Source of the DNA: an uncultured Caulobacterales bacterium
GTDB lineage: Bacteria > Pseudomonadota > Alphaproteobacteria > Caulobacterales > Maricaulaceae
Assembly: GCA_938009235.1 (NCBI GenBank)
Contig: CALLIK010000004.1
Coordinates: 1 to 64,000, forward strand
DNA: 64,000 bases
Direction of reading: 5' to 3'
The position numbers and the translations under genes are program-made. Every line of letters begins with the position of its first letter. Position 1 is the stretch's first letter. Below, piece by piece: positions 1 to 64,000 of the stretch. Below the pieces are notes generated by a model. That model saw only the letters and a program-made list of their open reading frames with translations, was not told where the DNA came from and did no database searches.

Positions 1-77
1 TGCGCCGACTCGCCGCGTTTCCAGCGATCCCATATCTCCGAACGCTGCTCTGTTGAATAATATATACGTCGTCTCAT
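1..77 (-). CDS. IS30-like transposase, N-terminal fragment cut by window edge
   Basis: The reverse strand reads MRRRIYYSTEQRSEIWDRWK and continues off the left edge. A short Arg/Lys start followed by a Q/A-R-x-E-I/M-WDRW segment is typical of the N-terminal helix-turn-helix of IS30-family transposases. Only 25 codons are in the window, so neither the DDE catalytic residues nor intactness can be judged. An ATG with GGAGTGAGCAG just upstream gives a credible start and Shine-Dalgarno. Family assignment is by recognition of this short motif only. Confidence 0.6.
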   Translation of the reverse strand, partial: MRRRIYYSTEQRSEIWDRWKRGESA

Positions 78-90
78 CTGCTCACTCCAG

Positions 91-107
91 TTTAGTAAAA
101 TACTAAA
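91..107. promoter_or_regulatory. 17-bp palindrome upstream of the transposase fragment
   Basis: TTTAGTA-AAA-TACTAAA is a perfect inverted repeat with 7-bp arms, lying 14 bp before the transposase start. The sequence just outside it (TTGCGACGACCGATTGAAACC) resembles an insertion-sequence terminal repeat, so the palindrome probably sits inside the element as promoter or operator DNA. The function is inferred from position only. Confidence 0.35.
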
Positions 108-352
108 GTGTTGCGACGACCGATTGAAACCGCACCCAAAAACGGCCGCTGGTAATGTTTGGCAATCAGGCAGTAAATTGGGCATTAAAGAGCTCGCTAA
201 AGTCCGCGTTCAATATGCGGGGCCTGCGAAACCGTGAAAGTTCAGAGCTAGGTGAACCTATAATAAACTCTAAGATACAGTAAATATTCAATTAACAGAA
301 TATTATGTCTCAGCTCCCATGTCTTTGTAAAATTATAAGGCTGGAGACAGAG

Positions 353-1213
353 ATGTTTAGATTTACGGCATATTTAAGTTTGGTTGGCGCTGTTGCCCTA
401 ACGGCCTGTTCCGTGGTGCCGGAAAATCTGGCGCAACACTCACAAAACCGCGCGCCTGTTTATAAGCAGCCCGTAAATGCGTCCTATCAGACTTCGCAAA
501 ACAGTGCGGCTGTCTCGGATTGCCGACGACGTGAAACAAACCGCGAGCTGATCGGCGGCGCGGTTGGCGGCTCGGCAGGTGCCTATGCAGGTAAGAAACT
601 CATCGGCGGGACCAAAGGTCTGGTTGCGGGCGCGGCCCTTGGCGGCGTAGTCGGCTACGGCATTGGCGATATTTCGGCGGATTGTTCGCCGCCCACGTCC
701 CCATCCTATTCCCCTACCGCCCAGTCCAACGCGCGCTATCAAAGTGCGCCAACTTATAACGCCACAGCCGCCAATTATGCACCCGTGAGTTGCCCCGTTG
801 GCACAAAGCCCCATTCTGGCGGAAGCTGCCTTTTGGACAACCCGAACCAAAGCCTAGAATCCGAGACATTCACAGGTATCCCAGCGCGGACCATTCAACG
901 GGTTCAAATCCCAGCCCGCTCGGAAAATATAATGAGGGCCTCAGCAGCGCCTGCTACGTCGACTGCCCCGTCAGCCTATAGGAGCACAGAGGTCAAGCGT
1001 CAGTCTAGCCCAGAAAGTTATGGTGAAAGTTATGGTGGAAGTTATGGTGGAAATTCTGCTGGTAACTATCGTGTTGTCACCGGAGATACAGTCTATTCAC
1101 TCGCCCGCCAGCGCTGCGTTCCAGTCTCCGCGATTCAAACCTCCAATGGTTTGGACGCCACTTACGGGATTCAGATTGGGCAGAGCCTAAACTTGCCGAA
1201 CAGTCAGTGTTGA
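353..1213 (+). CDS. Lipoprotein with glycine-zipper segment and C-terminal LysM domain
   Basis: 286 aa from the ATG at 353, chosen over the track start because GGAG sits 7 nt upstream and a lipoprotein signal with lipobox LTAC (Cys19) begins there. Residues about 65-106 are a glycine zipper (GGAVGGSAGAYAGKKLIGG and GAALGGVVGYGIGD), as in 17-kDa surface antigen/SlyB-type outer-membrane lipoproteins. A Ser/Tyr/Gly-rich linker follows (GESYGGSYGG), encoded by short tandem repeats. The last ~45 residues form a LysM peptidoglycan-binding domain (YRVVTGDTVYSLARQ...). Inferred role: an envelope lipoprotein that spans or anchors to the outer membrane and holds peptidoglycan. The next gene on the same strand is the broken adhesin-like gene. 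Confidence 0.8.
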   Translation: MFRFTAYLSLVGAVALTACSVVPENLAQHSQNRAPVYKQPVNASYQTSQNSAAVSDCRRRETNRELIGGAVGGSAGAYAGKKLIGGTKGLVAGAALGGVVGYGIGDISADCSPPTSPSYSPTAQSNARYQSAPTYNATAANYAPVSCPVGTKPHSGGSCLLDNPNQSLESETFTGIPARTIQRVQIPARSENIMRASAAPATSTAPSAYRSTEVKRQSSPESYGESYGGSYGGNSAGNYRVVTGDTVYSLARQRCVPVSAIQTSNGLDATYGIQIGQSLNLPNSQC

Positions 1214-1329
1214 GCGACGAATAATTAGTAAAAAGAATGAGTTCCTTGTGCGGACGAACTTTTCATATTTTCTTATTTATCATAAGTTTTGAATCACCAA
1301 AAATACTATTCATCAGCTGGCAATATTAT

Positions 1330-3016
1330 ATGGAAATCATTGTGCATAAGAGTTTTAAAGCAAGTCTAAATAAGCCCGGCATTAGAGAAGGTCAGAAGTC
1401 TAAGCCTTTATCAACCCGTCTATTAACAAAGGTGAGCTTTCCACTCGTCTTCATCCTATTAATGGCAGGTCAAGCTCAAGCGCAGGTGCGAGTAATTGAA
1501 AACCCAAGTTTTGAGGATGGCCCGACACCAGGGAATTACTCTATACATTCCGATGCGCTTCACCCTGGATGGATTTCTACGGATGGTACAATGGAAACCT
1601 GGGCTGACGGTTTTCACGTGCGCGACGCACAAGACGGTGATTATCTTATCGAATTAAACCCTAGAAGCCCTATTGGCTTGTATCAAGAAATTTGTTTGAT
1701 TTCTGGTGAAAGCTTGTCTTGGGACCTATATCACGCGGCTCGCGGAACACGCACAAGCGTAGACCAAACGCTTTTATATGAAGTTATCAGTTTGGACGGC
1801 GGCACGACGCATCAGCAATTGTTCTCTAATACTGTATTTCCAATGGGCTCTTCGGCCTCGAACAATGCGCTTAACTTGTGGGATAATGTTACAGGGTCTA
1901 CGACTTATACTGGTCCAACAGGTGTTCAACGTTTGCAATTTAGGTCCACAAACGCGGGCGGAAGCGGGAACTTTCTAGATAATCGGGAACTTTCTAGATA
2001 ATATTCAAATTGATTTGGTGCCTTTTATAAATTTTGATGGTATCAATACGGTTGATTATGAAAACGTGAACGTAAATCTACCTGTCTTAAAAGTCGTGGG
2101 TGTGGTGACGAGTCCTTTGACGGTTACATTTGGTGCGGTGGCTGCAAGTACGGCAGTTGAAGGCGTTGATTATGACTTTGTCACAAAAACAATTACGATT
2201 CCGGCTGGAACTTATGATGGCACCTCTGCGGCGTCCTTGCAGGAAATTCCTCTAGTGATATATGAAGATGGTGATCATACGGAAGCCGATGAAACAATTA
2301 TCATCGAAATGGTATCAGCCCTAGCCGCTGATCCTGCTTTTAATCCTGTTATAGCCAATGATGATTGCACGGTGTCCGCGCAGACTCCGACCATCACCCA
2401 CACGATCTTGAATCAACTTCTTATTGAATCAGTGGTTGAGAGCTTTCCTACTATCGATGGTACAGCAGGTGGTGTAACCACATCAGTTCTTGCAAGTGAT
2501 GAGTTGAACAGCGCGCCTGCTGATCCTGTAGATGTGACGTTAACTGTTGGCGCTTCGGATCCAGAGTTAACGCTTGATCCTGCAACGGGATTCATCACGG
2601 TCGCTCCGGGCACAGCCGGGGGGACTTATACCGTTGAATATACGATCTGCGAAATTGCGAACCCGACAAATTGCTCCACTGTTGTTGAGACTGTCACAGT
2701 TATTCAACCTTCACTTTCAATGACAAAGGTCGCTGATGATACAGGGCCTCACACAGCTGGTGACGTTGTGACTTACACATATACCGTAGTGAATGATGGA
2801 AACACGACTATTCGAGGTGTAGCGATTACAGATACGCATAACGGCTCTGATCCAGCACCTGTACCCGGAAATGAAACGCTTTCAACGGACGCAGCGCCGA
2901 CGGGTGATTCAACCGATGCAGTCGTAGACGGATCGTGGGATGTTCTCGCGCCGGGTGATGTTGTGACATTTACAGGCACATATACGGTCACGCAAACGGA
3001 CGTCGAAAATTTGTAA
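1330..3016 (+). pseudogene. Secreted multidomain adhesin-like gene split by a frameshift
   Basis: Two ORFs (1237-2001 and 2015-3016) are pieces of one gene. The first has a signal peptide (SFPLVFILLMAGQAQAQ) after a long basic N-terminus, then a carbohydrate-binding-like module starting at NPSFEDG. The second has a Calx-beta-like module (GVDYDFVTKTITIPAGTYDG ... EDGDHTEADETI), a cadherin-like stretch, and a C-terminal DUF11/DUF7507-type domain (LSMTKVADDTG...). Deleting one copy of a 19-bp tandem duplication at 1965-2002 joins them in frame as ...GNFLDNIQIDLVPF. The intact product would be about 555 aa. The start is uncertain: the ATG at 1330 is used because the upstream 31 residues look unlike a signal sequence. 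It may be phase-variable, decayed, or an assembly error. The C-terminus matches that of the 9125-11575 gene. Confidence 0.75.
1965..2002. repeat. 19-bp perfect tandem duplication inside a coding region
   Basis: CGGGAACTTTCTAGATAAT occurs twice back to back (1965-1983 and 1984-2002). Nineteen is not a multiple of three, so the second copy shifts the frame by one base and brings TAA into frame at 1999. This is directly visible. Confidence 0.97.
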
Positions 3017-3027
3017 TAAATAAACGT

Positions 3028-3068
3028 AAGTATCCATTGGCTCATTATGGGCTGATGGATACTTTTTT
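3028..3068 (+). terminator. Rho-independent terminator after the split adhesin-like gene
   Basis: AAGTATCCAT and ATGGATACTT form a 10-bp stem followed directly by a run of T, 12 nt after the stop codon. Confidence 0.8.
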
Positions 3069-3320
3069 AATTTTAAACTACTACTGATTGCCCAAATTAG
3101 CGGACATAGCTGAGCGTCCTAAACTCGCCTCAAGTAAGCCGCTGAGCTTACGCCTGTTTTGGGAGTGATACTGGCTTTAGGTTTGAATTTTCTAACTCTT
3201 ATTCTATTATCAATATGGGTATTCTCATAGGCCTTTACAGAGGTTTTTGTTTAGAGATTTATTTTGAATTCAGAGTTTTGATAATATTTTTTTGAGGGCG
3301 AGACTCATTGATCATTTGGA

Positions 3321-3554
3321 TTAATTAGACACGTTTTCAACCAACATTACTTTCCACGATGCGAAGCTGGCGACTAAGAACGGCATTAGATATGTCAGGC
3401 AAACTTTCGGCCAGTTCAGCGACGCCCCCTTCATGAGTACGTCGCCTTGATTGATTATATTCAGAACCGTTCCCACGACTATCATGACCGCAATGCTATT
3501 GTAGAGAATTGGCCGCGAGAGGACGCGGCGCAAGGCAGAGAGATGTTTTGACAT
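3321..3554 (-). CDS. nrtS: NrtS-like small nitrate/nitrite transporter
   Basis: 77 aa with two hydrophobic segments (about residues 18-36 and 49-68). The pattern VGTVLNIINQGD ... LNWPKVCLTYLMPFLVASFAS matches the short NrtS family, described as small nitrate/nitrite membrane transporters. The ATG overlaps the hmp stop codon by one base (TAATG), so the two are translationally coupled. Placement behind an NO dioxygenase, whose product is nitrate, fits nitrate movement across the inner membrane. Family assignment is from sequence recognition. Confidence 0.8.
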   Translation of the reverse strand: MSKHLSALRRVLSRPILYNSIAVMIVVGTVLNIINQGDVLMKGASLNWPKVCLTYLMPFLVASFASWKVMLVENVSN

Positions 3555-4759
3555 TATGTTTTGGGGCCAAACGCTTCGGAACGAATTTGGTCTGCGGAAA
3601 CACCCGATGTCAACAAAATGTCTTCCATTGCAGACATAAAGCCTGATGGGCCACAGATGTAGAATTTTGCTGCGAGTATATTACAGCTGCGTTGAATGAG
3701 GTCCACGTCAACAAATCCAGAACTCGTACCTTCAGCTAGGATTTCAGACCTAATATCAGAATAGCGATTATGCGTCGTTAGCCGAGTATGTGATTTTTCA
3801 AGCGCATCAATCTCGCTTTTGAAGGCTTGTGTGTTTGGATTTAAGCAGGCGTGAATGAATGCCACAGGCCGTTTTCGCTCGCTCGCGAGCTCTGTTTTTA
3901 ACATAGCGTAGAGAGGCGTAATGCCTACGCCGCCCGCCAGAAGAACAATCTCATTCGTGTCATCTTGGTCATCCAAAAAGAACTCACCACAAGGCGGACC
4001 GACTTCAATCGTGTCGCCTTGCGTAATCTCCGAATGTAGCAGGTTTGAAGCATGTCCTTTGGTATGGGGACCATCAATGCCATCTTCGCGCTTAACGCTA
4101 ATTCGGAAATGGTCACGGTTGGGGGAGTCCGAAAGACTATAGTTACGCATCGTTGTTGACCCTTCCGCAGTTGGAAGACGGAGAGTGATATATTGGCCTG
4201 GAAGAAAGTCCGGAAGGTCTTTGCCATCTACAGGCGTGAGGTAGAATGACGTGATGACTGAGCTTTCTTCACGTTTTTTGGAGACAGTAAAATCTTTGAA
4301 GCCGCTCCAACCGCCATTGAGTTTCAAATTATCACTTACGATAGCTTCTTCGCGCGTGGCCAGTATATCGGCGAGAAAGTTATAGGCCTCGCCCCATGCC
4401 GTTAAAACGTCATCCGTGGCGGCCTCGCCGAGTACATCGCTTATTGCGCCTAGCAAATTACTTCCGACGATAGGGTAATGTTCGCGTTTCACCATAAGGG
4501 AGACATGCTTTTGAGAAATTAGTTCTACCGCGTTGGTTAAAACCTCTAAATTTTCGATGTTCTTTGCATAGGCGACGATAGCGGCTGCCAATGCTTTTTG
4601 TTGGCGGCCCGCTTTCTGGTTCGCAGGATTAAAGAACGGCATCACCTCTGGGTTATATTCGAACATTCTTTCGTAAAAGCGACTGGTAAGCGTAACGCCG
4701 TGTTCTTCTAAGGCTGGAATTGTGAGCTGTACGGTTGAGATAGTGTGTTCAGAGAGCAT
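3554..4759 (-). CDS. hmp: Flavohemoprotein, nitric oxide dioxygenase
   Basis: 401 aa, close to the family length of about 395-400. The start is set at MLSEHTISTVQLTIP (4759), which aligns with the Hmp N-terminus; the longer track ORF begins at a TTG and adds 26 unsupported residues. The order is globin domain (~1-140, proximal His in ISQKHVS), FAD-binding reductase domain (RNYSLSDSPN, ~205), then NAD(P)-binding domain (LLAGGVGITPLYAML; YICGPSGFM near the end). The enzyme converts NO plus O2 to nitrate in the cytoplasm using NAD(P)H. It is the middle gene of a three-gene operon with nrtS downstream and a small membrane protein upstream, behind a palindrome typical of NsrR control. Confidence 0.95.
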   Translation of the reverse strand: MLSEHTISTVQLTIPALEEHGVTLTSRFYERMFEYNPEVMPFFNPANQKAGRQQKALAAAIVAYAKNIENLEVLTNAVELISQKHVSLMVKREHYPIVGSNLLGAISDVLGEAATDDVLTAWGEAYNFLADILATREEAIVSDNLKLNGGWSGFKDFTVSKKREESSVITSFYLTPVDGKDLPDFLPGQYITLRLPTAEGSTTMRNYSLSDSPNRDHFRISVKREDGIDGPHTKGHASNLLHSEITQGDTIEVGPPCGEFFLDDQDDTNEIVLLAGGVGITPLYAMLKTELASERKRPVAFIHACLNPNTQAFKSEIDALEKSHTRLTTHNRYSDIRSEILAEGTSSGFVDVDLIQRSCNILAAKFYICGPSGFMSAMEDILLTSGVSADQIRSEAFGPKT

Positions 4760-4869
4760 GAAATCTGTCCATAAAATTAGGCATGACGAAACATCACGCC
4801 GTAGATTAAAACGAAGTTTAAGGTGAATGTCGCTCAATTTTCATTGAGCCTATTTTGGGGGTGTTGGGT

Positions 4870-5088
4870 TTAAGTTTTCAGAGTGAAAATTAAGGCGAAA
4901 TATACGACGATTACACTCCAGAATATCATATTGAACATGCTTCGCATGATCCCGCCATCTTGTTCAGGTGTCACGCCAAGCGCGTTGATGAGAACTGTTC
5001 CAGGAAACAGGAAGGCCGCCGCAAGAAATTTGATCATGAATGCGATCTTTTTTAGGCAAGGGGACGCACTAAGTTTCTGGCGGGGCAT
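4870..5088 (-). CDS. Small two-segment membrane protein of the hmp operon
   Basis: 72 aa from the ATG at 5088 (MPRQKLSASP...), chosen because GGAG lies 6 nt upstream; the track start at 5100 falls inside the palindromic operator. Two hydrophobic stretches (about 17-38 and 52-70) flank a short loop LGVTPEQDGG. I do not recognise the family. It is the first gene behind the NsrR-like site and about 110 bp before hmp on the same strand, so it is probably induced by nitric oxide with hmp-nrtS. Confidence 0.7.
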   Translation of the reverse strand: MPRQKLSASPCLKKIAFMIKFLAAAFLFPGTVLINALGVTPEQDGGIMRSMFNMIFWSVIVVYFALIFTLKT

Positions 5089-5097
5089 GATATTCTC

Positions 5098-5124
5098 CAT
5101 AGGTGTATTTTATATACACCTATG
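5098..5124 (-). promoter_or_regulatory. NsrR-like operator palindrome
   Basis: CATAGGTGTAT-TTTAT-ATACACCTATG is a perfect inverted repeat with 11-bp arms and a 5-bp spacer. Arm sequence and spacing resemble the NsrR box (roughly AAGATGYATTT-N-AAATRCATCTT). It lies immediately upstream of the small membrane protein-hmp-nrtS operon. A TATAAA hexamer sits in its centre on the minus strand, so binding would block the -10 region. No nsrR gene is in the window; assignment rests on the motif and the hmp context. Confidence 0.75.
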
Positions 5125-5317
5125 TGGGGTGTCGATTAAAAGCAATATATAATATACACTTTATAGCATTTTTATGAAACCAGCCTTTTAAACTATGTTT
5201 GTGGTTATAATTTCGCGTTTTAGGAAGACCAGACGGCTTTGCTCGCCCAAGACATAGATATGGCTCGGGCGATTTAAATTATGTGAGAGGTGGGTTTTGC
5301 GCGTGGTAGTTTCAGGT

Positions 5318-5335
5318 GACCGCTCTAGGGCGGTC
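5318..5335 (-). terminator. Stem-loop after the 5362-5721 gene
   Basis: GACCGC-TCTAGG-GCGGTC forms a 6-bp GC-rich hairpin 27 bp beyond the stop of the minus-strand gene. No strong T-run follows, so it is a weak terminator candidate. Confidence 0.3.
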
Positions 5336-5361
5336 CCTTTAGGTCAAGCATTTAGCGGTCT

Positions 5362-5721
5362 CTATTTTGAGTTAAGAGACTCTGCGCTGAAATAGACTGG
5401 GATTGGCGAGTTTTTAGTCTCGCTTTTAAACACAAATCGAGTTGGCTCGGTGTGAGTCGCGTTATTCGCCTCAATCTTACGGCCGTAAACTTTTCCAACG
5501 GACATATTCGTTTTTCCAGCCTGAACGGGCACGGCTTTAACGATGCGTTTTGTTCTAGAACGTGTCGTCGTTGCGACAGGCTTTACGAGTTTTGATGTTT
5601 CAATGGATGTAGCTTGGTTGACGGTGGCATTTGACGTAGCAGATTGTGCTGCAGCAACGCTAGGGATTCCGAAACATAGGGCTATAACCGCAATAGACTT
5701 TACAGTTTTATACTTCGACAC
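5362..5721 (-). CDS. Small secreted protein of unknown function
   Basis: 119 aa from a GTG at 5721, preferred over the track start because AGGAG lies 7 nt upstream. It has a clear signal peptide (IAVIALCFGIPSVAAAQS) and then a low-complexity Ser/Thr/Val/Lys-rich mature region with a basic patch (TRSRTKRIVKAV) and no cysteines. No family recognised. A CtrA-like box lies about 75-90 bp upstream. Likely periplasmic or secreted. Confidence 0.6.
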   Translation of the reverse strand: MSKYKTVKSIAVIALCFGIPSVAAAQSATSNATVNQATSIETSKLVKPVATTTRSRTKRIVKAVPVQAGKTNMSVGKVYGRKIEANNATHTEPTRFVFKSETKNSPIPVYFSAESLNSK

Positions 5722-5794
5722 GTTCTCTCTCCTTTTTCGACAGTGCAACATTTACGCCAAACGCATTGAATGAACCCTGAACGTATTCAAAAAC

Positions 5795-5812
5795 ATGGTT
5801 AACGGGCGTTAA
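5795..5812 (-). promoter_or_regulatory. CtrA-like binding motif
   Basis: The minus strand reads TTAACGCCCGTTAACCAT: a TTAA half-site, 6 nt, then TTAACCAT, which is the strong CtrA half-site of Caulobacter-type Alphaproteobacteria. It lies upstream of the 5362-5721 secreted protein gene. The classic description has a 7-nt spacer, so this is one base short. Regulation by CtrA is inferred. Confidence 0.4.
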
Positions 5813-5959
5813 GATGCGAGGTTTACGCAGACGTTTAACTGGAAAGAGGTGGGGCCCGTGAGTTCGAAGGCCAAGACAATTTGAAAATAGGTCATAGCCT
5901 ATGCGCAAGGGGCATTTATTTCACGACGGGTATTGGAGGTCTTGAATTAGGCGTTTGGC

Positions 5960-6352
5960 CTAACTTGCAAGCCGCGAGTCTAAATTCCAAACGGTACAGG
6001 CAACCTTTAGAAAGTTGTCTTCAAACGGATGTTTTCGACCATCAGACATGGCGACCTTTAAGAGTGCGATGGTGATGTCTTTCTTGTTTTCGACCGTATT
6101 CAGGCTATGTAATATCCTGGAAACACTACGGTCAAAGAACATCGGGGAGACACGAATGGCGAGGTCATCTTGGTGCTGTATGAACCAATCTTCTGCCATA
6201 TGACGGGTTAGCATAAGCTTAGGGTTTACAATGTCCCTGAGTTCCATAGCGGCGTCTTTGAAGGCTTCGATTTCTTCCTCTAAAACTTTTCCGTCTACCA
6301 AAATCATCATGCAAAGTAATGCGAGTGTATCGTTCCAATGTTGTGATTGCAT
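5960..6352 (-). CDS. TerB-like helical protein
   Basis: 130 aa, all-helical in appearance, with LCMMILVDGKVLEEEIEAF near the start and VAMSDGRKHPFEDNFLKVA near the end. These are two copies of the acidic D-G-x-x-x-x-x-E pattern found in TerB/DUF533-type proteins. No signal peptide or membrane segment. It resembles the protein at 36199-36627 in length and motif spacing, so the two are likely distant paralogs. TerB-fold proteins are linked to tellurite and stress response but also occur as stand-alone cytosolic proteins; function here is unknown. Confidence 0.6.
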   Translation of the reverse strand: MQSQHWNDTLALLCMMILVDGKVLEEEIEAFKDAAMELRDIVNPKLMLTRHMAEDWFIQHQDDLAIRVSPMFFDRSVSRILHSLNTVENKKDITIALLKVAMSDGRKHPFEDNFLKVACTVWNLDSRLAS

Positions 6353-6463
6353 AACGAAATTTCTACTTCAGCCTATGTTCGTATTTTTTATTCTGTGAAC
6401 GCTTCTGGTGAACATTTTCTTAATTCTTGCCTGTTTAAGATATGCGTTGGGCCAATTCAGGGC

Positions 6464-6724
6464 ATGTTTGTTGTCCTCATTAGCGTGCCACAAGCTGTCG
6501 GAATTTACGCCGTCTTGAGGTGGGCGCGAGCCCGCACATTCATAGAATATACGAGTGTGAGTGGTGTGCTATCGACCTTGGTTGTTCTGCCATCCCTCGG
6601 GAATGCGGCTTTATTCGTCGGCACGCCGCTCGCGTTACTCGCGTTGGATTACGGGCATTTCTTGTTTGGATATGCTTTGATTTCGTTCGTCTTATTTATC
6701 ATTGCGCCTAGGTCCGCCAAATAG
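6464..6724 (+). CDS. Possible small hydrophobic membrane protein
   Basis: 86 aa from the ATG at 6464. The track ORF starts at a TTG overlapping the divergent TerB-like gene and is less likely. Three hydrophobic stretches are visible (MFVVLISVPQAVGIYAVL, GVLSTLVVLPSLGNAALFVG, FLFGYALISFVLFIIA). The ribosome site is poor (AGGG close to the ATG). No family recognised; a spurious ORF cannot be excluded. Confidence 0.4.
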   Translation: MFVVLISVPQAVGIYAVLRWARARTFIEYTSVSGVLSTLVVLPSLGNAALFVGTPLALLALDYGHFLFGYALISFVLFIIAPRSAK

Positions 6725-6734
6725 AGCAGGGCGC

Positions 6735-6760
6735 TCTCATCCCCAGTGATAGGGATGAGA
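6735..6760 (+). terminator. Stem-loop between convergent genes
   Basis: TCTCATCCC and GGGATGAGA form a perfect 9-bp stem with an 8-nt loop, between the end of the plus-strand ORF at 6724 and the stop of the minus-strand peptidase at 6775. The following bases (TATATTTGTG) are only weakly T-rich. It could serve either strand. Confidence 0.45.
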
Positions 6761-6774
6761 TATATTTGTGTCTC

Positions 6775-8700
6775 TTACTCCGCAAGGATATCGCTGATGC
6801 GGCGTTGCGCGATGGGGTGGTATCCTGCCTTGGCTTTGGCGAAGATGCGGTTGGCCATCTCGGCTTGACCGTTGTCTTTCAATGCGCCGTAAAGACGGTA
6901 GATGAACTTCCCGCGTCCGACGGACATTAGAAATTTCTCGAGTTCTGGCATGGCAGGTTCGTAACCAACCTTGATAGCTTGCATGTACCACGCAAACGCT
7001 GTCTCGGCGTTTTGTGTGCCTGTCAGCTCAAACGCCTCGTCAAGTTGTTCCATGCCTTCTTTCGTAACAGCATTGCCTAGTTTGTCATTCGATAGGGAGC
7101 TTAGAAAATGCAACCATTCATGCGTTGACCAATCGTTCGCATTTTTTTTCAAGTCGGATATATTGCCGTCGCCTGCGGAAAAAGTATTCCATGCAAACTC
7201 TACTTTCTCAAACGCATCGGATTCCGGGGTGCGCGCCGTCGGCGGAAGGCCCGGCCCGTAAACCCACGCATCAAGTTCTGCGCGCGTGAGGGCGTCCAGA
7301 TTATCCTTATGTAAATTCACATGCAGATAGGCAATGAAATCTTCTGTTGTTACGGATTGAAAAGCATTGTCGTTAAACCAAGCCTTGAGGAACGGGTCAA
7401 ATTTCTCGCGTCCAAAACGATCTTCGAGGAAGAACAGAAAATTCGCGCCCTTAATATAAGAGACAAGCGTAAAGGCGTCGTCAGGATGCTCCATGTCATC
7501 AGGTAATTTAAGGTGCGTCAACTCTGGCCGCTTGGCCTCAGATATCGCCCGTTTCAAACCCTCCATATCCAGCGCTTGTTCCATCACCGCTCGGCCTTCG
7601 CCGTAGAGCTCTTCCATGACGCGGTTTTCGACATAACTCGTGAAGCCTTCATTCAACCACGCATCACGCCAATTCGAATTGGTCACAAGATTGCCAGACC
7701 AACTATGCGCTAGCTCATGCGCGACAACATTGGTGAGGGATTTATCGCCCGCAATAAGTGTCGGTGTCATGAAAGACAGACGCGGGTTTTCCATACCGCC
7801 AAAGGGGAAGCTCGGCGGCAGCACGATCAAATCATAACGACCCCAGCGATATGGCCCGTAAAGCTCTGTATTGGCGACCTCCATCATCGGCGTTTCTGCA
7901 AATTCTTTGGCCGCCGCACTCAGGATGTATTCTTCTGCATAGACGCCGATGGTGTCATTGATGGCTTTGAATTTAATATCGCCGACTGCAATCGCGATCA
8001 GATAGCTCGGGATGGGTTGCGGCATAGAGAATTTCCAATTGCCGTCATCGTCTTGCCCGTCTTGGGAGGCACTCATCAGCGGCAGCAAGCCGTCAGGCAC
8101 GCGCAGCGACGCTTCATATGTCAGGCGCACCGCAGGCGTATCTTGAACGGGCAACATTGTCCGCGCATTAATCGCTTGCGCTTGAGAGAACAGATAAGGT
8201 TTCTTCTTACCCGCCGTCTGCGCAGGGGTGAGCCATTGTAGGCCCTCTGCGGTGGGGCTCGTTTCATAGATGATCCGAACATGTTCTGCGTCCGCGCCAA
8301 TGGCGATACTCATGGCGGAGCCTAGAACGGGGTCCGCGTCCGCCAACGTATAGTCTGCGGGCATCCAGCCGTCTTTTGTTTCAAGAGAGACAGCCTTGAT
8401 CAACAGATCTTTGGTGTCGAGCGTCAGGGTCTGCGCGCCTGCGGTGAGGCGTTCAAACCGCAATGTGACTGCGCCGTCGAGAACTTTGCGGTCAAAATTA
8501 ACATCTAAATCCAACGCCGCATGTTTAACGACAACCTCTTGGTAATTGGCGTAAGTGAATTGGTCAGCGGTAAAGAACCGCTCGGCAGGCACCACAGCGC
8601 TCGCCTCGACGGGCGCACTTGATGTATTGGGGGAACATGCGGAGAGGGCAAAGCCCGCGGCTACGCAAAGGGTGAAGGGTATTAAACGCGAATTTGTCAT
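6775..8700 (-). CDS. M1-family zinc aminopeptidase lipoprotein
   Basis: 641 aa with lipoprotein signal and lipobox LSAC (Cys22). The N-terminal beta domain leads to the exopeptidase motif GGMENP and, about 25 residues later, the zinc site HELAHSW with the third ligand Glu in WLNEGFTSYVE. The C-terminal ~120 residues match the helical leukotriene-A4-hydrolase C-terminal domain (AFAWYMQAIKVGYEP ... FIYRLYGAL). Expected role: removal of N-terminal residues from peptides at the cell envelope. GGAG 7 nt upstream supports the ATG. No operon partner is visible. Confidence 0.92.
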   Translation of the reverse strand: MTNSRLIPFTLCVAAGFALSACSPNTSSAPVEASAVVPAERFFTADQFTYANYQEVVVKHAALDLDVNFDRKVLDGAVTLRFERLTAGAQTLTLDTKDLLIKAVSLETKDGWMPADYTLADADPVLGSAMSIAIGADAEHVRIIYETSPTAEGLQWLTPAQTAGKKKPYLFSQAQAINARTMLPVQDTPAVRLTYEASLRVPDGLLPLMSASQDGQDDDGNWKFSMPQPIPSYLIAIAVGDIKFKAINDTIGVYAEEYILSAAAKEFAETPMMEVANTELYGPYRWGRYDLIVLPPSFPFGGMENPRLSFMTPTLIAGDKSLTNVVAHELAHSWSGNLVTNSNWRDAWLNEGFTSYVENRVMEELYGEGRAVMEQALDMEGLKRAISEAKRPELTHLKLPDDMEHPDDAFTLVSYIKGANFLFFLEDRFGREKFDPFLKAWFNDNAFQSVTTEDFIAYLHVNLHKDNLDALTRAELDAWVYGPGLPPTARTPESDAFEKVEFAWNTFSAGDGNISDLKKNANDWSTHEWLHFLSSLSNDKLGNAVTKEGMEQLDEAFELTGTQNAETAFAWYMQAIKVGYEPAMPELEKFLMSVGRGKFIYRLYGALKDNGQAEMANRIFAKAKAGYHPIAQRRISDILAE

Positions 8701-9124
8701 GCTGCGACTCCATTATTTATGGAGGAGCTTAATGGGTTTACGCCGTGTCTCCTAGTGAAGAGTTTTGGAAACGCGTCTAGTGTTTCGGTGAAATGCCAGT
8801 GTTCGCTCAGCCTGATACCGTGAGGCTCTATTTTGATTTCCGCCGAGTGCGGTCTCAGATGGTGTCTTCTTAAGCAGAAAATTGTAAATGCGTTTCCGTA
8901 GGTAACATTGCCCATATTTCATCCCTGTTTTTACATTTCATTAATTCAGAACACATAAGAATATACAATCTTAAGTGCCTAACTCAGTGATGGTTAGGCG
9001 CGAAGGCGCTAGAGACTAAGAAAAATGTTCAAGGTGAGTCTTGGGCATCTTTAGGTCTTACCTGGCGTTCACTTATAATATCTGCTGCCATGCGCAGCGG
9101 AGGACTTTCAGACTGGAGCAGAAT
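8701..9124. other. Intergenic stretch between divergent genes
   Basis: No convincing gene. A 72-aa minus-strand ORF overlaps the peptidase start but has a random-looking composition. On the plus strand a TATAAT at 9074-9079 lies 45 bp before the adhesin-like gene start and could be its -10 element, without a good -35. I see nothing else. Confidence 0.4.
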
Positions 9125-11575
9125 ATGCATCAACAAAAATTAGGTCTGTCTCGAGGTTTTAGTTTTAAGAACGGAACCCTCGCGACATCAAGCCCCACCT
9201 CTAAAGGCGGTTTTTTTGGCGATGTACTCGGGTTCAAGAAACGCCTCTTATCTAGGGTCGTCATGCCTTTTGCAGCTGTTGGACTAACGATATCAGCGGC
9301 CTCAACGGCGCAGGCGCAAAATGCGGCAGCGTCCACACTGCCGACATTCACATGTGATGGTTATCCTTATCAAGTTCAAAGCGGTCAGCTTAAGAAGTTT
9401 GACCCGATCACTTTGTCATACTCGAATGTTGGTTCTGATCTTGGTTCGACCAATGGTAATGGCTATAATGTCATTGATAATTACGCCTATGGCACGTGGA
9501 ACAGCCAAAGCTTGCGGCTTATGCGTATTGGCGGTGATGGTAGCGGAGAAATTATCGGGGATAATCCACCTGGAGGTTCGTCCGAAGGCACGATGGATGA
9601 AAGCGGGAATTTCATTCCCATAGACACGTCTAATGTTTATCTTGTTGATGTAGAGGCGACGGCAGTTAACGTTGACAGCGATGGTAGCGGCTACCCTGAC
9701 GTAGTTTACACTACGGTTCCGATCATAGCGGATGTTGCCACAGGGAATAAATATGTTGCGGGTGGCGATATAGCTTGGTTTGAAGACGGCGGCCAAGAAT
9801 ATGTACTTGGTCTTCGCGGTATTAATCCACCTGAATTTAGAGTCATAAACCTGTCGACTGGACAGCTGACCTATACCGAAGGCACTCTTACTGGCGGTAC
9901 TCCGGCAGGGACGAGTTGGGGTGCGATTTGGCGCGATAGTAATGGCCGTATTTTAGCCTTTAACAATAATTCTGGAAATATTTTCGAGGTTACGGATGCT
10001 GTCTCGTCTAATCCGCAGATGTCATTTTTAGTCAACACGCCAAGCTCTGGATCTAACGATGGCTTTAACTGTTCGGCCGCGCCTTTTCCGAACATTCCTC
10101 CGACAGCCGAAGATGATGATTTCTTCATTCCTGCGGCCATTACGTCTACGCTAGATTTGGCAATAGATAATGGCAATGGACCAGATAATGACCCCGAAAA
10201 CCTGCCCCTTACTGTGGCAGCAATCACGTCACCAGCGTCTAATGGCACTGTGACAATCAATACGGGGACGTCCACGGTTGATTATACGCCCAATGTTGGA
10301 TTTTCTGGATTTGATACGTTTGATTATAACATTCAAGACCAAGCTTTAGATACAGCGCCAGCGGTTGTAACCGTGACGATCGGTGATTTTGATATGGGGG
10401 ATGCGCCAGCCACATATGGCTATGCCATTCACGCCGATAACTCTGATGTTTATTTCATTGGGTCCGGTTTTACCTATGATGGCGCTATTCTTAGCTCTGC
10501 CGCTGCTGATACGGATACGGATGATGGGGTTAGCTTACCTGCGGAATTTCTGCGCAACGAAACCGCAAGCATAGTGGTCACGGTTGAGGGCGCTGGTGGA
10601 TATCTTCAAGGCTTTATCGACTGGGATGGCAATGGCGACTTTACGGGCGCCGATGAGCAGATCGCAGTTGACGTCACCGACGGCGGCGCAGGCGATACGG
10701 ACGCGGTTACGGGTACAATCACGATTGATGTTCCAGTGCCTCTAACGGCGACATTGGGCGCGACCTTTACACGCTTCCGTTTCTCTTCAGAGGCTGGCGT
10801 GGATGATCAGAACCTCGCAACGGACGGTGAGGCAGAAGATTACCCTCTGACGATTGAGCTTGAGAAAACAACTGATCTGGTAACCGTTAAAGGTCTGGGA
10901 GTCGGATTGGGCTCCACGGCTTCAACTGGCGATACGACGGGTTATTTGATTACCGTCACCAACAATGGACCCGACGACGCGACCAATGTTAGCCTCACCG
11001 ATGTACTGCCCGCGGGTCTTACAGCAACGGCGTCTAATGGCGCAGTTTCAAGCGGGACATATGATAGCGCAACAGGGGTATGGACAATCTTAGCTCTCGC
11101 AAATGGCGATAGCGAAAGTCTGACGCTTGAAGGGACAATTAATGTCGATCAAGGCGGGCTTACGATTACCAATACCTTGGCGGCTCCGGCAGCCGGTGAT
11201 CAGGTCGATCCAGGTACCGTTGGTGATGATCTTACCGAGGCCGTGACCGTAGAGGAATCTGCGCCGTCCTTATCAATGACGAAAATTGCCGATAATGAAG
11301 GTCCACATATGGCGGGTGATGTTGTGACCTATACATACACGGTTACAAATGATGGAGATCAGGTCGTCGACGATATCGCCATTACAGATACACATAACGG
11401 ATCTGACCCTGCGCCGACGCCTACAAATGAAGCGTTGTTAACTGACACCGCGCCAACGGGCGACTCGACGGATGCGACCCCTGCTGATGGCAATTGGGAT
11501 AGTCTCGCGCCGGGTGATGTGGTGACATTTACAGGCACATATACGGTCACGCAAACGGACGTCGACAATTTGTAA
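9125..11575 (+). CDS. Large secreted multidomain surface protein (GEVED/DUF11-type)
   Basis: 816 aa from the ATG at 9125 (GGAG 7 nt upstream; the track start adds 28 residues without support). A long basic N-region is followed by the hydrophobic signal VVMPFAAVGLTISAASTAQAQ. Next come a DUF6923/propeller-like region (~65-330), an Ig-like module (PPTAEDDDFF ... NVGFSGFDTFDYNI), a GEVED domain (DMGDAPATYG ... GFIDWDGNGDFTGADE ... DGEAEDYPL), a DUF11 domain (VTNNGPDDATNVSLTDVLP), and a C-terminal DUF7507-like domain (LSMTKIADNEG ...). The last domain stops abruptly at TVTQTDVDNL, exactly as in the split gene at 1330-3016. Likely exported adhesin or biofilm protein; no sortase or PEP-CTERM-type signal is seen. 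Confidence 0.75.
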   Translation: MHQQKLGLSRGFSFKNGTLATSSPTSKGGFFGDVLGFKKRLLSRVVMPFAAVGLTISAASTAQAQNAAASTLPTFTCDGYPYQVQSGQLKKFDPITLSYSNVGSDLGSTNGNGYNVIDNYAYGTWNSQSLRLMRIGGDGSGEIIGDNPPGGSSEGTMDESGNFIPIDTSNVYLVDVEATAVNVDSDGSGYPDVVYTTVPIIADVATGNKYVAGGDIAWFEDGGQEYVLGLRGINPPEFRVINLSTGQLTYTEGTLTGGTPAGTSWGAIWRDSNGRILAFNNNSGNIFEVTDAVSSNPQMSFLVNTPSSGSNDGFNCSAAPFPNIPPTAEDDDFFIPAAITSTLDLAIDNGNGPDNDPENLPLTVAAITSPASNGTVTINTGTSTVDYTPNVGFSGFDTFDYNIQDQALDTAPAVVTVTIGDFDMGDAPATYGYAIHADNSDVYFIGSGFTYDGAILSSAAADTDTDDGVSLPAEFLRNETASIVVTVEGAGGYLQGFIDWDGNGDFTGADEQIAVDVTDGGAGDTDAVTGTITIDVPVPLTATLGATFTRFRFSSEAGVDDQNLATDGEAEDYPLTIELEKTTDLVTVKGLGVGLGSTASTGDTTGYLITVTNNGPDDATNVSLTDVLPAGLTATASNGAVSSGTYDSATGVWTILALANGDSESLTLEGTINVDQGGLTITNTLAAPAAGDQVDPGTVGDDLTEAVTVEESAPSLSMTKIADNEGPHMAGDVVTYTYTVTNDGDQVVDDIAITDTHNGSDPAPTPTNEALLTDTAPTGDSTDATPADGNWDSLAPGDVVTFTGTYTVTQTDVDNL

Positions 11576-11585
11576 TATTGACATA

Positions 11586-11621
11586 AAATAAAGTCGATGG
11601 ATTATTCTATCGACTTTATTT
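11586..11621 (+). terminator. Rho-independent terminator after the surface protein gene
   Basis: AAATAAAGTCGAT and ATCGACTTTATTT form a perfect 13-bp stem starting about 10 nt after the stop codon. A/T-rich flanks mean it may work in both directions. Confidence 0.75.
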
Positions 11622-11829
11622 ATTCGCTCTACCTCGTTTCGGCCTCATCTAAGGTGCGGCAATTTTTTGGTCTCTATTGCTCTTGAGCACAGTCGCAAAG
11701 GCCTGTTCGATCTGGGCCTTAATGCGGTCAATGTGTTCGGAGTTTTTGCTTGAAGCACTTTGACATCATTTTGTTTTCACTCAACAGCATCCACATTGTA
11801 TTAGGCGGTAAACAAGGTGGGCCTTTAGT

Positions 11830-13413
11830 TTGGACACGCAAATTATAGAAACTGTTGATCTCTCTAAACAGGGACTGCGCCGCATACGGCGTAACCTCTT
11901 GGAGGCATTTCTGGATGCGTGTAAAACTTATGGCGCTAAGACTAAAATCCTGACGGATGGTGATGGGCGTGTGTTTACTTATGGCGAGCTGCGCCAAGCG
12001 GCCTTTGCGCTGTCATCCCCTTTGCGGCGGCTCACACCGAAGAATAGTAATGTTGGGATTTTACTGCCGACAGGCGCGGGCGCGGTCATTTCATTCTTAG
12101 CGGTCCATGCTGCAGGGCGCACGCCAGCCATGCTCAATTTTTCGGCAGGGGTTAAAAACCTCAAAGCCGCCATTCATACCGCGCCATTGGACACGGTCGT
12201 AACAGCACGGAAATTCATAGAGATCGCTGGCTTGTCCGCATTGATGACAGAGCTTTCCGAGGTCGTAACTGTGATCTATTTGGAAGACCTAAAAGAAGAC
12301 CTTGGCATCAAAGGCAAAATGCGCGCCGCCTTGGGGCCAATATTCCCGCGCTTGTTTGTGGCTTATGATGCCTATGACGACACGGGCGTGATTTTATTTA
12401 CGTCAGGGACCGAGGGCGATCCCAAGGGCGTTGTACTCACGCATGGAAACCTCCTCGCGAATTGTGAGCAAATCGAAGAGCATATTGATCTCGAGCCAAC
12501 GGATATTTTCTTCAACCCCTTGCCGACCTTTCATTGCTACGGCTTGACGGCAGGAACGCTTTGGCCGCTCTTTAGGGGGCATCCTGTTGTTCTTCACCCC
12601 TCGCCATTACAAACGAAGACTATCGCGAAACGGATTTTCAAGACACGTTCAACCGTTTTGTTCGCGACGGACACATTCTTGCAGCAATATATGCGCGCGA
12701 GTGCTGATGGTGGCCTGAACTCGCTCAGGATCGCTGTGTGCGGGGCGGAACGTGTACGCGAGGAAACACGAGCAACAGCCGCGCGGCGCTTCTCCATCGA
12801 AGTTCTAGAAGGTTATGGCGTCACCGAAGGCGCACCAGTACTCGCTGCGAACCAGACGGGCGACATTCGCGCAGGAACAATCGGAAAAATGCTCCCAGGG
12901 ATAGAGGCGAAACTCGAACCTGTTGAAGGGATAGACGACGCGGGCCGTCTTTGGGTGCGGGGTCCAAATATCATGAAGGGCTATATCTCGCCTGATAATC
13001 CAGGGCAGGTCACGCCTTTGGTCGACGGATGGCATGATACGGGCGATGTAGTGTCGGTGGACGCCGATGGGTATTTCATGATCCGTGGGAGGTTGAAGCG
13101 TTTCGCTAAAATTGGCGGTGAGATGGTGTCATTGACCGTTGTTGAAAACTGTGCGGCGGCGCTGTGGCCCGATTACATGCACGCCACAGCGATTGTGCCC
13201 GACCCAAAGCGCGGCGAACAAATCGTCCTTGTGACCGATCACCCTGATCCCAAGCGGCATGAACTTATGACGTGGGCAAAGACACATGGGGTTCCCGAAA
13301 TCGCTGTTCCGAAAAAGATCATTACGACAGAAAAAATCCCCGTCCTTGGGACAGGGAAATTGGATTATATGTCTATTACGCTTCTTGCGAAAGAGGCTTT
13401 GAGGGTTGCTTAG
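11830..13413 (+). CDS. AMP-binding acyl-CoA/acyl-ACP synthetase-like protein
   Basis: 527 aa from a TTG with AAGGTGGG upstream. It is an adenylate-forming enzyme: A3 motif LFTSGTEGDPKGVVLTH, A5 motif YGVTEGAP, A7 motif HDTGDVV, and C-terminal GTGKLDY with the conserved catalytic Lys. The pattern is closest to the acyl-ACP synthetase half of Aas (lysophospholipid acylation), but the acyltransferase half is absent, so it is stand-alone. It would activate a fatty acid with ATP for transfer to ACP or CoA. The 3' end overlaps the convergent glycosyltransferase gene by 38 bp. Exact substrate unknown. Confidence 0.8.
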   Translation: MDTQIIETVDLSKQGLRRIRRNLLEAFLDACKTYGAKTKILTDGDGRVFTYGELRQAAFALSSPLRRLTPKNSNVGILLPTGAGAVISFLAVHAAGRTPAMLNFSAGVKNLKAAIHTAPLDTVVTARKFIEIAGLSALMTELSEVVTVIYLEDLKEDLGIKGKMRAALGPIFPRLFVAYDAYDDTGVILFTSGTEGDPKGVVLTHGNLLANCEQIEEHIDLEPTDIFFNPLPTFHCYGLTAGTLWPLFRGHPVVLHPSPLQTKTIAKRIFKTRSTVLFATDTFLQQYMRASADGGLNSLRIAVCGAERVREETRATAARRFSIEVLEGYGVTEGAPVLAANQTGDIRAGTIGKMLPGIEAKLEPVEGIDDAGRLWVRGPNIMKGYISPDNPGQVTPLVDGWHDTGDVVSVDADGYFMIRGRLKRFAKIGGEMVSLTVVENCAAALWPDYMHATAIVPDPKRGEQIVLVTDHPDPKRHELMTWAKTHGVPEIAVPKKIITTEKIPVLGTGKLDYMSITLLAKEALRVA

Positions 13414-14410
13414 ATACTCCTATTCGCTGCTGAGACGATTGGCTGCGGCGATTATTAATATTGATTTGCGACGCGCCGTACAGTTTAGGTCGGAATCCAT
13501 CCATCCAAAAAACTTTACCGAATCCTTGGGCTGTTAACGCTAGGAATTTAATAGATGCAGGGTGCCGCACCAGGCGTAGTCCGAGAAATAAAGACCCGTA
13601 TACGGCAATTTGTGCCAACCCTACCGCCATGTGACGAATGACACCCGGTAATCCATTACGCCCTCGTGCCGCATGGATACGTGTTGGTCCTTGTCCGTAC
13701 CCAAAATTCCGTTTCATGATAAAGCGTGACCTTACCCGTTTTTCTGGCACAATCTCATAGGCAATCGCGCGAGGAGCGTAGCCAATTTTTGTTCCTGTTT
13801 TGCGAAGGTGGTCGAAGAAAATATCATCCTCGCCGCCGCTCTCGTTTAGGTAGGGGTCAAATGGAGGGTTAGGGATTTGACACGTTGATAAATCGACCAA
13901 GCACCCACCTGCACCAAATGTAGTTTGTATTTCTCCTTTTTTACCATTCTCTAGGAGACGGTCATAGAAAGGTGCAAGATAGATATTTTTTGAGTTATCT
14001 GGATCAGGAAAGACAGCTTCAACAGGTCCAAAAACCAGTCCTGTTTGGTGATCCAGAGCCGTATCAACCAACCCATCAACCCAGTCTGCTGTGATTTTCA
14101 TATCATCATCAAGGAATGCAACAAAACGTGTATCGACCTGTGTCATCCCCGCATTGCGGGCATTTGATACGCCAGATTCAGGTTCGTGAATATATTTAAT
14201 AGGGAAGGCTGCTCTATTCGCAAAGTCCTCAACGAAACGCTTTTCCTGCGGGAGAGGATTGTTGTCTACAACACAAATTTTGACATCATGTTTCGTACGT
14301 AAATTCGAATTGACGCTATCCAACACACGACTCAGAGCACTTGAGCGTTGAAACGTCGCGATGATGATCGTGACAGCTTCTTTGTCAGTTTGCGGTGCAA
14401 CTTTTAACAT
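13376..14410 (-). CDS. Family 2 glycosyltransferase
   Basis: 344 aa. The ATG at 14410 is chosen because GGAGG lies 5 nt upstream; the track begins at an upstream TTG. GT-A fold signs: VTIIIATFQRSSAL at the N-terminus, VVDNNP, the metal-binding DDD in VAFLDDDMKI, and the acceptor-side GGEDDIFF. The segment RSRFIMKRNFGYGQGPTRIH is as in GT2 enzymes of cell-surface polysaccharide synthesis. A hydrophobic stretch near the C-terminus may associate with the membrane. No other polysaccharide genes adjoin it. Confidence 0.85.
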   Translation of the reverse strand: MLKVAPQTDKEAVTIIIATFQRSSALSRVLDSVNSNLRTKHDVKICVVDNNPLPQEKRFVEDFANRAAFPIKYIHEPESGVSNARNAGMTQVDTRFVAFLDDDMKITADWVDGLVDTALDHQTGLVFGPVEAVFPDPDNSKNIYLAPFYDRLLENGKKGEIQTTFGAGGCLVDLSTCQIPNPPFDPYLNESGGEDDIFFDHLRKTGTKIGYAPRAIAYEIVPEKRVRSRFIMKRNFGYGQGPTRIHAARGRNGLPGVIRHMAVGLAQIAVYGSLFLGLRLVRHPASIKFLALTAQGFGKVFWMDGFRPKLYGASQININNRRSQSSQQRIGVSKQPSKPLSQEA

Positions 14411-14454
14411 ACAGGCCTCCAAAACACTAGTTTAGCAAGTGCAATGCCAGTCTT

Positions 14455-14473
14455 ACCAATAACAAGTATTGGT
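14455..14473 (-). promoter_or_regulatory. Inverted repeat upstream of the GT2 gene
   Basis: ACCAATA-ACAAG-TATTGGT, perfect 7-bp arms, 45 bp before the glycosyltransferase start. It could be an operator or a leader hairpin; no known regulator motif recognised. Confidence 0.35.
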
Positions 14474-14627
14474 TATCAAAACTCTTCGCAGCTAGATGAA
14501 TTTTTTAGTAAATAGTGAAAAAACGGTATGATGATCCAATCATAAGGCTTTGAAAATGCTAAGGTTAGCTCACAACATGCCTGTTCATTTTGAGTGTGTT
14601 GGTAGTGAATGCATTCCCAAGTTGCGT

Positions 14628-15395
14628 TTAAGCTAAAGCTTCAGACAGTTTTTTGACCAACATTTCATCCGCAACAAGCGTTGGATTTGCAGGTAAGTGC
14701 GCCGCGACACGCTGCATCCACGCTTTGATTACGGGATGTTGCGCGGCACTGAGGGTTTCCTCTAGGCCAAACATATACCCCCAAACGAGTTGCGGGAAGA
14801 CAGCCATGTCCAGCATGGTCGGCTCATCAAACCCGCCCATATAAGGCCCATCGCCAATATGCGCAGCCAATTCCATCGCGATACGGATGTTCATGTCTTT
14901 ATGGCTTTCGGTCAGGTCCATATGTTGACCCATCTCTTGAATGAAAGGCGCAGCGAGTAAAAGATCAGGCCACTTGTTTCGAACGTGTTCAGGCAGGGGC
15001 GTATGCGCACTCAGCAGGGCCGCCAATCGCCACCCACGGAAAGCAAATTGCAGGCTCATTTCGCCGTCGACTGCAAATCTGAAAATACTCATCAGGAATG
15101 TGTCACTGACCCATGCGTCAATCTCTGCTATTTTAGCGGCGTGTTGCGGCGGGCAAAGCGGTTTTACGGGAAAGATTTCATCTAGCCAAAGCCCGAGTTC
15201 TGATGACTCTCTGCGCCACTCACCATCAATCTCTAGGACGGGAACCTGCGCGCCCTTTGTATGGCCAATGGTCGCGCGTGGGTCGAGTGGGTTCACAGGG
15301 ACATGGATGAACTCAATGCCCTTGTAATAGAGAAAACATCCGACCTTGCGAACAAAAGGACTGGTCGTATATCCGTAGAGTTTAATTGTGGTCAT
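14628..15395 (-). CDS. Glutathione S-transferase family protein
   Basis: 255 aa. N-terminal thioredoxin-like domain with KLYGYTTSPFVRKVGCFLYY, the cis-Pro segment AQVPVLEIDG and the glutathione-contact pair RESSELGLWLDE. The all-helical C-terminal domain contains MLDMAVFPQLVWGYM. Cytosolic. It follows the lyase-like gene by 5 nt on the same strand and is probably co-transcribed. Substrate unknown. Confidence 0.85.
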   Translation of the reverse strand: MTTIKLYGYTTSPFVRKVGCFLYYKGIEFIHVPVNPLDPRATIGHTKGAQVPVLEIDGEWRRESSELGLWLDEIFPVKPLCPPQHAAKIAEIDAWVSDTFLMSIFRFAVDGEMSLQFAFRGWRLAALLSAHTPLPEHVRNKWPDLLLAAPFIQEMGQHMDLTESHKDMNIRIAMELAAHIGDGPYMGGFDEPTMLDMAVFPQLVWGYMFGLEETLSAAQHPVIKAWMQRVAAHLPANPTLVADEMLVKKLSEALA

Positions 15396-15400
15396 AAAAA

Positions 15401-16336
15401 TTACTCGGTTAGTTTATCTTTGTGCACAGACCCTTTGCTAACAGAAAAATCTGCAAAATAAGCTCTCTCTTCATCCACGCGCAAGCTGCTCTGGTCTTTA
15501 AGCGATCTATAGATGCCCCATTTAGGCCGGACGAAATCTTCGCGGGATTCGCCACGCCACATATCAATTCCATTTTTCTTAAAATCGATCAAAAGCTCGC
15601 CGGTCTCTACGTCTATGGCTTGGACGATTAACTGGCCTTGATCTTGATAGGTCGTTTGCACAAAAAACTCGACCCACTTGCCTTCAAATAGGGCCATGTC
15701 TTTGCGGACTAATTTTTCAGATTTTAGCCTCTTGCCCTCTGGGGTGAGGCTAGGGGAATGTCGGAGTTGAAATTCGTTGCTGCCGTCACCTTTATCTACA
15801 GCGGTGAACGTTATGACGGGGAATGAGTCGCTGTCTTTCGAGGACGGGCTCTTGCTGAGGTTCTTGGCTTTAAGTTGAAAGAAATGAGTGAAGCTTTTAG
15901 AAAATTCAAAGCCCTTATCTATTTTAAATTTCCAGCGATATTGCATCGTTTCATTTTCATAGCCCTTTAGACCGCGTTCTGATTTGTCATAGGCTTTGAT
16001 CTCATTACGCTGTCTGTCCGTAATGTTGTCCTTATCTCGGTCCTTATCCTCATCGCGGTGGGCGAGGAAAATAAAATGCGGCCCGACAACATCATCTGTG
16101 CCTTCAATAATATGCGGTGTTTTTGGGTGATTGGACTTATATAAGTCGGGAGCCTCTATAGCGCGTTTCCCAAATACATCTCGAATGAGCGTGTAAGCTT
16201 TGTCACCTGTTTTGGGACCATCCGCCGTGAGCACATAGGCGTGGGTCTCTACAAAAGTCTGCGCTGATGCGGGTAAGGCAAGGGCGAAACTGCACAAGAG
16301 GACTGAACTTAACTGAAATGTACGTGATACGGTCAT
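15401..16336 (-). CDS. Secreted polysaccharide lyase-like protein
   Basis: 311 aa with signal peptide (LLCSFALALPASAQ). The mature part looks like a concanavalin-type beta-sandwich: MQYRWKFKIDKGFEFS, THFFQLKA, WVEFFVQTTYQ, FKKNGIDMWRG and RPKWGIYRS. This order and the KWGIYR signature recall the heparin-lyase-I-like polysaccharide lyase family. A charged segment DEDKDRDKDN lies near residue 100. Likely periplasmic or extracellular and acting on anionic glycans; catalytic residues not identified. A related beta-sandwich lipoprotein is at 34947 and a GH9 enzyme at 43994, so this genome encodes glycan-degrading functions. Confidence 0.6.
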   Translation of the reverse strand: MTVSRTFQLSSVLLCSFALALPASAQTFVETHAYVLTADGPKTGDKAYTLIRDVFGKRAIEAPDLYKSNHPKTPHIIEGTDDVVGPHFIFLAHRDEDKDRDKDNITDRQRNEIKAYDKSERGLKGYENETMQYRWKFKIDKGFEFSKSFTHFFQLKAKNLSKSPSSKDSDSFPVITFTAVDKGDGSNEFQLRHSPSLTPEGKRLKSEKLVRKDMALFEGKWVEFFVQTTYQDQGQLIVQAIDVETGELLIDFKKNGIDMWRGESREDFVRPKWGIYRSLKDQSSLRVDEERAYFADFSVSKGSVHKDKLTE

Positions 16337-16517
16337 GACCTGAATAAGCGACGACTCTAGAACTTTGTCAAATGACTTTCACGTCAATGGTTTTTTATAG
16401 CGTCTATTTGCTGGAATTAAAAATTCACTAAGTTGTTATAAAGATAACGGAATTAATCGTTTCTGAACCGCGTGGTGAATTGCAAAGTGGGACATGTAAA
16501 TAAAGGAACTACTAAAT

Positions 16518-16679
16518 ATGTCGAAAAGAAGTTCTAATGAGCCTCATGCTCCACCTAGAAGTGCCGACAATGAACCTGAAGCATTTAGATTTGGCCATAC
16601 GCCTAAAGAGTATAAAAAAGTGGGCCCGTTTAAGAAAATAATATGGCGTATAATTGATGAAATTTCTGCGGCACTTTAA
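16518..16679 (+). CDS. Small ORF, 53 aa, basic amphipathic C-terminus
   Basis: Not in the ORF track. ATG at 16518 with AAAGGAA about 10 nt upstream. The N-terminal half is polar and proline-rich (SSNEPHAPPRSADNEPEAF); the end, FKKIIWRIIDEISAAL, would form an amphipathic helix that could bind a membrane. It lies between minus-strand genes, with its own A/T-rich upstream region. No family recognised. Confidence 0.45.
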   Translation: MSKRSSNEPHAPPRSADNEPEAFRFGHTPKEYKKVGPFKKIIWRIIDEISAAL

Positions 16680-16720
16680 AAGTGGTTTAAGGTTTTCCAA
16701 ATGAACTTCGAAGAAACGAA

Positions 16721-17185
16721 TTAAACGCTCTCAGTCTTTATCCCTAAGGCTATTTGTTCGAATGCGTCTTGAGACGGGTAGTGTTCAAAATTCATCTCTT
16801 TGTCGCTTTTCCGCAGTTCTTTAAATAACTCTAAGAGTAAGTCTAAGGGGTGAGCCTCTGCGCCGAGTAGCTCGCAATCGAAATCCGTTCCCGCGATGAC
16901 ACCATCACTTTGCATGCCGACACACCAATTTTCTATGAAATCAGAGAGGGGTATTTCGTCGACTTTATGATCAGGCCAATGTTCTTTTGAACAGGCACGC
17001 GCCAATTTTTCATCGGACCAATAACACAAAACGATTTCCGGTTCGCCGGTCTCGGTTTCATAGCTGTTGGAGTCGATGTTTGCGCAGCCTTCGTCATCTT
17101 CTAAAACCCAAACAGTTTCGGTTTTGACGACGTCCGCAATAAATTTACGGTAGGTCACATCTTGATCTATGGTGTTATTTGACAT
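16721..17185 (-). CDS. DUF2750 family protein
   Basis: 154 aa, acidic, no signal or membrane segment. VWVLEDDEGCANI near the start, IVLCYWSDEKLARAC with EHWPDHKVDEIPLSDFIENWCVGM in the middle and VIAGTDFDCELLGAE match the DUF2750 pattern. Molecular function unknown. It starts 10 nt downstream of the rnr stop and is probably in the same transcript. Confidence 0.7.
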   Translation of the reverse strand: MSNNTIDQDVTYRKFIADVVKTETVWVLEDDEGCANIDSNSYETETGEPEIVLCYWSDEKLARACSKEHWPDHKVDEIPLSDFIENWCVGMQSDGVIAGTDFDCELLGAEAHPLDLLLELFKELRKSDKEMNFEHYPSQDAFEQIALGIKTESV

Positions 17186-17194
17186 TGGCTTACC

Positions 17195-19429
17195 CTAGCG
17201 CCGCTTGCGTTTATGTTTTGCGCCGCGTGACTTATGTGCGCTGGCGCTACGGTGGTTTCGTTTTGGCGCTTTGCCCTTTTCAGGTTTGCTGATCATTTTA
17301 AACATCAACCCGCCTGTGACTGGCGTAGCTTCTTCAAGCTCGACTGTAACGGCGCGGCCAAAGCGGTAGGTGTCGCCACTTTCTGTCCCGATCAGCGCGC
17401 GTTGTTTTTCGTCAAATTGATAGAACTCATGCCCAAGGCCGCGTGCGATGATCAACCCATCTGCGCCTGTTTCGTCCAAGGTGATGAATAGGCCAAAATT
17501 CGTGACACCCGTTATGCGCGCGCCAAATTCTACGCCAACTCTGTCCGCGAGATAAGCCGCGATATAGCGGTCTTTGGCATCGCGTTCGGCGACCATCGCT
17601 TTGCGTTCTGTCGCGGAAATATGTTCGGCGATTTCTTGCAGGCGGGACGCGCTTTCTTTGTCCATCCCGTCGTCGCCTAACTGGAATGCGTCGATCAATG
17701 AACGATGCACGATCAGATCGGCGTAGCGGCGGATAGGCGATGTGAAATGCGCATAGTCCGTCAAGTTCAGGCCGAAATGCCCGCTCTTATCTGTGCTGTA
17801 AACGGCTTGCGATTGACTCCGCAGGACCGCCATGCCGACAGTTTCCGAGAGGTCTTTTTTCACGGCTTGCGCGAGGAGTTTATTCAGGCGCGTAGTCGTG
17901 GCGCGTTCGCCCATGCTGAAACTCATATCGAGGGCAGGGAGGAAATCTGACAAGCCTTTGAGTTTTTCTCCTGACGGCACATCATGGAAGCGGACTATGG
18001 CGGGCGTTTTTGTCTCCGCGAGGCTTTCCGCCGCGCAGACATTGGCTTGCACCATGAACTCTTCGATCAGCTTATGCGCGTCGAAACGATCACGGACAGT
18101 AATGCCGCTGACTTCGCCGTTCTCGTTAATGTGGACACGGCGTTCAGGCAGTTCAATCGCGAGTGGTGCGCGGGTGTCGCGGCCTTTCTTGAGTGTCGCA
18201 TATGCGGCGTAAATATCTTGCAATATATCGAGGACGGGTTCCGCCGCTTCGCCTGCATTGCCTTCAAACGCCTCTTGGGCCTGCCCATAGGTCAAGCGTG
18301 CGTGGCTGCGCATCATGCCGCGTTTGAACGTATGTTTGCGCTTCATGCCCGTCTTATCGAACACCATGCGAACGGCCATACAGGCGCGGTCTTCATTAGG
18401 GCGCAGTGAGCAAAGATTAGACGACAGCTCATGCGGCAACATCGGGACAACAACATCAGGCAGATAGACAGAATTGCCTCGCTCTCGGGCTTCTACGTCT
18501 AGTGCAGAGCCAGGCGTGACAAAGGCCGATACATCGGCAATCGCAACCCAACACACCCAACCGTCGACATTGTCAGGGTCTTTGTCGAGATGAGCGAAGA
18601 TCGCATCATCAAAGTCTTTGGCGTCAACAGGGTCAATCGTGATGAGCGGTAGGTCGCGCAGATCTTCGCGCGCGCCTTCGATCTTCGGTAGCTTCAGGGC
18701 TTTTGCTTGGTCCGTGACTTCGTCCGGGAAGATAACGCGAATGTCGTTTTCATTCAGGCTGATAAGGGAGGCCGATTTGCCACCTTTGGCCGAACCGATA
18801 ATTTCAGTGATATTCGCAATGCGCAAATCGCCTTGGTTTTTACGGCTGGCTTGGAACCAGACGAGGTCTTGGTCTTCTGCTTCGTCTGGAACGCTCGCAG
18901 GTTTGTAATCGTGACGAACTTTTTTCGAGACAGGTTGAATGCGCCATCCGCGTCCGCCTTTATAGAGCACGCCAAGGTTTGCAGACGGCCCAGAGCCGAG
19001 CTTCTTCATCACGGTCGCAACGGGTTCACCATTGTCGCGGACTTTGATGCGGCACAGGGCGCGGTCGCCGACTTTTAGTGTGTCACGGTTGCTACGGCTG
19101 CCGCGTTTCTTATCGCGGTTGGCCGTGTCAAAAATCAGGAGCTGCGGCGGGTTGCCTTCGCCTTTCCAAGTCTCTGGTTCGCCGATCAGATCACCGTCAT
19201 CAATCTTAGTCGCCTTGATGACCATAACGCCGGGCAGGGCGTCGGATTCGCGATAGGTCTTGCGGCTGGAGATAATGATCGCGCCGTCTTCGACGAGCTG
19301 CCGCAGGAGTTGACGTAACTCACGGCGGTCCTCACCTTTCACACCCATCGCGCGGGCGAGTTTTTTATTGTCGTAAAAGTCAGGACGGGTTTTGATTTCG
19401 TCTAGGATATTGTGGCGCGTAAGTTTCAT
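17195..19429 (-). CDS. rnr: Ribonuclease R
   Basis: 744 aa 3'-to-5' exoribonuclease for structured RNA. N-terminal winged-helix/cold-shock region, central RNB domain with the metal-binding motif PVDAKDFDDAIF, then SGHFGLNLTDYAHFTSPIRRYADL (RNA-contact region typical of RNase R/II), an S1 domain (GVEFGARITGVTNFGLFITL) and a Lys/Arg-rich tail (RGAKHKRKRR). Somewhat shorter than E. coli RNase R (813 aa), as usual in Alphaproteobacteria. It lies downstream of topA, separated by a terminator hairpin. Confidence 0.96.
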   Translation of the reverse strand: MKLTRHNILDEIKTRPDFYDNKKLARAMGVKGEDRRELRQLLRQLVEDGAIIISSRKTYRESDALPGVMVIKATKIDDGDLIGEPETWKGEGNPPQLLIFDTANRDKKRGSRSNRDTLKVGDRALCRIKVRDNGEPVATVMKKLGSGPSANLGVLYKGGRGWRIQPVSKKVRHDYKPASVPDEAEDQDLVWFQASRKNQGDLRIANITEIIGSAKGGKSASLISLNENDIRVIFPDEVTDQAKALKLPKIEGAREDLRDLPLITIDPVDAKDFDDAIFAHLDKDPDNVDGWVCWVAIADVSAFVTPGSALDVEARERGNSVYLPDVVVPMLPHELSSNLCSLRPNEDRACMAVRMVFDKTGMKRKHTFKRGMMRSHARLTYGQAQEAFEGNAGEAAEPVLDILQDIYAAYATLKKGRDTRAPLAIELPERRVHINENGEVSGITVRDRFDAHKLIEEFMVQANVCAAESLAETKTPAIVRFHDVPSGEKLKGLSDFLPALDMSFSMGERATTTRLNKLLAQAVKKDLSETVGMAVLRSQSQAVYSTDKSGHFGLNLTDYAHFTSPIRRYADLIVHRSLIDAFQLGDDGMDKESASRLQEIAEHISATERKAMVAERDAKDRYIAAYLADRVGVEFGARITGVTNFGLFITLDETGADGLIIARGLGHEFYQFDEKQRALIGTESGDTYRFGRAVTVELEEATPVTGGLMFKMISKPEKGKAPKRNHRSASAHKSRGAKHKRKRR

Positions 19430-19490
19430 GCTACGGCCATCGGCTTATGCAGGGCAAACGTCAAGTGAGGTGGGATGTAGCGGGTCATAT

Positions 19491-19528
19491 GAAAAAAGGC
19501 GGCGAACAGGGTTTTTCTGTTCACCGCC
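19491..19528 (-). terminator. Rho-independent terminator downstream of topA
   Basis: On the minus strand GGCGGTGAACAG and CTGTTCGCCGCC form a 12-bp stem (one mismatch) followed by TTTTTT. A second hairpin (GATCACC/GGTGATC, 19548-19568) lies between it and the topA stop codon. It probably limits read-through from topA into rnr. Confidence 0.75.
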
Positions 19529-19581
19529 TTCTTATTCAAATGCATACGATCACCTTGAAACGGTGATCATCAAAGAGGGGA

Positions 19582-22218
19582 CTATTCGTCCGCCTCTAGG
19601 GTATCCGCCGCAGGTTTTTTAGCCGTAGGCTTTTTCTTAGCAGCGGGTTTCTTTTTAGCCGCAGGTTTCTTCTTTGCGGCTGGCTTCTTTTTCGCTGCTG
19701 GTTTTTTCTTGGCCGCAGCTTTTTTCTTCTTCGGAGCCTTCGCTTCTTTCGCTGCGATATATTCTAGTGCCATTTCGACAGTGACCTCTTGTGGGTCTTG
19801 GCCCTTCGGGATCGTCGCGTTGACTTTTTCGTATTTCACATAGGCGCCATATTTGCCTTCCATAATGGAAAGCGGCTTCTCTGTCTTTGGATGTTTGCCT
19901 AGGTCTTTGACGACCTTGCCGCCGCGTCCACGGCCAGGGTTGGCACGTTTATCCGCAATGCGAGAGACAGCTTCATTCATACCGAGCGTGAACATCTCGT
20001 CAGTTTCTTTGAGGCTTACATAGGTCGTGTTATGTTTGATGTAAGGACCAAAGCGGCCGAGCGCGGTGATGATCTGGTTGCCGTCTTCTGGATGGCTACC
20101 GATTTTACGCGGTAGGTTGATGAGCATGATACCTTTTTCGAGGTCCATGTCGTCGTATGGCCATGTCTTCGGCAGACTTGTGCGCTTTGGTTTTTTCTCC
20201 GTTTCCATTTCCACATAGGGGCCGAAACGACCTGTTTTAAGAACGATATCTTTTTCAGTCTCAGGATGCGGGCCGAGGAGCTTGTCTTCGGCGGTGGAGT
20301 CAGGTGAATCGCTACCGAATGGGCGCGTCATCTTACACTCAGGGTAGTTCGAACAGCCAACGAAGGCACCGAATTTACCGAGCTTGAGAGAGAGCTGACC
20401 TTCTTCGCATTTAGGGCATTTGCGCGGGTCGCTGCCGTCTTCTTTTTCAGGGAAGACGATTGTTTTAAGCGAAACATTGAGCGCGTCTAGGACGTGCGTG
20501 ATGCGCAATTCTTTTGTGCCGTCAATGGTTGCGGAAAACTCGGTCCAGAAATCACCGAGAAGTTTCAACCAATCGAGGTCGCCCGCAGAGACTTTATCGA
20601 GCTGCTCTTCCATGTTGGCCGTGTAGTTATACTGGACATATTTCGTGAAAAACTCTTCCAAGAAAGCTGTCAGAAGGCGGCCTTTATCGGACGGTGTGAA
20701 GCGGCGCTTTTCTAGCTCCACATAACCACGGTCTTGAAGCACTTTGAGGATAGACGCGTAAGTTGATGGACGGCCAATGCCTAGTTCTTCCATACGCTTA
20801 ACGAGGGACGCTTCAGAATAACGCGGCGGTGGTTGCGTGAAATGCTGAACGGCTTCGATGTCTTTTGATGTGAGGGATTGTCCTGCTTCAACAGCCGGCA
20901 GGTCAGTGTCTTTTTCGTCGCCTTCGTCTTTTTTAGCTTGAGTTTCCTCATAGAGCTTCAGGAAACCATCAAAGCGCACGACTTGTCCTGTGGCGCGGAG
21001 GCCGACAGTATTGGCGTTATCTTCAATTGTGATCGTTGTGCGTTCCAACATCGCGGAGGACATTTGCGACGCCATGGCGCGTTTCCAAATCAGCTCATAC
21101 AGCTTCTTCATATCCCCAGACAGGCTGAGGGAAGCGGGCGTGCGGTCAAAACCAGTGGGGCGGATAGCTTCATGGGCCTCCTGCGCATTTTTGGCTTTGG
21201 TCTTATAAACACGATGCTGTTTAGGCAGGTAGCTCTCGCCATATTCGCTTTGGATCGTGGCGCGGCAATCGCTGATGGCTTCGCCAATCATGCTGATACC
21301 ATCGGTACGCATATAGGTAATGAGGCCAGTGGTCTCGCCGCCAATGTCGACACCTTCATAAAGGCGCTGTGCGGTCTGCATGGTTTGCGTCGCCGAGAAG
21401 CCAAGTTTCCGTGAGGCTTCCTGCTGCAACGTCGATGTCATAAATGGCGCGGATGGATTGCGCGTGAGGGGCTTGGCCTCAACCTTTGTGATGGAGAGGT
21501 TCGCGGCGGTCACGGCGGCTTTCGCCTTCATCGCCAAGTCTTCATTGTTCAGTGAGAACTTATCTAGCTTGTCGCCATTTAACGACACGAGGCGCGCAGG
21601 GAAATTCCCTTTGGCGGCTGTCATCACGCCCGCAACAGACCAATATTCACGATTATCGAATTGCTCGATCTCAGTTTCGCGTTCCGTAATCAGCTTAAGC
21701 GCAACGGATTGCACACGGCCCGCAGACCGAGCACCTGGGAGCTTACGCCACAGCACAGGGGAGAGCGTAAAGCCCACAAGATAATCAAGCGCGCGGCGCG
21801 CAAGGTAGGCGTCGACAAGTTCTTGATCAAGTTGACGCGGGTTCGCGATGGCTTCGGTAACAGATTTCTTCGTGATCGCGTTAAAGACGACGCGCTCTAC
21901 GGGTTTGCCTTTGAAGGACTTCTTTTTGGAGAGAACTTCAAGGAGATGCCACGAAATCGCTTCACCTTCGCGATCCGGATCGGTCGCGAGAATGAGTTTG
22001 TCAGCTTTGGCGAGAGCGACATCAATATCTTTGATCCGCTTCTTGGATTGCGTGTCCACGTTCCAGCTCATCGCGAAGTTATTCTCTGGATCAACGGACC
22101 CGTTTTTGGACGGAAGGTCTCGAACATGACCAAAACTCGCGAGGACTTTATAGTCCTTACCGAGGTATTTCTCGATGGTCTTGGCCTTGGCGGGTGACTC
22201 GACGATGACAAGATTCAT
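19582..22218 (-). CDS. topA: DNA topoisomerase I
   Basis: 878 aa from the ATG at 22218 (MNLVIVESPAKAKTIEKYLG), the canonical TopA start; the track ORF adds 11 residues. TOPRIM domain with DPDREGEAISWHL, active-site Tyr in LITYMRTDG, a C-terminal zinc ribbon (CPKCEEGQLS ... GCSNYPEC), and several topo C-terminal repeats (GRFGPYVE, GRFGPYIK, GKYGAYVK). The tail is a lysine/alanine repeat (KKKPAAKKKPAAKKK) of the kind that aids DNA binding in alpha- and actinobacterial TopA. Relaxes negative supercoils. Confidence 0.97.
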   Translation of the reverse strand: MNLVIVESPAKAKTIEKYLGKDYKVLASFGHVRDLPSKNGSVDPENNFAMSWNVDTQSKKRIKDIDVALAKADKLILATDPDREGEAISWHLLEVLSKKKSFKGKPVERVVFNAITKKSVTEAIANPRQLDQELVDAYLARRALDYLVGFTLSPVLWRKLPGARSAGRVQSVALKLITERETEIEQFDNREYWSVAGVMTAAKGNFPARLVSLNGDKLDKFSLNNEDLAMKAKAAVTAANLSITKVEAKPLTRNPSAPFMTSTLQQEASRKLGFSATQTMQTAQRLYEGVDIGGETTGLITYMRTDGISMIGEAISDCRATIQSEYGESYLPKQHRVYKTKAKNAQEAHEAIRPTGFDRTPASLSLSGDMKKLYELIWKRAMASQMSSAMLERTTITIEDNANTVGLRATGQVVRFDGFLKLYEETQAKKDEGDEKDTDLPAVEAGQSLTSKDIEAVQHFTQPPPRYSEASLVKRMEELGIGRPSTYASILKVLQDRGYVELEKRRFTPSDKGRLLTAFLEEFFTKYVQYNYTANMEEQLDKVSAGDLDWLKLLGDFWTEFSATIDGTKELRITHVLDALNVSLKTIVFPEKEDGSDPRKCPKCEEGQLSLKLGKFGAFVGCSNYPECKMTRPFGSDSPDSTAEDKLLGPHPETEKDIVLKTGRFGPYVEMETEKKPKRTSLPKTWPYDDMDLEKGIMLINLPRKIGSHPEDGNQIITALGRFGPYIKHNTTYVSLKETDEMFTLGMNEAVSRIADKRANPGRGRGGKVVKDLGKHPKTEKPLSIMEGKYGAYVKYEKVNATIPKGQDPQEVTVEMALEYIAAKEAKAPKKKKAAAKKKPAAKKKPAAKKKPAAKKKPAAKKKPTAKKPAADTLEADE

Positions 22219-22408
22219 TACATACTCTGTATTAGTAGTGAGGCGCGGCATTTGGGCGAGCGACTAAATAATGTCAACAGTGACACACAATTGAGGCATA
22301 TTGAAACCTATCTGCGGTTTAGGCTAGTTTCATATATATAAGGTTCACATTTATTAAGAGTTTATTAGTTTGCGCAACCTTAAAGTGAGTGCAGGAGAGG
22401 GCAAAACT

Positions 22409-22606
22409 ATGGGCATGCAAAGAGAATTAATCGAAGACGTTGTATTCAGCGTAAAGGCAGAGGAAGTGCCATCTGCTTTCGCGACTGAGACGGGTAGCTA
22501 TATTGCTGATCTCTTAGGGGAGCTTCAGATAATATCGAAAATCAGCGGAATGACCGTTCTGTCTGAGGATATACAGGGATTGCTGTCGAAGCATACGCCT
22601 TCATAG
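22409..22606 (+). CDS. Small conserved-looking hypothetical protein
   Basis: 65 aa from the ATG at 22409, with AGGAGAGGG upstream; the track start lacks this support. Soluble, acidic: QRELIEDVVFSVKAEEVPSAFATETGSYIADLLGEL. Predicted helical with no signal, membrane segment or cysteines. Not recognised. It is transcribed divergently from topA, sharing an A/T-rich promoter region (22252-22408). Confidence 0.6.
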   Translation: MGMQRELIEDVVFSVKAEEVPSAFATETGSYIADLLGELQIISKISGMTVLSEDIQGLLSKHTPS

Positions 22607-22632
22607 TTAAACCAAGGTCTATATTATAGGCT

Positions 22633-23733
22633 TTAGGCTACACTTATACGGCCATCGGGCTCTACATTCGCATGGCCATTCAACTCAATCTCCAAAAGGG
22701 CTGCGGTAACAATCGACACAGGCAGGCCAGACGCGCGGATGATGTCATCCCGCGGAGTTGGCGTTGGGGACAATAGGTCTCTAACCACACCGATGGCTTT
22801 ATCTATGTCCGCTTTTGCACCTGTCGCGTCGAAAGGTGCGCCTTCATAAGGCGTACGAGGCTCTTCGACCCCAAGAGACCGTAGGCTTTCCAATACATTC
22901 ACTACATCTTCAGCGGATTCTATCAGATGTGCGCCTTGACGAATGAGGCGGTTACAGCCTTTCGTTCGTGGGTCGAGGGGTGAACCGGGAGCAGCCATAA
23001 CTTCGCGGTTCTGTTCCAAGGCGTAACGCGCCGTAATCAATGTGCCTGACCGTTCTGCGGCTTCGATCACGACAACGCCGCGTGATAATCCAGAAATGAT
23101 ACGATTGCGGCGCGGGAAATCGCGGGCCGAGGCTCTGTATCCTAACGGGCTCTCGCTGACGATGGCTCCCGTTTTTGCCATTCGAGCGTGAAGTTCTGCA
23201 TTTTCTCGCGGGTAAATATGATCCACACCGCCGCCCAAAACCGCGACGGTTCCAGTCTCTATTGCGCCGTGATGCGCGGCGGAGTCTATCCCGCGCGCAA
23301 GGCCCGAAACAACAGTGTATCCCGCTTGCCCAAGTTCTGTAGCGAGGCCGCCTGCAAAACGTTGCCCTATAGCGGAGGCATTTCGAGACCCGATGATCGC
23401 GACACATGGTTTATGCAAAAGGGACAACTGGCCCATGACGGAAATGACTGGCGGCGCTGGGTCGAGGGCCCGTAAATATTTAGGGTAATCTGGTTCTATG
23501 GCGCAAATCAGACGTACGCCCATGCGGTCCGCATAGTCCATTTCAGCTTCGACTTGTTCCGCGCTTGGAGGACGAATTTCCTTCTTGCGGATCAGCGATG
23601 GGAGCTCGTCTAAGGCCGTTGCCGCATCTCCATAGCGGTTGATGAGGTCGCGAAAGGACACGGGTCCGACATTTTGTGTGCGAATGAGGCGAAGCCAATC
23701 GCGCCGTTCAGTAAAACTAAGCTCGCGGGGCAT
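22633..23733 (-). CDS. dprA: DNA-processing protein DprA
   Basis: 366 aa from the ATG at 23733; the track uses a GTG 14 codons upstream that overlaps plsY, and either is possible. N-terminal helical domain (FTERRDWLRLIRTQNVGP), Rossmann core with VAIIGSRNASAIGQRFAG, VVSGLARGIDSAAHHGAI, VLGGGVDHIYPREN and SGTLITARYALEQNREVMA, and a C-terminal winged helix. Loads RecA on incoming single-stranded DNA during natural transformation. It follows plsY by 7 nt in the usual alphaproteobacterial plsY-dprA-topA order. Confidence 0.95.
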   Translation of the reverse strand: MPRELSFTERRDWLRLIRTQNVGPVSFRDLINRYGDAATALDELPSLIRKKEIRPPSAEQVEAEMDYADRMGVRLICAIEPDYPKYLRALDPAPPVISVMGQLSLLHKPCVAIIGSRNASAIGQRFAGGLATELGQAGYTVVSGLARGIDSAAHHGAIETGTVAVLGGGVDHIYPRENAELHARMAKTGAIVSESPLGYRASARDFPRRNRIISGLSRGVVVIEAAERSGTLITARYALEQNREVMAAPGSPLDPRTKGCNRLIRQGAHLIESAEDVVNVLESLRSLGVEEPRTPYEGAPFDATGAKADIDKAIGVVRDLLSPTPTPRDDIIRASGLPVSIVTAALLEIELNGHANVEPDGRISVA

Positions 23734-23740
23734 AGTCGTC

Positions 23741-24343
23741 TTAGCTCTTTTGACCAATTTTTGTTTCTTCACCACGGCGGAGGCGGTTGATGTTCTCGCG
23801 GTGTCGCCAAAGGATGACCGCCGACATAAATCCAGCCATGACGCCAGCGCCTTGCGGGAAGACTATAACCCCTACGAGGCTTGTGACCACACAGGCGATC
23901 AATGCGCCCAGTGAAGAGTATTTCGTCACAACCGCCGTCATGAGCCAGATGCCCGCCGCGACGAGACCGAGTGGCCAGACGAGGGCGAAGAGACCGCCGA
24001 AGAATGTTGCAACACCTTTGCCGCCCTTAAATCCGAGCCAAACAGGATAACAATGACCGATCAGGGCTGCGGCTGCGGCAATGTAACCAAATGGCAGGCC
24101 AAGCCAGTTTTGAATGAGCCATCCAGTAAGGCCTGCTTTCGCGCCGTCTAAAATGAGGGTCAGTAAAGCAATGTCCTTTCGGCCCGTCCGCAGAACATTC
24201 GTTGCGCCAATGTTGCCTGAGCCAATTTTGCGGATGTCGCCTTGGCCAGTGGCTTTTGCCAAGAGGAGGCCAAATGGAATCGAGCCTGCGAGATACCCAA
24301 TCGCGAGAGCCATGAGCCAATATGTTATTTGTTGCGTTGCCAT
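23741..24343 (-). CDS. plsY: Acyl-phosphate glycerol-3-phosphate acyltransferase
   Basis: 200 aa, five hydrophobic segments. The conserved PlsY loops are present: GSGNIGATNVLR (about residue 42) and GFKGGKGVATFFG (about 108). It transfers the acyl group from acyl-phosphate to glycerol-3-phosphate in the inner membrane, the first step of phospholipid synthesis. First gene of a likely operon with dprA. Confidence 0.95.
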   Translation of the reverse strand: MATQQITYWLMALAIGYLAGSIPFGLLLAKATGQGDIRKIGSGNIGATNVLRTGRKDIALLTLILDGAKAGLTGWLIQNWLGLPFGYIAAAAALIGHCYPVWLGFKGGKGVATFFGGLFALVWPLGLVAAGIWLMTAVVTKYSSLGALIACVVTSLVGVIVFPQGAGVMAGFMSAVILWRHRENINRLRRGEETKIGQKS

Positions 24344-24403
24344 GCTTTCATGTGCCGCAGCTAGACGCAGCTGTAAAGCAATGTAAGGCGTTTTACGCGG
24401 GGC

Positions 24404-25417
24404 TTATGCGGCCTTCGTAAGCCTTGTGAGTTTGTCTTTGATATCCATCGTTAGCTCTAGGGACCGCAACCGCGCGCTCTGGTCGTGGAAGTTTTTGGCG
24501 ATGATGATTTCGTCAGGTTTCACGAGGTCATTAAAGACAGAGAGGCGTTCGGCGACTGTCTCTACTGTGCCGACGGCGCTGACTTGCAGCATGGATTGGA
24601 TCTGCGCGGCGAGATGGGCGGGGACTTCGTAGTTTTCCACAGGGCGGCGCGCGAGGCCACGTTGATTGGTCATTATGCCAACAAAGGCCTGAACGAGTGT
24701 TGAGAAGTGAAAATGAGCCTCTGCGTCCGTGTCGGCGGCAAAGACATTACACGCCATCATAAAGTAGGGCGCGTCCAAGTGCCGTGAGGGTTTGAAATCA
24801 CGGCGGTATATCTCTGCGGCCTGAAGCAAGTGACTTGGCGCGAAATGCGAGGCGAACGCATAGGGTAGGCCAAGCTGGGCTGCGAGTTGCGCCCCAAATA
24901 GGCTAGAGCCGAGTATCCAGACTGGCACGCCTGTGCCTTCACCAGGGATAGCGCGCACGCCCGATGCTGTCGTGTCCTCAGGCTTGGATAAATAATGGAT
25001 GAGTTCTTGGACGTCATTCGGGAAGCTATTGGCGGCTTGCTCGTAATCTTTACGCAAGGCGCGGATGACGCCCATATCTCCGCCGGGTGCGCGGCCAAGA
25101 CCAAGGTCAATGCGTCCGGGGTGGAGTGTTGCCAAGGTGCCGAATTGTTCAGCAATCAGCAACGGCGCATGATTAGGCAGCATAACGCCGCCAGAGCCTA
25201 AGCGTATCGTTTTCGTCTGAGCAGCAACATGGGCGATCAAAACGGATGTCGCGGAGCTGGCAACACCCGGAATGTTGTGGTGTTCCGCATACCACACGCG
25301 GTTGAAGCCGAGGGCCTCAGCCTTCTGCGCAAGCCCGACGCTGCCCGCAAAGCTGTCTGCGGCTGTACCGCCCTCGACAATTTGGGCGAGATCAAGGATC
25401 GAAAAAGGGACATTCAT
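24404..25417 (-). CDS. Luciferase-like flavin-dependent oxidoreductase
   Basis: 337 aa TIM-barrel protein of the LLM class. [67 protein letters not shown] and [16 protein letters not shown] are the family hallmarks (group similar to E. coli YhbW). Likely FMNH2- or F420-dependent; substrate unknown. Monocistronic by context. Confidence 0.88.
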
Positions 25418-25712
25418 GTCAATTTATTACGGTGGTTGCATGTTGTTTGGCAAGTCACTGTTCGATTCGTCACTTTTAAGAGGAGCTATTTAGCGTTGTT
25501 TCAATGTCACGATTTTGGGCGTGGTCTAATACTATAGTTTCTAATGGTTAGCAGGCAATGATTTGGTCAAATGTAAAAATAATTACACTTTGTTAAGAAA
25601 TGTCAGTTGAAATTCATTTTGGCTGCCCTTAGTCAAAAAAAGATGACGGTGGTAAAGTCAAAACTAATACCTCGTCGCGCTTAACTGAAGGCCTCATTGA
25701 GGTAAGATTCGC

Positions 25713-26114
25713 ATGACTGATGAAATTACGAGTGAGTTAGAAGTTGAGCTTCATGACGTCTTTTATGTCACTCAAGTTACACGGGACACGCCAATTGAAG
25801 CGGTTGTGGGCGCTGACATGGTCCGCATGGATCCAGGTAAAGACTCGCAAACACATCGCCATAATTTCAGCGAAACTGTTTTGTTTTTCTCAAGTGGCAA
25901 GGCGACTGTATTCGTGAATGATGTCCCGCATAGTGTCTGTGCAGGGGACCGCTTGCTGATTGGTAAGGCTGAGTTTCATAGTGTTTCAACACCAGAGGAT
26001 AGTGGATGCGAGTTTTTATCCGTACAAACTCCGCCTATTCTAACGAAGGCATCGGGCTTTAGAGATTTAGAGACACGCGAAGAGGCCGCAGCGAACACGC
26101 AATCTAACGCCTAA
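25713..26114 (+). CDS. Cupin-domain protein
   Basis: 133 aa single cupin. Motif 1 is partly degenerate: HRHNFSETVLFFSSGKATVFVND. Motif 2 is GDRLLIGKAEFHSVST with one His. With two His, one Glu and a third His, a metal site is possible. Small soluble cytoplasmic protein; role unknown. The 295-bp region upstream (25418-25712) shows no gene. Confidence 0.7.
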   Translation: MTDEITSELEVELHDVFYVTQVTRDTPIEAVVGADMVRMDPGKDSQTHRHNFSETVLFFSSGKATVFVNDVPHSVCAGDRLLIGKAEFHSVSTPEDSGCEFLSVQTPPILTKASGFRDLETREEAAANTQSNA

Positions 26115-26231
26115 TTACTAGGCCAAATGATCGCATATAGACTATTTGTGCTGAGACTCGCTTAAACAATGCTTGTGGTGAAGCGTCTTCATTTCCGTAT
26201 ATTTATTGGAATTAATAAGAGAAGAAAAAAA

Positions 26232-26305
26232 TGGAGGTACCACCCGGAATCGAACCGGGGTACACGGATTTGCAATCCGGTGCGTGACCACTCCGCCATG
26301 GTACC
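26232..26305 (-). tRNA. tRNA-Cys (GCA)
   Basis: The minus strand reads GGTACCA ... TGGTACC + T + CCA, giving a 7-bp acceptor stem, a U discriminator as in tRNA-Cys and an encoded CCA. The anticodon arm CGGATTGCAAATCCG has anticodon GCA; the T-arm is CCCGGTTCGATTCCGGG. 74 nt including CCA. Confidence 0.97.
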
Positions 26306-26430
26306 TCGAGCGGTGGAAGCGGTGCTATAATCATAAGGTCTGCTGCCCGCAATAGCTGATTGCGGTGTTCGCATACGAAGGTTATAGCGCATCAACAGTT
26401 TACACTTTATATTTCGCGAGTTTTACCTTG

Positions 26431-27084
26431 ATGACTGATTTTTCTGTTGCCCGTGATGCCATGGTCGAGTCCCAAATTCGTACGTCTGATGTCACTGATC
26501 TGGGGCTATTGGCGGCCTTTAGAACGACTCCACGTGAGATTTTTGTACCGACGGCCCGAAAGGCCCTTTCATATTCGGATCGACATATTGAAACGGATGA
26601 AGCGCGAACAATGCTCGCGCCGCGTGATTTGGCGAAAATGATACAAGCTGCCGATGTCAAAACTAGTGATGTTGTTTTAGATATTGGATGTGGCCGCGGC
26701 TATTCGACGGCCATTCTGGCGCAGTTGGCGGAAACTGTAGTTGGGCTTGAAATATCTGAGCGTGCGGTGGCGCTTGCGACTGAATTGCTCGTGGATGCAG
26801 ATGTTTCCAATGCGGCGGTTGTTCAAGGCGATCTGAAATCTGGTGCGGCTGAACATGGCCCTTTCAACGTCATTTTCGTTGGTGCAGCCGTGTCGGCCGC
26901 TCATAAGCAATGGTTCTCGCAAATGGCGAATGGTGGGCGTTTGGTCTGCATCACGCAAAATGGTCCCATGGGACGTGTAAGTGTTTTTACAAAATCTGGT
27001 GATACGATTGGTGAACGCGTCGTCTTTGACGCCAGCGCACCATATTTACCTGGGTTCGAGCCAAAGGCCGAATTTGTATTCTAG
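26431..27084 (+). CDS. pcm: Protein-L-isoaspartate O-methyltransferase family protein
   Basis: 217 aa from the ATG at 26431 (MTDFSVARDAMVESQIRTS), the start typical of this alphaproteobacterial subgroup. SAM motif I is VVLDIGCGRGYSTAILAQL; the N-terminal RTTPREIFVPTARKALSYSD and TMLAPRDLAKM correspond to the PCMT substrate region. It would methylate isoaspartyl residues for repair of damaged proteins, although this subgroup lacks some residues of classical Pcm. It heads the pcm-tolC-popZ-valS block. Confidence 0.85.
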   Translation: MTDFSVARDAMVESQIRTSDVTDLGLLAAFRTTPREIFVPTARKALSYSDRHIETDEARTMLAPRDLAKMIQAADVKTSDVVLDIGCGRGYSTAILAQLAETVVGLEISERAVALATELLVDADVSNAAVVQGDLKSGAAEHGPFNVIFVGAAVSAAHKQWFSQMANGGRLVCITQNGPMGRVSVFTKSGDTIGERVVFDASAPYLPGFEPKAEFVF

Positions 27085-27189
27085 CTAGCACTTGCAATTT
27101 TGCATGGCGGTTGGCCTACCATTGGCGGGTTTCGTTTTAGCGCGGTGTCCCTTAGGGAACGACTCTCATTTGACTGACGGGACAACGTT

Positions 27190-28917
27190 GTGACCTTACG
27201 TGCCTTCGCCGCAACAATTTTAACAGCGACAGCGTGCCTGTCTGGTTCAGCCCAAGCCCAAGTTGAGACTGAAGGCCTGCGCGATGCTTTGGTTTCGGTT
27301 TATTCGCAAAACCCACGACTTCTCGCAGAACGTGCCCGCTTGCGCGAAATTGATGAAACTTATGTCCAAGCTCGCGCGCAAGGGCGATTCACTGTCGGTG
27401 GGTCCGCGTCTATCTCTCAAGCGTGGGTCAAGTTTCCAAACGCGAGTGAATTAATTTCAGGCGCAACAGGGGATTTGAGCGTTAGCGGTGCACCCAAAGA
27501 GGCTGGTGTGCAGATCATACAACCGCTCTATCAAGGTGGTCGTGTGCGTGCGCTGAAAAACCAAACCAAATTAGGTGTCTTGGCAGCGAGAGAAAACCTC
27601 CGTGCGCAGGAAAATGCTCTCTTTTTGGCGGCGGCGAATGCCTATGTGGATGTTCGGCGTGATGAAGAGGTTACTCGCATCCGCCGCAATAATGTCTCGG
27701 TTTTGTCCCGTCAGCTAGAGGCTGCTACAGCGCGCTTTGATGTTGGGCAGGGGACACGCACCGATATCGCTCAATCCGAATCACGCGCCGCATTGGCGGA
27801 GGCAGGGCTCGCGCAAGCGGAGGCTCAGCTTACGAGTTCGCGCGCGTCATATGTACGTTTGGTTGGACGTATGCCTAGTTTGCTTAGCGCGCCGCCAAAG
27901 TTCGCAATACCCGCAACGGTATCTGACGCCATTGCCGCGGCTCGTGAGAACAGTCCGCAACTCATAGGGTCTTATTTCAATGAGGCCGCAGGCCGAGCCG
28001 CAATTAATGTTGCCAAGGCATCTGGCCGTCCCACCGTGTCTTTGGCGGGGAGCTTGTCACGTCAACGCGACCAAATTTCAAATATTACAGAGTTCGATAC
28101 GGCTGCGATTACGGCTCAGGTGACAATCCCATTTTATTCGGGGGGCGCTAACCGGTCTCATGTTCGTCAGGCCCAACACGCGAAAACACGTTTGGCCTTT
28201 GAGACGCGTGATGCGGAACTCGCCGTTGATGAGTCCGTGACGAAAATTTGGGCTCAACTTGGCGCGGCGCGCGCAACACTTAAGGCTGTGCGCAGGCAAG
28301 AAGATGCGGCAGAGATTGCGTTTGAAGGCGTGACGTTGGAGCAATCCGTTGGCACACGCGATCAACTGGACGTTTTGAACGCAGAACAAGAGGTGCTGAA
28401 TGCGAAGTTGTCTGTTGTTGAGGCCGAACGAAATGTGAATGCGGCGACCTATAGCTTACTTTCTGTGATAGGTGTTTTTGACGCTGAGGGCATTCGTTTG
28501 TCTGTCGACACCTATGACAAGAGTGCTAATTTTGAACTTGTTCGCTATAAGGGTCTAACCGAAGCGGTTGATACATATGCGCCAGAGTTCACTAAACGCA
28601 TTGGTCGTCAATTGCCCGATTTGGTGTCTGATATCACGGGGTTTACGGAGACACTCTATGTAGACACGCCGCTAAAGACAGGTGTTGAAGGGGCGGGGGC
28701 CTTGGTTGGTTCAGGTGCAAAGGGCGTTACATACGCCATAGATAAAATCACAGGACTAGAGCCTAATACTGACCTTTTACAGGATGTTGACACTTTAGAT
28801 ATCATCATCGAGCCAGTTAAACCTACGTCTAAGCCGCCCTATGACCCGTTAATAGGTGGATCTTTGCATGGCAATGTTGATGAAATTTATATGCCAGCTG
28901 ATTCTCCCGTGGATTGA
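27190..28917 (+). CDS. tolC: TolC-family outer-membrane efflux/secretion channel
   Basis: 575 aa from a GTG; signal peptide ending SAQAQ. The paired OEP repeats are visible as long Ala/Arg/Gln-rich coiled-coil stretches (AQSESRAALAEAGLAQAEAQL; GTRDQLDVLNAEQEVLNAKL) and the strand motif QIIQPLYQGGRVRALKNQ / AQVTIPFYSGGANRSHVRQ. Forms the trimeric outer-membrane duct of type I secretion and RND pumps. About 100 residues longer at the C-terminus than E. coli TolC. Adjacent to pcm and popZ as in Caulobacter. Confidence 0.92.
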   Translation: MTLRAFAATILTATACLSGSAQAQVETEGLRDALVSVYSQNPRLLAERARLREIDETYVQARAQGRFTVGGSASISQAWVKFPNASELISGATGDLSVSGAPKEAGVQIIQPLYQGGRVRALKNQTKLGVLAARENLRAQENALFLAAANAYVDVRRDEEVTRIRRNNVSVLSRQLEAATARFDVGQGTRTDIAQSESRAALAEAGLAQAEAQLTSSRASYVRLVGRMPSLLSAPPKFAIPATVSDAIAAARENSPQLIGSYFNEAAGRAAINVAKASGRPTVSLAGSLSRQRDQISNITEFDTAAITAQVTIPFYSGGANRSHVRQAQHAKTRLAFETRDAELAVDESVTKIWAQLGAARATLKAVRRQEDAAEIAFEGVTLEQSVGTRDQLDVLNAEQEVLNAKLSVVEAERNVNAATYSLLSVIGVFDAEGIRLSVDTYDKSANFELVRYKGLTEAVDTYAPEFTKRIGRQLPDLVSDITGFTETLYVDTPLKTGVEGAGALVGSGAKGVTYAIDKITGLEPNTDLLQDVDTLDIIIEPVKPTSKPPYDPLIGGSLHGNVDEIYMPADSPVD

Positions 28918-29037
28918 ATAGTTCTGCGGGTAGACAAGTGCTAAGCGTTGTTTTAACGTTATTTTTAGAATAGTTAGGCTGTCGGGGGACCGCTTGATTG
29001 ACACATTTGATGTTGAGCTAGTGCAGGAATAAAATTT

Positions 29038-30831
29038 ATGTCTGAACAGACACCAAATTCATCAGAAGATCTCACGGGTTCAGAACCCAGTATGGAAGAC
29101 ATATTAGCGTCTATCCGAAAGATAATTTCAGAAGATCAGCCCTTGGCAATGGGGTCACCTGAAGACATGAAGGTTGAGCCGATAGCAGAGTCTGTTTTCA
29201 CTCCGGCTGACTTGCCCTCTGATTCAATCATGGATTTCGATGAGGCTGATCTTGGCGTAGCTGAGGGCGATAGTGTCGATTTGAACATTGATGATGTTTT
29301 GGCTAGCATTGGTGAAGATGCGGCTGAAGCGCCTGTCGTGGAAGCCTTAGCCCCAGCGGTTTTAGCCCCAGCCGTATTAGCCTCCGCAGTTTTAGCTCCT
29401 GCTGTTTTAGCTACCGAAACTTTGGCTCCCGAATCATTGGCTGTGCCTGATGTATCTATGAATGCAGATGATGATGTTCTGGCGCTCCTAGATGATGACG
29501 ACATGTTGTCTTTTCTTGATGATGATATCGAACTGGCAACGGATGATACGTCCAAAGTTGACCTAGCTGAAGTTTATATGCCTGAGGTGGATTTACCTGT
29601 CGCTGAAACGCATAAAGCCTTAGATGTTGACGTCCCTGACGTGTCCTCTTTTAGTGATACTAGTTTTGATGTTGAAGAAGACGATGAAATGTCGGCCTTG
29701 CTCGAAGATATACTAATGGAGCCAGAAGAGGCCGCTTTGGAAATAACTGAGGTGCCTGCAGAGGCAGCAGCACAAGACATTGAGCCGAACTACACTCCGA
29801 TCACGGAGTCTGTGCGTGTGGAATCAGATGAAGATCTTGATTTAGTTAAGTCCTTGATGGCCGATTTGGCTGATGATCCTGACGCTATGTCTATGGACGA
29901 AGACCTTGATGCTATGCTCACGATTCCAGATATCGAAGAGCCTGCGCTCGAAACGCCAACTCTTGAGGACGTAACCTTTGAAGAGCCTGCTTTTGAAAAT
30001 ATGGGTGATGATCTTGAAGCCCTATTGAACGACATTGATACGCCCGCTCCGGAAGCGGTTGAACCAGAAGCTGTTGAAGAAGATATTCTCGGCGATATTC
30101 TCGATATGACGCTGGAAGATCAATTGCAGGCACAACCTGATGAAATTCTATTAGATGAATTGCTAGGCGATGAGCTACTAGAAGACGAAGGTGTTGCCGA
30201 TACGGTAGTGACGCATGACGACGTCACGGCGTTTGAGGCGGACAATATCTCTGAGAACTCTGAACACAATCTCAGTCCTGATGACGCGCTCTTTGACACT
30301 GTTGGTGTTGCTGACATGGATGATGTCCCAAGCCTATCTGATATAGCCGCCGCAGCTGAAGCTGATGCCGTCGCTGTCGAAATGCTAGACGACGAAGTAA
30401 CGTTTGACCCAATGCTTGCAGCGACAGGCATTGCAGCTACAGGCATTGCGGCAACAGGCTTTGTTGGCTTGGCGGCGACCACCACTGATGAAGATGTGCT
30501 GGAAACTGAAGCTGTTGCACCAACGCCTGAGCCTGTTTTTGAAACACCACCTCACAAAATTATACCCCAGGAGACTTCCATGTCCGTACAAGCCTTGAAT
30601 TCAGACGTAATCCTCGACGAAGTTACAGAATCTGCAACAGCGGGCGCATTCGCTCAGTTGAGCACCGTCGTTGAAGATAAAGCTGTCTTTAATGAGCGTG
30701 GCCCACGTGTCGGTGATTTGGTTCAAGAAGCTCTGCGTCCAATGCTAAAAGAATGGCTCGACGCCAATCTTAAAGGCATTGTTGAGCGCGCCGTAGCAAA
30801 AGAAGTTAAGCGCATCAGTTCAGGCAAATAA
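29038..30831 (+). CDS. popZ: Polar organizing protein PopZ, strongly extended acidic linker
   Basis: 597 aa. The N-terminal helix EPSMEDILASIRKIISED and the C-terminal oligomerization region (VGDLVQEALRPMLKEWLDANLKGIVERAVAKEVKRI) are the two conserved parts of PopZ (DUF2497). Between them lie about 520 residues of Asp/Glu/Pro/Ala-rich, disordered-looking sequence, against roughly 80 in the 177-aa Caulobacter protein. The linker holds tandem LAPAV repeats (29346-29420), ATGIA repeats (30420-30465) and acidic blocks. PopZ forms a polar condensate that anchors ParB-parS and recruits cell-cycle regulators. Assignment rests on both conserved ends plus the tolC/valS context. Confidence 0.88.
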   Translation: MSEQTPNSSEDLTGSEPSMEDILASIRKIISEDQPLAMGSPEDMKVEPIAESVFTPADLPSDSIMDFDEADLGVAEGDSVDLNIDDVLASIGEDAAEAPVVEALAPAVLAPAVLASAVLAPAVLATETLAPESLAVPDVSMNADDDVLALLDDDDMLSFLDDDIELATDDTSKVDLAEVYMPEVDLPVAETHKALDVDVPDVSSFSDTSFDVEEDDEMSALLEDILMEPEEAALEITEVPAEAAAQDIEPNYTPITESVRVESDEDLDLVKSLMADLADDPDAMSMDEDLDAMLTIPDIEEPALETPTLEDVTFEEPAFENMGDDLEALLNDIDTPAPEAVEPEAVEEDILGDILDMTLEDQLQAQPDEILLDELLGDELLEDEGVADTVVTHDDVTAFEADNISENSEHNLSPDDALFDTVGVADMDDVPSLSDIAAAAEADAVAVEMLDDEVTFDPMLAATGIAATGIAATGFVGLAATTTDEDVLETEAVAPTPEPVFETPPHKIIPQETSMSVQALNSDVILDEVTESATAGAFAQLSTVVEDKAVFNERGPRVGDLVQEALRPMLKEWLDANLKGIVERAVAKEVKRISSGK

Positions 30832-30954
30832 CCTTAGCCTAAGTCGGGCACAGCCCTACTTCACATTGCTAACGGCGTAGTCTAGAACTGTGTCAAGAAA
30901 TTCACCCGTTCCCTCGTTTTGAGGGACGGGTTTTGTGTTAGATAAGATAAGACC

Positions 30955-33900
30955 ATGCTCGACAAGTCATTTGATCCCAAAGAAGCCGAAGCCCGCATTT
31001 ACAAGATGTGGGAAGACAGCGGCGCATTCAAACCGCGCGCAGCGAAACCTACGGACACAAAAGACGACAACTTCTCCATCGTGATACCGCCGCCAAATGT
31101 GACGGGCAGCCTGCATATGGGTCACGCGCTAAACAACACAATCATGGACATCCTGATCCGCTTTAACCGCATGAAGGGCAAAGCCGTGTTATGGCAGCCG
31201 GGTATGGATCACGCGGGTATCGCGACGCAAATGGTCGTCGAGCGCAAACTTGCCGCTGAAGATAAATTCCGCAAGAACATGAGTCGCGAAGATTTCCTCA
31301 ATCACGTTTGGGCGTGGAAAGAGGAAAGCGGCGGCATCATCGAGCAACAACTTCGCCGCCTCGGCAGCTCTTGCGATTGGTCCCGTTCTAAATTCACGCT
31401 CGGTGCATCGCCAAATGCGGACGCAGAAGAGAAAGCCGCGCAGCAGAATATGGGCGATGGCGTCACCAAGGCCTTCGTTGAAATGTACGAAGCAGGCTTG
31501 ATCTATCGCGACAAACGTCTCGTGAACTGGGATCCGCATTTCCAGACCGCGATTTCTGACCTCGAAGTCGAAACCAAAACCGTTGATGGCCATTACTGGC
31601 ATTTGCGCTATCCGCTCGCCGACGGTGTCACATATGAGCATCCGATCACGGATGAAGAGGGCAATGTCACAGGCCATGAAACACGTGGTTATGTTGTTGT
31701 CGCAACTTCGCGGCCAGAGACAATGCTCGGCGATACGGGCGTGGCTGTGCATCCTGATGATGAGCGCTATGCGGCACTGGTTGGGAAAGAGATTATCCTG
31801 CCACTCGTGAACCGCCGTGTTCCGATTATCGCGGATGATTATGCTGACCCAGAGAAGGGGTCAGGCGCGGTAAAGATCACGCCTGCGCATGATTTCAATG
31901 ACTATGAAGTCGGCAAACGGACAGGGCATGAGTTGATCTCCATTCTGGATGATCGCGGGCATATCCTCCCGCTTGATATTATTCCTGAGGAATTTCACGG
32001 CCTATTTAGCGTTAAAGCGCGCAAACTCGTTGTCGCGCAATTTGACGAGGCTGGACTACTTACTGAGACTGAAAAGCTGAAAATCGAACAGCCTGTTGGC
32101 GATCGTTCGGGTGTTGTGATTGAACCAATGCTCACGGACCAATGGTTTGTTGATGCAGAGAAAATGGCTGAACAAGCCATGGCCAAGGTCAATGACGGCT
32201 CGACGAAATTTGTGCCTGAAAACTGGAAGAAGACCTATGATCACTGGATGGCAAATATCCAACCGTGGTGTATTTCCCGTCAGCTCTGGTGGGGACATCA
32301 AATTCCTGCATGGTTGCTAGGAAGCGGTGGTGGAAAAGCTGCGCGATGGACCAATGCTGAGGAGACACAGCAGCATCGTGATGAAGACGCAGAATTTGAA
32401 GTCATTTGGGATAAACTGAGCAACCTACCAGTAGTTACTGCGGATGCAGAGCAAGTTCCTAGTTTATTGCTACCTATTTTGAATAATGTTGATGAGATTG
32501 CATTGGTGGAGACTATTGAGAAAACGGGAGTGCTTGTTGAAGTCAAAGTAAAGACGAAACTAGGTCAAGCCCTACAATTTACATTTCATCAAGATCCAGA
32601 CGTCCTAGACACATGGTTCTCTTCGGGCCTTTGGCCGTTCTCCACGCTCGGTTGGCCTGAGAACACTGAGGAACTTGCGCGCTTCTACCCGACTTCCGTT
32701 CTGGTCACCGCATTCGATATCATCTTCTTCTGGGTGGCGCGGATGATGATGCAGGGTTTGCATTTCATGAAAGACGAAAACGGCGAGGGCATAGTGCCAT
32801 TCGACGACGTCTATATTCATGCGTTGGTCCTTGATGAAGCGGGCAAGAAAATGTCCAAATCCATCGGCAACACGCTTGACCCGCTCGACCTCATCGACGG
32901 CGTCACGAGTGATGTTCTCGTTGAGAAACGCACACGCGGATTGAAGAACCCAGACAAAGCCCCGCAAATCGCTAAGGCGACTCGCAAAGCCTATCCTGAT
33001 GGGTTCGAACCTTACGGCGCAGACGCGCTACGCTTTACCCTCGCGAGCCAAGCTGGACAGGGACGCAATATCCGTCTCTCCGTTGAGCGTATCGCGGGCT
33101 ATCGTAATTTCGGTACGAAGCTCTGGTCTGCGGCCAGTTTCGGCCAGATGAATGGCTGCGCGCCCGTTGCAGGGTTCGACCCATCAACAGCCACGCTACC
33201 CGTCAACAAATGGATCATTTCCGAAACGGCCAAGACCGCCATGGAAATATCGCGCTGTATCGACACCTATCGTTTCAACGACGCGGCAGATGCGGCCTAT
33301 AAATTCACATGGGACACATTTTGTGCGTGGTATTTGGAACTCTCCAAACCGCTGCTGTCTGGTGAAGACGGAACCGAGAAAGACGAAACCCGCGCGACAT
33401 TCGCCTGGGTGCTCGATCAAATCCTGAAGCTGCTCCATCCCTTCATGCCGTTCATCACGGAAGACCTCTGGGCGAAAGTCGCAGAGGGCCGCGATAGCAA
33501 CCTCATCACAGCCGAGTGGCCGACATATGGCGACAAGCTTGTGGACGCGGACGCCGTAGCGGAATTGGAGTGGCTGCAAACGCTCATCACGAATATCCGT
33601 TCGGTTCGCGCCGATATGAATATCCCGCCGTCCAAGAAAGCGCCGCTCTTGTTGTGTGCGGACACGCTGGACCCGCGCCTCGATACATATGCCCCGCAAC
33701 TCTCGCCAATGGCGCGTGTGGAGCATGTTGAGCTTGCGAGCGCAGTGCCAGATAATGCGCTACAAACCGTTGTCGACGGCGTGCAATACGCCATTCCTCT
33801 GGCAGGCCTCATCGATATGGATGCAGAGCGGAAACGTCTCGCGAAAGAGATCGAAAAAGCCCAAAAGGAAATCGAGCAAATCGACCGTAAATTGGGCAAT

Positions 33901-34014
33901 GAAGCCTTCGTCGCCAAAGCCCCTGAAAAGGTCGTCATCTTGCAAAAGGAACGCCGCGCAGGATACGCCGCAGAGGTCGAAACGCTACAGACCGCATTGG
34001 ACGGGTTGGGGTAG
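30955..34014 (+). CDS. valS: Valyl-tRNA synthetase
   Basis: 1019 aa class I synthetase. HIGH-type motif PPNVTGSLHMGHAL (~45), CP1 editing domain (ETRGYVVVATSRPETMLGDTGVAV), catalytic WWGHQIPAW, DVLDTWFSSGLWPF, KMSKS motif KMSKSIGN, anticodon-binding domain and the C-terminal coiled-coil arm (DAERKRLAKEIEKAQKEIEQ). Longer than E. coli ValS (951 aa) mainly because of about 60 extra residues between GHQIPAW and DPDVLDTW (roughly 32312-32611), where codon use becomes visibly A/T-richer than the flanks. Charges tRNA-Val. Confidence 0.97.
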   Translation: MLDKSFDPKEAEARIYKMWEDSGAFKPRAAKPTDTKDDNFSIVIPPPNVTGSLHMGHALNNTIMDILIRFNRMKGKAVLWQPGMDHAGIATQMVVERKLAAEDKFRKNMSREDFLNHVWAWKEESGGIIEQQLRRLGSSCDWSRSKFTLGASPNADAEEKAAQQNMGDGVTKAFVEMYEAGLIYRDKRLVNWDPHFQTAISDLEVETKTVDGHYWHLRYPLADGVTYEHPITDEEGNVTGHETRGYVVVATSRPETMLGDTGVAVHPDDERYAALVGKEIILPLVNRRVPIIADDYADPEKGSGAVKITPAHDFNDYEVGKRTGHELISILDDRGHILPLDIIPEEFHGLFSVKARKLVVAQFDEAGLLTETEKLKIEQPVGDRSGVVIEPMLTDQWFVDAEKMAEQAMAKVNDGSTKFVPENWKKTYDHWMANIQPWCISRQLWWGHQIPAWLLGSGGGKAARWTNAEETQQHRDEDAEFEVIWDKLSNLPVVTADAEQVPSLLLPILNNVDEIALVETIEKTGVLVEVKVKTKLGQALQFTFHQDPDVLDTWFSSGLWPFSTLGWPENTEELARFYPTSVLVTAFDIIFFWVARMMMQGLHFMKDENGEGIVPFDDVYIHALVLDEAGKKMSKSIGNTLDPLDLIDGVTSDVLVEKRTRGLKNPDKAPQIAKATRKAYPDGFEPYGADALRFTLASQAGQGRNIRLSVERIAGYRNFGTKLWSAASFGQMNGCAPVAGFDPSTATLPVNKWIISETAKTAMEISRCIDTYRFNDAADAAYKFTWDTFCAWYLELSKPLLSGEDGTEKDETRATFAWVLDQILKLLHPFMPFITEDLWAKVAEGRDSNLITAEWPTYGDKLVDADAVAELEWLQTLITNIRSVRADMNIPPSKKAPLLLCADTLDPRLDTYAPQLSPMARVEHVELASAVPDNALQTVVDGVQYAIPLAGLIDMDAERKRLAKEIEKAQKEIEQIDRKLGNEAFVAKAPEKVVILQKERRAGYAAEVETLQTALDGLG

Positions 34015-34017
34015 CGA

Positions 34018-34950
34018 TTGCATCAGTTCGACGAACATCACTCCGAGTTCAAAGGGTTCTCAGCCTTTTATCATGCTGAGATTTTGCCCGGTTTGGAGCG
34101 GGATGAACTGTCCCGTCTTGACGCAATCTCAAAGATTAAAAAAAATCTGATAGGCATCGCAGCTGTGACTTTGGCCGCGTTAGCGTTATTCATTTATCAC
34201 TCCAGACCGTTTGTTACCTACATCTTCATCCTTGCTATTGGCGGTATGGGCGCGGCTGGTAGTGCGAAATATGTAATGCGGGATGTCCGCTCTGGCGCAA
34301 AGAAAAATATTGTCGGCAACCTTTGCCGTTTTCTCGGCCTTGCCTTTCAGTCTGAATTGGCGGTTTCGCCGCGTCTGGATCAGTTCATAGAGTTGGGGCT
34401 TGTCACCAAAAAATATGACCGTAGCGAATTTGAAGACCAAATTTCCGGCACAGCGCATGGCGCGAAATTCCTGCTTCACGAAGCGCATTTGGAGCGGCGG
34501 GAAGGCTCAGGGAAAAACAGAAAATGGGTAACCAAATTTCGAGGTCAGCTTTTGGTGATTGAGCTTGATCAAAAATTCCTCGGACAAACCGTTGTCTTGC
34601 GAGACAAAGGGTGGCTGCAACGCAAAAAACGTGGCGATATGAAACGTGTTGGTTTGGTTGATCCGGTGTTTGAAAAGATATTCGAAGCTTACGGGACGGA
34701 CCAGGTCGAAGCGCGTTACCTGCTAACGCCGACTTTTATGCAGCGCCTCGTTGATTTGGAAACATCCGTAGACGGCAAGAAAATCCGATTTGGGTTTGAT
34801 GGCGGGAAACTTCTCATCGCCGTAGAAACTGCCAACCGCTACGAAGCAGGCTCCATGTTCAAACCCCTAATCGAAACGGCGCGCACTCAGAAAATCTTAG
34901 ATGAAGTCGGCGCGATTTATGATGTGATTGATGGAGTGATAAGGCGATGA
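34018..34950 (+). CDS. DUF3137 membrane protein
   Basis: 310 aa from a TTG 3 nt after the valS stop. A soluble N-terminus (HHSEFKGFSAFYHAEILPGLERDE), two membrane segments (about 45-62 and 66-85), then a soluble domain with FEDQISGTAHGAKFLLHEAHLERRE and FRGQLLVIELDQKFLGQTVVLRDKG, characteristic of DUF3137 (often found near LemA proteins). Function unknown. Overlaps the next gene by ATGA, so it is co-translated with it. Confidence 0.75.
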   Translation: MHQFDEHHSEFKGFSAFYHAEILPGLERDELSRLDAISKIKKNLIGIAAVTLAALALFIYHSRPFVTYIFILAIGGMGAAGSAKYVMRDVRSGAKKNIVGNLCRFLGLAFQSELAVSPRLDQFIELGLVTKKYDRSEFEDQISGTAHGAKFLLHEAHLERREGSGKNRKWVTKFRGQLLVIELDQKFLGQTVVLRDKGWLQRKKRGDMKRVGLVDPVFEKIFEAYGTDQVEARYLLTPTFMQRLVDLETSVDGKKIRFGFDGGKLLIAVETANRYEAGSMFKPLIETARTQKILDEVGAIYDVIDGVIRR

Positions 34951-35774
34951 AACTTAAAGGTATGATTTTGCTTGGCATGTTGCTCCTATGCAGCTGCGCC
35001 CCCGCGTCGTCATCCCCATCGTCTTGGGTTTTGGTAGGGGACTTTGAAAGCGGCGCTCTGCCTCAGGGCTGGACGAATATTGATACGCAGAATGACACCG
35101 ACCCCTTTGTCCCGAACCCGCAGGTTACTGAAATTAGGGCCGAGGCGGGAACTGACAATCACTATCTGCTTCGGAAACCTGCCGCCGAGGGCGTGATTGG
35201 AAACCGAAAGGCGATTAGCTTTGCGCCGCTCCCCACTGCTATTCCTATCGGGGAAACCTATACATTATACAGCCGCATTTTGGTCGAGTATTTCCCGAAC
35301 AACCATTCCTTCGGATTGAGCAATTTGAGCGCGGCTGAAATCCCAGACGCAGGCTATGACGCATTCGAGCCGATGATCCGTATTACGGATAAAGCCGAGT
35401 CTGATGGGACCAAGAATGACGGAACCTTGATGGTTCTCAGCGGCTATAAAACCTATGATAAGATCGTAAATCCGTCGACGGGGCAGACGGCCAATCCGAT
35501 GGACGCTGGGGCTTGGTATGAAATTTGGGCGGTCATAAATAATGACGCCGCAGACGCAGGCGGGCAGAGCTATGATCTCTATGTGCGCGGCGGCGAATTT
35601 GCAGAGCAGCAGAAAGTCTTTAGCGGCGCAGTCTTTCGCATGAACCGCGAAACGCCCCTGACGCATTTCATGGCGATTACGAATACGGGGTCAAAAAAGT
35701 CACCTTACGGAAATGGCGGGGTTGGGTATGATGATATTTATATGTCGCCGGGGCGTGAGTTGTCCTCGCCATAG
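34947..35774 (+). CDS. Lipoprotein with concanavalin-like beta-sandwich
   Basis: 275 aa with lipoprotein signal and lipobox LCSC. The mature part begins WVLVGDFESGALPQGW, a pattern seen in carbohydrate-binding or lyase-type beta-sandwich modules; later segments include ETYTLYSRILVEYFP, WYEIWAVINND and the conserved end GVGYDDIYMSPG. No catalytic residues recognised. Probably an envelope carbohydrate-binding protein. Third gene of the valS-DUF3137-lipoprotein unit. Confidence 0.65.
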   Translation: MKLKGMILLGMLLLCSCAPASSSPSSWVLVGDFESGALPQGWTNIDTQNDTDPFVPNPQVTEIRAEAGTDNHYLLRKPAAEGVIGNRKAISFAPLPTAIPIGETYTLYSRILVEYFPNNHSFGLSNLSAAEIPDAGYDAFEPMIRITDKAESDGTKNDGTLMVLSGYKTYDKIVNPSTGQTANPMDAGAWYEIWAVINNDAADAGGQSYDLYVRGGEFAEQQKVFSGAVFRMNRETPLTHFMAITNTGSKKSPYGNGGVGYDDIYMSPGRELSSP

Positions 35775-35822
35775 CTTGACTGAGTGCAGCTCGTCTGAAC
35801 TCTAAAAATATTGGAGAAATAT

Positions 35823-36185
35823 ATGCGAATTATACTCATCATACTCGCGGGTTATTTCTTACTTACGGGGCTCTACATTTGGGTTGCGCCTCATATGTTT
35901 TACGACAACACAGCCGCCTCTCATTGATGGGGCCGTTCAACATGCATTTCATAAGAGATGTTGCTCTCACGTTTTGGTCAGTGGCGGCCCAATGATGTGG
36001 GGCGGAATAGGACTGCGTTGATATGCGGCGCGGCTTGGCCTTTTCTGCACGCATTATATCACTGCATGATTTGGACTCACCGTGGGTTTCCGTTCGACAT
36101 CATTTGGATGACAGATTTAACGGCTGTTATTGTACCAGGATTTCTAGGGTTGGTCGCGAGCTTGAAGATTAAGTTTAACGCCTAA
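35823..36185 (+). pseudogene. Decayed small membrane protein gene, at least three frameshifts
   Basis: MRIILIILAGYFLLTGLYIWVAPHMFYDN starts at 35823 and stops at 35927. The same protein continues in another frame as MGPFNMHFIRDVALTF, shifts again at about 35974 (LVSGGPMMWGG), and once more at about 36003 (RNRTALICGAAWPFLHALYH...) through to 36185. Stitched together it gives a coherent ~118-aa protein with four hydrophobic segments. The number of indels in 360 bp argues for true decay over a single sequencing error. The family is not named here. Whether it was once part of the valS unit is unclear. Confidence 0.8.
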
Positions 36186-36198
36186 CACTATTGTTATA

Positions 36199-36627
36199 TC
36201 AAACTTTTATTTTCGCATTTGGCGCATCAAGGCCGTCAAATTGCCAATATGTTTTGACGATAGAGATAAGCGTTTCTTCTGTCTTATGAAGCTCTTTATC
36301 GGCAAGGCTAATGTCTTCTAACACGTCGATCACGTCTTGTTTTCTAGGCCAATTGGAAAGACTCAGAATGAGATGTGTTAAGTCTACAGACTTAGGTACG
36401 GTTGACCACGTACGATTTAACTCTTGTTTGTACCCCTCAAACCAGTTCCTTGTTTTTATGCTTGTTAACACCTCACCAGATTGATCTTTGAGATTTAAAT
36501 CTTTTACGCCCTTTACCAAGGCTTCAATTTCCGTTTCTTGTATATGACCATCCGCCAAAATGACTTGAGTGAGGAGGCGTAACAATTTTTGGGTTTCGGC
36601 TGGAATAGGCATAGGGAGTACGCTCAA
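36199..36627 (-). CDS. TerB-like helical protein
   Basis: 142 aa. LLTQVILADGHIQETEIEALV near the start and LEDISLADKELHKTEETLISIV near the end are the paired TerB-type motifs; WFEGYKQELN lies between. No signal or membrane segment. Resembles 5960-6352 in length, paired-motif spacing and the terminal YWQFD/VWNLD. Role unknown. Confidence 0.6.
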   Translation of the reverse strand: MSVLPMPIPAETQKLLRLLTQVILADGHIQETEIEALVKGVKDLNLKDQSGEVLTSIKTRNWFEGYKQELNRTWSTVPKSVDLTHLILSLSNWPRKQDVIDVLEDISLADKELHKTEETLISIVKTYWQFDGLDAPNAKIKV

Positions 36628-36818
36628 AGGTAAAGGAGGATTTAAAACCTCTAATGGTAATTACTATAAGTGCAAATCATTAATATTCATCTGTGAAATA
36701 GGCTTAGTGTTGAAATTTAAATTCACATTTATTTCAATGACCTACGGTGACGTTATACTTTTATACTAGAGATGCGTCCGCGGTATCAAAAGCTGTGCCA
36801 TTCTAAGGGCGTTCTTTC

Positions 36819-36933
36819 AGACACGGGACAGGTAGGAGCTCACCTTCTGGTACTGAGAGACGGTGGGGCTGATCATGTCTGGGTGAGACCAGACATGTGG
36901 GGCCTTTTGGAGTGAGAGCCGATCGCCGTGTCT
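36819..36933 (+). ncRNA. Candidate structured RNA in an intergenic region
   Basis: AGACACGG (36819-36826) pairs with CCGTGTCT (36926-36933), enclosing 99 nt. Inside, GCTCAC can pair with GTGAGAGC (one 2-nt bulge), and at the tip CATGTCTGG and CCAGACATG form a perfect 9-bp hairpin with a 6-nt loop (36874-36897). The strand is not certain. A TATACT about 50 bp upstream (36763-36770) could be a -10 element for the plus strand. I could not match it to 6S, SRP, RNase P or a known riboswitch. The remaining intergenic DNA (36628-37177) shows no convincing gene; a smaller hairpin (TTTCTGC/GCAGAAA) lies near 37150. Confidence 0.45.
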
Positions 36934-37177
36934 AATGGCATGACTTGCGAGGACAAACTGGCCGCTTCATCAAAAACCGTTGCCGCAGTGTATGTGGAGG
37001 GGTCTGACACACCAATCCACGGCCTTTGCGTAAAACAATATTTTCACTCTGGTATTCCATCGCGGGAGCCAGCACTGCGGGCAGTCCTAATTATAGGGAT
37101 ACGCATTTCAGTAGTCGCCCCAAAAGACGGGACGCGGCCGCGAGCGTTTCTGCTTGCAGAAAATGCGTTTGGAAACC

Positions 37178-37975
37178 TTAAAAGTTAAATTCGCCCACCA
37201 CTGGAACATGATCAGAAGGTTTCACGCCTTCGCGCGTCATTTTATGAATCTCAATCCCTGTGGCGCGATCAATGGCTTGCGGGGAGCACAGCAAGTGATC
37301 AATGCGAATGCCTAGGTTATTCTGCCATGCGCCGCCTTGGTAATCCCAAAAGGTGTACTCGCCGTCTTTACCGTTGAATTGGTCGAACATGTCATAGAGG
37401 CCGAGATGCAAGATGGCATGATAGGCATCATGCGTTTCTTGGCGGTAAGCGGCGTCGCCCCGCCATCCAATCGGGTCATGCGTATCGCCCGCGCGCGGGA
37501 TGACGTTATAATCACCTGCGAGCACGAGCGGCTCTTCATGTATCAAGAGCTCGGCAGCATGGGCGCGAAGGCGGTTCATCCAGGCTAGCTTATAGGCATA
37601 TTTGGCCGTTTGTACGCCTTCCTCTTCCACAGGGTTTCCATTGGGTAGATAGATAGAGGCAACACGCACCGCACCGCGATCTGTTGGAATGACGGCTTCG
37701 ATATAACGGGCTTGCTCGTCCGTGTCGTCGCCGGGTAATCCGCGCCGTACATCTTCCATTGGACGTTTTGAGAGGAGGGCAACGCCGTTATAACTCTTCT
37801 GGCCGTAGGTCTCGATGTTGTAGCCAAGGGCTTCGATTTCCAGACGCGGGAAACTGTCGTCCATTGTCTTGATTTCTTGTAAGCATGCGACGTCAGGCTG
37901 TTCGGCCTCTAGCCAAGCCGTCACGGCATGTAGGCGCGCCTTGATTGAGTTCACATTCCATGTAGCGATTTTCAT
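37178..37975 (-). CDS. xthA: Exodeoxyribonuclease III
   Basis: 265 aa endonuclease/exonuclease/phosphatase fold. MKIATWNVNSIKARL, CLQEIKTMDD (metal-binding Glu), YNGVALLSK, LAGDYNVIP (catalytic Asp/Asn), and the C-terminal RIDHLLCS and PSDHVPVV with the catalytic His. AP endonuclease and 3'-5' exonuclease of base-excision repair. Follows the J-like protein gene by 21 nt on the same strand. Confidence 0.96.
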   Translation of the reverse strand: MKIATWNVNSIKARLHAVTAWLEAEQPDVACLQEIKTMDDSFPRLEIEALGYNIETYGQKSYNGVALLSKRPMEDVRRGLPGDDTDEQARYIEAVIPTDRGAVRVASIYLPNGNPVEEEGVQTAKYAYKLAWMNRLRAHAAELLIHEEPLVLAGDYNVIPRAGDTHDPIGWRGDAAYRQETHDAYHAILHLGLYDMFDQFNGKDGEYTFWDYQGGAWQNNLGIRIDHLLCSPQAIDRATGIEIHKMTREGVKPSDHVPVVGEFNF

Positions 37976-37996
37976 AAGGGGTAACTTTCGAATCGC

Positions 37997-38872
37997 TTAG
38001 GTCAGGAAATCTGCGAAGATAGCGAGCGCGATGAGTAAACCGAGGGCAGGCCAGAACCAACGACCAAGGGCAGTTGGCGCACTGGGTGGAGGCATATTGG
38101 ATTCGAACGTCGGTGTGTCTTGGCGCGTAAGCCTCATGCGCCGGTTTAGCCACTCAATTTGGTTAGATTTTTGATAACTCATTTGACTGACTTCATCCCA
38201 GCTCATCGTTTTGAAAAGCGAGGCTGAGAGTGATGGCGAGAGTTTTTGAGGGAGTTTTTCGGGTTGATCAAAATGCGGTGTGTCTTGATCATAGTACCCA
38301 TGAAAGCGGAGGATCGCATTCATCAGTAAATCTTCGAAATCAACGTAGTCATCAATGTCCAACTGTCGCGCTGTCCTGAAAAGTTGGTTCCATTTGTCTC
38401 GGTCGTTGTAGTTATCCGGTGTGTCTAGCAAGTCTTCGATGTCTTTCTGCAAGGCAGGAGCTTGCGGGACATTTGGCTTTGGGGCTGTGTTGAACTGAAC
38501 GGGCGCTTCAAGAGATGGTGTGGGTCCAATGGAATAGCTTGTTGGGCTAGGCTCTACGGGGACGTCAGGAATCATATCGCCATAGGTGAGAGATCTCGTA
38601 TTTAATTCTGGGTCGACAACTTCATTAGGTGACACTTCATCAGTTGAGGCTGGCGCTGCCTCTTGTACAGCTTCCCATTCCGCCTTTTGCGCCGCATGTT
38701 CAAGCATGGCGAGGGCTGTGTCATGTGCGTCCCGTAGGCGCATGAACCCTTCAGGGTCGTCTTCTGGTCGGGTCTGTTTGAGCTGACGAGAATAGGCGCG
38801 CTTGACCTCTTTGCGGTCCTGCGGAGCGGCCTCAAGACCTAAGGTCACGTAATAAGGTTCGTGTTTTGCCAT
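37997..38872 (-). CDS. J-domain-like protein with C-terminal membrane anchor
   Basis: 291 aa. The N-terminal ~60 residues resemble a J domain (YYVTLGLEAAPQDRKEVKRAYSRQLKQ ... FMRLRDAHDTALAML), but the essential HPD tripeptide position reads RPE (QTRPEDDPEGF). A long proline-rich linker leads to a second helical region and a single C-terminal membrane segment (FWPALGLLIALAIFADFL). It starts 4 nt after the Hsp70 gene stop, so it is the likely co-chaperone partner, comparable to the DjlB/DjlC-HscC arrangement of E. coli. Confidence 0.7.
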   Translation of the reverse strand: MAKHEPYYVTLGLEAAPQDRKEVKRAYSRQLKQTRPEDDPEGFMRLRDAHDTALAMLEHAAQKAEWEAVQEAAPASTDEVSPNEVVDPELNTRSLTYGDMIPDVPVEPSPTSYSIGPTPSLEAPVQFNTAPKPNVPQAPALQKDIEDLLDTPDNYNDRDKWNQLFRTARQLDIDDYVDFEDLLMNAILRFHGYYDQDTPHFDQPEKLPQKLSPSLSASLFKTMSWDEVSQMSYQKSNQIEWLNRRMRLTRQDTPTFESNMPPPSAPTALGRWFWPALGLLIALAIFADFLT

Positions 38873-38875
38873 GGA

Positions 38876-40576
38876 CTAAAACACGTCCATATTGTCGAGT
38901 TGATCTAGGAAGGCCGTGACGTCGTTTCGGGCGAGTTTAATGTCGGTGTCGTTTTGCTTACTTAGAACTTGCTCGAATTGAACGAGATTATGTTCAATGG
39001 CGGAGCGTACATCGCCGAGGTGGTTTTCATAGGCGGCTTTCAAACGATTGATGATAGCTGCGTTTTCGCCAACGTCGCGTGGATGGATCTTCAATTTATC
39101 CAAGGCTTTTAACCGGGTTTCGATTTCAGCTTGGCTGAGGCTACCAGGATTGCCTTCCAAGATAAGCTGCTTGGTTACGCCTGTTTCGACAACGGTCACG
39201 AGGACCTCTAATACGCCCGAGACATCATAGGTGAAGCGGATGTCAAAATCCTGATGCTTGCCTTTTTCCTTTGGCAACCAAACGGTGATTTCGCCGAGAG
39301 GGACATTGTCCTCAACACGCGGGCTTTCACCTTGATAGACTTGAATGCCGACCTTGTCTTGTCCCGGCCGCGTCGTGGAATTACGAACGACGCGCGAGGC
39401 AGGAATGACAGTATTGCGCTCGATAATGGGTTGGAAATAACCGCCTTCATATTGGTTCGGTCCGACTTCGCGGGAGATCGCTGTGCCAAGTGTGAACGGA
39501 CTAACATCTGTCATGACGATGTCTTCTAACGCTTCATGGCGGTCTAGCAGGCCAGATTGCACGCCTGTTCCGAGCGCGATGACTTCGTCTGGGTCGAGGC
39601 TGTGTTCTGGAAATTTCTTGAGCAAGCGCGTCACCATGGCTCTGATGACGGGCATACGCGTTGCGCCGCCGACGAGGATAATGCGTTCAATGTCTGAACT
39701 CCGAAGTCCCGCATCTGAGATGGCGCGCTGTAGAGGCATGCGCATTCTGGACTGTAATTTTTGCGTTAGCTCTTCAAATTTAGGGCGATCAATCGTGAGT
39801 TCTTTTTCGCGCTTGCCCTGTAGGTATTTGACCGTGACATCAGTTTTTTCTGAGAGAGCAAATTTGGCTTTGTTCGCGAGATCGCGCAGGCGGCCTAAAT
39901 CTGTGGGTTTCATTTTCTCGCGAGTGGTTTCAAGTTGCGCAATGAAGTGATCTTCCACCGCAGTTGTAAAGTCTTCACCGCCCAAGAAGGCATCGCCCGC
40001 GCTGGAGCGCACTTCCATGACGCCATCAAAGATTTCCAAAATTGAGACGTCAAATGTTCCGCCACCTAAATCAATTACGAGGATGGTGTTCTCGTCATCC
40101 TTCGCGGATAGGCCGTAAGCGAGGGCGGCTGCAGTGGGTTCGTTGATCAGGCGTTCGACTTTGAGGCCAGCCATTTTACCCGCAGCGTAAGTTGCCTTGC
40201 GTTGGATGTCGTTGAAATAGGCAGGCACAGAGATAATGGCGCGGTCAACAGTTTCGCCCAAAAAGGCTTCTGCGTCGGCTTTGAGTGAGCGCAGGACGAG
40301 GGCGGAGAGGTCTTCCGCTTTGTACTGCGTCTTGCCTAATGGGTGCTGTTTGGCCGTCCCCATTGCGCGCTTAAATCTCGCCACAGTCTTTTCTGGATGT
40401 GTGATCAAACGGTGTTTCGCGGCTTCGCCCACCAAGACATCACCTTTGTCTGAGAGGCCCACAACAGAAGGGGTCAAAAAGCTCCCTGCGCCATTTGCAA
40501 TCAGTTTCGGGCCTTCATCCGTGAAGACTGAAATAAGAGAGTTGGTCGTGCCGAGGTCAATGCCGACGAGTGCCAT
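38876..40576 (-). CDS. HscC-like Hsp70 chaperone
   Basis: 566 aa from the ATG at 40576 ([18 protein letters not shown]), the natural Hsp70 start; the track ORF adds 41 residues. Nucleotide-binding domain: [46 protein letters not shown]. The substrate-binding domain is present but the lid is short, and the end (LDNMDVF) lacks the DnaK EEVD-like tail. Length and the adjacent membrane-anchored J-like gene fit the HscC branch. It would assist folding of specific, unknown clients. Confidence 0.85.
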
Positions 40577-40783
40577 GAAGATGAGCCTTTGAAGTGATAA
40601 TCCTATGCTTTTCGTCCCGTTTGGTTGGAACGAAGTCAAGGCCGGTCCCTCTAATAGCTGTAAAATTACGTGTAGAATTTTTGAACTACCGTTTTCCAAT
40701 CGTCATTGTGTTGAGGTAGGTCAGTAAGAGGTTTTAGGCATGATGAATGAAGTCATGAACTGGATACAGGCTTATGTCTGACC

Positions 40784-41317
40784 TTAAGACTTGAGAACAC
40801 TATCCGCAGCGGCTTCGAAAACACTATTATCTTTGAGGCTGTCTGAGGCGATTAATGCGCCTGCTAATGTGGCGACACCCGCTTTTGCTCGTGAGGGGGC
40901 GTTTTCAAAGCCTGCGTCTTGATAAGCGTCAGTTAGCCAATTGATATTGCTTTGAAAGAAGTTGGCGACTGAAGAGTTGACGTCTTCGGGAAGGCTGCGG
41001 GCTTCTGCGCCTAAGACCACGCAAAGGCACAGAAGCTCTTGTTCAATAAGCGCGTTGCGATGAAGGTCTATAAAGGCTTCGATTTTTTCAATCGGGTTTG
41101 CCGCGTTTTCTGTCGCGCTATTTAGAGCGGTGCGGAAATTTTCCGAATACCGCTTCACTAGCTCTAAGCCTAGGTCCGCCTTTTTAGGGAAGTGGTAGTG
41201 CAAGCTTGCGCTTTTAATACCGATTTCGCCTGCAATTTCACGAAATGAAACTGCATTATATCCGCGTGCGCGCATGCTGGTTTCAGCGATATCTAAAATG
41301 CGTTCTCGTTGGCTCAT
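40784..41317 (-). CDS. TetR-family transcriptional regulator
   Basis: 177 aa from the ATG at 41317 (MSQRERILDIAETSMRARGYN). The helix-turn-helix is VSFREIAGEIGIKSASLHYHFPKKADL, typical of TetR/AcrR. The ligand domain contains ELLCLCVVLGAEARSLP, as in the group related to YcdC/AcrR-like cell-density regulators. It is divergent from the bicupin gene with a palindrome between them, so it probably represses one or both. Confidence 0.9.
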   Translation of the reverse strand: MSQRERILDIAETSMRARGYNAVSFREIAGEIGIKSASLHYHFPKKADLGLELVKRYSENFRTALNSATENAANPIEKIEAFIDLHRNALIEQELLCLCVVLGAEARSLPEDVNSSVANFFQSNINWLTDAYQDAGFENAPSRAKAGVATLAGALIASDSLKDNSVFEAAADSVLKS

Positions 41318-41357
41318 GATTATTGTTTGACTTAAATTATAGAAGAAAACAAGCTTG

Positions 41358-41373
41358 CCTATCATGTGATAGG
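41358..41373. promoter_or_regulatory. TetR-type operator palindrome
   Basis: CCTATCA-TG-TGATAGG, a perfect 16-bp inverted repeat, lies 41 bp before the tetR start and 91 bp before the divergent bicupin gene. Size and position fit a TetR-dimer operator. Binding is inferred. Confidence 0.6.
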
Positions 41374-41463
41374 TTGTTATTTGCGTCGGCGTAAATCAGT
41401 TGAATGAAGCTTCTATACGCCAGTATGTTTTAGGCCTGTATTCGAGCCACATAGGAGAGCGAT

Positions 41464-42120
41464 ATGCACTTGAATGCTGACTTTAGTCAACGCGTCGCAA
41501 TCGATACAAATGCGATGGCGTGGGAGAAATCCCCTATGGTAGGTGTAGAGCGCCGAAAGCTTGACCGCATTGGAGACGAAGTTGCACGCGCGACCTCACT
41601 GGTTCGATATGCGCCTGAGTCTTATTTTAGTGAACATACGCATAGTGGGGGCGAAGAGTTCTTCGTTCTTGAGGGCGTCTTCTCTGATGAACATGGCGAC
41701 TATCCAGCCGGTACATATGTCCGCAACCCGATAGGGACAGCGCATACGCCGCATTCCAAAGATGGGTGCGTAATTTTTGTGAAACTTCAGCAATTCGTTG
41801 AAAGTGACACAGAACAGTTTTCAATCAATACGCGTGACGCAAAATTCTCACCTGGGCAAGTGCCTGGCCTGAGTGTTCTGCATCTGCACAGCCATGAAGG
41901 CGAGAGTTGCGCGTTGGTACGTTGGGCACCGGGCACGAAGTTTGCGCCTCATCGTCATTTTGGAGGCGAAGAAATCCTTGTGCTGGAGGGGACTTTCCAA
42001 GACGAAATGGGCGATTACCCCAAAGGGACATGGCTCCGCAGCCCGCATATGTCGCAACATAATCCGTTCAGCGACGAAGGTTGTCTCATCTATGTGAAGA
42101 CGGGGCATCTGCCAGACTGA
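41464..42120 (+). CDS. Two-domain cupin protein, ChrR-like
   Basis: 218 aa made of two similar cupin units: SYFSEHTHSGGEEFFVLEGVFSDEHGDYPAGTYVRNP and TKFAPHRHFGGEEILVLEGTFQDEMGDYPKGTWLRSP. Both keep the H-x-H ... G-G-E-E metal-binding pattern of the ChrR cupin (anti-sigma factor) family, but the N-terminal zinc anti-sigma domain of ChrR is absent. AGGAG lies about 7 nt upstream. Possible peroxide or singlet-oxygen related role by family only. Divergent from the TetR gene. Confidence 0.8.
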   Translation: MHLNADFSQRVAIDTNAMAWEKSPMVGVERRKLDRIGDEVARATSLVRYAPESYFSEHTHSGGEEFFVLEGVFSDEHGDYPAGTYVRNPIGTAHTPHSKDGCVIFVKLQQFVESDTEQFSINTRDAKFSPGQVPGLSVLHLHSHEGESCALVRWAPGTKFAPHRHFGGEEILVLEGTFQDEMGDYPKGTWLRSPHMSQHNPFSDEGCLIYVKTGHLPD

Positions 42121-42213
42121 CCTGATATAGACCGTTAGGGGCAAAACACTTGCAATTTTGGCGCTTTGCCGACATATCGCGCGTCAAATCATCCCTTTAA
42201 AGACGAGCGTAAT

Positions 42214-43872
42214 ATGGCCCGCCAATTTTGCTACCACATGCAAGGTCTGACGAAGAAATTCGGCAATAAGACCATTCTAGATAATGTGCATCTTTCCTTT
42301 TATCCTGATGCCAAAATTGGCCTGATCGGTGTGAACGGTGCAGGTAAGTCGACCTTGATGAAAGTTATGGCTGGCGTCGACACCGAAGTGACAGGTGAGC
42401 ATTGGGCCGCCGAGGGCACAAAGGTCGGTTATCTTCCTCAAGAACCTAAGCTCGATATGGATAAGACGGTTTGGGAAAATGTGATCGAAGGCTGTGAAGA
42501 TAAGCAGATTTTTGACGCCTATAACAAAGTCGCTGTGGATATGGCGACAGAATATACCGACGAGTTGATGGAGAAGATGACGGCTCTGCAAGAGCAAGTC
42601 GACGCGCGCGATGCGTGGGATATCGATTCTAAGATTGAAATGGCGATGCAAGCTTTGCGTTGTGCACCCAAGGAAAGCCCAGTGACATCACTGTCGGGCG
42701 GTGAGTCTCGCCGTGTTGCTCTGTGTCAGTTGCTTCTGTCGAAACCTGATCTTCTTTTGCTCGATGAGCCAACCAACCATTTGGATGCTGAAACTGTCGC
42801 ATGGTTAGAGAGCTATCTCGTCGCGTATAAAGGCGCGATCATTCTGATTACCCATGATCGCTACTTCCTAGACAACATCACAAATTGGACTCTCGAAGTT
42901 GACCGTGGCCGGACCTATCCGCACGAAGGTAACTATTCGTCTTGGTTGGGCGCAAAAGCCAAACGTATGGACCAAGAGGGCCGCGAAGGGGATTCCAAGA
43001 CGAAAGCGCTTAAGCGCGAACTAGAATGGATCCGTTCAAACCCGAAAGCGCGCCAGACGAAATCCAAAGCGCGTATTAGTGCCTATGAAGAGCTACGTAA
43101 TTCTGCAGATACCGAAGTTGTGTCTCATGCTGAAATTCGTATCCCGATGGGTCAGCGCATGGGTAACATCGTTGTTGAAGCTGATAATGTGTCCAAAGGA
43201 TTCGGCGACAAGCTCTTGATTAAGGATTTGTCCTTTAAGCTTCCACGCGGCGGTATTGTAGGCGTAATTGGTCCAAACGGTGCGGGTAAAACCACATTGT
43301 TCAAAATGATCACAGGCGAAGAGCAACCTGATGACGGTACGTTCAAGGTCGGCGAGACTGTTGAACTTGGCTATGTTGACCAAAACCGTGCGGCGCTCGA
43401 CCCTTCCAAGAACATCTGGGAAGCCATTTCCGATGGTCTGGACATCATTGTTATGGGTAAACGCGAAGTTCCATCCCGAGCTTATGTTGGGTCCTTCAAC
43501 TTTAAAGGTACTGATCAACAGAAGAATGTTGGACAGCTTTCGGGCGGTGAGCGTAACCGCGTGAACTTGGCGAAAATGCTAACGAAGCCTGCGAACTTAC
43601 TACTGCTCGATGAGCCAACCAACGATTTGGACCGTGAGACATTGTCGTCCCTCGAAATTGCCTTGGAAAAATTCCCAGGCTGCGCCGTGGTCATCTCGCA
43701 TGATCGCTTCTTCCTCGACCGTGTTGCCACACATATCCTTGCCTATGAAGGTGACAGCCATGTTGAATGGTTCGAAGGTAACTTCGCGGATTACATCGAA
43801 GACAAAAAGCGTCGCCTCGGTCCTGATGCCGACATGCCGAAGAAGCTGAAATTTGTGAAGTTTGATCGCTAA
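42214..43872 (+). CDS. ettA: ABC-F translation factor EttA
   Basis: 552 aa from the ATG at 42214 (MARQFCYHMQGLTKKFG); the track ORF starts 16 codons earlier at a TTG. Two ABC domains: Walker A GVNGAGKST and GPNGAGKTT, signatures LSGGESRR and LSGGERNR, Walker B LLLLDEPTNHLD and LLLLDEPTNDLD. The interdomain linker has the EttA arm (DAYNKVAVDMATEYTDELMEKMTAL within domain 1). Length matches E. coli EttA (555 aa). Binds the ribosomal E site and gates the first peptide bond according to energy state. Confidence 0.94.
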   Translation: MARQFCYHMQGLTKKFGNKTILDNVHLSFYPDAKIGLIGVNGAGKSTLMKVMAGVDTEVTGEHWAAEGTKVGYLPQEPKLDMDKTVWENVIEGCEDKQIFDAYNKVAVDMATEYTDELMEKMTALQEQVDARDAWDIDSKIEMAMQALRCAPKESPVTSLSGGESRRVALCQLLLSKPDLLLLDEPTNHLDAETVAWLESYLVAYKGAIILITHDRYFLDNITNWTLEVDRGRTYPHEGNYSSWLGAKAKRMDQEGREGDSKTKALKRELEWIRSNPKARQTKSKARISAYEELRNSADTEVVSHAEIRIPMGQRMGNIVVEADNVSKGFGDKLLIKDLSFKLPRGGIVGVIGPNGAGKTTLFKMITGEEQPDDGTFKVGETVELGYVDQNRAALDPSKNIWEAISDGLDIIVMGKREVPSRAYVGSFNFKGTDQQKNVGQLSGGERNRVNLAKMLTKPANLLLLDEPTNDLDRETLSSLEIALEKFPGCAVVISHDRFFLDRVATHILAYEGDSHVEWFEGNFADYIEDKKRRLGPDADMPKKLKFVKFDR

Positions 43873-43885
43873 TTAATTGAAGACG

Positions 43886-43918
43886 GGTCGGGTTAATCCG
43901 ACCTTAGGCCGTTTTTGA
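43886..43918 (+). terminator. Possible terminator after ettA
   Basis: GGTCGG-GTTAAT-CCGACC forms a 6-bp GC-rich stem 14 nt after the stop, with TTTTT about 10 nt beyond it. Moderate support. Confidence 0.45.
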
Positions 43919-43993
43919 TACAGTCTGAAGCATGGAATTGCTTCAGATACCTAACGAGTACGAAATTAGAGGTACTTGACAAAGAGTAAGCGA

Positions 43994-45913
43994 ATGGCGT
44001 TTCATGACTTTATGAAATACTTTGTGCCGTTAGGTTTTTTGTTCTTAAGCGGCTGCTCTCAAGTGGCTCAAGAGTCCTCTTATCTTACGCCTCCACCTAT
44101 TATTGTAGATCAGTTTGGTTATTTGCCGGCACTCGACAAAATTGCGATTATTAAAGATCCAATAATTGGTTTTGATGCGGGTCAGTCTTTCACACCTAGT
44201 CAGCGCTTTAGCGTCATAGACCAAAAGACGGGTATGTCCGTTTTTACAGGAGAGCCAAAGGCTTGGAATGATGGCGAAGTAGACGATGTATCTGGTGATC
44301 GCGTATGGCGATTTGATTTCTCATCTGTGCGTACGCCTGGACATTATGTCATACGAGATATTGAACAGGGCGTAGATAGTTATGAGTTTGAAGTTTCCAC
44401 TACGGTCTATAAACCTGTTTTAAAGGCTGCCTTTAAGACTCTATATTTACAGCGTGCTGGATTTGAAAAACGTCCACCATTTGTTGACGCAGCCTTTCAA
44501 GATAAAGCCAGTCATTTACGTAAAGGGCAAGACCCTCAAGCGCGCCTCTTTAACAGTATGAACGACAAATCTACGGAACGGGATTTGCGCGGCGGCTGGT
44601 ATGATGCGGGCGATTATAACAAGTACACGAGTTGGACCGCTAATTGTATCATGCAGTTATTGGCCGCTTATTTAGAAAACCCAACAGTTTGGACCGATGA
44701 TTTTGGTATCCCAGAATCCGGCAATGGAACCCCTGACATCTTGGACGAAGTTAAATGGGGTCTAGATTGGCTTGAACGTATGCAGAATGAAGATGGCGCC
44801 ATGCTGTCCGTCATGAGCTTGGCCTCTGCATCGCCGCCGTCTGCTGCAAAGGGATCAAGCAGATATGGCCCACCAAACTCATCTGCAACGATGACTTCAG
44901 CTGGCGCATTCGCTATGGCGGCTAAAGTTTATGGCGAGATAACTGGATTTGGTGTTGACTCGCAGCGGTATACTGACCGTGCAGAAAAAGCTTGGCGTTG
45001 GGTTGAGGTGAATCCGCGTGTTAAATTTTACAATAATGACACCCGAAGTGACTCTGTGGGCCTCGGTGCAGGCCAGCAAGAGGTTGAAGCAGATCGTATG
45101 GCGAAGAAAATGCTGATCTCCGCTATTCATATGTCAGCCTTGAAGCAAGACACTTATTATCACCGCGTGGTTGAAAGTATTTACGCTAAAGTAAAACCAA
45201 TGAACGCGGATACGCCGAATGGATTTGAAGGTAATATGGCCTTTGATATGCTTTATTATGCTGGATTGCCAGCGACTCCCAAAGCGTTCGCCAAGCAAGT
45301 TAAATCTGATTATACCTCCAATGTTTTGAATGCTTATAATGCTTGGCCAGTTATCAAGAACGATAAAGGTGCCTATAGGGCGAAAGTTGATGGATACTGG
45401 TGGGGAAGTAATTCTACAAAAATAAGGCGTGGTGAAGTCTTCACCCAAGCTATTCAAGCGAATGTTGGCGATGCGTCAAAGTTAGACTATCTGAATGCGG
45501 CGGTGGATTATGTGCATTATATTCATGGGGTGAACCCTCTGAATAAAACCTACTTGTCAAATATGGGCGAACTCGGTGCAGAGAATTCAGTCACTGAATT
45601 TTACCACTCATGGTTTGCAGATGGTACAGACTGGGACACAGTTGGAGCGTCTAAATATGGTCCAGCACCTGGTTTCCTCGTAGGAGGGGCTAACGCTGGG
45701 TATGAACGTGATTCTTGCTGCGACAATGTCTGCGGTGGCACGGGGGCAAAAATGTGCAAAATACCCGTTCATTCGCCTCCGAGTGGGCAACCGCCAGCCA
45801 AGTCGTACACTGACTTCAATGAAGGGTGGCCAATCAATAGCTGGGCTGTGACGGAAAGCTCTAACAGATATCAAGTCAACTATATTCGATTGTTGTCTAA
45901 GTTTTCTCGATAG
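43994..45913 (+). CDS. Glycoside hydrolase family 9 lipoprotein
   Basis: 639 aa from the ATG at 43994; lipoprotein signal with lipobox LSGC. N-terminal Ig-like cellulase domain (IIVDQFGYLPALDKIAII ... PGHYVIRD), then the GH9 (alpha/alpha)6 catalytic domain: GGWYDAGDYNKYTSW (catalytic Asp pair), LDEVKWGLDWLERMQNEDGAML, YVHYIHGVNPLNKTYLSNMG, EFYHSWFADG. The end NEGWPINSWAVTESSNRYQ carries the likely catalytic acid Glu. Would cut beta-1,4-glucan or related glycans at the cell surface. Slightly more A/T-rich than its neighbours. Confidence 0.9.
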   Translation: MAFHDFMKYFVPLGFLFLSGCSQVAQESSYLTPPPIIVDQFGYLPALDKIAIIKDPIIGFDAGQSFTPSQRFSVIDQKTGMSVFTGEPKAWNDGEVDDVSGDRVWRFDFSSVRTPGHYVIRDIEQGVDSYEFEVSTTVYKPVLKAAFKTLYLQRAGFEKRPPFVDAAFQDKASHLRKGQDPQARLFNSMNDKSTERDLRGGWYDAGDYNKYTSWTANCIMQLLAAYLENPTVWTDDFGIPESGNGTPDILDEVKWGLDWLERMQNEDGAMLSVMSLASASPPSAAKGSSRYGPPNSSATMTSAGAFAMAAKVYGEITGFGVDSQRYTDRAEKAWRWVEVNPRVKFYNNDTRSDSVGLGAGQQEVEADRMAKKMLISAIHMSALKQDTYYHRVVESIYAKVKPMNADTPNGFEGNMAFDMLYYAGLPATPKAFAKQVKSDYTSNVLNAYNAWPVIKNDKGAYRAKVDGYWWGSNSTKIRRGEVFTQAIQANVGDASKLDYLNAAVDYVHYIHGVNPLNKTYLSNMGELGAENSVTEFYHSWFADGTDWDTVGASKYGPAPGFLVGGANAGYERDSCCDNVCGGTGAKMCKIPVHSPPSGQPPAKSYTDFNEGWPINSWAVTESSNRYQVNYIRLLSKFSR

Positions 45914-45970
45914 AGGTCATATAAAGATTTTTTTATATACTTTTGTGTGGAGACTGCCTAGAACCGTTTT

Positions 45971-46933
45971 ATGGACGCAATCGCGACATATCTGAAAACA
46001 CTTGGCCATCCTGATCGGTTGCGCATATTGGCTTTGTTGAGCCAAGGCGAGTTGACGGTCAGCGAGTTAGTTCAAATCCTTGAACTGTCTCAGCCGCGAG
46101 TCACGCAATATATTAAATCACTCGAACAGGTAGGCATTGTTGAACGCATGCGCGAAGGTAGCTGGGTTTTCTCGCGCCTGAAACGGGGCCAAGAATCTAA
46201 TTCGACTATTCTTGCCGCAACGCTCGCGGCTTTATCCGATGACAATGAACAACTGGTATCTGACCGCGAGAGTCTGAATAAAGTTAGGGCAGATCGCTCC
46301 CTTCAAGCGGAAGCGTTCTTCGCCTCAGTCGCAAATGATCACGACCAATTAGGTCATGAATATCTCCCGCAAGAAGATATTGAGACTGCGCTACTGGGCC
46401 TTGTGCCTGGGCAGGAATTTTTACGAATGGTGGATTTGGGTACGGGCACTGGCCGCATGTTGAAGCTCTTCGCGCCGCATATCCGCAGCGGTGTTGGCGT
46501 AGATGATAGCGTCGACATGCTACGTGTTGCCCGCCACACATTATCTGATGATGCCTATACGCATATTTCTGTCCAACAGGCAGATTTGCAAGACGCGCCA
46601 TTAAAAGACGGCGCAGCTGACCTTGTCACATTACATCAGGTTCTGCATTTCCTTGAAGAGCCATCACGCGCGGTAAAAGAAGCTGCGCGATTGCTCAGTG
46701 AGGGCGGACACGTGCTTATTACTGATTTTGCGATGCATGATTTCGAAAATTACCGAGATGACTATGCGCATCGACGTCTCGGGTTTAACGACCACGATAT
46801 GCAACAATTTTTATCTGAGAACGGGTTTGAATTGACGAAAGTCCAAACGCTTCCAGCCCCTAATCCGGCAACGCCTGACGTTAAAATCTGGCACGCCATT
46901 AAAACCTCCACAGCGCTTTCAGCGACAGGATAA
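45971..46933 (+). CDS. ArsR-type HTH fused to SAM-dependent methyltransferase
   Basis: 320 aa. Residues ~1-80 are a winged helix (YLKTLGHPDRLRILALLSQGELTVSELVQILELSQPRVTQYIKSL) without the cysteines of metal-sensing ArsR proteins. Residues ~150-290 are a class I methyltransferase domain (MVDLGTGTGRMLKLFAPHI, DLVTLHQVLHFLEEP, GGHVLITDF). The stop is 3 nt before metF, so the two are one operon. This pairing suggests a regulator that reads SAM or S-adenosylhomocysteine to control the methionine cycle; that is inference. Confidence 0.85.
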   Translation: MDAIATYLKTLGHPDRLRILALLSQGELTVSELVQILELSQPRVTQYIKSLEQVGIVERMREGSWVFSRLKRGQESNSTILAATLAALSDDNEQLVSDRESLNKVRADRSLQAEAFFASVANDHDQLGHEYLPQEDIETALLGLVPGQEFLRMVDLGTGTGRMLKLFAPHIRSGVGVDDSVDMLRVARHTLSDDAYTHISVQQADLQDAPLKDGAADLVTLHQVLHFLEEPSRAVKEAARLLSEGGHVLITDFAMHDFENYRDDYAHRRLGFNDHDMQQFLSENGFELTKVQTLPAPNPATPDVKIWHAIKTSTALSATG

Positions 46934-46936
46934 GCT

Positions 46937-47866
46937 ATGAATGCCCGTCTACCTCTTCGTGATCCGAATGCACCCGTTGGCGCCATTGCGCGCGCCTCTG
47001 CAGAATCTCCCGACTTGAAAGTCAGCTTTGAGTTCTTCCCGCCGAAGAACCAGAAGATGGAAGATAAGCTATGGGCCTCCATTGAGAAGCTGGCAATTTT
47101 ATCTCCTGACTTTGTGTCCGTGACATATGGGGCAGGCGGCTCGACACGCGAACGCACGCATCGCACAGTTGCGCGCATGGTAGAGGAAACCAATTTTGCG
47201 CCCGCTGCGCATTTGACCTGTGTTGATGCTTCTCGTGATGAAATAGACGAAGTTGCGCTGGCTTATTGGGATGCAGGTGTACGCCATATTGTTGCGCTAC
47301 GCGGTGACCCGTCTGACGGGATCAGCAAAACCTACAAAGCTCACCCTGACGGTTACGCTTATGCGAATGATCTAACTGAGGGTTTGAAGAAGATTGCTGA
47401 TTTCGAAGTTTCTGTGTCCGCTTATCCAGAACAGCATCCTGAGAGTACAAATTGGTCTGTTGAGATTGATAACCTCAAGCGTAAGATCGATGCAGGGGCC
47501 ACACGAGCGATAACGCAGTTCTTCTTTTCGCCAGATGTTTTTTGGCGGTTCCAAGACCGCGTTTTGGATGCGGGTATAGATATTCCAATCGTGCCGGGCT
47601 TGATGCTGCAACCGAATTTCAAGGGCTTGGCCCGCATGTCTAAAATGTGCGGCGTTTCAGTGCCTGATTGGTATGCAGGATTGTTTGATGGGTTGGATGA
47701 TGATGCTGTGACACGTGATATGCTAACAGCTACTTTGGCGGCTGAATTGACTGCTGAATTGCGAGACCGAGGTGTTGATCACTTCCATCTCTACACATTG
47801 AACCGCGCTGAAATTGCGTCATCTGTTGGCCGTATATTAGGTCTGCATCAACGGCGGAAGGCATAG
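46937..47866 (+). CDS. metF: 5,10-methylenetetrahydrofolate reductase
   Basis: 309 aa FAD-dependent TIM barrel. VSFEFFPPKNQKMEDKLW at the N-terminus with the catalytic Glu, SVTYGAGGSTRERT, HLTCVDASRDE, ALRGDPSDG and NLKRKIDAGATRAITQFFF are MetF signatures. Makes 5-methyl-THF for methionine synthesis. Immediately downstream of the ArsR-methyltransferase gene. Confidence 0.95.
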   Translation: MNARLPLRDPNAPVGAIARASAESPDLKVSFEFFPPKNQKMEDKLWASIEKLAILSPDFVSVTYGAGGSTRERTHRTVARMVEETNFAPAAHLTCVDASRDEIDEVALAYWDAGVRHIVALRGDPSDGISKTYKAHPDGYAYANDLTEGLKKIADFEVSVSAYPEQHPESTNWSVEIDNLKRKIDAGATRAITQFFFSPDVFWRFQDRVLDAGIDIPIVPGLMLQPNFKGLARMSKMCGVSVPDWYAGLFDGLDDDAVTRDMLTATLAAELTAELRDRGVDHFHLYTLNRAEIASSVGRILGLHQRRKA

Positions 47867-47874
47867 CTAGTCGA

Positions 47875-48378
47875 ATGATGAAAAATCCGAAAAACCTCCT
47901 TATATTTGCCGTCCTTGGCGGTGTCGTTGGCGTGGGTATAGGGTTTGCCGTAACAGTTTTCGGAGCACAAATGGCGCAAGTTAACGCGGATATAGGAATG
48001 AAAACTGCGCCTTTAGCAATGCAAGATGTTCTGCGAGCCCAGCAAGAGGCCTGGAACGCAGGGGATATCGAAGAGTTTATGCAAGGGTATTTGCAGAGTG
48101 ATCAGCTTCGTTTTGCATCAGGTGGTGAGGTCACACTTGGTTGGGATGAAACCTTGAACCGCTATCAAAACCGTTATTCAGATCGCGCTAAGATGGGCAA
48201 GCTACAATTCGATATAAAGTCTGTGAAGGCTATCGGTAACGATGATGGTCTGATTTTTGGAAAATGGACGCTCATCCGTGATGCGGACACGCCCAGTGGT
48301 CTCTTCACGTTACATCTGAAAAAAGGCGATGACGGCTGGAAAGTCGTGTCCGACCACACCAGCTCCGCCTCAAATTAA
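47875..48378 (+). CDS. Membrane-anchored NTF2-like (DUF4440) protein
   Basis: 167 aa. An N-terminal Gly-rich membrane segment (LLIFAVLGGVVGVGIGFAVTVFG) acts as anchor or signal. The rest matches an NTF2/SnoaL-like fold: VLRAQQEAWNAGDIEEFMQGYLQSDQLRFASGG, YQNRYSDRAKMGKLQFDI, GLFTLHLKKGDDGWKVVSDHTS. It follows metF by 8 nt. No enzymatic residues recognised. Confidence 0.75.
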   Translation: MMKNPKNLLIFAVLGGVVGVGIGFAVTVFGAQMAQVNADIGMKTAPLAMQDVLRAQQEAWNAGDIEEFMQGYLQSDQLRFASGGEVTLGWDETLNRYQNRYSDRAKMGKLQFDIKSVKAIGNDDGLIFGKWTLIRDADTPSGLFTLHLKKGDDGWKVVSDHTSSASN

Positions 48379-48380
48379 GC

Positions 48381-49265
48381 CTAAACGCCGATATCGATTT
48401 TGCCGCGTACACAGGCATCATAATCTGATGCAAGTGCGTGGCAAACTTCGCCTACGGTGTAATGGATGCCGTCGATTTCTCGAACGGGCGTAACTTCGGC
48501 AGCGGTCCCGACAACGAAACATTCGTCAAAGTCGGACATTTCAGACGGATCAATGTCGCGCTTGTGAACTGTATAGCCGCGTTTTTCGGCTAGCTTAATT
48601 ACTGTGTCGTGCGTTATGCCTTCCAACAGAATGTCATTCGTAGGCGTGTGCAATTCACCCTCTTTAACGAAGAAGATATGCGCGCCTGTACACTCAGCCA
48701 CGCGGCCTTTGAAATCAAACATCAGGGCGTCATCCCAACCTGTCGCTTGGGCTTTATCCTTGGCTAAGGTACAGATCATATAAAGGCCAGCGGCTTTGGA
48801 TTTACAGGGAGCCGAACGCGGGTCAGGGCGAATCCAGTCAGACACACAAAGGCGAATGCCCTTCATTTTGTCAGAAAAATAGCTGCCCCAATGCCAAGCT
48901 GCGACGCCAAAGTGGATTTGATTGCCCTTAGAGGCTACGCCCATCATGTTGGACCCGCGCCATGCGAATGGGCGAAGATATGCATCCTGCAATCCTGTTT
49001 TCTCAAGTGTATCGAGGCAGGCTTGGTCAATTTCTTCTAATGAGTAAGGGATTTCATATCCCAATAGTTTCGCTGAATTCATCAAACGACGGCTATGGTC
49101 TGTTAGACGGAAAATTTTACCTTCATAGGCGCGGTTGCCTTCAAATACACTAGAGCCGTAGTGGAGTGAATGCGTGAGGACATGAATTTTTGACTCGCGC
49201 CAATCGACAAATTCGCCATCTAGCCAAATATGTCCGTCGCGATCATGATAAGCTTTTTCGATCAT
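48381..49265 (-). CDS. ilvE: Branched-chain amino acid aminotransferase
   Basis: 294 aa PLP fold-type IV enzyme. IWLDGEFVDWRESKIHVLTHSLHYGSSVFEG is the N-terminal signature; the PLP Lys lies in CKSKAAGLYMICTLAK; ECTGAHIFFVKEGELHTPTNDILLEGITHDTVI follows. Catalyses the last step of valine, leucine and isoleucine synthesis. Convergent with the NTF2-like gene (2 bp between stops) and divergent from the response regulator gene. Confidence 0.93.
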   Translation of the reverse strand: MIEKAYHDRDGHIWLDGEFVDWRESKIHVLTHSLHYGSSVFEGNRAYEGKIFRLTDHSRRLMNSAKLLGYEIPYSLEEIDQACLDTLEKTGLQDAYLRPFAWRGSNMMGVASKGNQIHFGVAAWHWGSYFSDKMKGIRLCVSDWIRPDPRSAPCKSKAAGLYMICTLAKDKAQATGWDDALMFDFKGRVAECTGAHIFFVKEGELHTPTNDILLEGITHDTVIKLAEKRGYTVHKRDIDPSEMSDFDECFVVGTAAEVTPVREIDGIHYTVGEVCHALASDYDACVRGKIDIGV

Positions 49266-49391
49266 GATGTTTCTCTCTTGAATCTAGCAGTGAACTGTAG
49301 GCGTCTTGCCAGCAGGTCGATTACACGTCATTTACAAGGGTAAGCTAGATAATGAAATAAAAAATACGATCAGAATTGGGGCTGAATAGAT

Positions 49392-50090
49392 ATGGGTACG
49401 ACTTATCTTGATCGCGCAGATACGCATGTTCTGATTATTGATGATGATGATCGAATCAGAGACTTACTATCTCGGTATTTGCTTAAGCAAGGTTATCGTA
49501 CGAGTGCCGCCGCAAATGCGGATGAAGCCCGTCAAAAAATGAGTGGTTTAAAATACGACCTTCTCATTATTGATATCATGATGCCTGGAGAAGACGGGCT
49601 CAGTCTCACAAAGTCCTTGCGGGAACATCATGATGTTCCAATCATCCTCCTAACCGCATTAGGTGAGCCTGAGCATCGGATTACGGGTTTACGTTCGGGA
49701 GCTGATGATTATTTGGCTAAACCGTTTGAGCCTGAAGAACTGCTACTTAGAATTGATAATGTATTCCGCCGTACAGGAAAGGCGCAATCGGCTCATAAGG
49801 TTGCGTTTGGCCCGTATGAGTATGATCTAATCAAATGTCTTCTGAGAAAGAACGGTAAGCAAATGAAGCTAACCACGGGGGAGCAAACTTTATTGTCTTT
49901 ATTGGCTGGTCAAGCTGGAGCTGTTGTGTCGCGTTATATTTTATCCGAAAATATTAATGCGCAATCCGAACGGGCAGTGGATGTTCAAATGACGCGCCTT
50001 CGTCGAAAACTTGAAGATGACACGTCCGAGCCACAATATTTGCTAACCGTAAGGGGAGAAGGCTATCGCCTTGTCTCCGACGTGGTGTAG
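49392..50090 (+). CDS. OmpR-family response regulator
   Basis: 232 aa. Receiver with acidic pocket DDDD (17-20), phospho-acceptor Asp61 in IIDIMMPGEDG, Thr in ILLTALGE and Lys in YLAKPFEPEELLLR; C-terminal winged helix (VDVQMTRLRRKLEDD ... LLTVRGEGYRLV). Resembles the PetR-type regulator found near ilvE in other Alphaproteobacteria. The gene for its kinase starts 9 nt downstream. Confidence 0.92.
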   Translation: MGTTYLDRADTHVLIIDDDDRIRDLLSRYLLKQGYRTSAAANADEARQKMSGLKYDLLIIDIMMPGEDGLSLTKSLREHHDVPIILLTALGEPEHRITGLRSGADDYLAKPFEPEELLLRIDNVFRRTGKAQSAHKVAFGPYEYDLIKCLLRKNGKQMKLTTGEQTLLSLLAGQAGAVVSRYILSENINAQSERAVDVQMTRLRRKLEDDTSEPQYLLTVRGEGYRLVSDVV

Positions 50091-50099
50091 TCTTTAGCT

Positions 50100-51398
50100 G
50101 TGATCTCAATTCGAAATATATTGCCGAAGTCAATTTTTTGGCGAGCTTTTTTGATTATAATTTTGCCAATTGTCGTGATGCAAATGATGGTCGCTTGGTT
50201 CTTTTTCAATGCGCATTGGGCGCGTGTCACTTCTAGCTTGTCTGACTCTGTCGCTGCTGATGTGGCTGTAGCTACTCAGTTGTTTCAGGAAAACCCAACC
50301 GGTGAGTATGCTAAAAAACTTGATGCTCTCTTGCGGCCTGATATGGAACTTTCTGTGGTGTTGCGCCTGAATGATACTCTGCCAACATCCAGAAGAAATT
50401 CATTTTTTTCTAATTTAGACAAGACCTTACGGCAAAGTCTTACAGATGCCGTAGATGTTCCTTTTTGGTTTGATACTACGCGTTATCCAAATCACATCGA
50501 CATTCGTGTTCAAGTGGACGAAGGTGTCCTACGCTTCGTGGCGGCTCGAGAACGGGTGTTCGCACCGACGGGGTATGTTTTCATATTTTGGTTGATTACG
50601 GCGACGGTTGTTCTCTCTTTGATTTCAATTTTGTTCATTCGACGACAATCCGACCCAATCCGAGAATTGGCCGATGCGGCGGCGGCTTTTGGTAAAGGGC
50701 AGGACATTTCTGGGTTTAAGCCGCGTGGGGCATCTGAGGTGCGGTTGGCGGGTCAAAGCTTCCTAAAAATGCGGCATCGCATTCGGCGGCATTTGGAACA
50801 ACGTACGCTCATGCTTGCAGGTGTGTCTCATGATTTGCGGACGCCTCTAACGCGCCTCAAACTGCAATTGGCTATGCAAGAGGATACCGAAGATACACGT
50901 GCGGCAAGGCGCGACGTCGATGAAATGGAGGCCATGTTAACGGGTTATCTAGATTTTGCCCGAGGCATGGGCAAAGAGAAACCATCGCGTATTAGCTTAT
51001 CTGATTTCATTGCCAGCGCTTTGAAGGGAAAGGCTGTTGCGACTGAAGCTTTTGAAGATCGTGAAATTTCTATTCGACCAATGATGTTAAAGCGGTGCTT
51101 AGGGAACCTGATAAATAACGCTTTGAAATATGCAGAAAATTGCTGTGTGTCCGTGACGCAAACGGATAAATTCATCATGATTTTTGTGGATGACGATGGA
51201 CCAGGCATTCCGTCCGGGCAGCGGCAAGCTGTTTTCAAAGCTTTTCAACGCCTTGATGATGCACGTAATCAAAATACCGAGGGCGTTGGATTAGGGTTAT
51301 CAATAGCACAAGATATTGCACAGCTGCATGGCGGCACAATATTGTTGAGTGACAGTGAAATGGGCGGGTTGCGCGCAACTCTAAGATTGCCGCTATGA
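50100..51398 (+). CDS. EnvZ-type sensor histidine kinase
   Basis: 432 aa from a GTG. Two membrane segments (~14-35 and ~158-180) bracket a ~120-residue periplasmic sensor, followed by HAMP (RQSDPIRELADAAAAFGKGQDI), the HisKA box with phospho-His in LAGVSHDLRTPLTRLKLQL, and HATPase motifs NLINNALKYAEN, DDGPGIP and GVGLGLSIAQDIAQLHGG. Partner of the preceding regulator. Stimulus unknown; the gene ends one base before the convergent proC stop. Confidence 0.92.
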   Translation: MISIRNILPKSIFWRAFLIIILPIVVMQMMVAWFFFNAHWARVTSSLSDSVAADVAVATQLFQENPTGEYAKKLDALLRPDMELSVVLRLNDTLPTSRRNSFFSNLDKTLRQSLTDAVDVPFWFDTTRYPNHIDIRVQVDEGVLRFVAARERVFAPTGYVFIFWLITATVVLSLISILFIRRQSDPIRELADAAAAFGKGQDISGFKPRGASEVRLAGQSFLKMRHRIRRHLEQRTLMLAGVSHDLRTPLTRLKLQLAMQEDTEDTRAARRDVDEMEAMLTGYLDFARGMGKEKPSRISLSDFIASALKGKAVATEAFEDREISIRPMMLKRCLGNLINNALKYAENCCVSVTQTDKFIMIFVDDDGPGIPSGQRQAVFKAFQRLDDARNQNTEGVGLGLSIAQDIAQLHGGTILLSDSEMGGLRATLRLPL

Positions 51399-52208
51399 TT
51401 ATTTGGCGAGTTGTTTTGCGCGTGCAAATGCCGCTCTAACCGCCATTATCAATAGTTTCGATAATCCGACTTCGGACATCAAGACATCAAGGGCAGCTTG
51501 GGTCGTGCCATTCGGAGATGTAACATTACGGCGAAGCGTTGCAGGGCTATCATCTGTGGATTCGAGAAGCTTGGCCGAGCCGATCACCGTTTGACGTGCT
51601 AGTTTTTCAGCGACATCCTGCGGTAAACCTAAATCCTTAGCGCCGGCTTCTAAGGCCTCAACTAAGTGAAACACATAGGCTGGGCCAGACCCCGAAATTG
51701 CTGTGACGGCGTTCAAGGCCATCTCGCTGTCAACAAAGACAACGTCTCCAGCGGACTTCAATAAGTCCTCAGCTTCTTTCAATCTATCAGGTGGAACCTT
51801 TGGATCGGCAAAAATCGCACTAATCCCAGCGCCAATTGCCGCAGGCGTATTCGGCATGACACGCACAATAATTCGTCCGCCAAAGGCTTCGTCTAAGCGC
51901 CGTAAGCTTGTGCCAGCGAGTACGGATACAATCATCGCCTTTGGTGACAACGCTGCACCTAGCGGGGAGCCTATGTCACTAAAGAGTTGGGGTTTAACGG
52001 CCAATAACACGGTTTGAACTGACTTCGGGATATCGACGACGTCAGTGATGTGTTTCGCGCCGCGCTCAATCGCGTAAATAGCGTGCGGACCTGGTGCAGG
52101 ATCTAAAATGACCAATTTTCGGGGCGCGATTAGACCCGATTCTATCCAACCAGAGAGCAGGGCACCGCCCATCTTTCCGGCTCCAACTAATAGATGTGTT
52201 GCAGCCAT
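51399..52208 (-). CDS. proC: Pyrroline-5-carboxylate reductase
   Basis: 269 aa. N-terminal Rossmann motif VGAGKMGGALLSGW, VLLAVKPQ, VRVMPNTPAAIGAG and the C-terminal signature GSGPAYVFHLVEALEAGA ... VTSPNGTTQAAL. Last step of proline synthesis. The ATG overlaps the ybjN-like stop (TAATG), so the two are coupled. Confidence 0.95.
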   Translation of the reverse strand: MAATHLLVGAGKMGGALLSGWIESGLIAPRKLVILDPAPGPHAIYAIERGAKHITDVVDIPKSVQTVLLAVKPQLFSDIGSPLGAALSPKAMIVSVLAGTSLRRLDEAFGGRIIVRVMPNTPAAIGAGISAIFADPKVPPDRLKEAEDLLKSAGDVVFVDSEMALNAVTAISGSGPAYVFHLVEALEAGAKDLGLPQDVAEKLARQTVIGSAKLLESTDDSPATLRRNVTSPNGTTQAALDVLMSEVGLSKLLIMAVRAAFARAKQLAK

Positions 52209-52741
52209 TAGTGTTGTGCCGCTAGATCAACTAGCGCGCTTGTGAGGGCGTCTTCAGGCGATTTCCCTGCCCATATGACGTATTGGCAAGCGGGATATCC
52301 ACGCTCAGCTGCATCTAAGGCATGGGCTATCATGTCCATGGCTTGTTCCGTCCCAAGCTTGGCTCCCCCTCGGAATGAGGCTGCGTCGCGATAGACCAAG
52401 CCTCTGTTCTTGTCCCAATAATCGAAATGTCCAGAGGCAAGCCTCTCATTGAGGAGGCTCATTAATCTGCAAATGTCGTCTGTTCGTCCGCCAGGCATAC
52501 GCCCTTCAAACAATAGAAAGACCTGAACTTGTTCGGTCGCCGCATTCCAGGTCATTGAGACATTATGCTCACACCAGAGACCAGGCAGGGTTATTTGTAG
52601 CTCATTGATGTCAGCCCGTTCGTGGTCATAGCCTTCTGCCACGCAAATGCGTGTGAACACTTCCAGCGGATTTTGTCGGACACTTAGTGACCCCGCTAGG
52701 TTCGGACTTGGCCGTATATGACGTTGATCAGCGTATGACAT
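52208..52741 (-). CDS. YbjN-domain protein
   Basis: 177 aa soluble protein. The YbjN (type III chaperone-like) fold shows in LPGLWCEHNVSMTWNAATEQVQVFLLFEGRMP, ICRLMSLLNERLASGHFDYWDKNRGLVYR and AMDMIAHALDAAERGYPACQYVIWAGK. Upstream partner of proC, a pairing I recall in other Alphaproteobacteria. Function unknown. Confidence 0.85.
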   Translation of the reverse strand: MSYADQRHIRPSPNLAGSLSVRQNPLEVFTRICVAEGYDHERADINELQITLPGLWCEHNVSMTWNAATEQVQVFLLFEGRMPGGRTDDICRLMSLLNERLASGHFDYWDKNRGLVYRDAASFRGGAKLGTEQAMDMIAHALDAAERGYPACQYVIWAGKSPEDALTSALVDLAAQH

Positions 52742-52877
52742 GTATTCCCGTGAATCACTTTAACTCTCAGGCATACGCTATGGGCATTCGCGATTCTGGC
52801 AAGGGCCGTGTCTAGTCCTCGTGTTGATAACCGTAAAACGAATGCGTAATCTGTAAACATACGCTGAATATATTAGC

Positions 52878-54098
52878 TCACTGTGGATAAAGTCGTACAG
52901 AGTTGTCGCCTTCTTGGGCTCGAATATCTCCACTTGTATAATAAGTGCGTCCAAAACTGTCGGTTAAAGACACTGTAATGAAGGGAGACGGGGCGTAGGG
53001 GTCAAAGTGTGTGCTGTCTGTCACAAGGCTAAATGGAATACGTGTTTCCATGCCTCGTAAAATGAGGGTTTGTTCGGTTAGCACTGGGTTCTCATTATAT
53101 TGCCCTCTATCCTGTTTAAGCACGATTTTTAACCGAGCGTCGCTAGGGATACCTTTAACGGGCTCAAAACTGGCCACGCCTTTAATCAAGGCTTGCGCCA
53201 TGAGTTCGGGACGTAAGTTCAAGCCGCGTTTCGTATCTTTGCCTTGCTTAATCGCGTCCAAACCTATCTCGTATTCAATATCTGCCCCTGTAAAAATAAC
53301 GGGTGCTCTCATGACAAAAATTTTGCGTCCAAAGGTGTCTGTTATCCAAGTTTTGAAGACGAGAGAGGCGATGTTCTCTCGCTCCCAAAGTCCGCGTTCA
53401 AGATTGAAATCTATTGTATCCACTCTCTGATTGAGAGGGATAAGTTGCTCTGCGGCGAGGGACATCGATAGTCCGCCTGCAGGGGCATCTTCAAGCAGTT
53501 GAATGTGAACATTGGCACCTGCTGGGGCTGTATGATTTTTTGGGAGTATGATTTTTCCGCGTATAGTTCCTTGCGCTGTAAAGTCAGGCGCTTGAAACTC
53601 AGATCGTTTCATTCCTTCAATATCTAATAGCGTGAGAATGACACCTTGGTCCTCTGTGACGGGAACGGGCTGCCTCGCTTGCAAGATGATGTTGCGATTG
53701 GCGTCTCTGACGACGGCGTCGATATAATGGGGGTGCTTGAGGTCAGGCAGAGCTATTTTGAGTTTTGTTTCTTGGGATAAGCCATTGAGGAAGAGTGTTT
53801 TCATTAACACCGGCGTTGGAGAGGAGGTAATTCCGTTCGGACTAGGCTTGGAAATTGAAACCTCCAAAGAGATCTTTTCTGCTACACTAGGTCCGTCATA
53901 TATAATTTTTATAGACAGATTATCTGTCTCAGATTCTAGCTCTGCAGGCGTGAATTGCGGTTCATCTTGACCAAGTATGTTTTGTATGAATTGATCAAGT
54001 GATGGTGCAGGCGCCGTAGATTGAGCCCAAGCTGATCCTGTATTTAGACCTAGTGACACCCAAATGATTGCCGTGATTGTTGTGCATCGCTCCCACAT
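52878..54098 (-). CDS. Secreted protein with YbaY/YscW-like domains
   Basis: 406 aa from the ATG at 54098 (MWERCTTITAIIWVSLGLNTGSAWAQ), which gives a clean signal peptide; the track start is a TTG inside the upstream GST gene. At least two beta-barrel repeats are visible, each ending in a phrase like ITDTFGRKIFVM or LTDSFGRTYYTSGDI and containing GTIRGKIILPKN or LIKGVASFEP. This repeat style matches YbaY/YscW lipoprotein-chaperone domains. Periplasmic; no Cys lipobox seen. Probably co-transcribed with the GST gene. Confidence 0.55.
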   Translation of the reverse strand: MWERCTTITAIIWVSLGLNTGSAWAQSTAPAPSLDQFIQNILGQDEPQFTPAELESETDNLSIKIIYDGPSVAEKISLEVSISKPSPNGITSSPTPVLMKTLFLNGLSQETKLKIALPDLKHPHYIDAVVRDANRNIILQARQPVPVTEDQGVILTLLDIEGMKRSEFQAPDFTAQGTIRGKIILPKNHTAPAGANVHIQLLEDAPAGGLSMSLAAEQLIPLNQRVDTIDFNLERGLWERENIASLVFKTWITDTFGRKIFVMRAPVIFTGADIEYEIGLDAIKQGKDTKRGLNLRPELMAQALIKGVASFEPVKGIPSDARLKIVLKQDRGQYNENPVLTEQTLILRGMETRIPFSLVTDSTHFDPYAPSPFITVSLTDSFGRTYYTSGDIRAQEGDNSVRLYPQ

Positions 54099-54138
54099 CA
54101 AAGTGGGGTGGCGGTAGAATAAGGCGGAAACGTGGCGG

Positions 54139-54741
54139 TTAATGATTTTCAACCCATATTGGGTGTTTGATCATAATGTTCTTAAAAAGTTCAGACGCTA
54201 TACAAGCGGTTAGCCACGCTTGTAGATGTGTGACGTCATCTGTTTCAGCCCACCATTCAGGCTCTACAGCTGCAAATTGCCGAACAAATGGAAAGCTGGC
54301 CATATCATTGGGCCCGAGCGTGCCTCCCGATAAAAATGGAGTCTTAGCAAGTCGATCTTCTAGTAAAGACAGAGCCGCTATCGCTTGAACGCGGTGACTT
54401 AAATCTACATCACCTCGTTTGAGAGTGTCATCATAGCGTGACGCGTATTTATAACGATCAAGATGAAATTTGAATGACCCGTCTATAGAGACGACAATGT
54501 TTACGTCGATGTCCACATTCGGCAAGGCCCACTTCATTATGTCTAGGCTTTCGTCTAATACGGTGCCGTCGGATAAAACCAGAATAGGAACTGAGCCTTT
54601 TGGGGACGCGTCGAGCATCGCGGTAGGTTTGTCACGCAGTACAATTTCTCGGTGCTGAAAGACGGTCTCTGCGACATGGAGCGCCATGCGGGCCCTCATC
54701 GCGTAAGGGCATCTCCTGAAGCTGTAGAGGACGTGAGGCAA
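54139..54741 (-). CDS. Glutathione S-transferase/glutaredoxin-2-like protein
   Basis: 200 aa from a TTG directly after the trhO stop codon, with GTAAGG as ribosome site. The N-terminal thioredoxin fold has SFRRCPYAMRARMALHVA (C-P-Y-A active site), GSVPILVLSDGTVLDESLDIM; the C-terminal helical domain ends SELFKNIMIKHPIW. Cytosolic thiol chemistry; substrate unknown. Tightly packed between trhO and the YbaY-like gene. Confidence 0.8.
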   Translation of the reverse strand: MPHVLYSFRRCPYAMRARMALHVAETVFQHREIVLRDKPTAMLDASPKGSVPILVLSDGTVLDESLDIMKWALPNVDIDVNIVVSIDGSFKFHLDRYKYASRYDDTLKRGDVDLSHRVQAIAALSLLEDRLAKTPFLSGGTLGPNDMASFPFVRQFAAVEPEWWAETDDVTHLQAWLTACIASELFKNIMIKHPIWVENH

Positions 54742-55656
54742 TTATGTGGCCTTACGCCCTATATGGGATTCGCCGCGTTCGCGGGCGAGGGAGATTTGCT
54801 TTTGGCGTTCTGCAAAGGCTGACTTTTGATCTGGTGTCATTTCATCATGGCAGTGATGGCAGGAGACGCCTTTTACATATTGAGCCAAATCTTTATCGGC
54901 CTCCGTAATCGGGCGACGGCAGGCGAAGCATTGATCATAGTCGGACTCTTCCAACCCATGCCCAACAGCGACGCGTTGGTCAAAAACGAAACAATCACCT
55001 TCCCAAAGGCTACTCTCTGTCGGTTGCGTTTCGAGATATTTCAGGATGCCGCCCTTGAGGTGATAAACATCATCGAACCCATTTTCCAACATAAAGGACG
55101 AGGCCTTTTCACATCGAATACCGCCTGTGCAAAACATAGCGACTTTAGGCTTTACGATTTTGTCTCGATTGGCTTCAACCCAAGCGGGGAATTCGCGGAA
55201 CGTATTTGTTTCGGGGTTTACAGCGCCCTTGAAAGTCCCAATTCCAACTTCGTAGTCATTGCGTGTGTCTATCAAAATTGTATTGGGATCCGAGATCAAC
55301 GCATTCCAATCCGCAGGATCGACATATGTGCCAACGGTTGTGTTGGGGTCTACGCCTTCAACACCCATTGTCACGATTTCGCGTTTTAAGCGCACTTTCA
55401 TGCGGTAGAACGGCATCTCTTCTGCGGTGGAATATTTGACGTCCAAATCCGTCAGGCGTTTATCTGCCCGTAGGAATGTGATGACCGAGTCAACTGCGTC
55501 TTTCGGTCCTGCGATTGTACCGTTGAGACCTTCTTGGGCCAATAAAAGCGTGCCTTTGACTCCGACCAAATCACACATGTCCTGCAACGGCGGGCGGAGT
55601 TTGGTATAGTCTGGGAACGACGTGAATTTATATAAGGCTGCGACATGAAAGGTCAT
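54742..55656 (-). CDS. trhO: tRNA uridine-34 hydroxylase (rhodanese-like)
   Basis: 304 aa. N-terminal acylphosphatase-like domain ([18 protein letters not shown]), rhodanese domain with active-site Cys in [13 protein letters not shown], and a C-terminal Cys-rich region (CFACRRPI ... CHHCHD). This is the TrhO/YceA architecture, which makes 5-hydroxyuridine at tRNA position 34 with oxygen. First gene of the trhO-GST cluster. Confidence 0.93.
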
Positions 55657-55697
55657 GGGCGCGATCTAGGTCCAGAGGGTAGGATCGTCAAGTTGCT

Positions 55698-56165
55698 CTA
55701 GCGGTTCACGGTGACAGGTTGCGGTGCGGTAAGGCTTGAAATGACACTTTGGTAGATCGGATTGCCTTCAAGTTGCTGCATGAAATCATCAGATACGCCT
55801 TGGCGTTTCAATAAGGTTCTCATGGAGTCTTCTATGACCGCGGGGTTATTGCAGGTCTTTGCGACAATTTTAAGATCTCTAATGCCTTGGCCATGCTTTA
55901 GCTCAGCCTCTAGTTTTTTGACTGCAAAGGTCAAACTAATCATTTGCATTAACCCAGGCGTCTTGCCTTGCGCCCGGTCTATAGATGCTGCTGTTAGAGC
56001 CTTTATCGAAGAACTCGCCCGTTTCTCGATGCGCTTAATGGCGCTATCTGCGCGCGGCGCAATCCATTCCGACGTACATACGACCGCAGGGTCTGGTGTC
56101 GAAGCGCAGCCTGCAAGAAGGACAATCGCGGAAAAGACAAAAGGGGCTCGAAGATAAAATTTCAT
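55698..56165 (-). CDS. Lipoprotein of unknown function
   Basis: 155 aa with lipoprotein signal and lipobox LAGC (Cys20). The mature part is helical and basic (ADSAIKRIEKRASSSIKALTAASIDRAQ) with two cysteines (VCTSEW and KTCNNP) that could pair. No family recognised. Probably an envelope protein. Confidence 0.65.
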   Translation of the reverse strand: MKFYLRAPFVFSAIVLLAGCASTPDPAVVCTSEWIAPRADSAIKRIEKRASSSIKALTAASIDRAQGKTPGLMQMISLTFAVKKLEAELKHGQGIRDLKIVAKTCNNPAVIEDSMRTLLKRQGVSDDFMQQLEGNPIYQSVISSLTAPQPVTVNR

Positions 56166-56220
56166 GATTTAAACCTAGAGGACTGCGAAAAGACTAGCAA
56201 GTTCGCTATACGGTTTTAGC

Positions 56221-56967
56221 TTACTCGTTTGCCTCGTCTGTATTTGCGGGTGAGGTATAACCCACATCGAATGGGTGCGCGACGAGCATGGTCCAATAGG
56301 TTGAGTGAGCCGTTGTTGGCTCATAAATGAGAGCGAGGCCAAATTCGCTTACATCATCACGGAGTAAGTTCTCATTGTGGCCAGGCGACTTTTTCCAGCC
56401 GTCAAATACATCAGCCCAATTCATTTGGCCAGTTGCGACATTTTCTGCTGCAATCGAGAAGTAATATCCCTGCCGTTGAATACGGTCGCCAGATACTGAT
56501 CCATCTGTGCCTGTGTGGCTGATGATACCCGCGTTTGCGATATCGCGTGAATGAACCTCTGATGCGCGGTTCAGCCTGTCATTGTAAACCAAAGCCTTTA
56601 GGTCTTTCGACGCGCGATAGGCATTTAAGTCTGCCAGTGCGCGGTCAAAATCTAATGTTTCAGGTGGAGTGCGCGGAAAGGCTGCGTTTTCTCCGAAGCC
56701 ATTATTCAAACGGCAAAGCATTTCAGGTTTCGATGTGTCGGCTTGATAAATAACGCTGCCTCGGCATTTTGGACTATCGGCTTTACAAAGAGCTTCACAG
56801 GCTTCGGTCGAAATAACGGTTTGTATATTGTATGTGCCGTCATCAACTTCGAATTGACCTATGGGCGGCGTAGCAAATGCCACCCCCGCACTGATGAAGC
56901 TGAAGGTTGTGACAACAGCTACGTTGACTGTAGCCCATTTTTTGAAATTCAAGGTACGTTGTTTCAT
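56221..56967 (-). CDS. Secreted PAN/CAP-domain protein
   Basis: 248 aa with signal peptide (VAVVTTFSFISAGVAFA). Residues ~38-95 look like a PAN/apple domain (FEVDDGTYNIQTVISTEACEALCKADSPKCRGSVIY; paired Cys). The C-terminal half is a CAP/SCP domain: LADLNAYRASKDLKALVYNDRLNRASEVHSRDIANAG, SHTGTDGS, YYFSIAAENVA and WKKSPGHNENLL. Bacterial CAP proteins are extracellular and of mostly unknown function. Confidence 0.85.
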   Translation of the reverse strand: MKQRTLNFKKWATVNVAVVTTFSFISAGVAFATPPIGQFEVDDGTYNIQTVISTEACEALCKADSPKCRGSVIYQADTSKPEMLCRLNNGFGENAAFPRTPPETLDFDRALADLNAYRASKDLKALVYNDRLNRASEVHSRDIANAGIISHTGTDGSVSGDRIQRQGYYFSIAAENVATGQMNWADVFDGWKKSPGHNENLLRDDVSEFGLALIYEPTTAHSTYWTMLVAHPFDVGYTSPANTDEANE

Positions 56968-57074
56968 GCCGTTAGCTTAGAAATGTTTTTGAATTCGCAA
57001 AGTTACAATAACAGTGAATGTCTAAGGATCGGTACAAATGGGGGTTAATTCTTCGTCAGGTTTTACCCTGATAA

Positions 57075-59045
57075 CTATCCTGCGCTTCCTGCGGCCATAT
57101 CGCGTTCCGCCGTGAAAGCCTCTTCTAGATTCTGATAAAATATCGACAAAGCTTGCGCGCGGGCATTATCAATTGTTGGGTCTGGCGCGGAGAGCGGGAC
57201 GAAAGGCACACCTTTGTGCGCGCCAATCATATAGGCTTTCCAAATATCAACGGGAAGCGATCCTCCCGTGATTTTCAACATCTTACTATTGTCATCATTT
57301 CCAAGCCATACGCCTGTTGTCATCTCGGCTGTGAACCCGATGAACCACCCATCGCGGTAATCTTGTGAGGTGCCAGTTTTCCCGCCTGCTTGACGTTTGC
57401 CAAGACGTGCGCCGTGACCTGTACCTGTGTCGACGACATCGCGTAGCATAGACGTCATTTGTCGCGCATAGGGGACAGGGTAAACACGGCGTCCCGCGAC
57501 TGTACGGCGACGATAGAGCGGCGCGCCCGTCGTGTTCTTAATGTCCGTGATCATATGTGTTGGGCGTAACAAGCCTTCATTGGCGAAGACGGAATAGCCG
57601 CGTGTCATTTCGACGAGTGTGACCTCTGATGACCCCAATGCGATTGAGTATTCAGGTCGTAGTTTACTTTTGACTCCAAACCGTTTCGCGAGGGAGATGA
57701 CTTCTGTCGGGCCGACTTCTGCTGTGACTTGCGCGGCTATTGTATTGATCGAGAGTTTGAGCGCTTCACGAATTGTCATGGGGCCGCGATATCGTCGGGT
57801 GTAATTCTCTGGCGCCCAATCCCCAATTTCTGTTGGTTGATCAATGCGAACTGTTCCAGGTGTAAAACCGTGTTCTAATGCGGTCGCATAAGCAAATGTC
57901 TTAAAGCTTGATCCGGGTTGACGTTTAGCTTGGTGAGCGCGATTGTATTTCGAAGCTTTGTAATCACGCCCGCCGACAAGTGCCAGAACAGCGCCAGTGG
58001 AATTGTCGATGGAGACAAGAGCGCCGTTTCCTACGTTCTTACTTTTACCCGATTTTCTTAAAGCGTTCTCCAACGCAGCTTGCGCAACTTTCTGACGTTT
58101 TGTGTCAATGGTTGTTGTGATGATGAGGTCTTTCTGATCACCGCTTATGAGCGTCGGAGCCTGTTCCGCAACCATGTCGAAAATATAACCAATCAACTTT
58201 TCGTCGATTAACGGGTCAGCATCAGGAACAATGACGGGAGGGTTGTCTAGCGCCTCTTGCTGTTGCGTGATCGAAATCATGTTATTAGCGACCATGCGTT
58301 GCAACACACGTTTAGAACGGGTGAGGGCGCGGTCGTAATGTTCTGTTGGATTATAACGCGATGGGGCTTGGGGCAAACCAGCAAGAAGGGCCGCCTCGGA
58401 GAGCTTTATGTCGCGCGCAGATTTACCAAAATATTTCTGAGAGGCGGCTTCGACACCAAAAACACGTGGACCCATTGGGATGCGATTGATGTAAAGTTCT
58501 AAAATCTCTGGCTTGGACAATAGGGATTCCATATCGCGAGCTAGGATGGCTTCTTGGAATTTCCGACGATAGGACTTCTCTGGCGACAAAACGATGTTTT
58601 TCACGAGCTGCTGCGTGAGTGTAGATCCGCCTTGAGTTTTCTCGCCCGCCCGCGTGTTTTCCAGCAGAGCGCGTAAGATGGCTTTGTTGTCGATGCCTGC
58701 ATGCTCGTAGAAACGCTCGTCTTCAATCGCGAGGAACGCATCACCGACATAGTTTGGCATCTGGCCCAGTTTTAACGGCTCACCAATATAAGGTCCGCGA
58801 TGCCCTATTTGGTTTCCGTCTTTATCCAGCAAGGTCATATTTGGCTGGAGGTTCAACTGCCACATTGTCCGTTTATCAGGTAGGGACGGTAAATCCTTGA
58901 ACAAATAGTAACGTGTCTGGAAATAGGCCAAGGCCGTAACCGCAGACAAAATCGCAAGTGTAATTAGCCAAAAGGTCTGGCGTTTGCGTTTGCGATTATC
59001 ATTCGCCACCAATTCTGGGTTTATGTCAGCACGAAATGTTGGCAT
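57075..59045 (-). CDS. Bifunctional penicillin-binding protein, PBP1A type
   Basis: 656 aa type II membrane protein: short cytoplasmic N-terminus, one membrane segment (~25-42), GT51 transglycosylase domain (AIEDERFYEHAGID, QGGSTLTQQLVKN, ILELYINRIPMG) and transpeptidase domain with active-site Ser in GSSFKTFAYA (SxxK), SIN, and KTGTS. Polymerises and cross-links peptidoglycan. Shorter than E. coli PBP1A, as with several alphaproteobacterial class A PBPs. Divergent from the YcgN-like gene. Confidence 0.95.
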   Translation of the reverse strand: MPTFRADINPELVANDNRKRKRQTFWLITLAILSAVTALAYFQTRYYLFKDLPSLPDKRTMWQLNLQPNMTLLDKDGNQIGHRGPYIGEPLKLGQMPNYVGDAFLAIEDERFYEHAGIDNKAILRALLENTRAGEKTQGGSTLTQQLVKNIVLSPEKSYRRKFQEAILARDMESLLSKPEILELYINRIPMGPRVFGVEAASQKYFGKSARDIKLSEAALLAGLPQAPSRYNPTEHYDRALTRSKRVLQRMVANNMISITQQQEALDNPPVIVPDADPLIDEKLIGYIFDMVAEQAPTLISGDQKDLIITTTIDTKRQKVAQAALENALRKSGKSKNVGNGALVSIDNSTGAVLALVGGRDYKASKYNRAHQAKRQPGSSFKTFAYATALEHGFTPGTVRIDQPTEIGDWAPENYTRRYRGPMTIREALKLSINTIAAQVTAEVGPTEVISLAKRFGVKSKLRPEYSIALGSSEVTLVEMTRGYSVFANEGLLRPTHMITDIKNTTGAPLYRRRTVAGRRVYPVPYARQMTSMLRDVVDTGTGHGARLGKRQAGGKTGTSQDYRDGWFIGFTAEMTTGVWLGNDDNSKMLKITGGSLPVDIWKAYMIGAHKGVPFVPLSAPDPTIDNARAQALSIFYQNLEEAFTAERDMAAGSAG

Positions 59046-59074
59046 TCTCTCCTTAGCCCCCTAAAGGACGTCGT

Positions 59075-59551
59075 ATGTCCACGCCCCCCTCTAAATCAGT
59101 TCCGCCCTTTTGGAAAACCAAAACTATGGCAGAAATGAGCCGAGAGGAGTGGGAAAGCCTCTGCGATAGCTGTGGTAAGTGCTGTTGCATACGTTTGGAA
59201 GACGAAGATACAGGTGCAATCTACATTACGGACGTCGCTTGCAAGCTGTTCGACCCGAATACGTGCCGCTGCGGAGACTATGCGAATCGCTCGAAACTCG
59301 TCCCAGATTGCGTGACCTTGACGCCTGTGAATGTCGATCAACTGCATTGGATGCCGCAAACCTGTGGTTATCGCTTGGTTGCGGAAGGCAAAGACTTACC
59401 CGAATATCATCATCTTGTGTCGGGCTCTCGCGACACAATTCATGAAGTTGGCATGAGCGTACAAGACGCGGTCACAAGTGAAATCCTCGTCAAAGAAGAC
59501 GACATCCCAACACGTATCGTGATTTGGCCAGGCGAACCTGATATAAATTAA
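59075..59551 (+). CDS. YcgN-family cysteine-cluster protein
   Basis: 158 aa (UPF0260). Conserved cysteines in LCDSCGKCCCIRLED, VACKLFDPNTCRCGDY, VPDCVTL and MPQTCGYRLV could hold a metal or Fe-S cluster. Cytoplasmic, no signal. Function not established in the family as far as I know. It starts 30 bp from the divergent PBP gene. Confidence 0.85.
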   Translation: MSTPPSKSVPPFWKTKTMAEMSREEWESLCDSCGKCCCIRLEDEDTGAIYITDVACKLFDPNTCRCGDYANRSKLVPDCVTLTPVNVDQLHWMPQTCGYRLVAEGKDLPEYHHLVSGSRDTIHEVGMSVQDAVTSEILVKEDDIPTRIVIWPGEPDIN

Positions 59552-59832
59552 GGACAGGATAAAACCTGTTCAGAATTCAAGCAAAACTATGCACCCGAAC
59601 CGCATGGCGGTTCGGCGCTACACTACAATCGACTCACAGTATCGATTGCGGACGTTTCGCGCCTCAGAACCACTTCAGTTCCTGTATCTCTTAGTTGGAA
59701 AAACTCCCAGTTACGGGGTGTTCGCGAGGGTATTTCAAGGCCCGGCGGAACCGGAAAAAATAGTAGTGTTTTCGGCCGCAAAGGGACCCTAGCGATAACG
59801 CCTTTTTCCTCGTGCAATTCTGTTAATTCGGA

Positions 59833-59867
59833 ATCAAAAATTGGGCGAAGGTTGCCCAATTTTTGAT
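59833..59867. terminator. Strong 14-bp stem-loop, possibly bidirectional terminator
   Basis: ATCAAAAATTGGGC-GAAGGTT-GCCCAATTTTTGAT, perfect 14-bp arms with a 7-nt loop. T/A-rich outer ends give terminator character on both strands, although it is 280 bp beyond the nearest stop codon. Confidence 0.5.
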
Positions 59868-59884
59868 AACCACACGCTGTGTGT

Positions 59885-60096
59885 AAACAGAAATGCACAA
59901 ATCGGCCGAGCATAACAGTCGAGGTTACAACAGCTCTCAATCAGCCGCCCAAATCCGCTGACATTACCCAGCATCATCCGACGACAAGCGTTACTTCTCT
60001 CGGATCCGTGCATTTCTGTTTTGCTCAAAGCATATGAGTATCGAAAAATGAGTAAGCTTCACCAAGTTTTCGATACCTCATCAAACAGAATTGCAC
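59885..60096. repeat. Three copies of a 14-bp element
   Basis: AAACAGAAATGCAC at 59885-59898, its exact reverse complement at 60008-60021, and AAACAGAATTGCAC (one change) at 60083-60096. The inverted pair spans about 110 nt and could close a large stem or mark ends of a small element. Confidence 0.7.
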
Positions 60097-60342
60097 TTAG
60101 TCAATGTGCACATGACCGCCCGTTGAAAGAAGACAGCCTTAAAATGATACAGCTTTCGAGACTCTGGATCATTCTCTAGTATTTAGGTGTAAGGGCTTGA
60201 AAATAAAGGACGTTAGTTTTTCTAAAGCGGGGATTGTTATTTTTAAACGCCCCTTAAATCATCGAGAACGGGCATTAGCAAGTGTCTTACTTCGGGCGAT
60301 TTTAGGACGCTGATAAACGTCTAGTATGACAATAGCAGTGGA

Positions 60343-60753
60343 CTAAAGCGCGCTTACTTTCGGTTTTTTTACAATTATCCAGCACAGCATTGATGAAATA
60401 AATGTGAAACCTGTTCCCAAAATTAGTTCAATCATAGTTTTAGAAAATAAATTTCCAATTGTGTTTAAAGCAAATAGAAGAACAAAACCCCAAATGATGA
60501 CATCGACTATTTTATTTGATGTATTGTTCTTAATATTTTTTGATTTAAAAAAGAGAACTGTAATAACTATAATATTGATCAATATTGAAATGGTTTCAAA
60601 AACTCTCATTTCATCTAATGAGTTAATTCTACCTGCCCAAACTATTTCGTAAGGGATGATTTCGAATAGTACACATAAATGAAAAACAATAACAATTGAA
60701 AGCAGTCCAATCATCAATTTTGATGAAATTATGTTACTTATCACTTCTATCAC
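60343..60753 (-). CDS. Four-segment membrane protein, AT-rich, probably transferred
   Basis: 136 aa with four hydrophobic segments and a conserved-looking loop IIPYEIVWAGRINSLDEMRVFETISILIN, then VVLFALNTIGNLFSKTMIELI-type sequence. Codons are strongly A/T-biased (many AAT, ATA, AAA), unlike the flanking genes. The protein style recalls small membrane proteins common in Bacteroidetes. No function known to me. It borders the repeat-rich non-coding region, consistent with acquired DNA. Confidence 0.65.
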   Translation of the reverse strand: MIEVISNIISSKLMIGLLSIVIVFHLCVLFEIIPYEIVWAGRINSLDEMRVFETISILINIIVITVLFFKSKNIKNNTSNKIVDVIIWGFVLLFALNTIGNLFSKTMIELILGTGFTFISSMLCWIIVKKPKVSAL

Positions 60754-60996
60754 TCCAGAAAATTTATTGAACTTTCACACATATTATCAGGCTAAAATAT
60801 AGCACCCTCGCATTCAAGCTGATAAGGATAATCTCAGAGCCCTTCTTTGGGTGTTTTAAGCCTCTCATTCAATATATGCTTCTGCCGCCCTAGCGGACAT
60901 TAGCGGCTATCTTATGTGTGCCTAGTTTCTGACAAATTGTGCTGCGTTCAAGCCACCCCACACACATTGGGGGTGAAGTATTTTTTAGCGTTAAAC

Positions 60997-61551
60997 TTAC
61001 GCCGTCGTGCTTACCTTGCCGCTCCCCTGAAACCCTGTCTTGAAAAACTGAACCATCCGATTTTTCGACGGCTTGCGTGGATCGAGGCTGCCGAACCAGA
61101 GCAGGGCGAAGAGGCCCAGGTTCATGAGGTAAAATGCGGGCATCGAGAACAGAATATAATCCCACTTCTGCATCGAGGTCCATGGTGTGGCAGGTTTCGG
61201 ATCTTCCATTTCAGCCCATACTGGTATGGCGCTAAAAAATCGATCATGTGCGCCAAAAACGTCAGACATAATGTAACCCATGGTGAGGAATCCCCCTAGA
61301 AACATGGAGGCGAGAAAGAACGGCAGGCACAACGCCAATACTCTCTTGCGCCGCCCAATCGTCTTAAACCTTAGGTGCAAAATAACGCCAAAGCCGATGA
61401 TAACCGCGAGCATTTGTATATCGCCTGGTACGAAGCCTACAGGATTCACATCAATGATTTTCGACAATGCTAGATACATCAAGATCGCTCTGGATGTCGC
61501 AGCAAATTGGATGATCACCAATCCCCAGATTAAGAATGCTTTTCTGCTCAT
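60997..61551 (-). CDS. Unknown integral membrane protein
   Basis: 184 aa from the ATG at 61551 (AAGGGGAC upstream). Four hydrophobic segments: IWGLVIIQFAATSRAILMYLAL, MLAVIIGFGVILHL, VLALCLPFFLASMFLGGFLTMGYI and YILFSMPAFYLMNLGLFALLW. The C-terminus is basic (KPSKNRMVQFFKTGFQGSGK). No family recognised. Monocistronic by context; its start faces the MBOAT-like gene across about 120 bp. Confidence 0.65.
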   Translation of the reverse strand: MSRKAFLIWGLVIIQFAATSRAILMYLALSKIIDVNPVGFVPGDIQMLAVIIGFGVILHLRFKTIGRRKRVLALCLPFFLASMFLGGFLTMGYIMSDVFGAHDRFFSAIPVWAEMEDPKPATPWTSMQKWDYILFSMPAFYLMNLGLFALLWFGSLDPRKPSKNRMVQFFKTGFQGSGKVSTTA

Positions 61552-61671
61552 GTTGTCCCCTTCGCGCACATCGCTCAGGTTGTAGTTTAATCTTTATGTC
61601 TTAATTGTAAGTTCATGGCACCATGACCTTAAAAATTGCACTCCGTGCTGAACTCAATTAGTTCTTAATAA

Positions 61672-62157
61672 ATGGGCTTAAATGAAAAAGTAATCCGACA
61701 CTCAAATCTCACTGATTATGTGAAGGCGCGTAATGGTGTGCCTCTTGGTGGACGTGGTTCAATGAGTAACATGTTGTATCGGTCCTTTGGTGCGGCGTCA
61801 TTTGCGGGTTTTTGGCGATATTGGAATCCGATATTCGGATACTATCTTCACAAGTACATTTTTTTACCACTACGACATGTCATGCCACGGTGGATAGCTC
61901 TTGTGCTGACCTTCCTCTTTTGCGGTGCACTTCATGATAGTGTAACTTATATAGTTCGAGGCACGACAGCATTGCTTTTTACAACAATGTTTTTATTTTT
62001 TTCAATCGGTATACTGATGAGCGCTCTAGCTCGCTTCAATATGTCTAAAATGTCGTGGTTCATCAGGGCGATTGTCAATTTTTCCTACGTTGCAACCTGT
62101 ATAACTTTGGCGTTTTACGTGCGCGCAAACGTGCCTTTTTGGCCAAAAATAAATTAA
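61672..62157 (+). CDS. Short MBOAT-like acyltransferase protein
   Basis: 161 aa. SFAGFWRYWNPIFGYYLHKYIFLPL resembles the FWRRWH...Y-IPL motif of membrane-bound O-acyltransferases, and FLFCGALHD carries a His at the position of the MBOAT active-site region. Three to four membrane segments. Full MBOATs are about 400-500 aa, so this is either a compact family or a truncated remnant. The upstream sequence has no good ribosome site. Confidence 0.5.
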   Translation: MGLNEKVIRHSNLTDYVKARNGVPLGGRGSMSNMLYRSFGAASFAGFWRYWNPIFGYYLHKYIFLPLRHVMPRWIALVLTFLFCGALHDSVTYIVRGTTALLFTTMFLFFSIGILMSALARFNMSKMSWFIRAIVNFSYVATCITLAFYVRANVPFWPKIN

Positions 62158-62453
62158 GCTTGAGTGTCCTTCTTTGAGTGGTTTGAGACATCAACCTAGC
62201 GTCTGCTTCTACGGACGAAGCGACCCTTGGTGTTTAGTTTACCACTATGAAATTTGTGGTCAGACGCCCATTGCGGCAGTGCACTTGCAAATCATTCTCA
62301 CTAACCGTCGGTGTTTCAATGATTTAGAGTGAAGGCAGGGGTGTATAAGCCTTACAAAAGCGTCAGATTGTCCGTTGCAATCCACACTTTGCCTCAATAG
62401 GTTCCAAACCAATTGCGGACCTCTCTGAGTCTGCCGTTTTTGTGTGCGAGTTT

Positions 62454-62819
62454 ATGACCGAATTCCTTCTTGGATATCTACCTGTCGTCATCCTTTTCGG
62501 AATAGCGATGGTCCTGTCTCTTCTCTTCCTGTTGGTTCCAACAGTGATTGCACCAAAAGACCCTGATTTTGAGAAGGTTTCGACTTACGAATGTGGCTTT
62601 AACGCCTTTGATGATTCACGGATGAAGTTCGATGTGCGCTTCTATTTGGTCGCGATCCTCTTTATCATCTTCGATATCGAAGTCGCCTTTCTGTTCCCTT
62701 ACGCCGTGTCGCTGGACACGATGACATGGGCTGCATGGCTCGTTGTTATGATTTTCCTTGCTGAGTTGGCCGCTGGGCTTGCCTATGCGTGGAAAATCGG
62801 CGCTCTGGACTGGGAATAG
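62454..62819 (+). CDS. nuoA: NADH-quinone oxidoreductase subunit A
   Basis: 121 aa from the ATG at 62454 ([15 protein letters not shown]); the track adds four residues from a GTG. Three membrane segments and the NuoA signature [42 protein letters not shown]. Membrane-arm subunit at the quinone site of respiratory complex I. First gene of the nuo operon; the 296 bp upstream (62158-62453) contains no gene I can see and should hold the promoter. Confidence 0.97.
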
Positions 62820-62834
62820 GGTAGGAACGGTAAG

Positions 62835-63386
62835 ATGGTTCTAATCAATCCAAATGGCGATCTCGGAACGCCGGCTTATGATCCAAAACAACATGACGTT
62901 GGCTTTACGGGTCTGTCTGATCAGTTAGCTGACAAAGGCTTTATCACCGCCGCGAGTGACGATCTGATCACATGGGCGCGAACAGGCTCCCTCATGTGGA
63001 TGACCTTCGGTTTGGCCTGTTGCGCCGTTGAAATGATGCAGGCGTCTATGCCGCGTTATGATGTTGAGCGTTTTGGCTTTGCACCGCGTGCGTCCCCTCG
63101 TCAGTCTGACGTGATGATTGTTGCGGGTACATTGACCAATAAAATGGCGCCTGCGTTGCGTAAGGTTTATGATCAAATGCCAAACCCGCGCTACGTTATT
63201 TCTATGGGCAGCTGCGCCAATGGCGGCGGCTATTACCATTACTCCTACGCCGTCGTGCGCGGGTGTGATCGTGTTGTGCCTGTTGATATTTATGTCCCAG
63301 GGTGCCCGCCAACCGCGGAAGCTCTCGTTTACGGTATTTTGCAGCTGCAAAAGAAAATCCGCCGCGAAGGTAACATTGAGCGATAA
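62835..63386 (+). CDS. nuoB: NADH-quinone oxidoreductase subunit B
   Basis: 183 aa. Ligands of the terminal N2 [4Fe-4S] cluster: tandem Cys in [19 protein letters not shown] and PGCPPTAE. Passes electrons to quinone in complex I. Starts 15 nt after nuoA; overlaps nuoC by one base. Confidence 0.98.
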
Positions 63387-63982
63387 TGATGGATGATCTC
63401 AAAGACCATATCGAAAGCCAATTGGGCGAGGCGATCAACAGCACTGATGTTGCTTTTGGCGAGCTAACGCTAAATGCGCGCCGCGCAGAAATCCTGACGG
63501 TGCTGACATTCCTGCGCGATGATCCATTGTGTAAGTTTACGCAGCTGATGGATATTGCAGGCGTGGATTACCCAACGCGCGCACGTCGTTTCGATGTTGT
63601 CTATCATATGCTCTCCATGAGCCATAATACGCGTATCCGCATCAAGATAACGACGGATGAAGATGTACCCGTCCTTAGTTCCGCTGCTGTCTTCCCAAAT
63701 GCCGATTGGTATGAGCGCGAAGCCTTTGATATGTATGGTATCTCGTTTGAAAACCATCCTGACCTACGCCGTATCCTCACGGATTATGGCTTCGAGGGCT
63801 ATCCGCTCCGCAAAGATTTCCCGCTCTCCGGCTTTGTCGAAGTGCGTTATGACGAAGGCCGTAAGGCTGTCATCTACGAGCCTGTTAATCTCCCCCAAGA
63901 ATATAGATCTTTTGACTTTATGAACCCATGGGAAGGCGGCAAATACGACCTTCCCGGCGATGAAAAGGCGGACGTGAAATGA
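63386..63982 (+). CDS. nuoC: NADH-quinone oxidoreductase subunit C
   Basis: 198 aa. 30-kDa subunit signature [40 protein letters not shown]. Peripheral-arm subunit of complex I. Starts at ATGATG overlapping the nuoB TAA; either Met may be used. Ends in ATGA shared with nuoD. Confidence 0.97.
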
Positions 63983-64000
63983 AAAACTTAGTACTGACTG
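63979..64000 (+). CDS. nuoD: NADH-quinone oxidoreductase subunit D, first codons only
   Basis: An ATG overlapping the nuoC stop (ATGA) begins MKNLVLT and runs off the window. Identity is from the conserved nuoA-B-C-D order, not from the seven residues. Confidence 0.7.

Follow-up and report, generated by a model that had tools for sequence, protein, structure and literature searches.

A long acidic arm with conserved, predicted-helical islands in PopZ of the Robiginitomaculaceae lineage

Introduction

PopZ is a scaffold protein of the cell pole, and the Robiginitomaculaceae, to which most of this report is devoted, are a family of stalked marine bacteria. PopZ also serves as a leading model for the way in which the length and charge of a linker determine the material state of bacterial condensates. 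The 177-aa PopZ of Caulobacter crescentus is composed of the helix H1, which is the client-binding region (PMC5182065), an acidic, disordered and proline-rich linker of 78–90 aa, and a C-terminal H2–H4 region (DUF2497). Doubling its linker makes the condensate more fluid and the cells less fit, and extra oligomerisation helices compensate for this; engineered linkers reach 156 residues, in one species (PMC9512792).

Two other described systems are close enough to be compared. The PopZ of Agrobacterium tumefaciens (333 aa) has an expanded linker, too, in the form of a 241-aa PED domain, and growth-pole targeting has been assigned to this longer domain; valS lies downstream of popZ in Agrobacterium as in Caulobacter (PMC5686542). 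In the prosthecate relative Hyphomonas neptunium, PopZ anchors origin regions, and both its terminal regions and its genomic context are conserved (PMC6650430). By its published description, the latter protein is of the conventional kind, whereas the long arm described below, together with its hallmark motif, was found only in the Robiginitomaculaceae lineage. A limited search of open-access full text returned no earlier description of this long form or of the motif.

Our main reading, which we hold with a probability of roughly 0.7, is that PopZ of this lineage is a polar scaffold whose disordered acidic arm has grown once and carries conserved short islands of predicted helix. Orthology, synteny, family-wide length, conserved islands and composition were all read directly from sequences.

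A complete popZ gene with an expanded middle

The window, by which we mean the whole 64,000-nucleotide stretch of DNA analysed (contig CALLIK010000004.1), carries popZ at 29038..30831 (+), the only copy in its genome. The gene encodes 597 aa, starts with an ATG that has an AGGAA just upstream, and its stop-to-stop frame exceeds the ATG-to-stop ORF by just 7 codons. H1 (aa 17–32, PSMEDILASIRKIISE; 29086..29133, +) includes the H1 motif PSMEDILASIRKII at aa 17–30; its core is invariant in 22 long PopZs, and AlphaFold2 predicts a helix at aa 19–32. The C-terminal oligomerisation region H2–H4 (aa 525–597; 30610..30828, +) matches PF10691/DUF2497 over aa 525–594 (E=1.9e-18; 67 bits against a Pfam cut-off of 27), with predicted helices at aa 528–554 and 558–595. 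Thus, the window locus is confirmed from its sequence to encode a PopZ with H1, an acidic middle and an H2–H4 region, and the original prediction was right that both conserved ends are present. The NCBIfam model NF052660 (PopZ_fam) matched in two stretches (E=3.9e-27; 96.5 bits, under the 125-bit cut-off), its full-length match probably being broken by the long insertion.

The middle itself comprises about 475–500 residues with a net charge of about −0.27 per residue, and most of aa 35–526 was modelled by AlphaFold2 at pLDDT <50, except for short helices. It is ~5.5 times as long as the Caulobacter PED domain (87 aa, PMC5686542) and ~6 times as long as the Caulobacter IDR, if the latter is taken as 78 aa, the length that the IDR-156 construct implies (PMC9512792). 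A disordered, acidic middle of about sixfold length had been predicted, and an acidic, mostly disordered one of such a length is supported; the accompanying claim that linker length and charge tune the fluidity of PopZ condensates is borne out by the literature (PMC9512792). Compared with Caulobacter, the ~480-aa window linker is proline-poor and aliphatic-rich and bears conserved islands, while the Agrobacterium linker is about half as long. Domain searches revealed no other known domain in the middle of the window PopZ, nor in the middles of 16 relatives, save one weak low-complexity match. Sequence comparison gave no relatives of solved structure for the window PopZ, and a fold search with its model gave nothing below E=0.7, as expected from a low-confidence model.

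Upstream of popZ lie pcm and then a gene for a TolC-type outer-membrane efflux protein (27190..28917, +), and valS follows downstream (30955..34014, +). The order pcm-tolC-popZ is common to genomes with long and with short popZ, and valS comes next in most loci whose sequence extends far enough; pcm-tolC-popZ-valS is the ancestral gene order. Long Ser/Ala-rich open frames also run antisense within popZ (29136-29555, 29790-30035 and 30120-30485, all on the minus strand) and are most likely by-products of acidic codon usage rather than genes.

Distribution of the long form

Long PopZs of 434–843 aa, with a middle some five times as long as usual, occur across eight genera of the Robiginitomaculaceae, while PopZ in related genera has about 150–260 aa. 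The original prediction had regarded the window protein as a possible natural extreme of linker length. Instead, the long form is fixed in a family-level lineage, and the window protein sits near the median of that lineage (576 aa). Named members with a long PopZ are Litorimonas cladophorae, Algimonas arctica, Hellea balneolensis and Robiginitomaculum antarcticum; orthologues of like length in named isolates and in many independent MAGs show that the long form is no assembly artefact, which had been named as an outcome that would overturn the prediction. The nearest rows to the window on a neighbour-gene tree include a genome whose contig matches L. cladophorae, and NCBI places Litorimonas in the Robiginitomaculaceae; the host of the window PopZ is a Litorimonas-like member of this family.

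Among 60 relatives, all genomes of the window's genus that gave a match, together with genera g2, g6, g11, g12, g16, g18 and g19, have open PopZ frames of 445–854 aa; elsewhere in the GTDB family the frames span 185–247 aa. A family census with frames measured stop to stop (119 genomes, 104 with a match) gave frames of at least 445 aa in 43 of the 45 genomes of the eight long genera, and 179–408 aa in ten other genera, none above 408. One of the two exceptions (G741) has its popZ cut by the end of a 4055-base contig; the other (G697, the same as MAG L173) has a genuinely short PopZ of 227 aa, to which we return below. Among the matches listed in an order census, all 19 frames of at least 445 aa fall in the long-PopZ family, the others having at most 380, and in a census of the whole class, in which 147 genomes gave matches, only two frames outside the long lineage were above 400 (487 and 450).

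A second, milder lengthening was observed in genus g25 of family f2, where PopZ reaches about 365 aa in several genomes (L083, L084 and others). Other members of g25 have stop-to-stop frames as short as about 230 aa.

Conserved islands in a variable middle

Column identity in an alignment of 22 long PopZs averages only 0.17 over aa 46–510. Most of the middle is thus unconserved, as well as acidic and of low pLDDT, as expected if it were a passive spacer, that is, nothing more than an extended brush, acidic and disordered, which renders the condensate more fluid and has no specific motif function. Against this stand identity peaks of 0.83 around aa 274, 0.60 around aa 437 and 0.54 around aa 354, the first to be set beside a mean of 0.77 over the C-terminal region (aa 525–597). 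Between the window PopZ and that of locus L062, identity is 87% in the islands, 38% in the rest of the linker and 92% in the C-terminal domain; such amino-acid contrasts replaced region-wise dN/dS, since synonymous sites are saturated in most pairs.

The highest peak corresponds to island I3 (aa 264–282, DEDLDLVKSLMADLADDPD; 29827..29883, +), whose 15-residue core DLDLVKSLMADLTDD lies at aa 266–280. The core is present in all 40 distinct long PopZs; a regular expression matches 38 of them, and the remaining two carry the variants LVRALMEDL and LVKSLLDDL. Its start shifts between aa 193 and 510 from one protein to another. The same expression found an intact motif in 0/105 short PopZs and 0/4000 shuffled linkers. 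As it had been picked after inspection of the data, an out-of-sample test was made with an HMM built from 15 same-genus sequences, with a threshold that 1% of shuffled linkers also pass. Among long PopZs from other genera, this HMM recovered I3 in 25/25, and among short ones in 1/105. Intact long PopZs retrieved later contain I3 as well. An intact I3 was found in none of the short PopZs sampled across the class, and L083 and L084 from g25 lack it. At the level of DNA patterns, the window's genome holds no second copy of I3, only chance-like matches with 3 mismatches.

The other islands are of narrower distribution. I5 (aa 350–367, ILGDILDMTLEDQLQAQP; 30085..30138, +) and I6 (aa 430–446, VPSLSDIAAAAEADAVA; 30325..30375, +), which account for the peaks of 0.54 and 0.60, were found in 10/25 and 8/25 long PopZs of other genera and in 1/105 and 0/105 short ones, respectively. 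I1 (aa 84–97, IDDVLASIGEDAAE; 29287..29328, +) is conserved within the genus only (1/25 elsewhere), I2 (aa 213–227, EEDDEMSALLEDILM; 29674..29718, +; peak 0.39) is seen in 4/25, and I4 likewise falls within 0–4/25. On this count, I3 alone is family-wide, as I5 and I6 can each be recognised in fewer than half of the long PopZs from other genera.

AlphaFold2 predicts helices in the middle at I1 (aa 84–95), I2 (214–226), I3 (264–278), I5 (350–365) and I6 (433–453). These are to be read as local predictions only, the overall confidence of the model being low (pTM 0.19). When the prediction was repeated on 16 sequences, none of them shared with the first set, a helix was again placed at I3 (block pLDDT 79), so that this block scores about 76–79 over two disjoint alignments, with surroundings mostly <50. 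In such a helix, L269/V270, L273 and L277 would make one hydrophobic face of an amphipathic LVKSLMADL. The PopZ middle is not a featureless linker, then, but one carrying conserved islands of predicted helix.

Composition bears on the passive spacer as well. After phylogenetic correction, charge density drops as the linker lengthens: independent contrasts within the long clade relate ln(linker length) to acidic fraction with r=−0.42 (p=0.010) and to net charge with r=0.39 (p=0.017), in the same direction as the lower charge fraction of longer linkers in PopZ homologues generally (PMC9512792), a trend that a simple brush would readily accommodate. However, more than length has changed. Median net charge is −0.25 per residue in long linkers and −0.22 in short ones, but proline falls from 17% in short linkers to 5.5% in long ones, and aliphatic/aromatic residues rise from 18.5% to 26%. 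The window linker has 7% proline, compared with a fraction of 0.23 reported for Caulobacterales (PMC9512792); proline content varies among short PopZs, and a proline-rich linker is not needed for PopZ membership. Faced with this shift and with a 15-residue motif kept at 83% mean identity over eight genera at shifting positions, we regard a purely passive spacer as unlikely.

I3 might also be thought of as a duplicated H1 client-binding helix that would make PopZ multivalent for H1 clients. There is a loose likeness (DILASIRKII / DLVKSLMADL), and windows resembling H1 are slightly more frequent in linkers than in their reversed sequences (p=0.009). Nevertheless, in scans with the H1 profile, for which reversed and shuffled sequences served as controls, I3 scored negative in its natural register in every protein and was never the best window. 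A recognisable H1 copy is thus unsupported, and we give the duplication hardly any credence.

A probable single origin and an apparent contraction

In a pcm+tolC tree of 54 loci, a branch with 100/100 support and a stem length of 0.64 separates the long-PopZ loci plus L173 from the short-PopZ loci. The long/short label needs two changes on this tree, whose topology fits a single origin of the long form. L173 itself stands at an unresolved fork near the base of the clade, in this tree as well as in a valS+tolC+pcm tree. Its short popZ (L173 3869-4609, the same DNA as L237 and G697) lies inside the long-PopZ clade and retains a decayed I3, DIDLVKSPMAAITDD (LVKSPMAAI), with a proline within the helix. 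Since its genome shares genus code g19 with several long-PopZ genomes, L173 is probably a secondary contraction, in effect a natural deletion variant, and less likely an early branch that never expanded. As this organism apparently manages with a PopZ that has contracted and whose I3 has decayed, the long arm would not be strictly required.

Proposed role of the arm

We propose that the acidic arm between H1 and H2–H4 grew once, to about 330–740 residues, and gained conserved short helical islands. H3/H4 would still oligomerise the long PopZ into a polar condensate, and H1 would still bind clients of the ParA/ParB type. By itself, the long acidic arm should raise condensate fluidity, which is the effect that extending the linker has on Caulobacter PopZ. 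The I3 helix may then act in one of two ways: as a docking site that recruits a lineage-specific partner, or as a sticker whose additional inter-chain contacts offset the fluidity. The amphipathic LVKSLMADL island most likely works as one or the other. On balance, we favour the view that in the Robiginitomaculaceae a passive spacer has turned into a motif-bearing arm, in which the LVKSLMADL helix would be new and specific to the lineage, serving for docking or as a sticker: it would either recruit an undescribed polar partner or rebalance condensate fluidity against an arm of roughly 500 residues.

Docking and sticker cannot be told apart from the sequences. Docking is favoured in principle by the growth-pole targeting that the Agrobacterium PED domain carries (PMC5686542). 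In the sticker version, compensation would come from lower charge density and the helical islands, because extra C-terminal helices are not seen in the long lineage: two AlphaFold2 models and the alignment contain a single H2–H4 region. A lineage with natural linkers of 330–740 residues, one near-fixed predicted-helical motif and at least one apparent contraction offers ready-made variants on which a mutual tuning of length, charge and sticker content could be tested, and the 15-residue motif is a target for mutation.

Repeats and the Ala/Gly-rich patch

Tandem LAPAV and ATGIA repeats had led to the prediction that the middle grew by repeat expansion. The arrays are real: TRF detects 15-bp repeats at 29347-29411 and 29410-29442 (the LAPAV type, together 29347..29442, +) and at 30416-30463, the last forming the ATGIA array within an uncharged Ala/Gly-rich patch (aa 460–480; 30415..30477, +). 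The proposed mode of growth is unsupported and was rejected as the main cause. Among 40 long PopZs, both arrays are confined to the window species (an ATGIA stretch in 0/25 of those from other genera), and they account for about 45 of the 475 linker residues, or about 9% of the middle. With the arrays removed, the self-similarity of the window linker is no better than that of shuffled sequences (46 of 100 shuffles as high), and self-alignment of the 40 long linkers exceeded all 40 shuffles in only two. What would be left of the idea is growth from ancient repeats eroded past recognition, which we consider very unlikely.

Visible long repeats in a PopZ can be seen in L227 (G065:C124:29000-33500), a distantly related alphaproteobacterium. 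Its PopZ frame has 487 aa, and the linker shows divergent long repeats of the KETLYGFTKEGTGEFSAAPPVFGN-like kind and appears by eye near-neutral rather than acidic.

A membrane-spanning segment in the Ala/Gly patch was considered and rejected, as peak hydropathy did not rise above composition-matched shuffles and was significant in 1/40. Many long PopZs do have uncharged runs of 18–33 residues between I6 and H2, in much the same position, and for about half of all long PopZs the uncharged patch is longer than in shuffled linkers.
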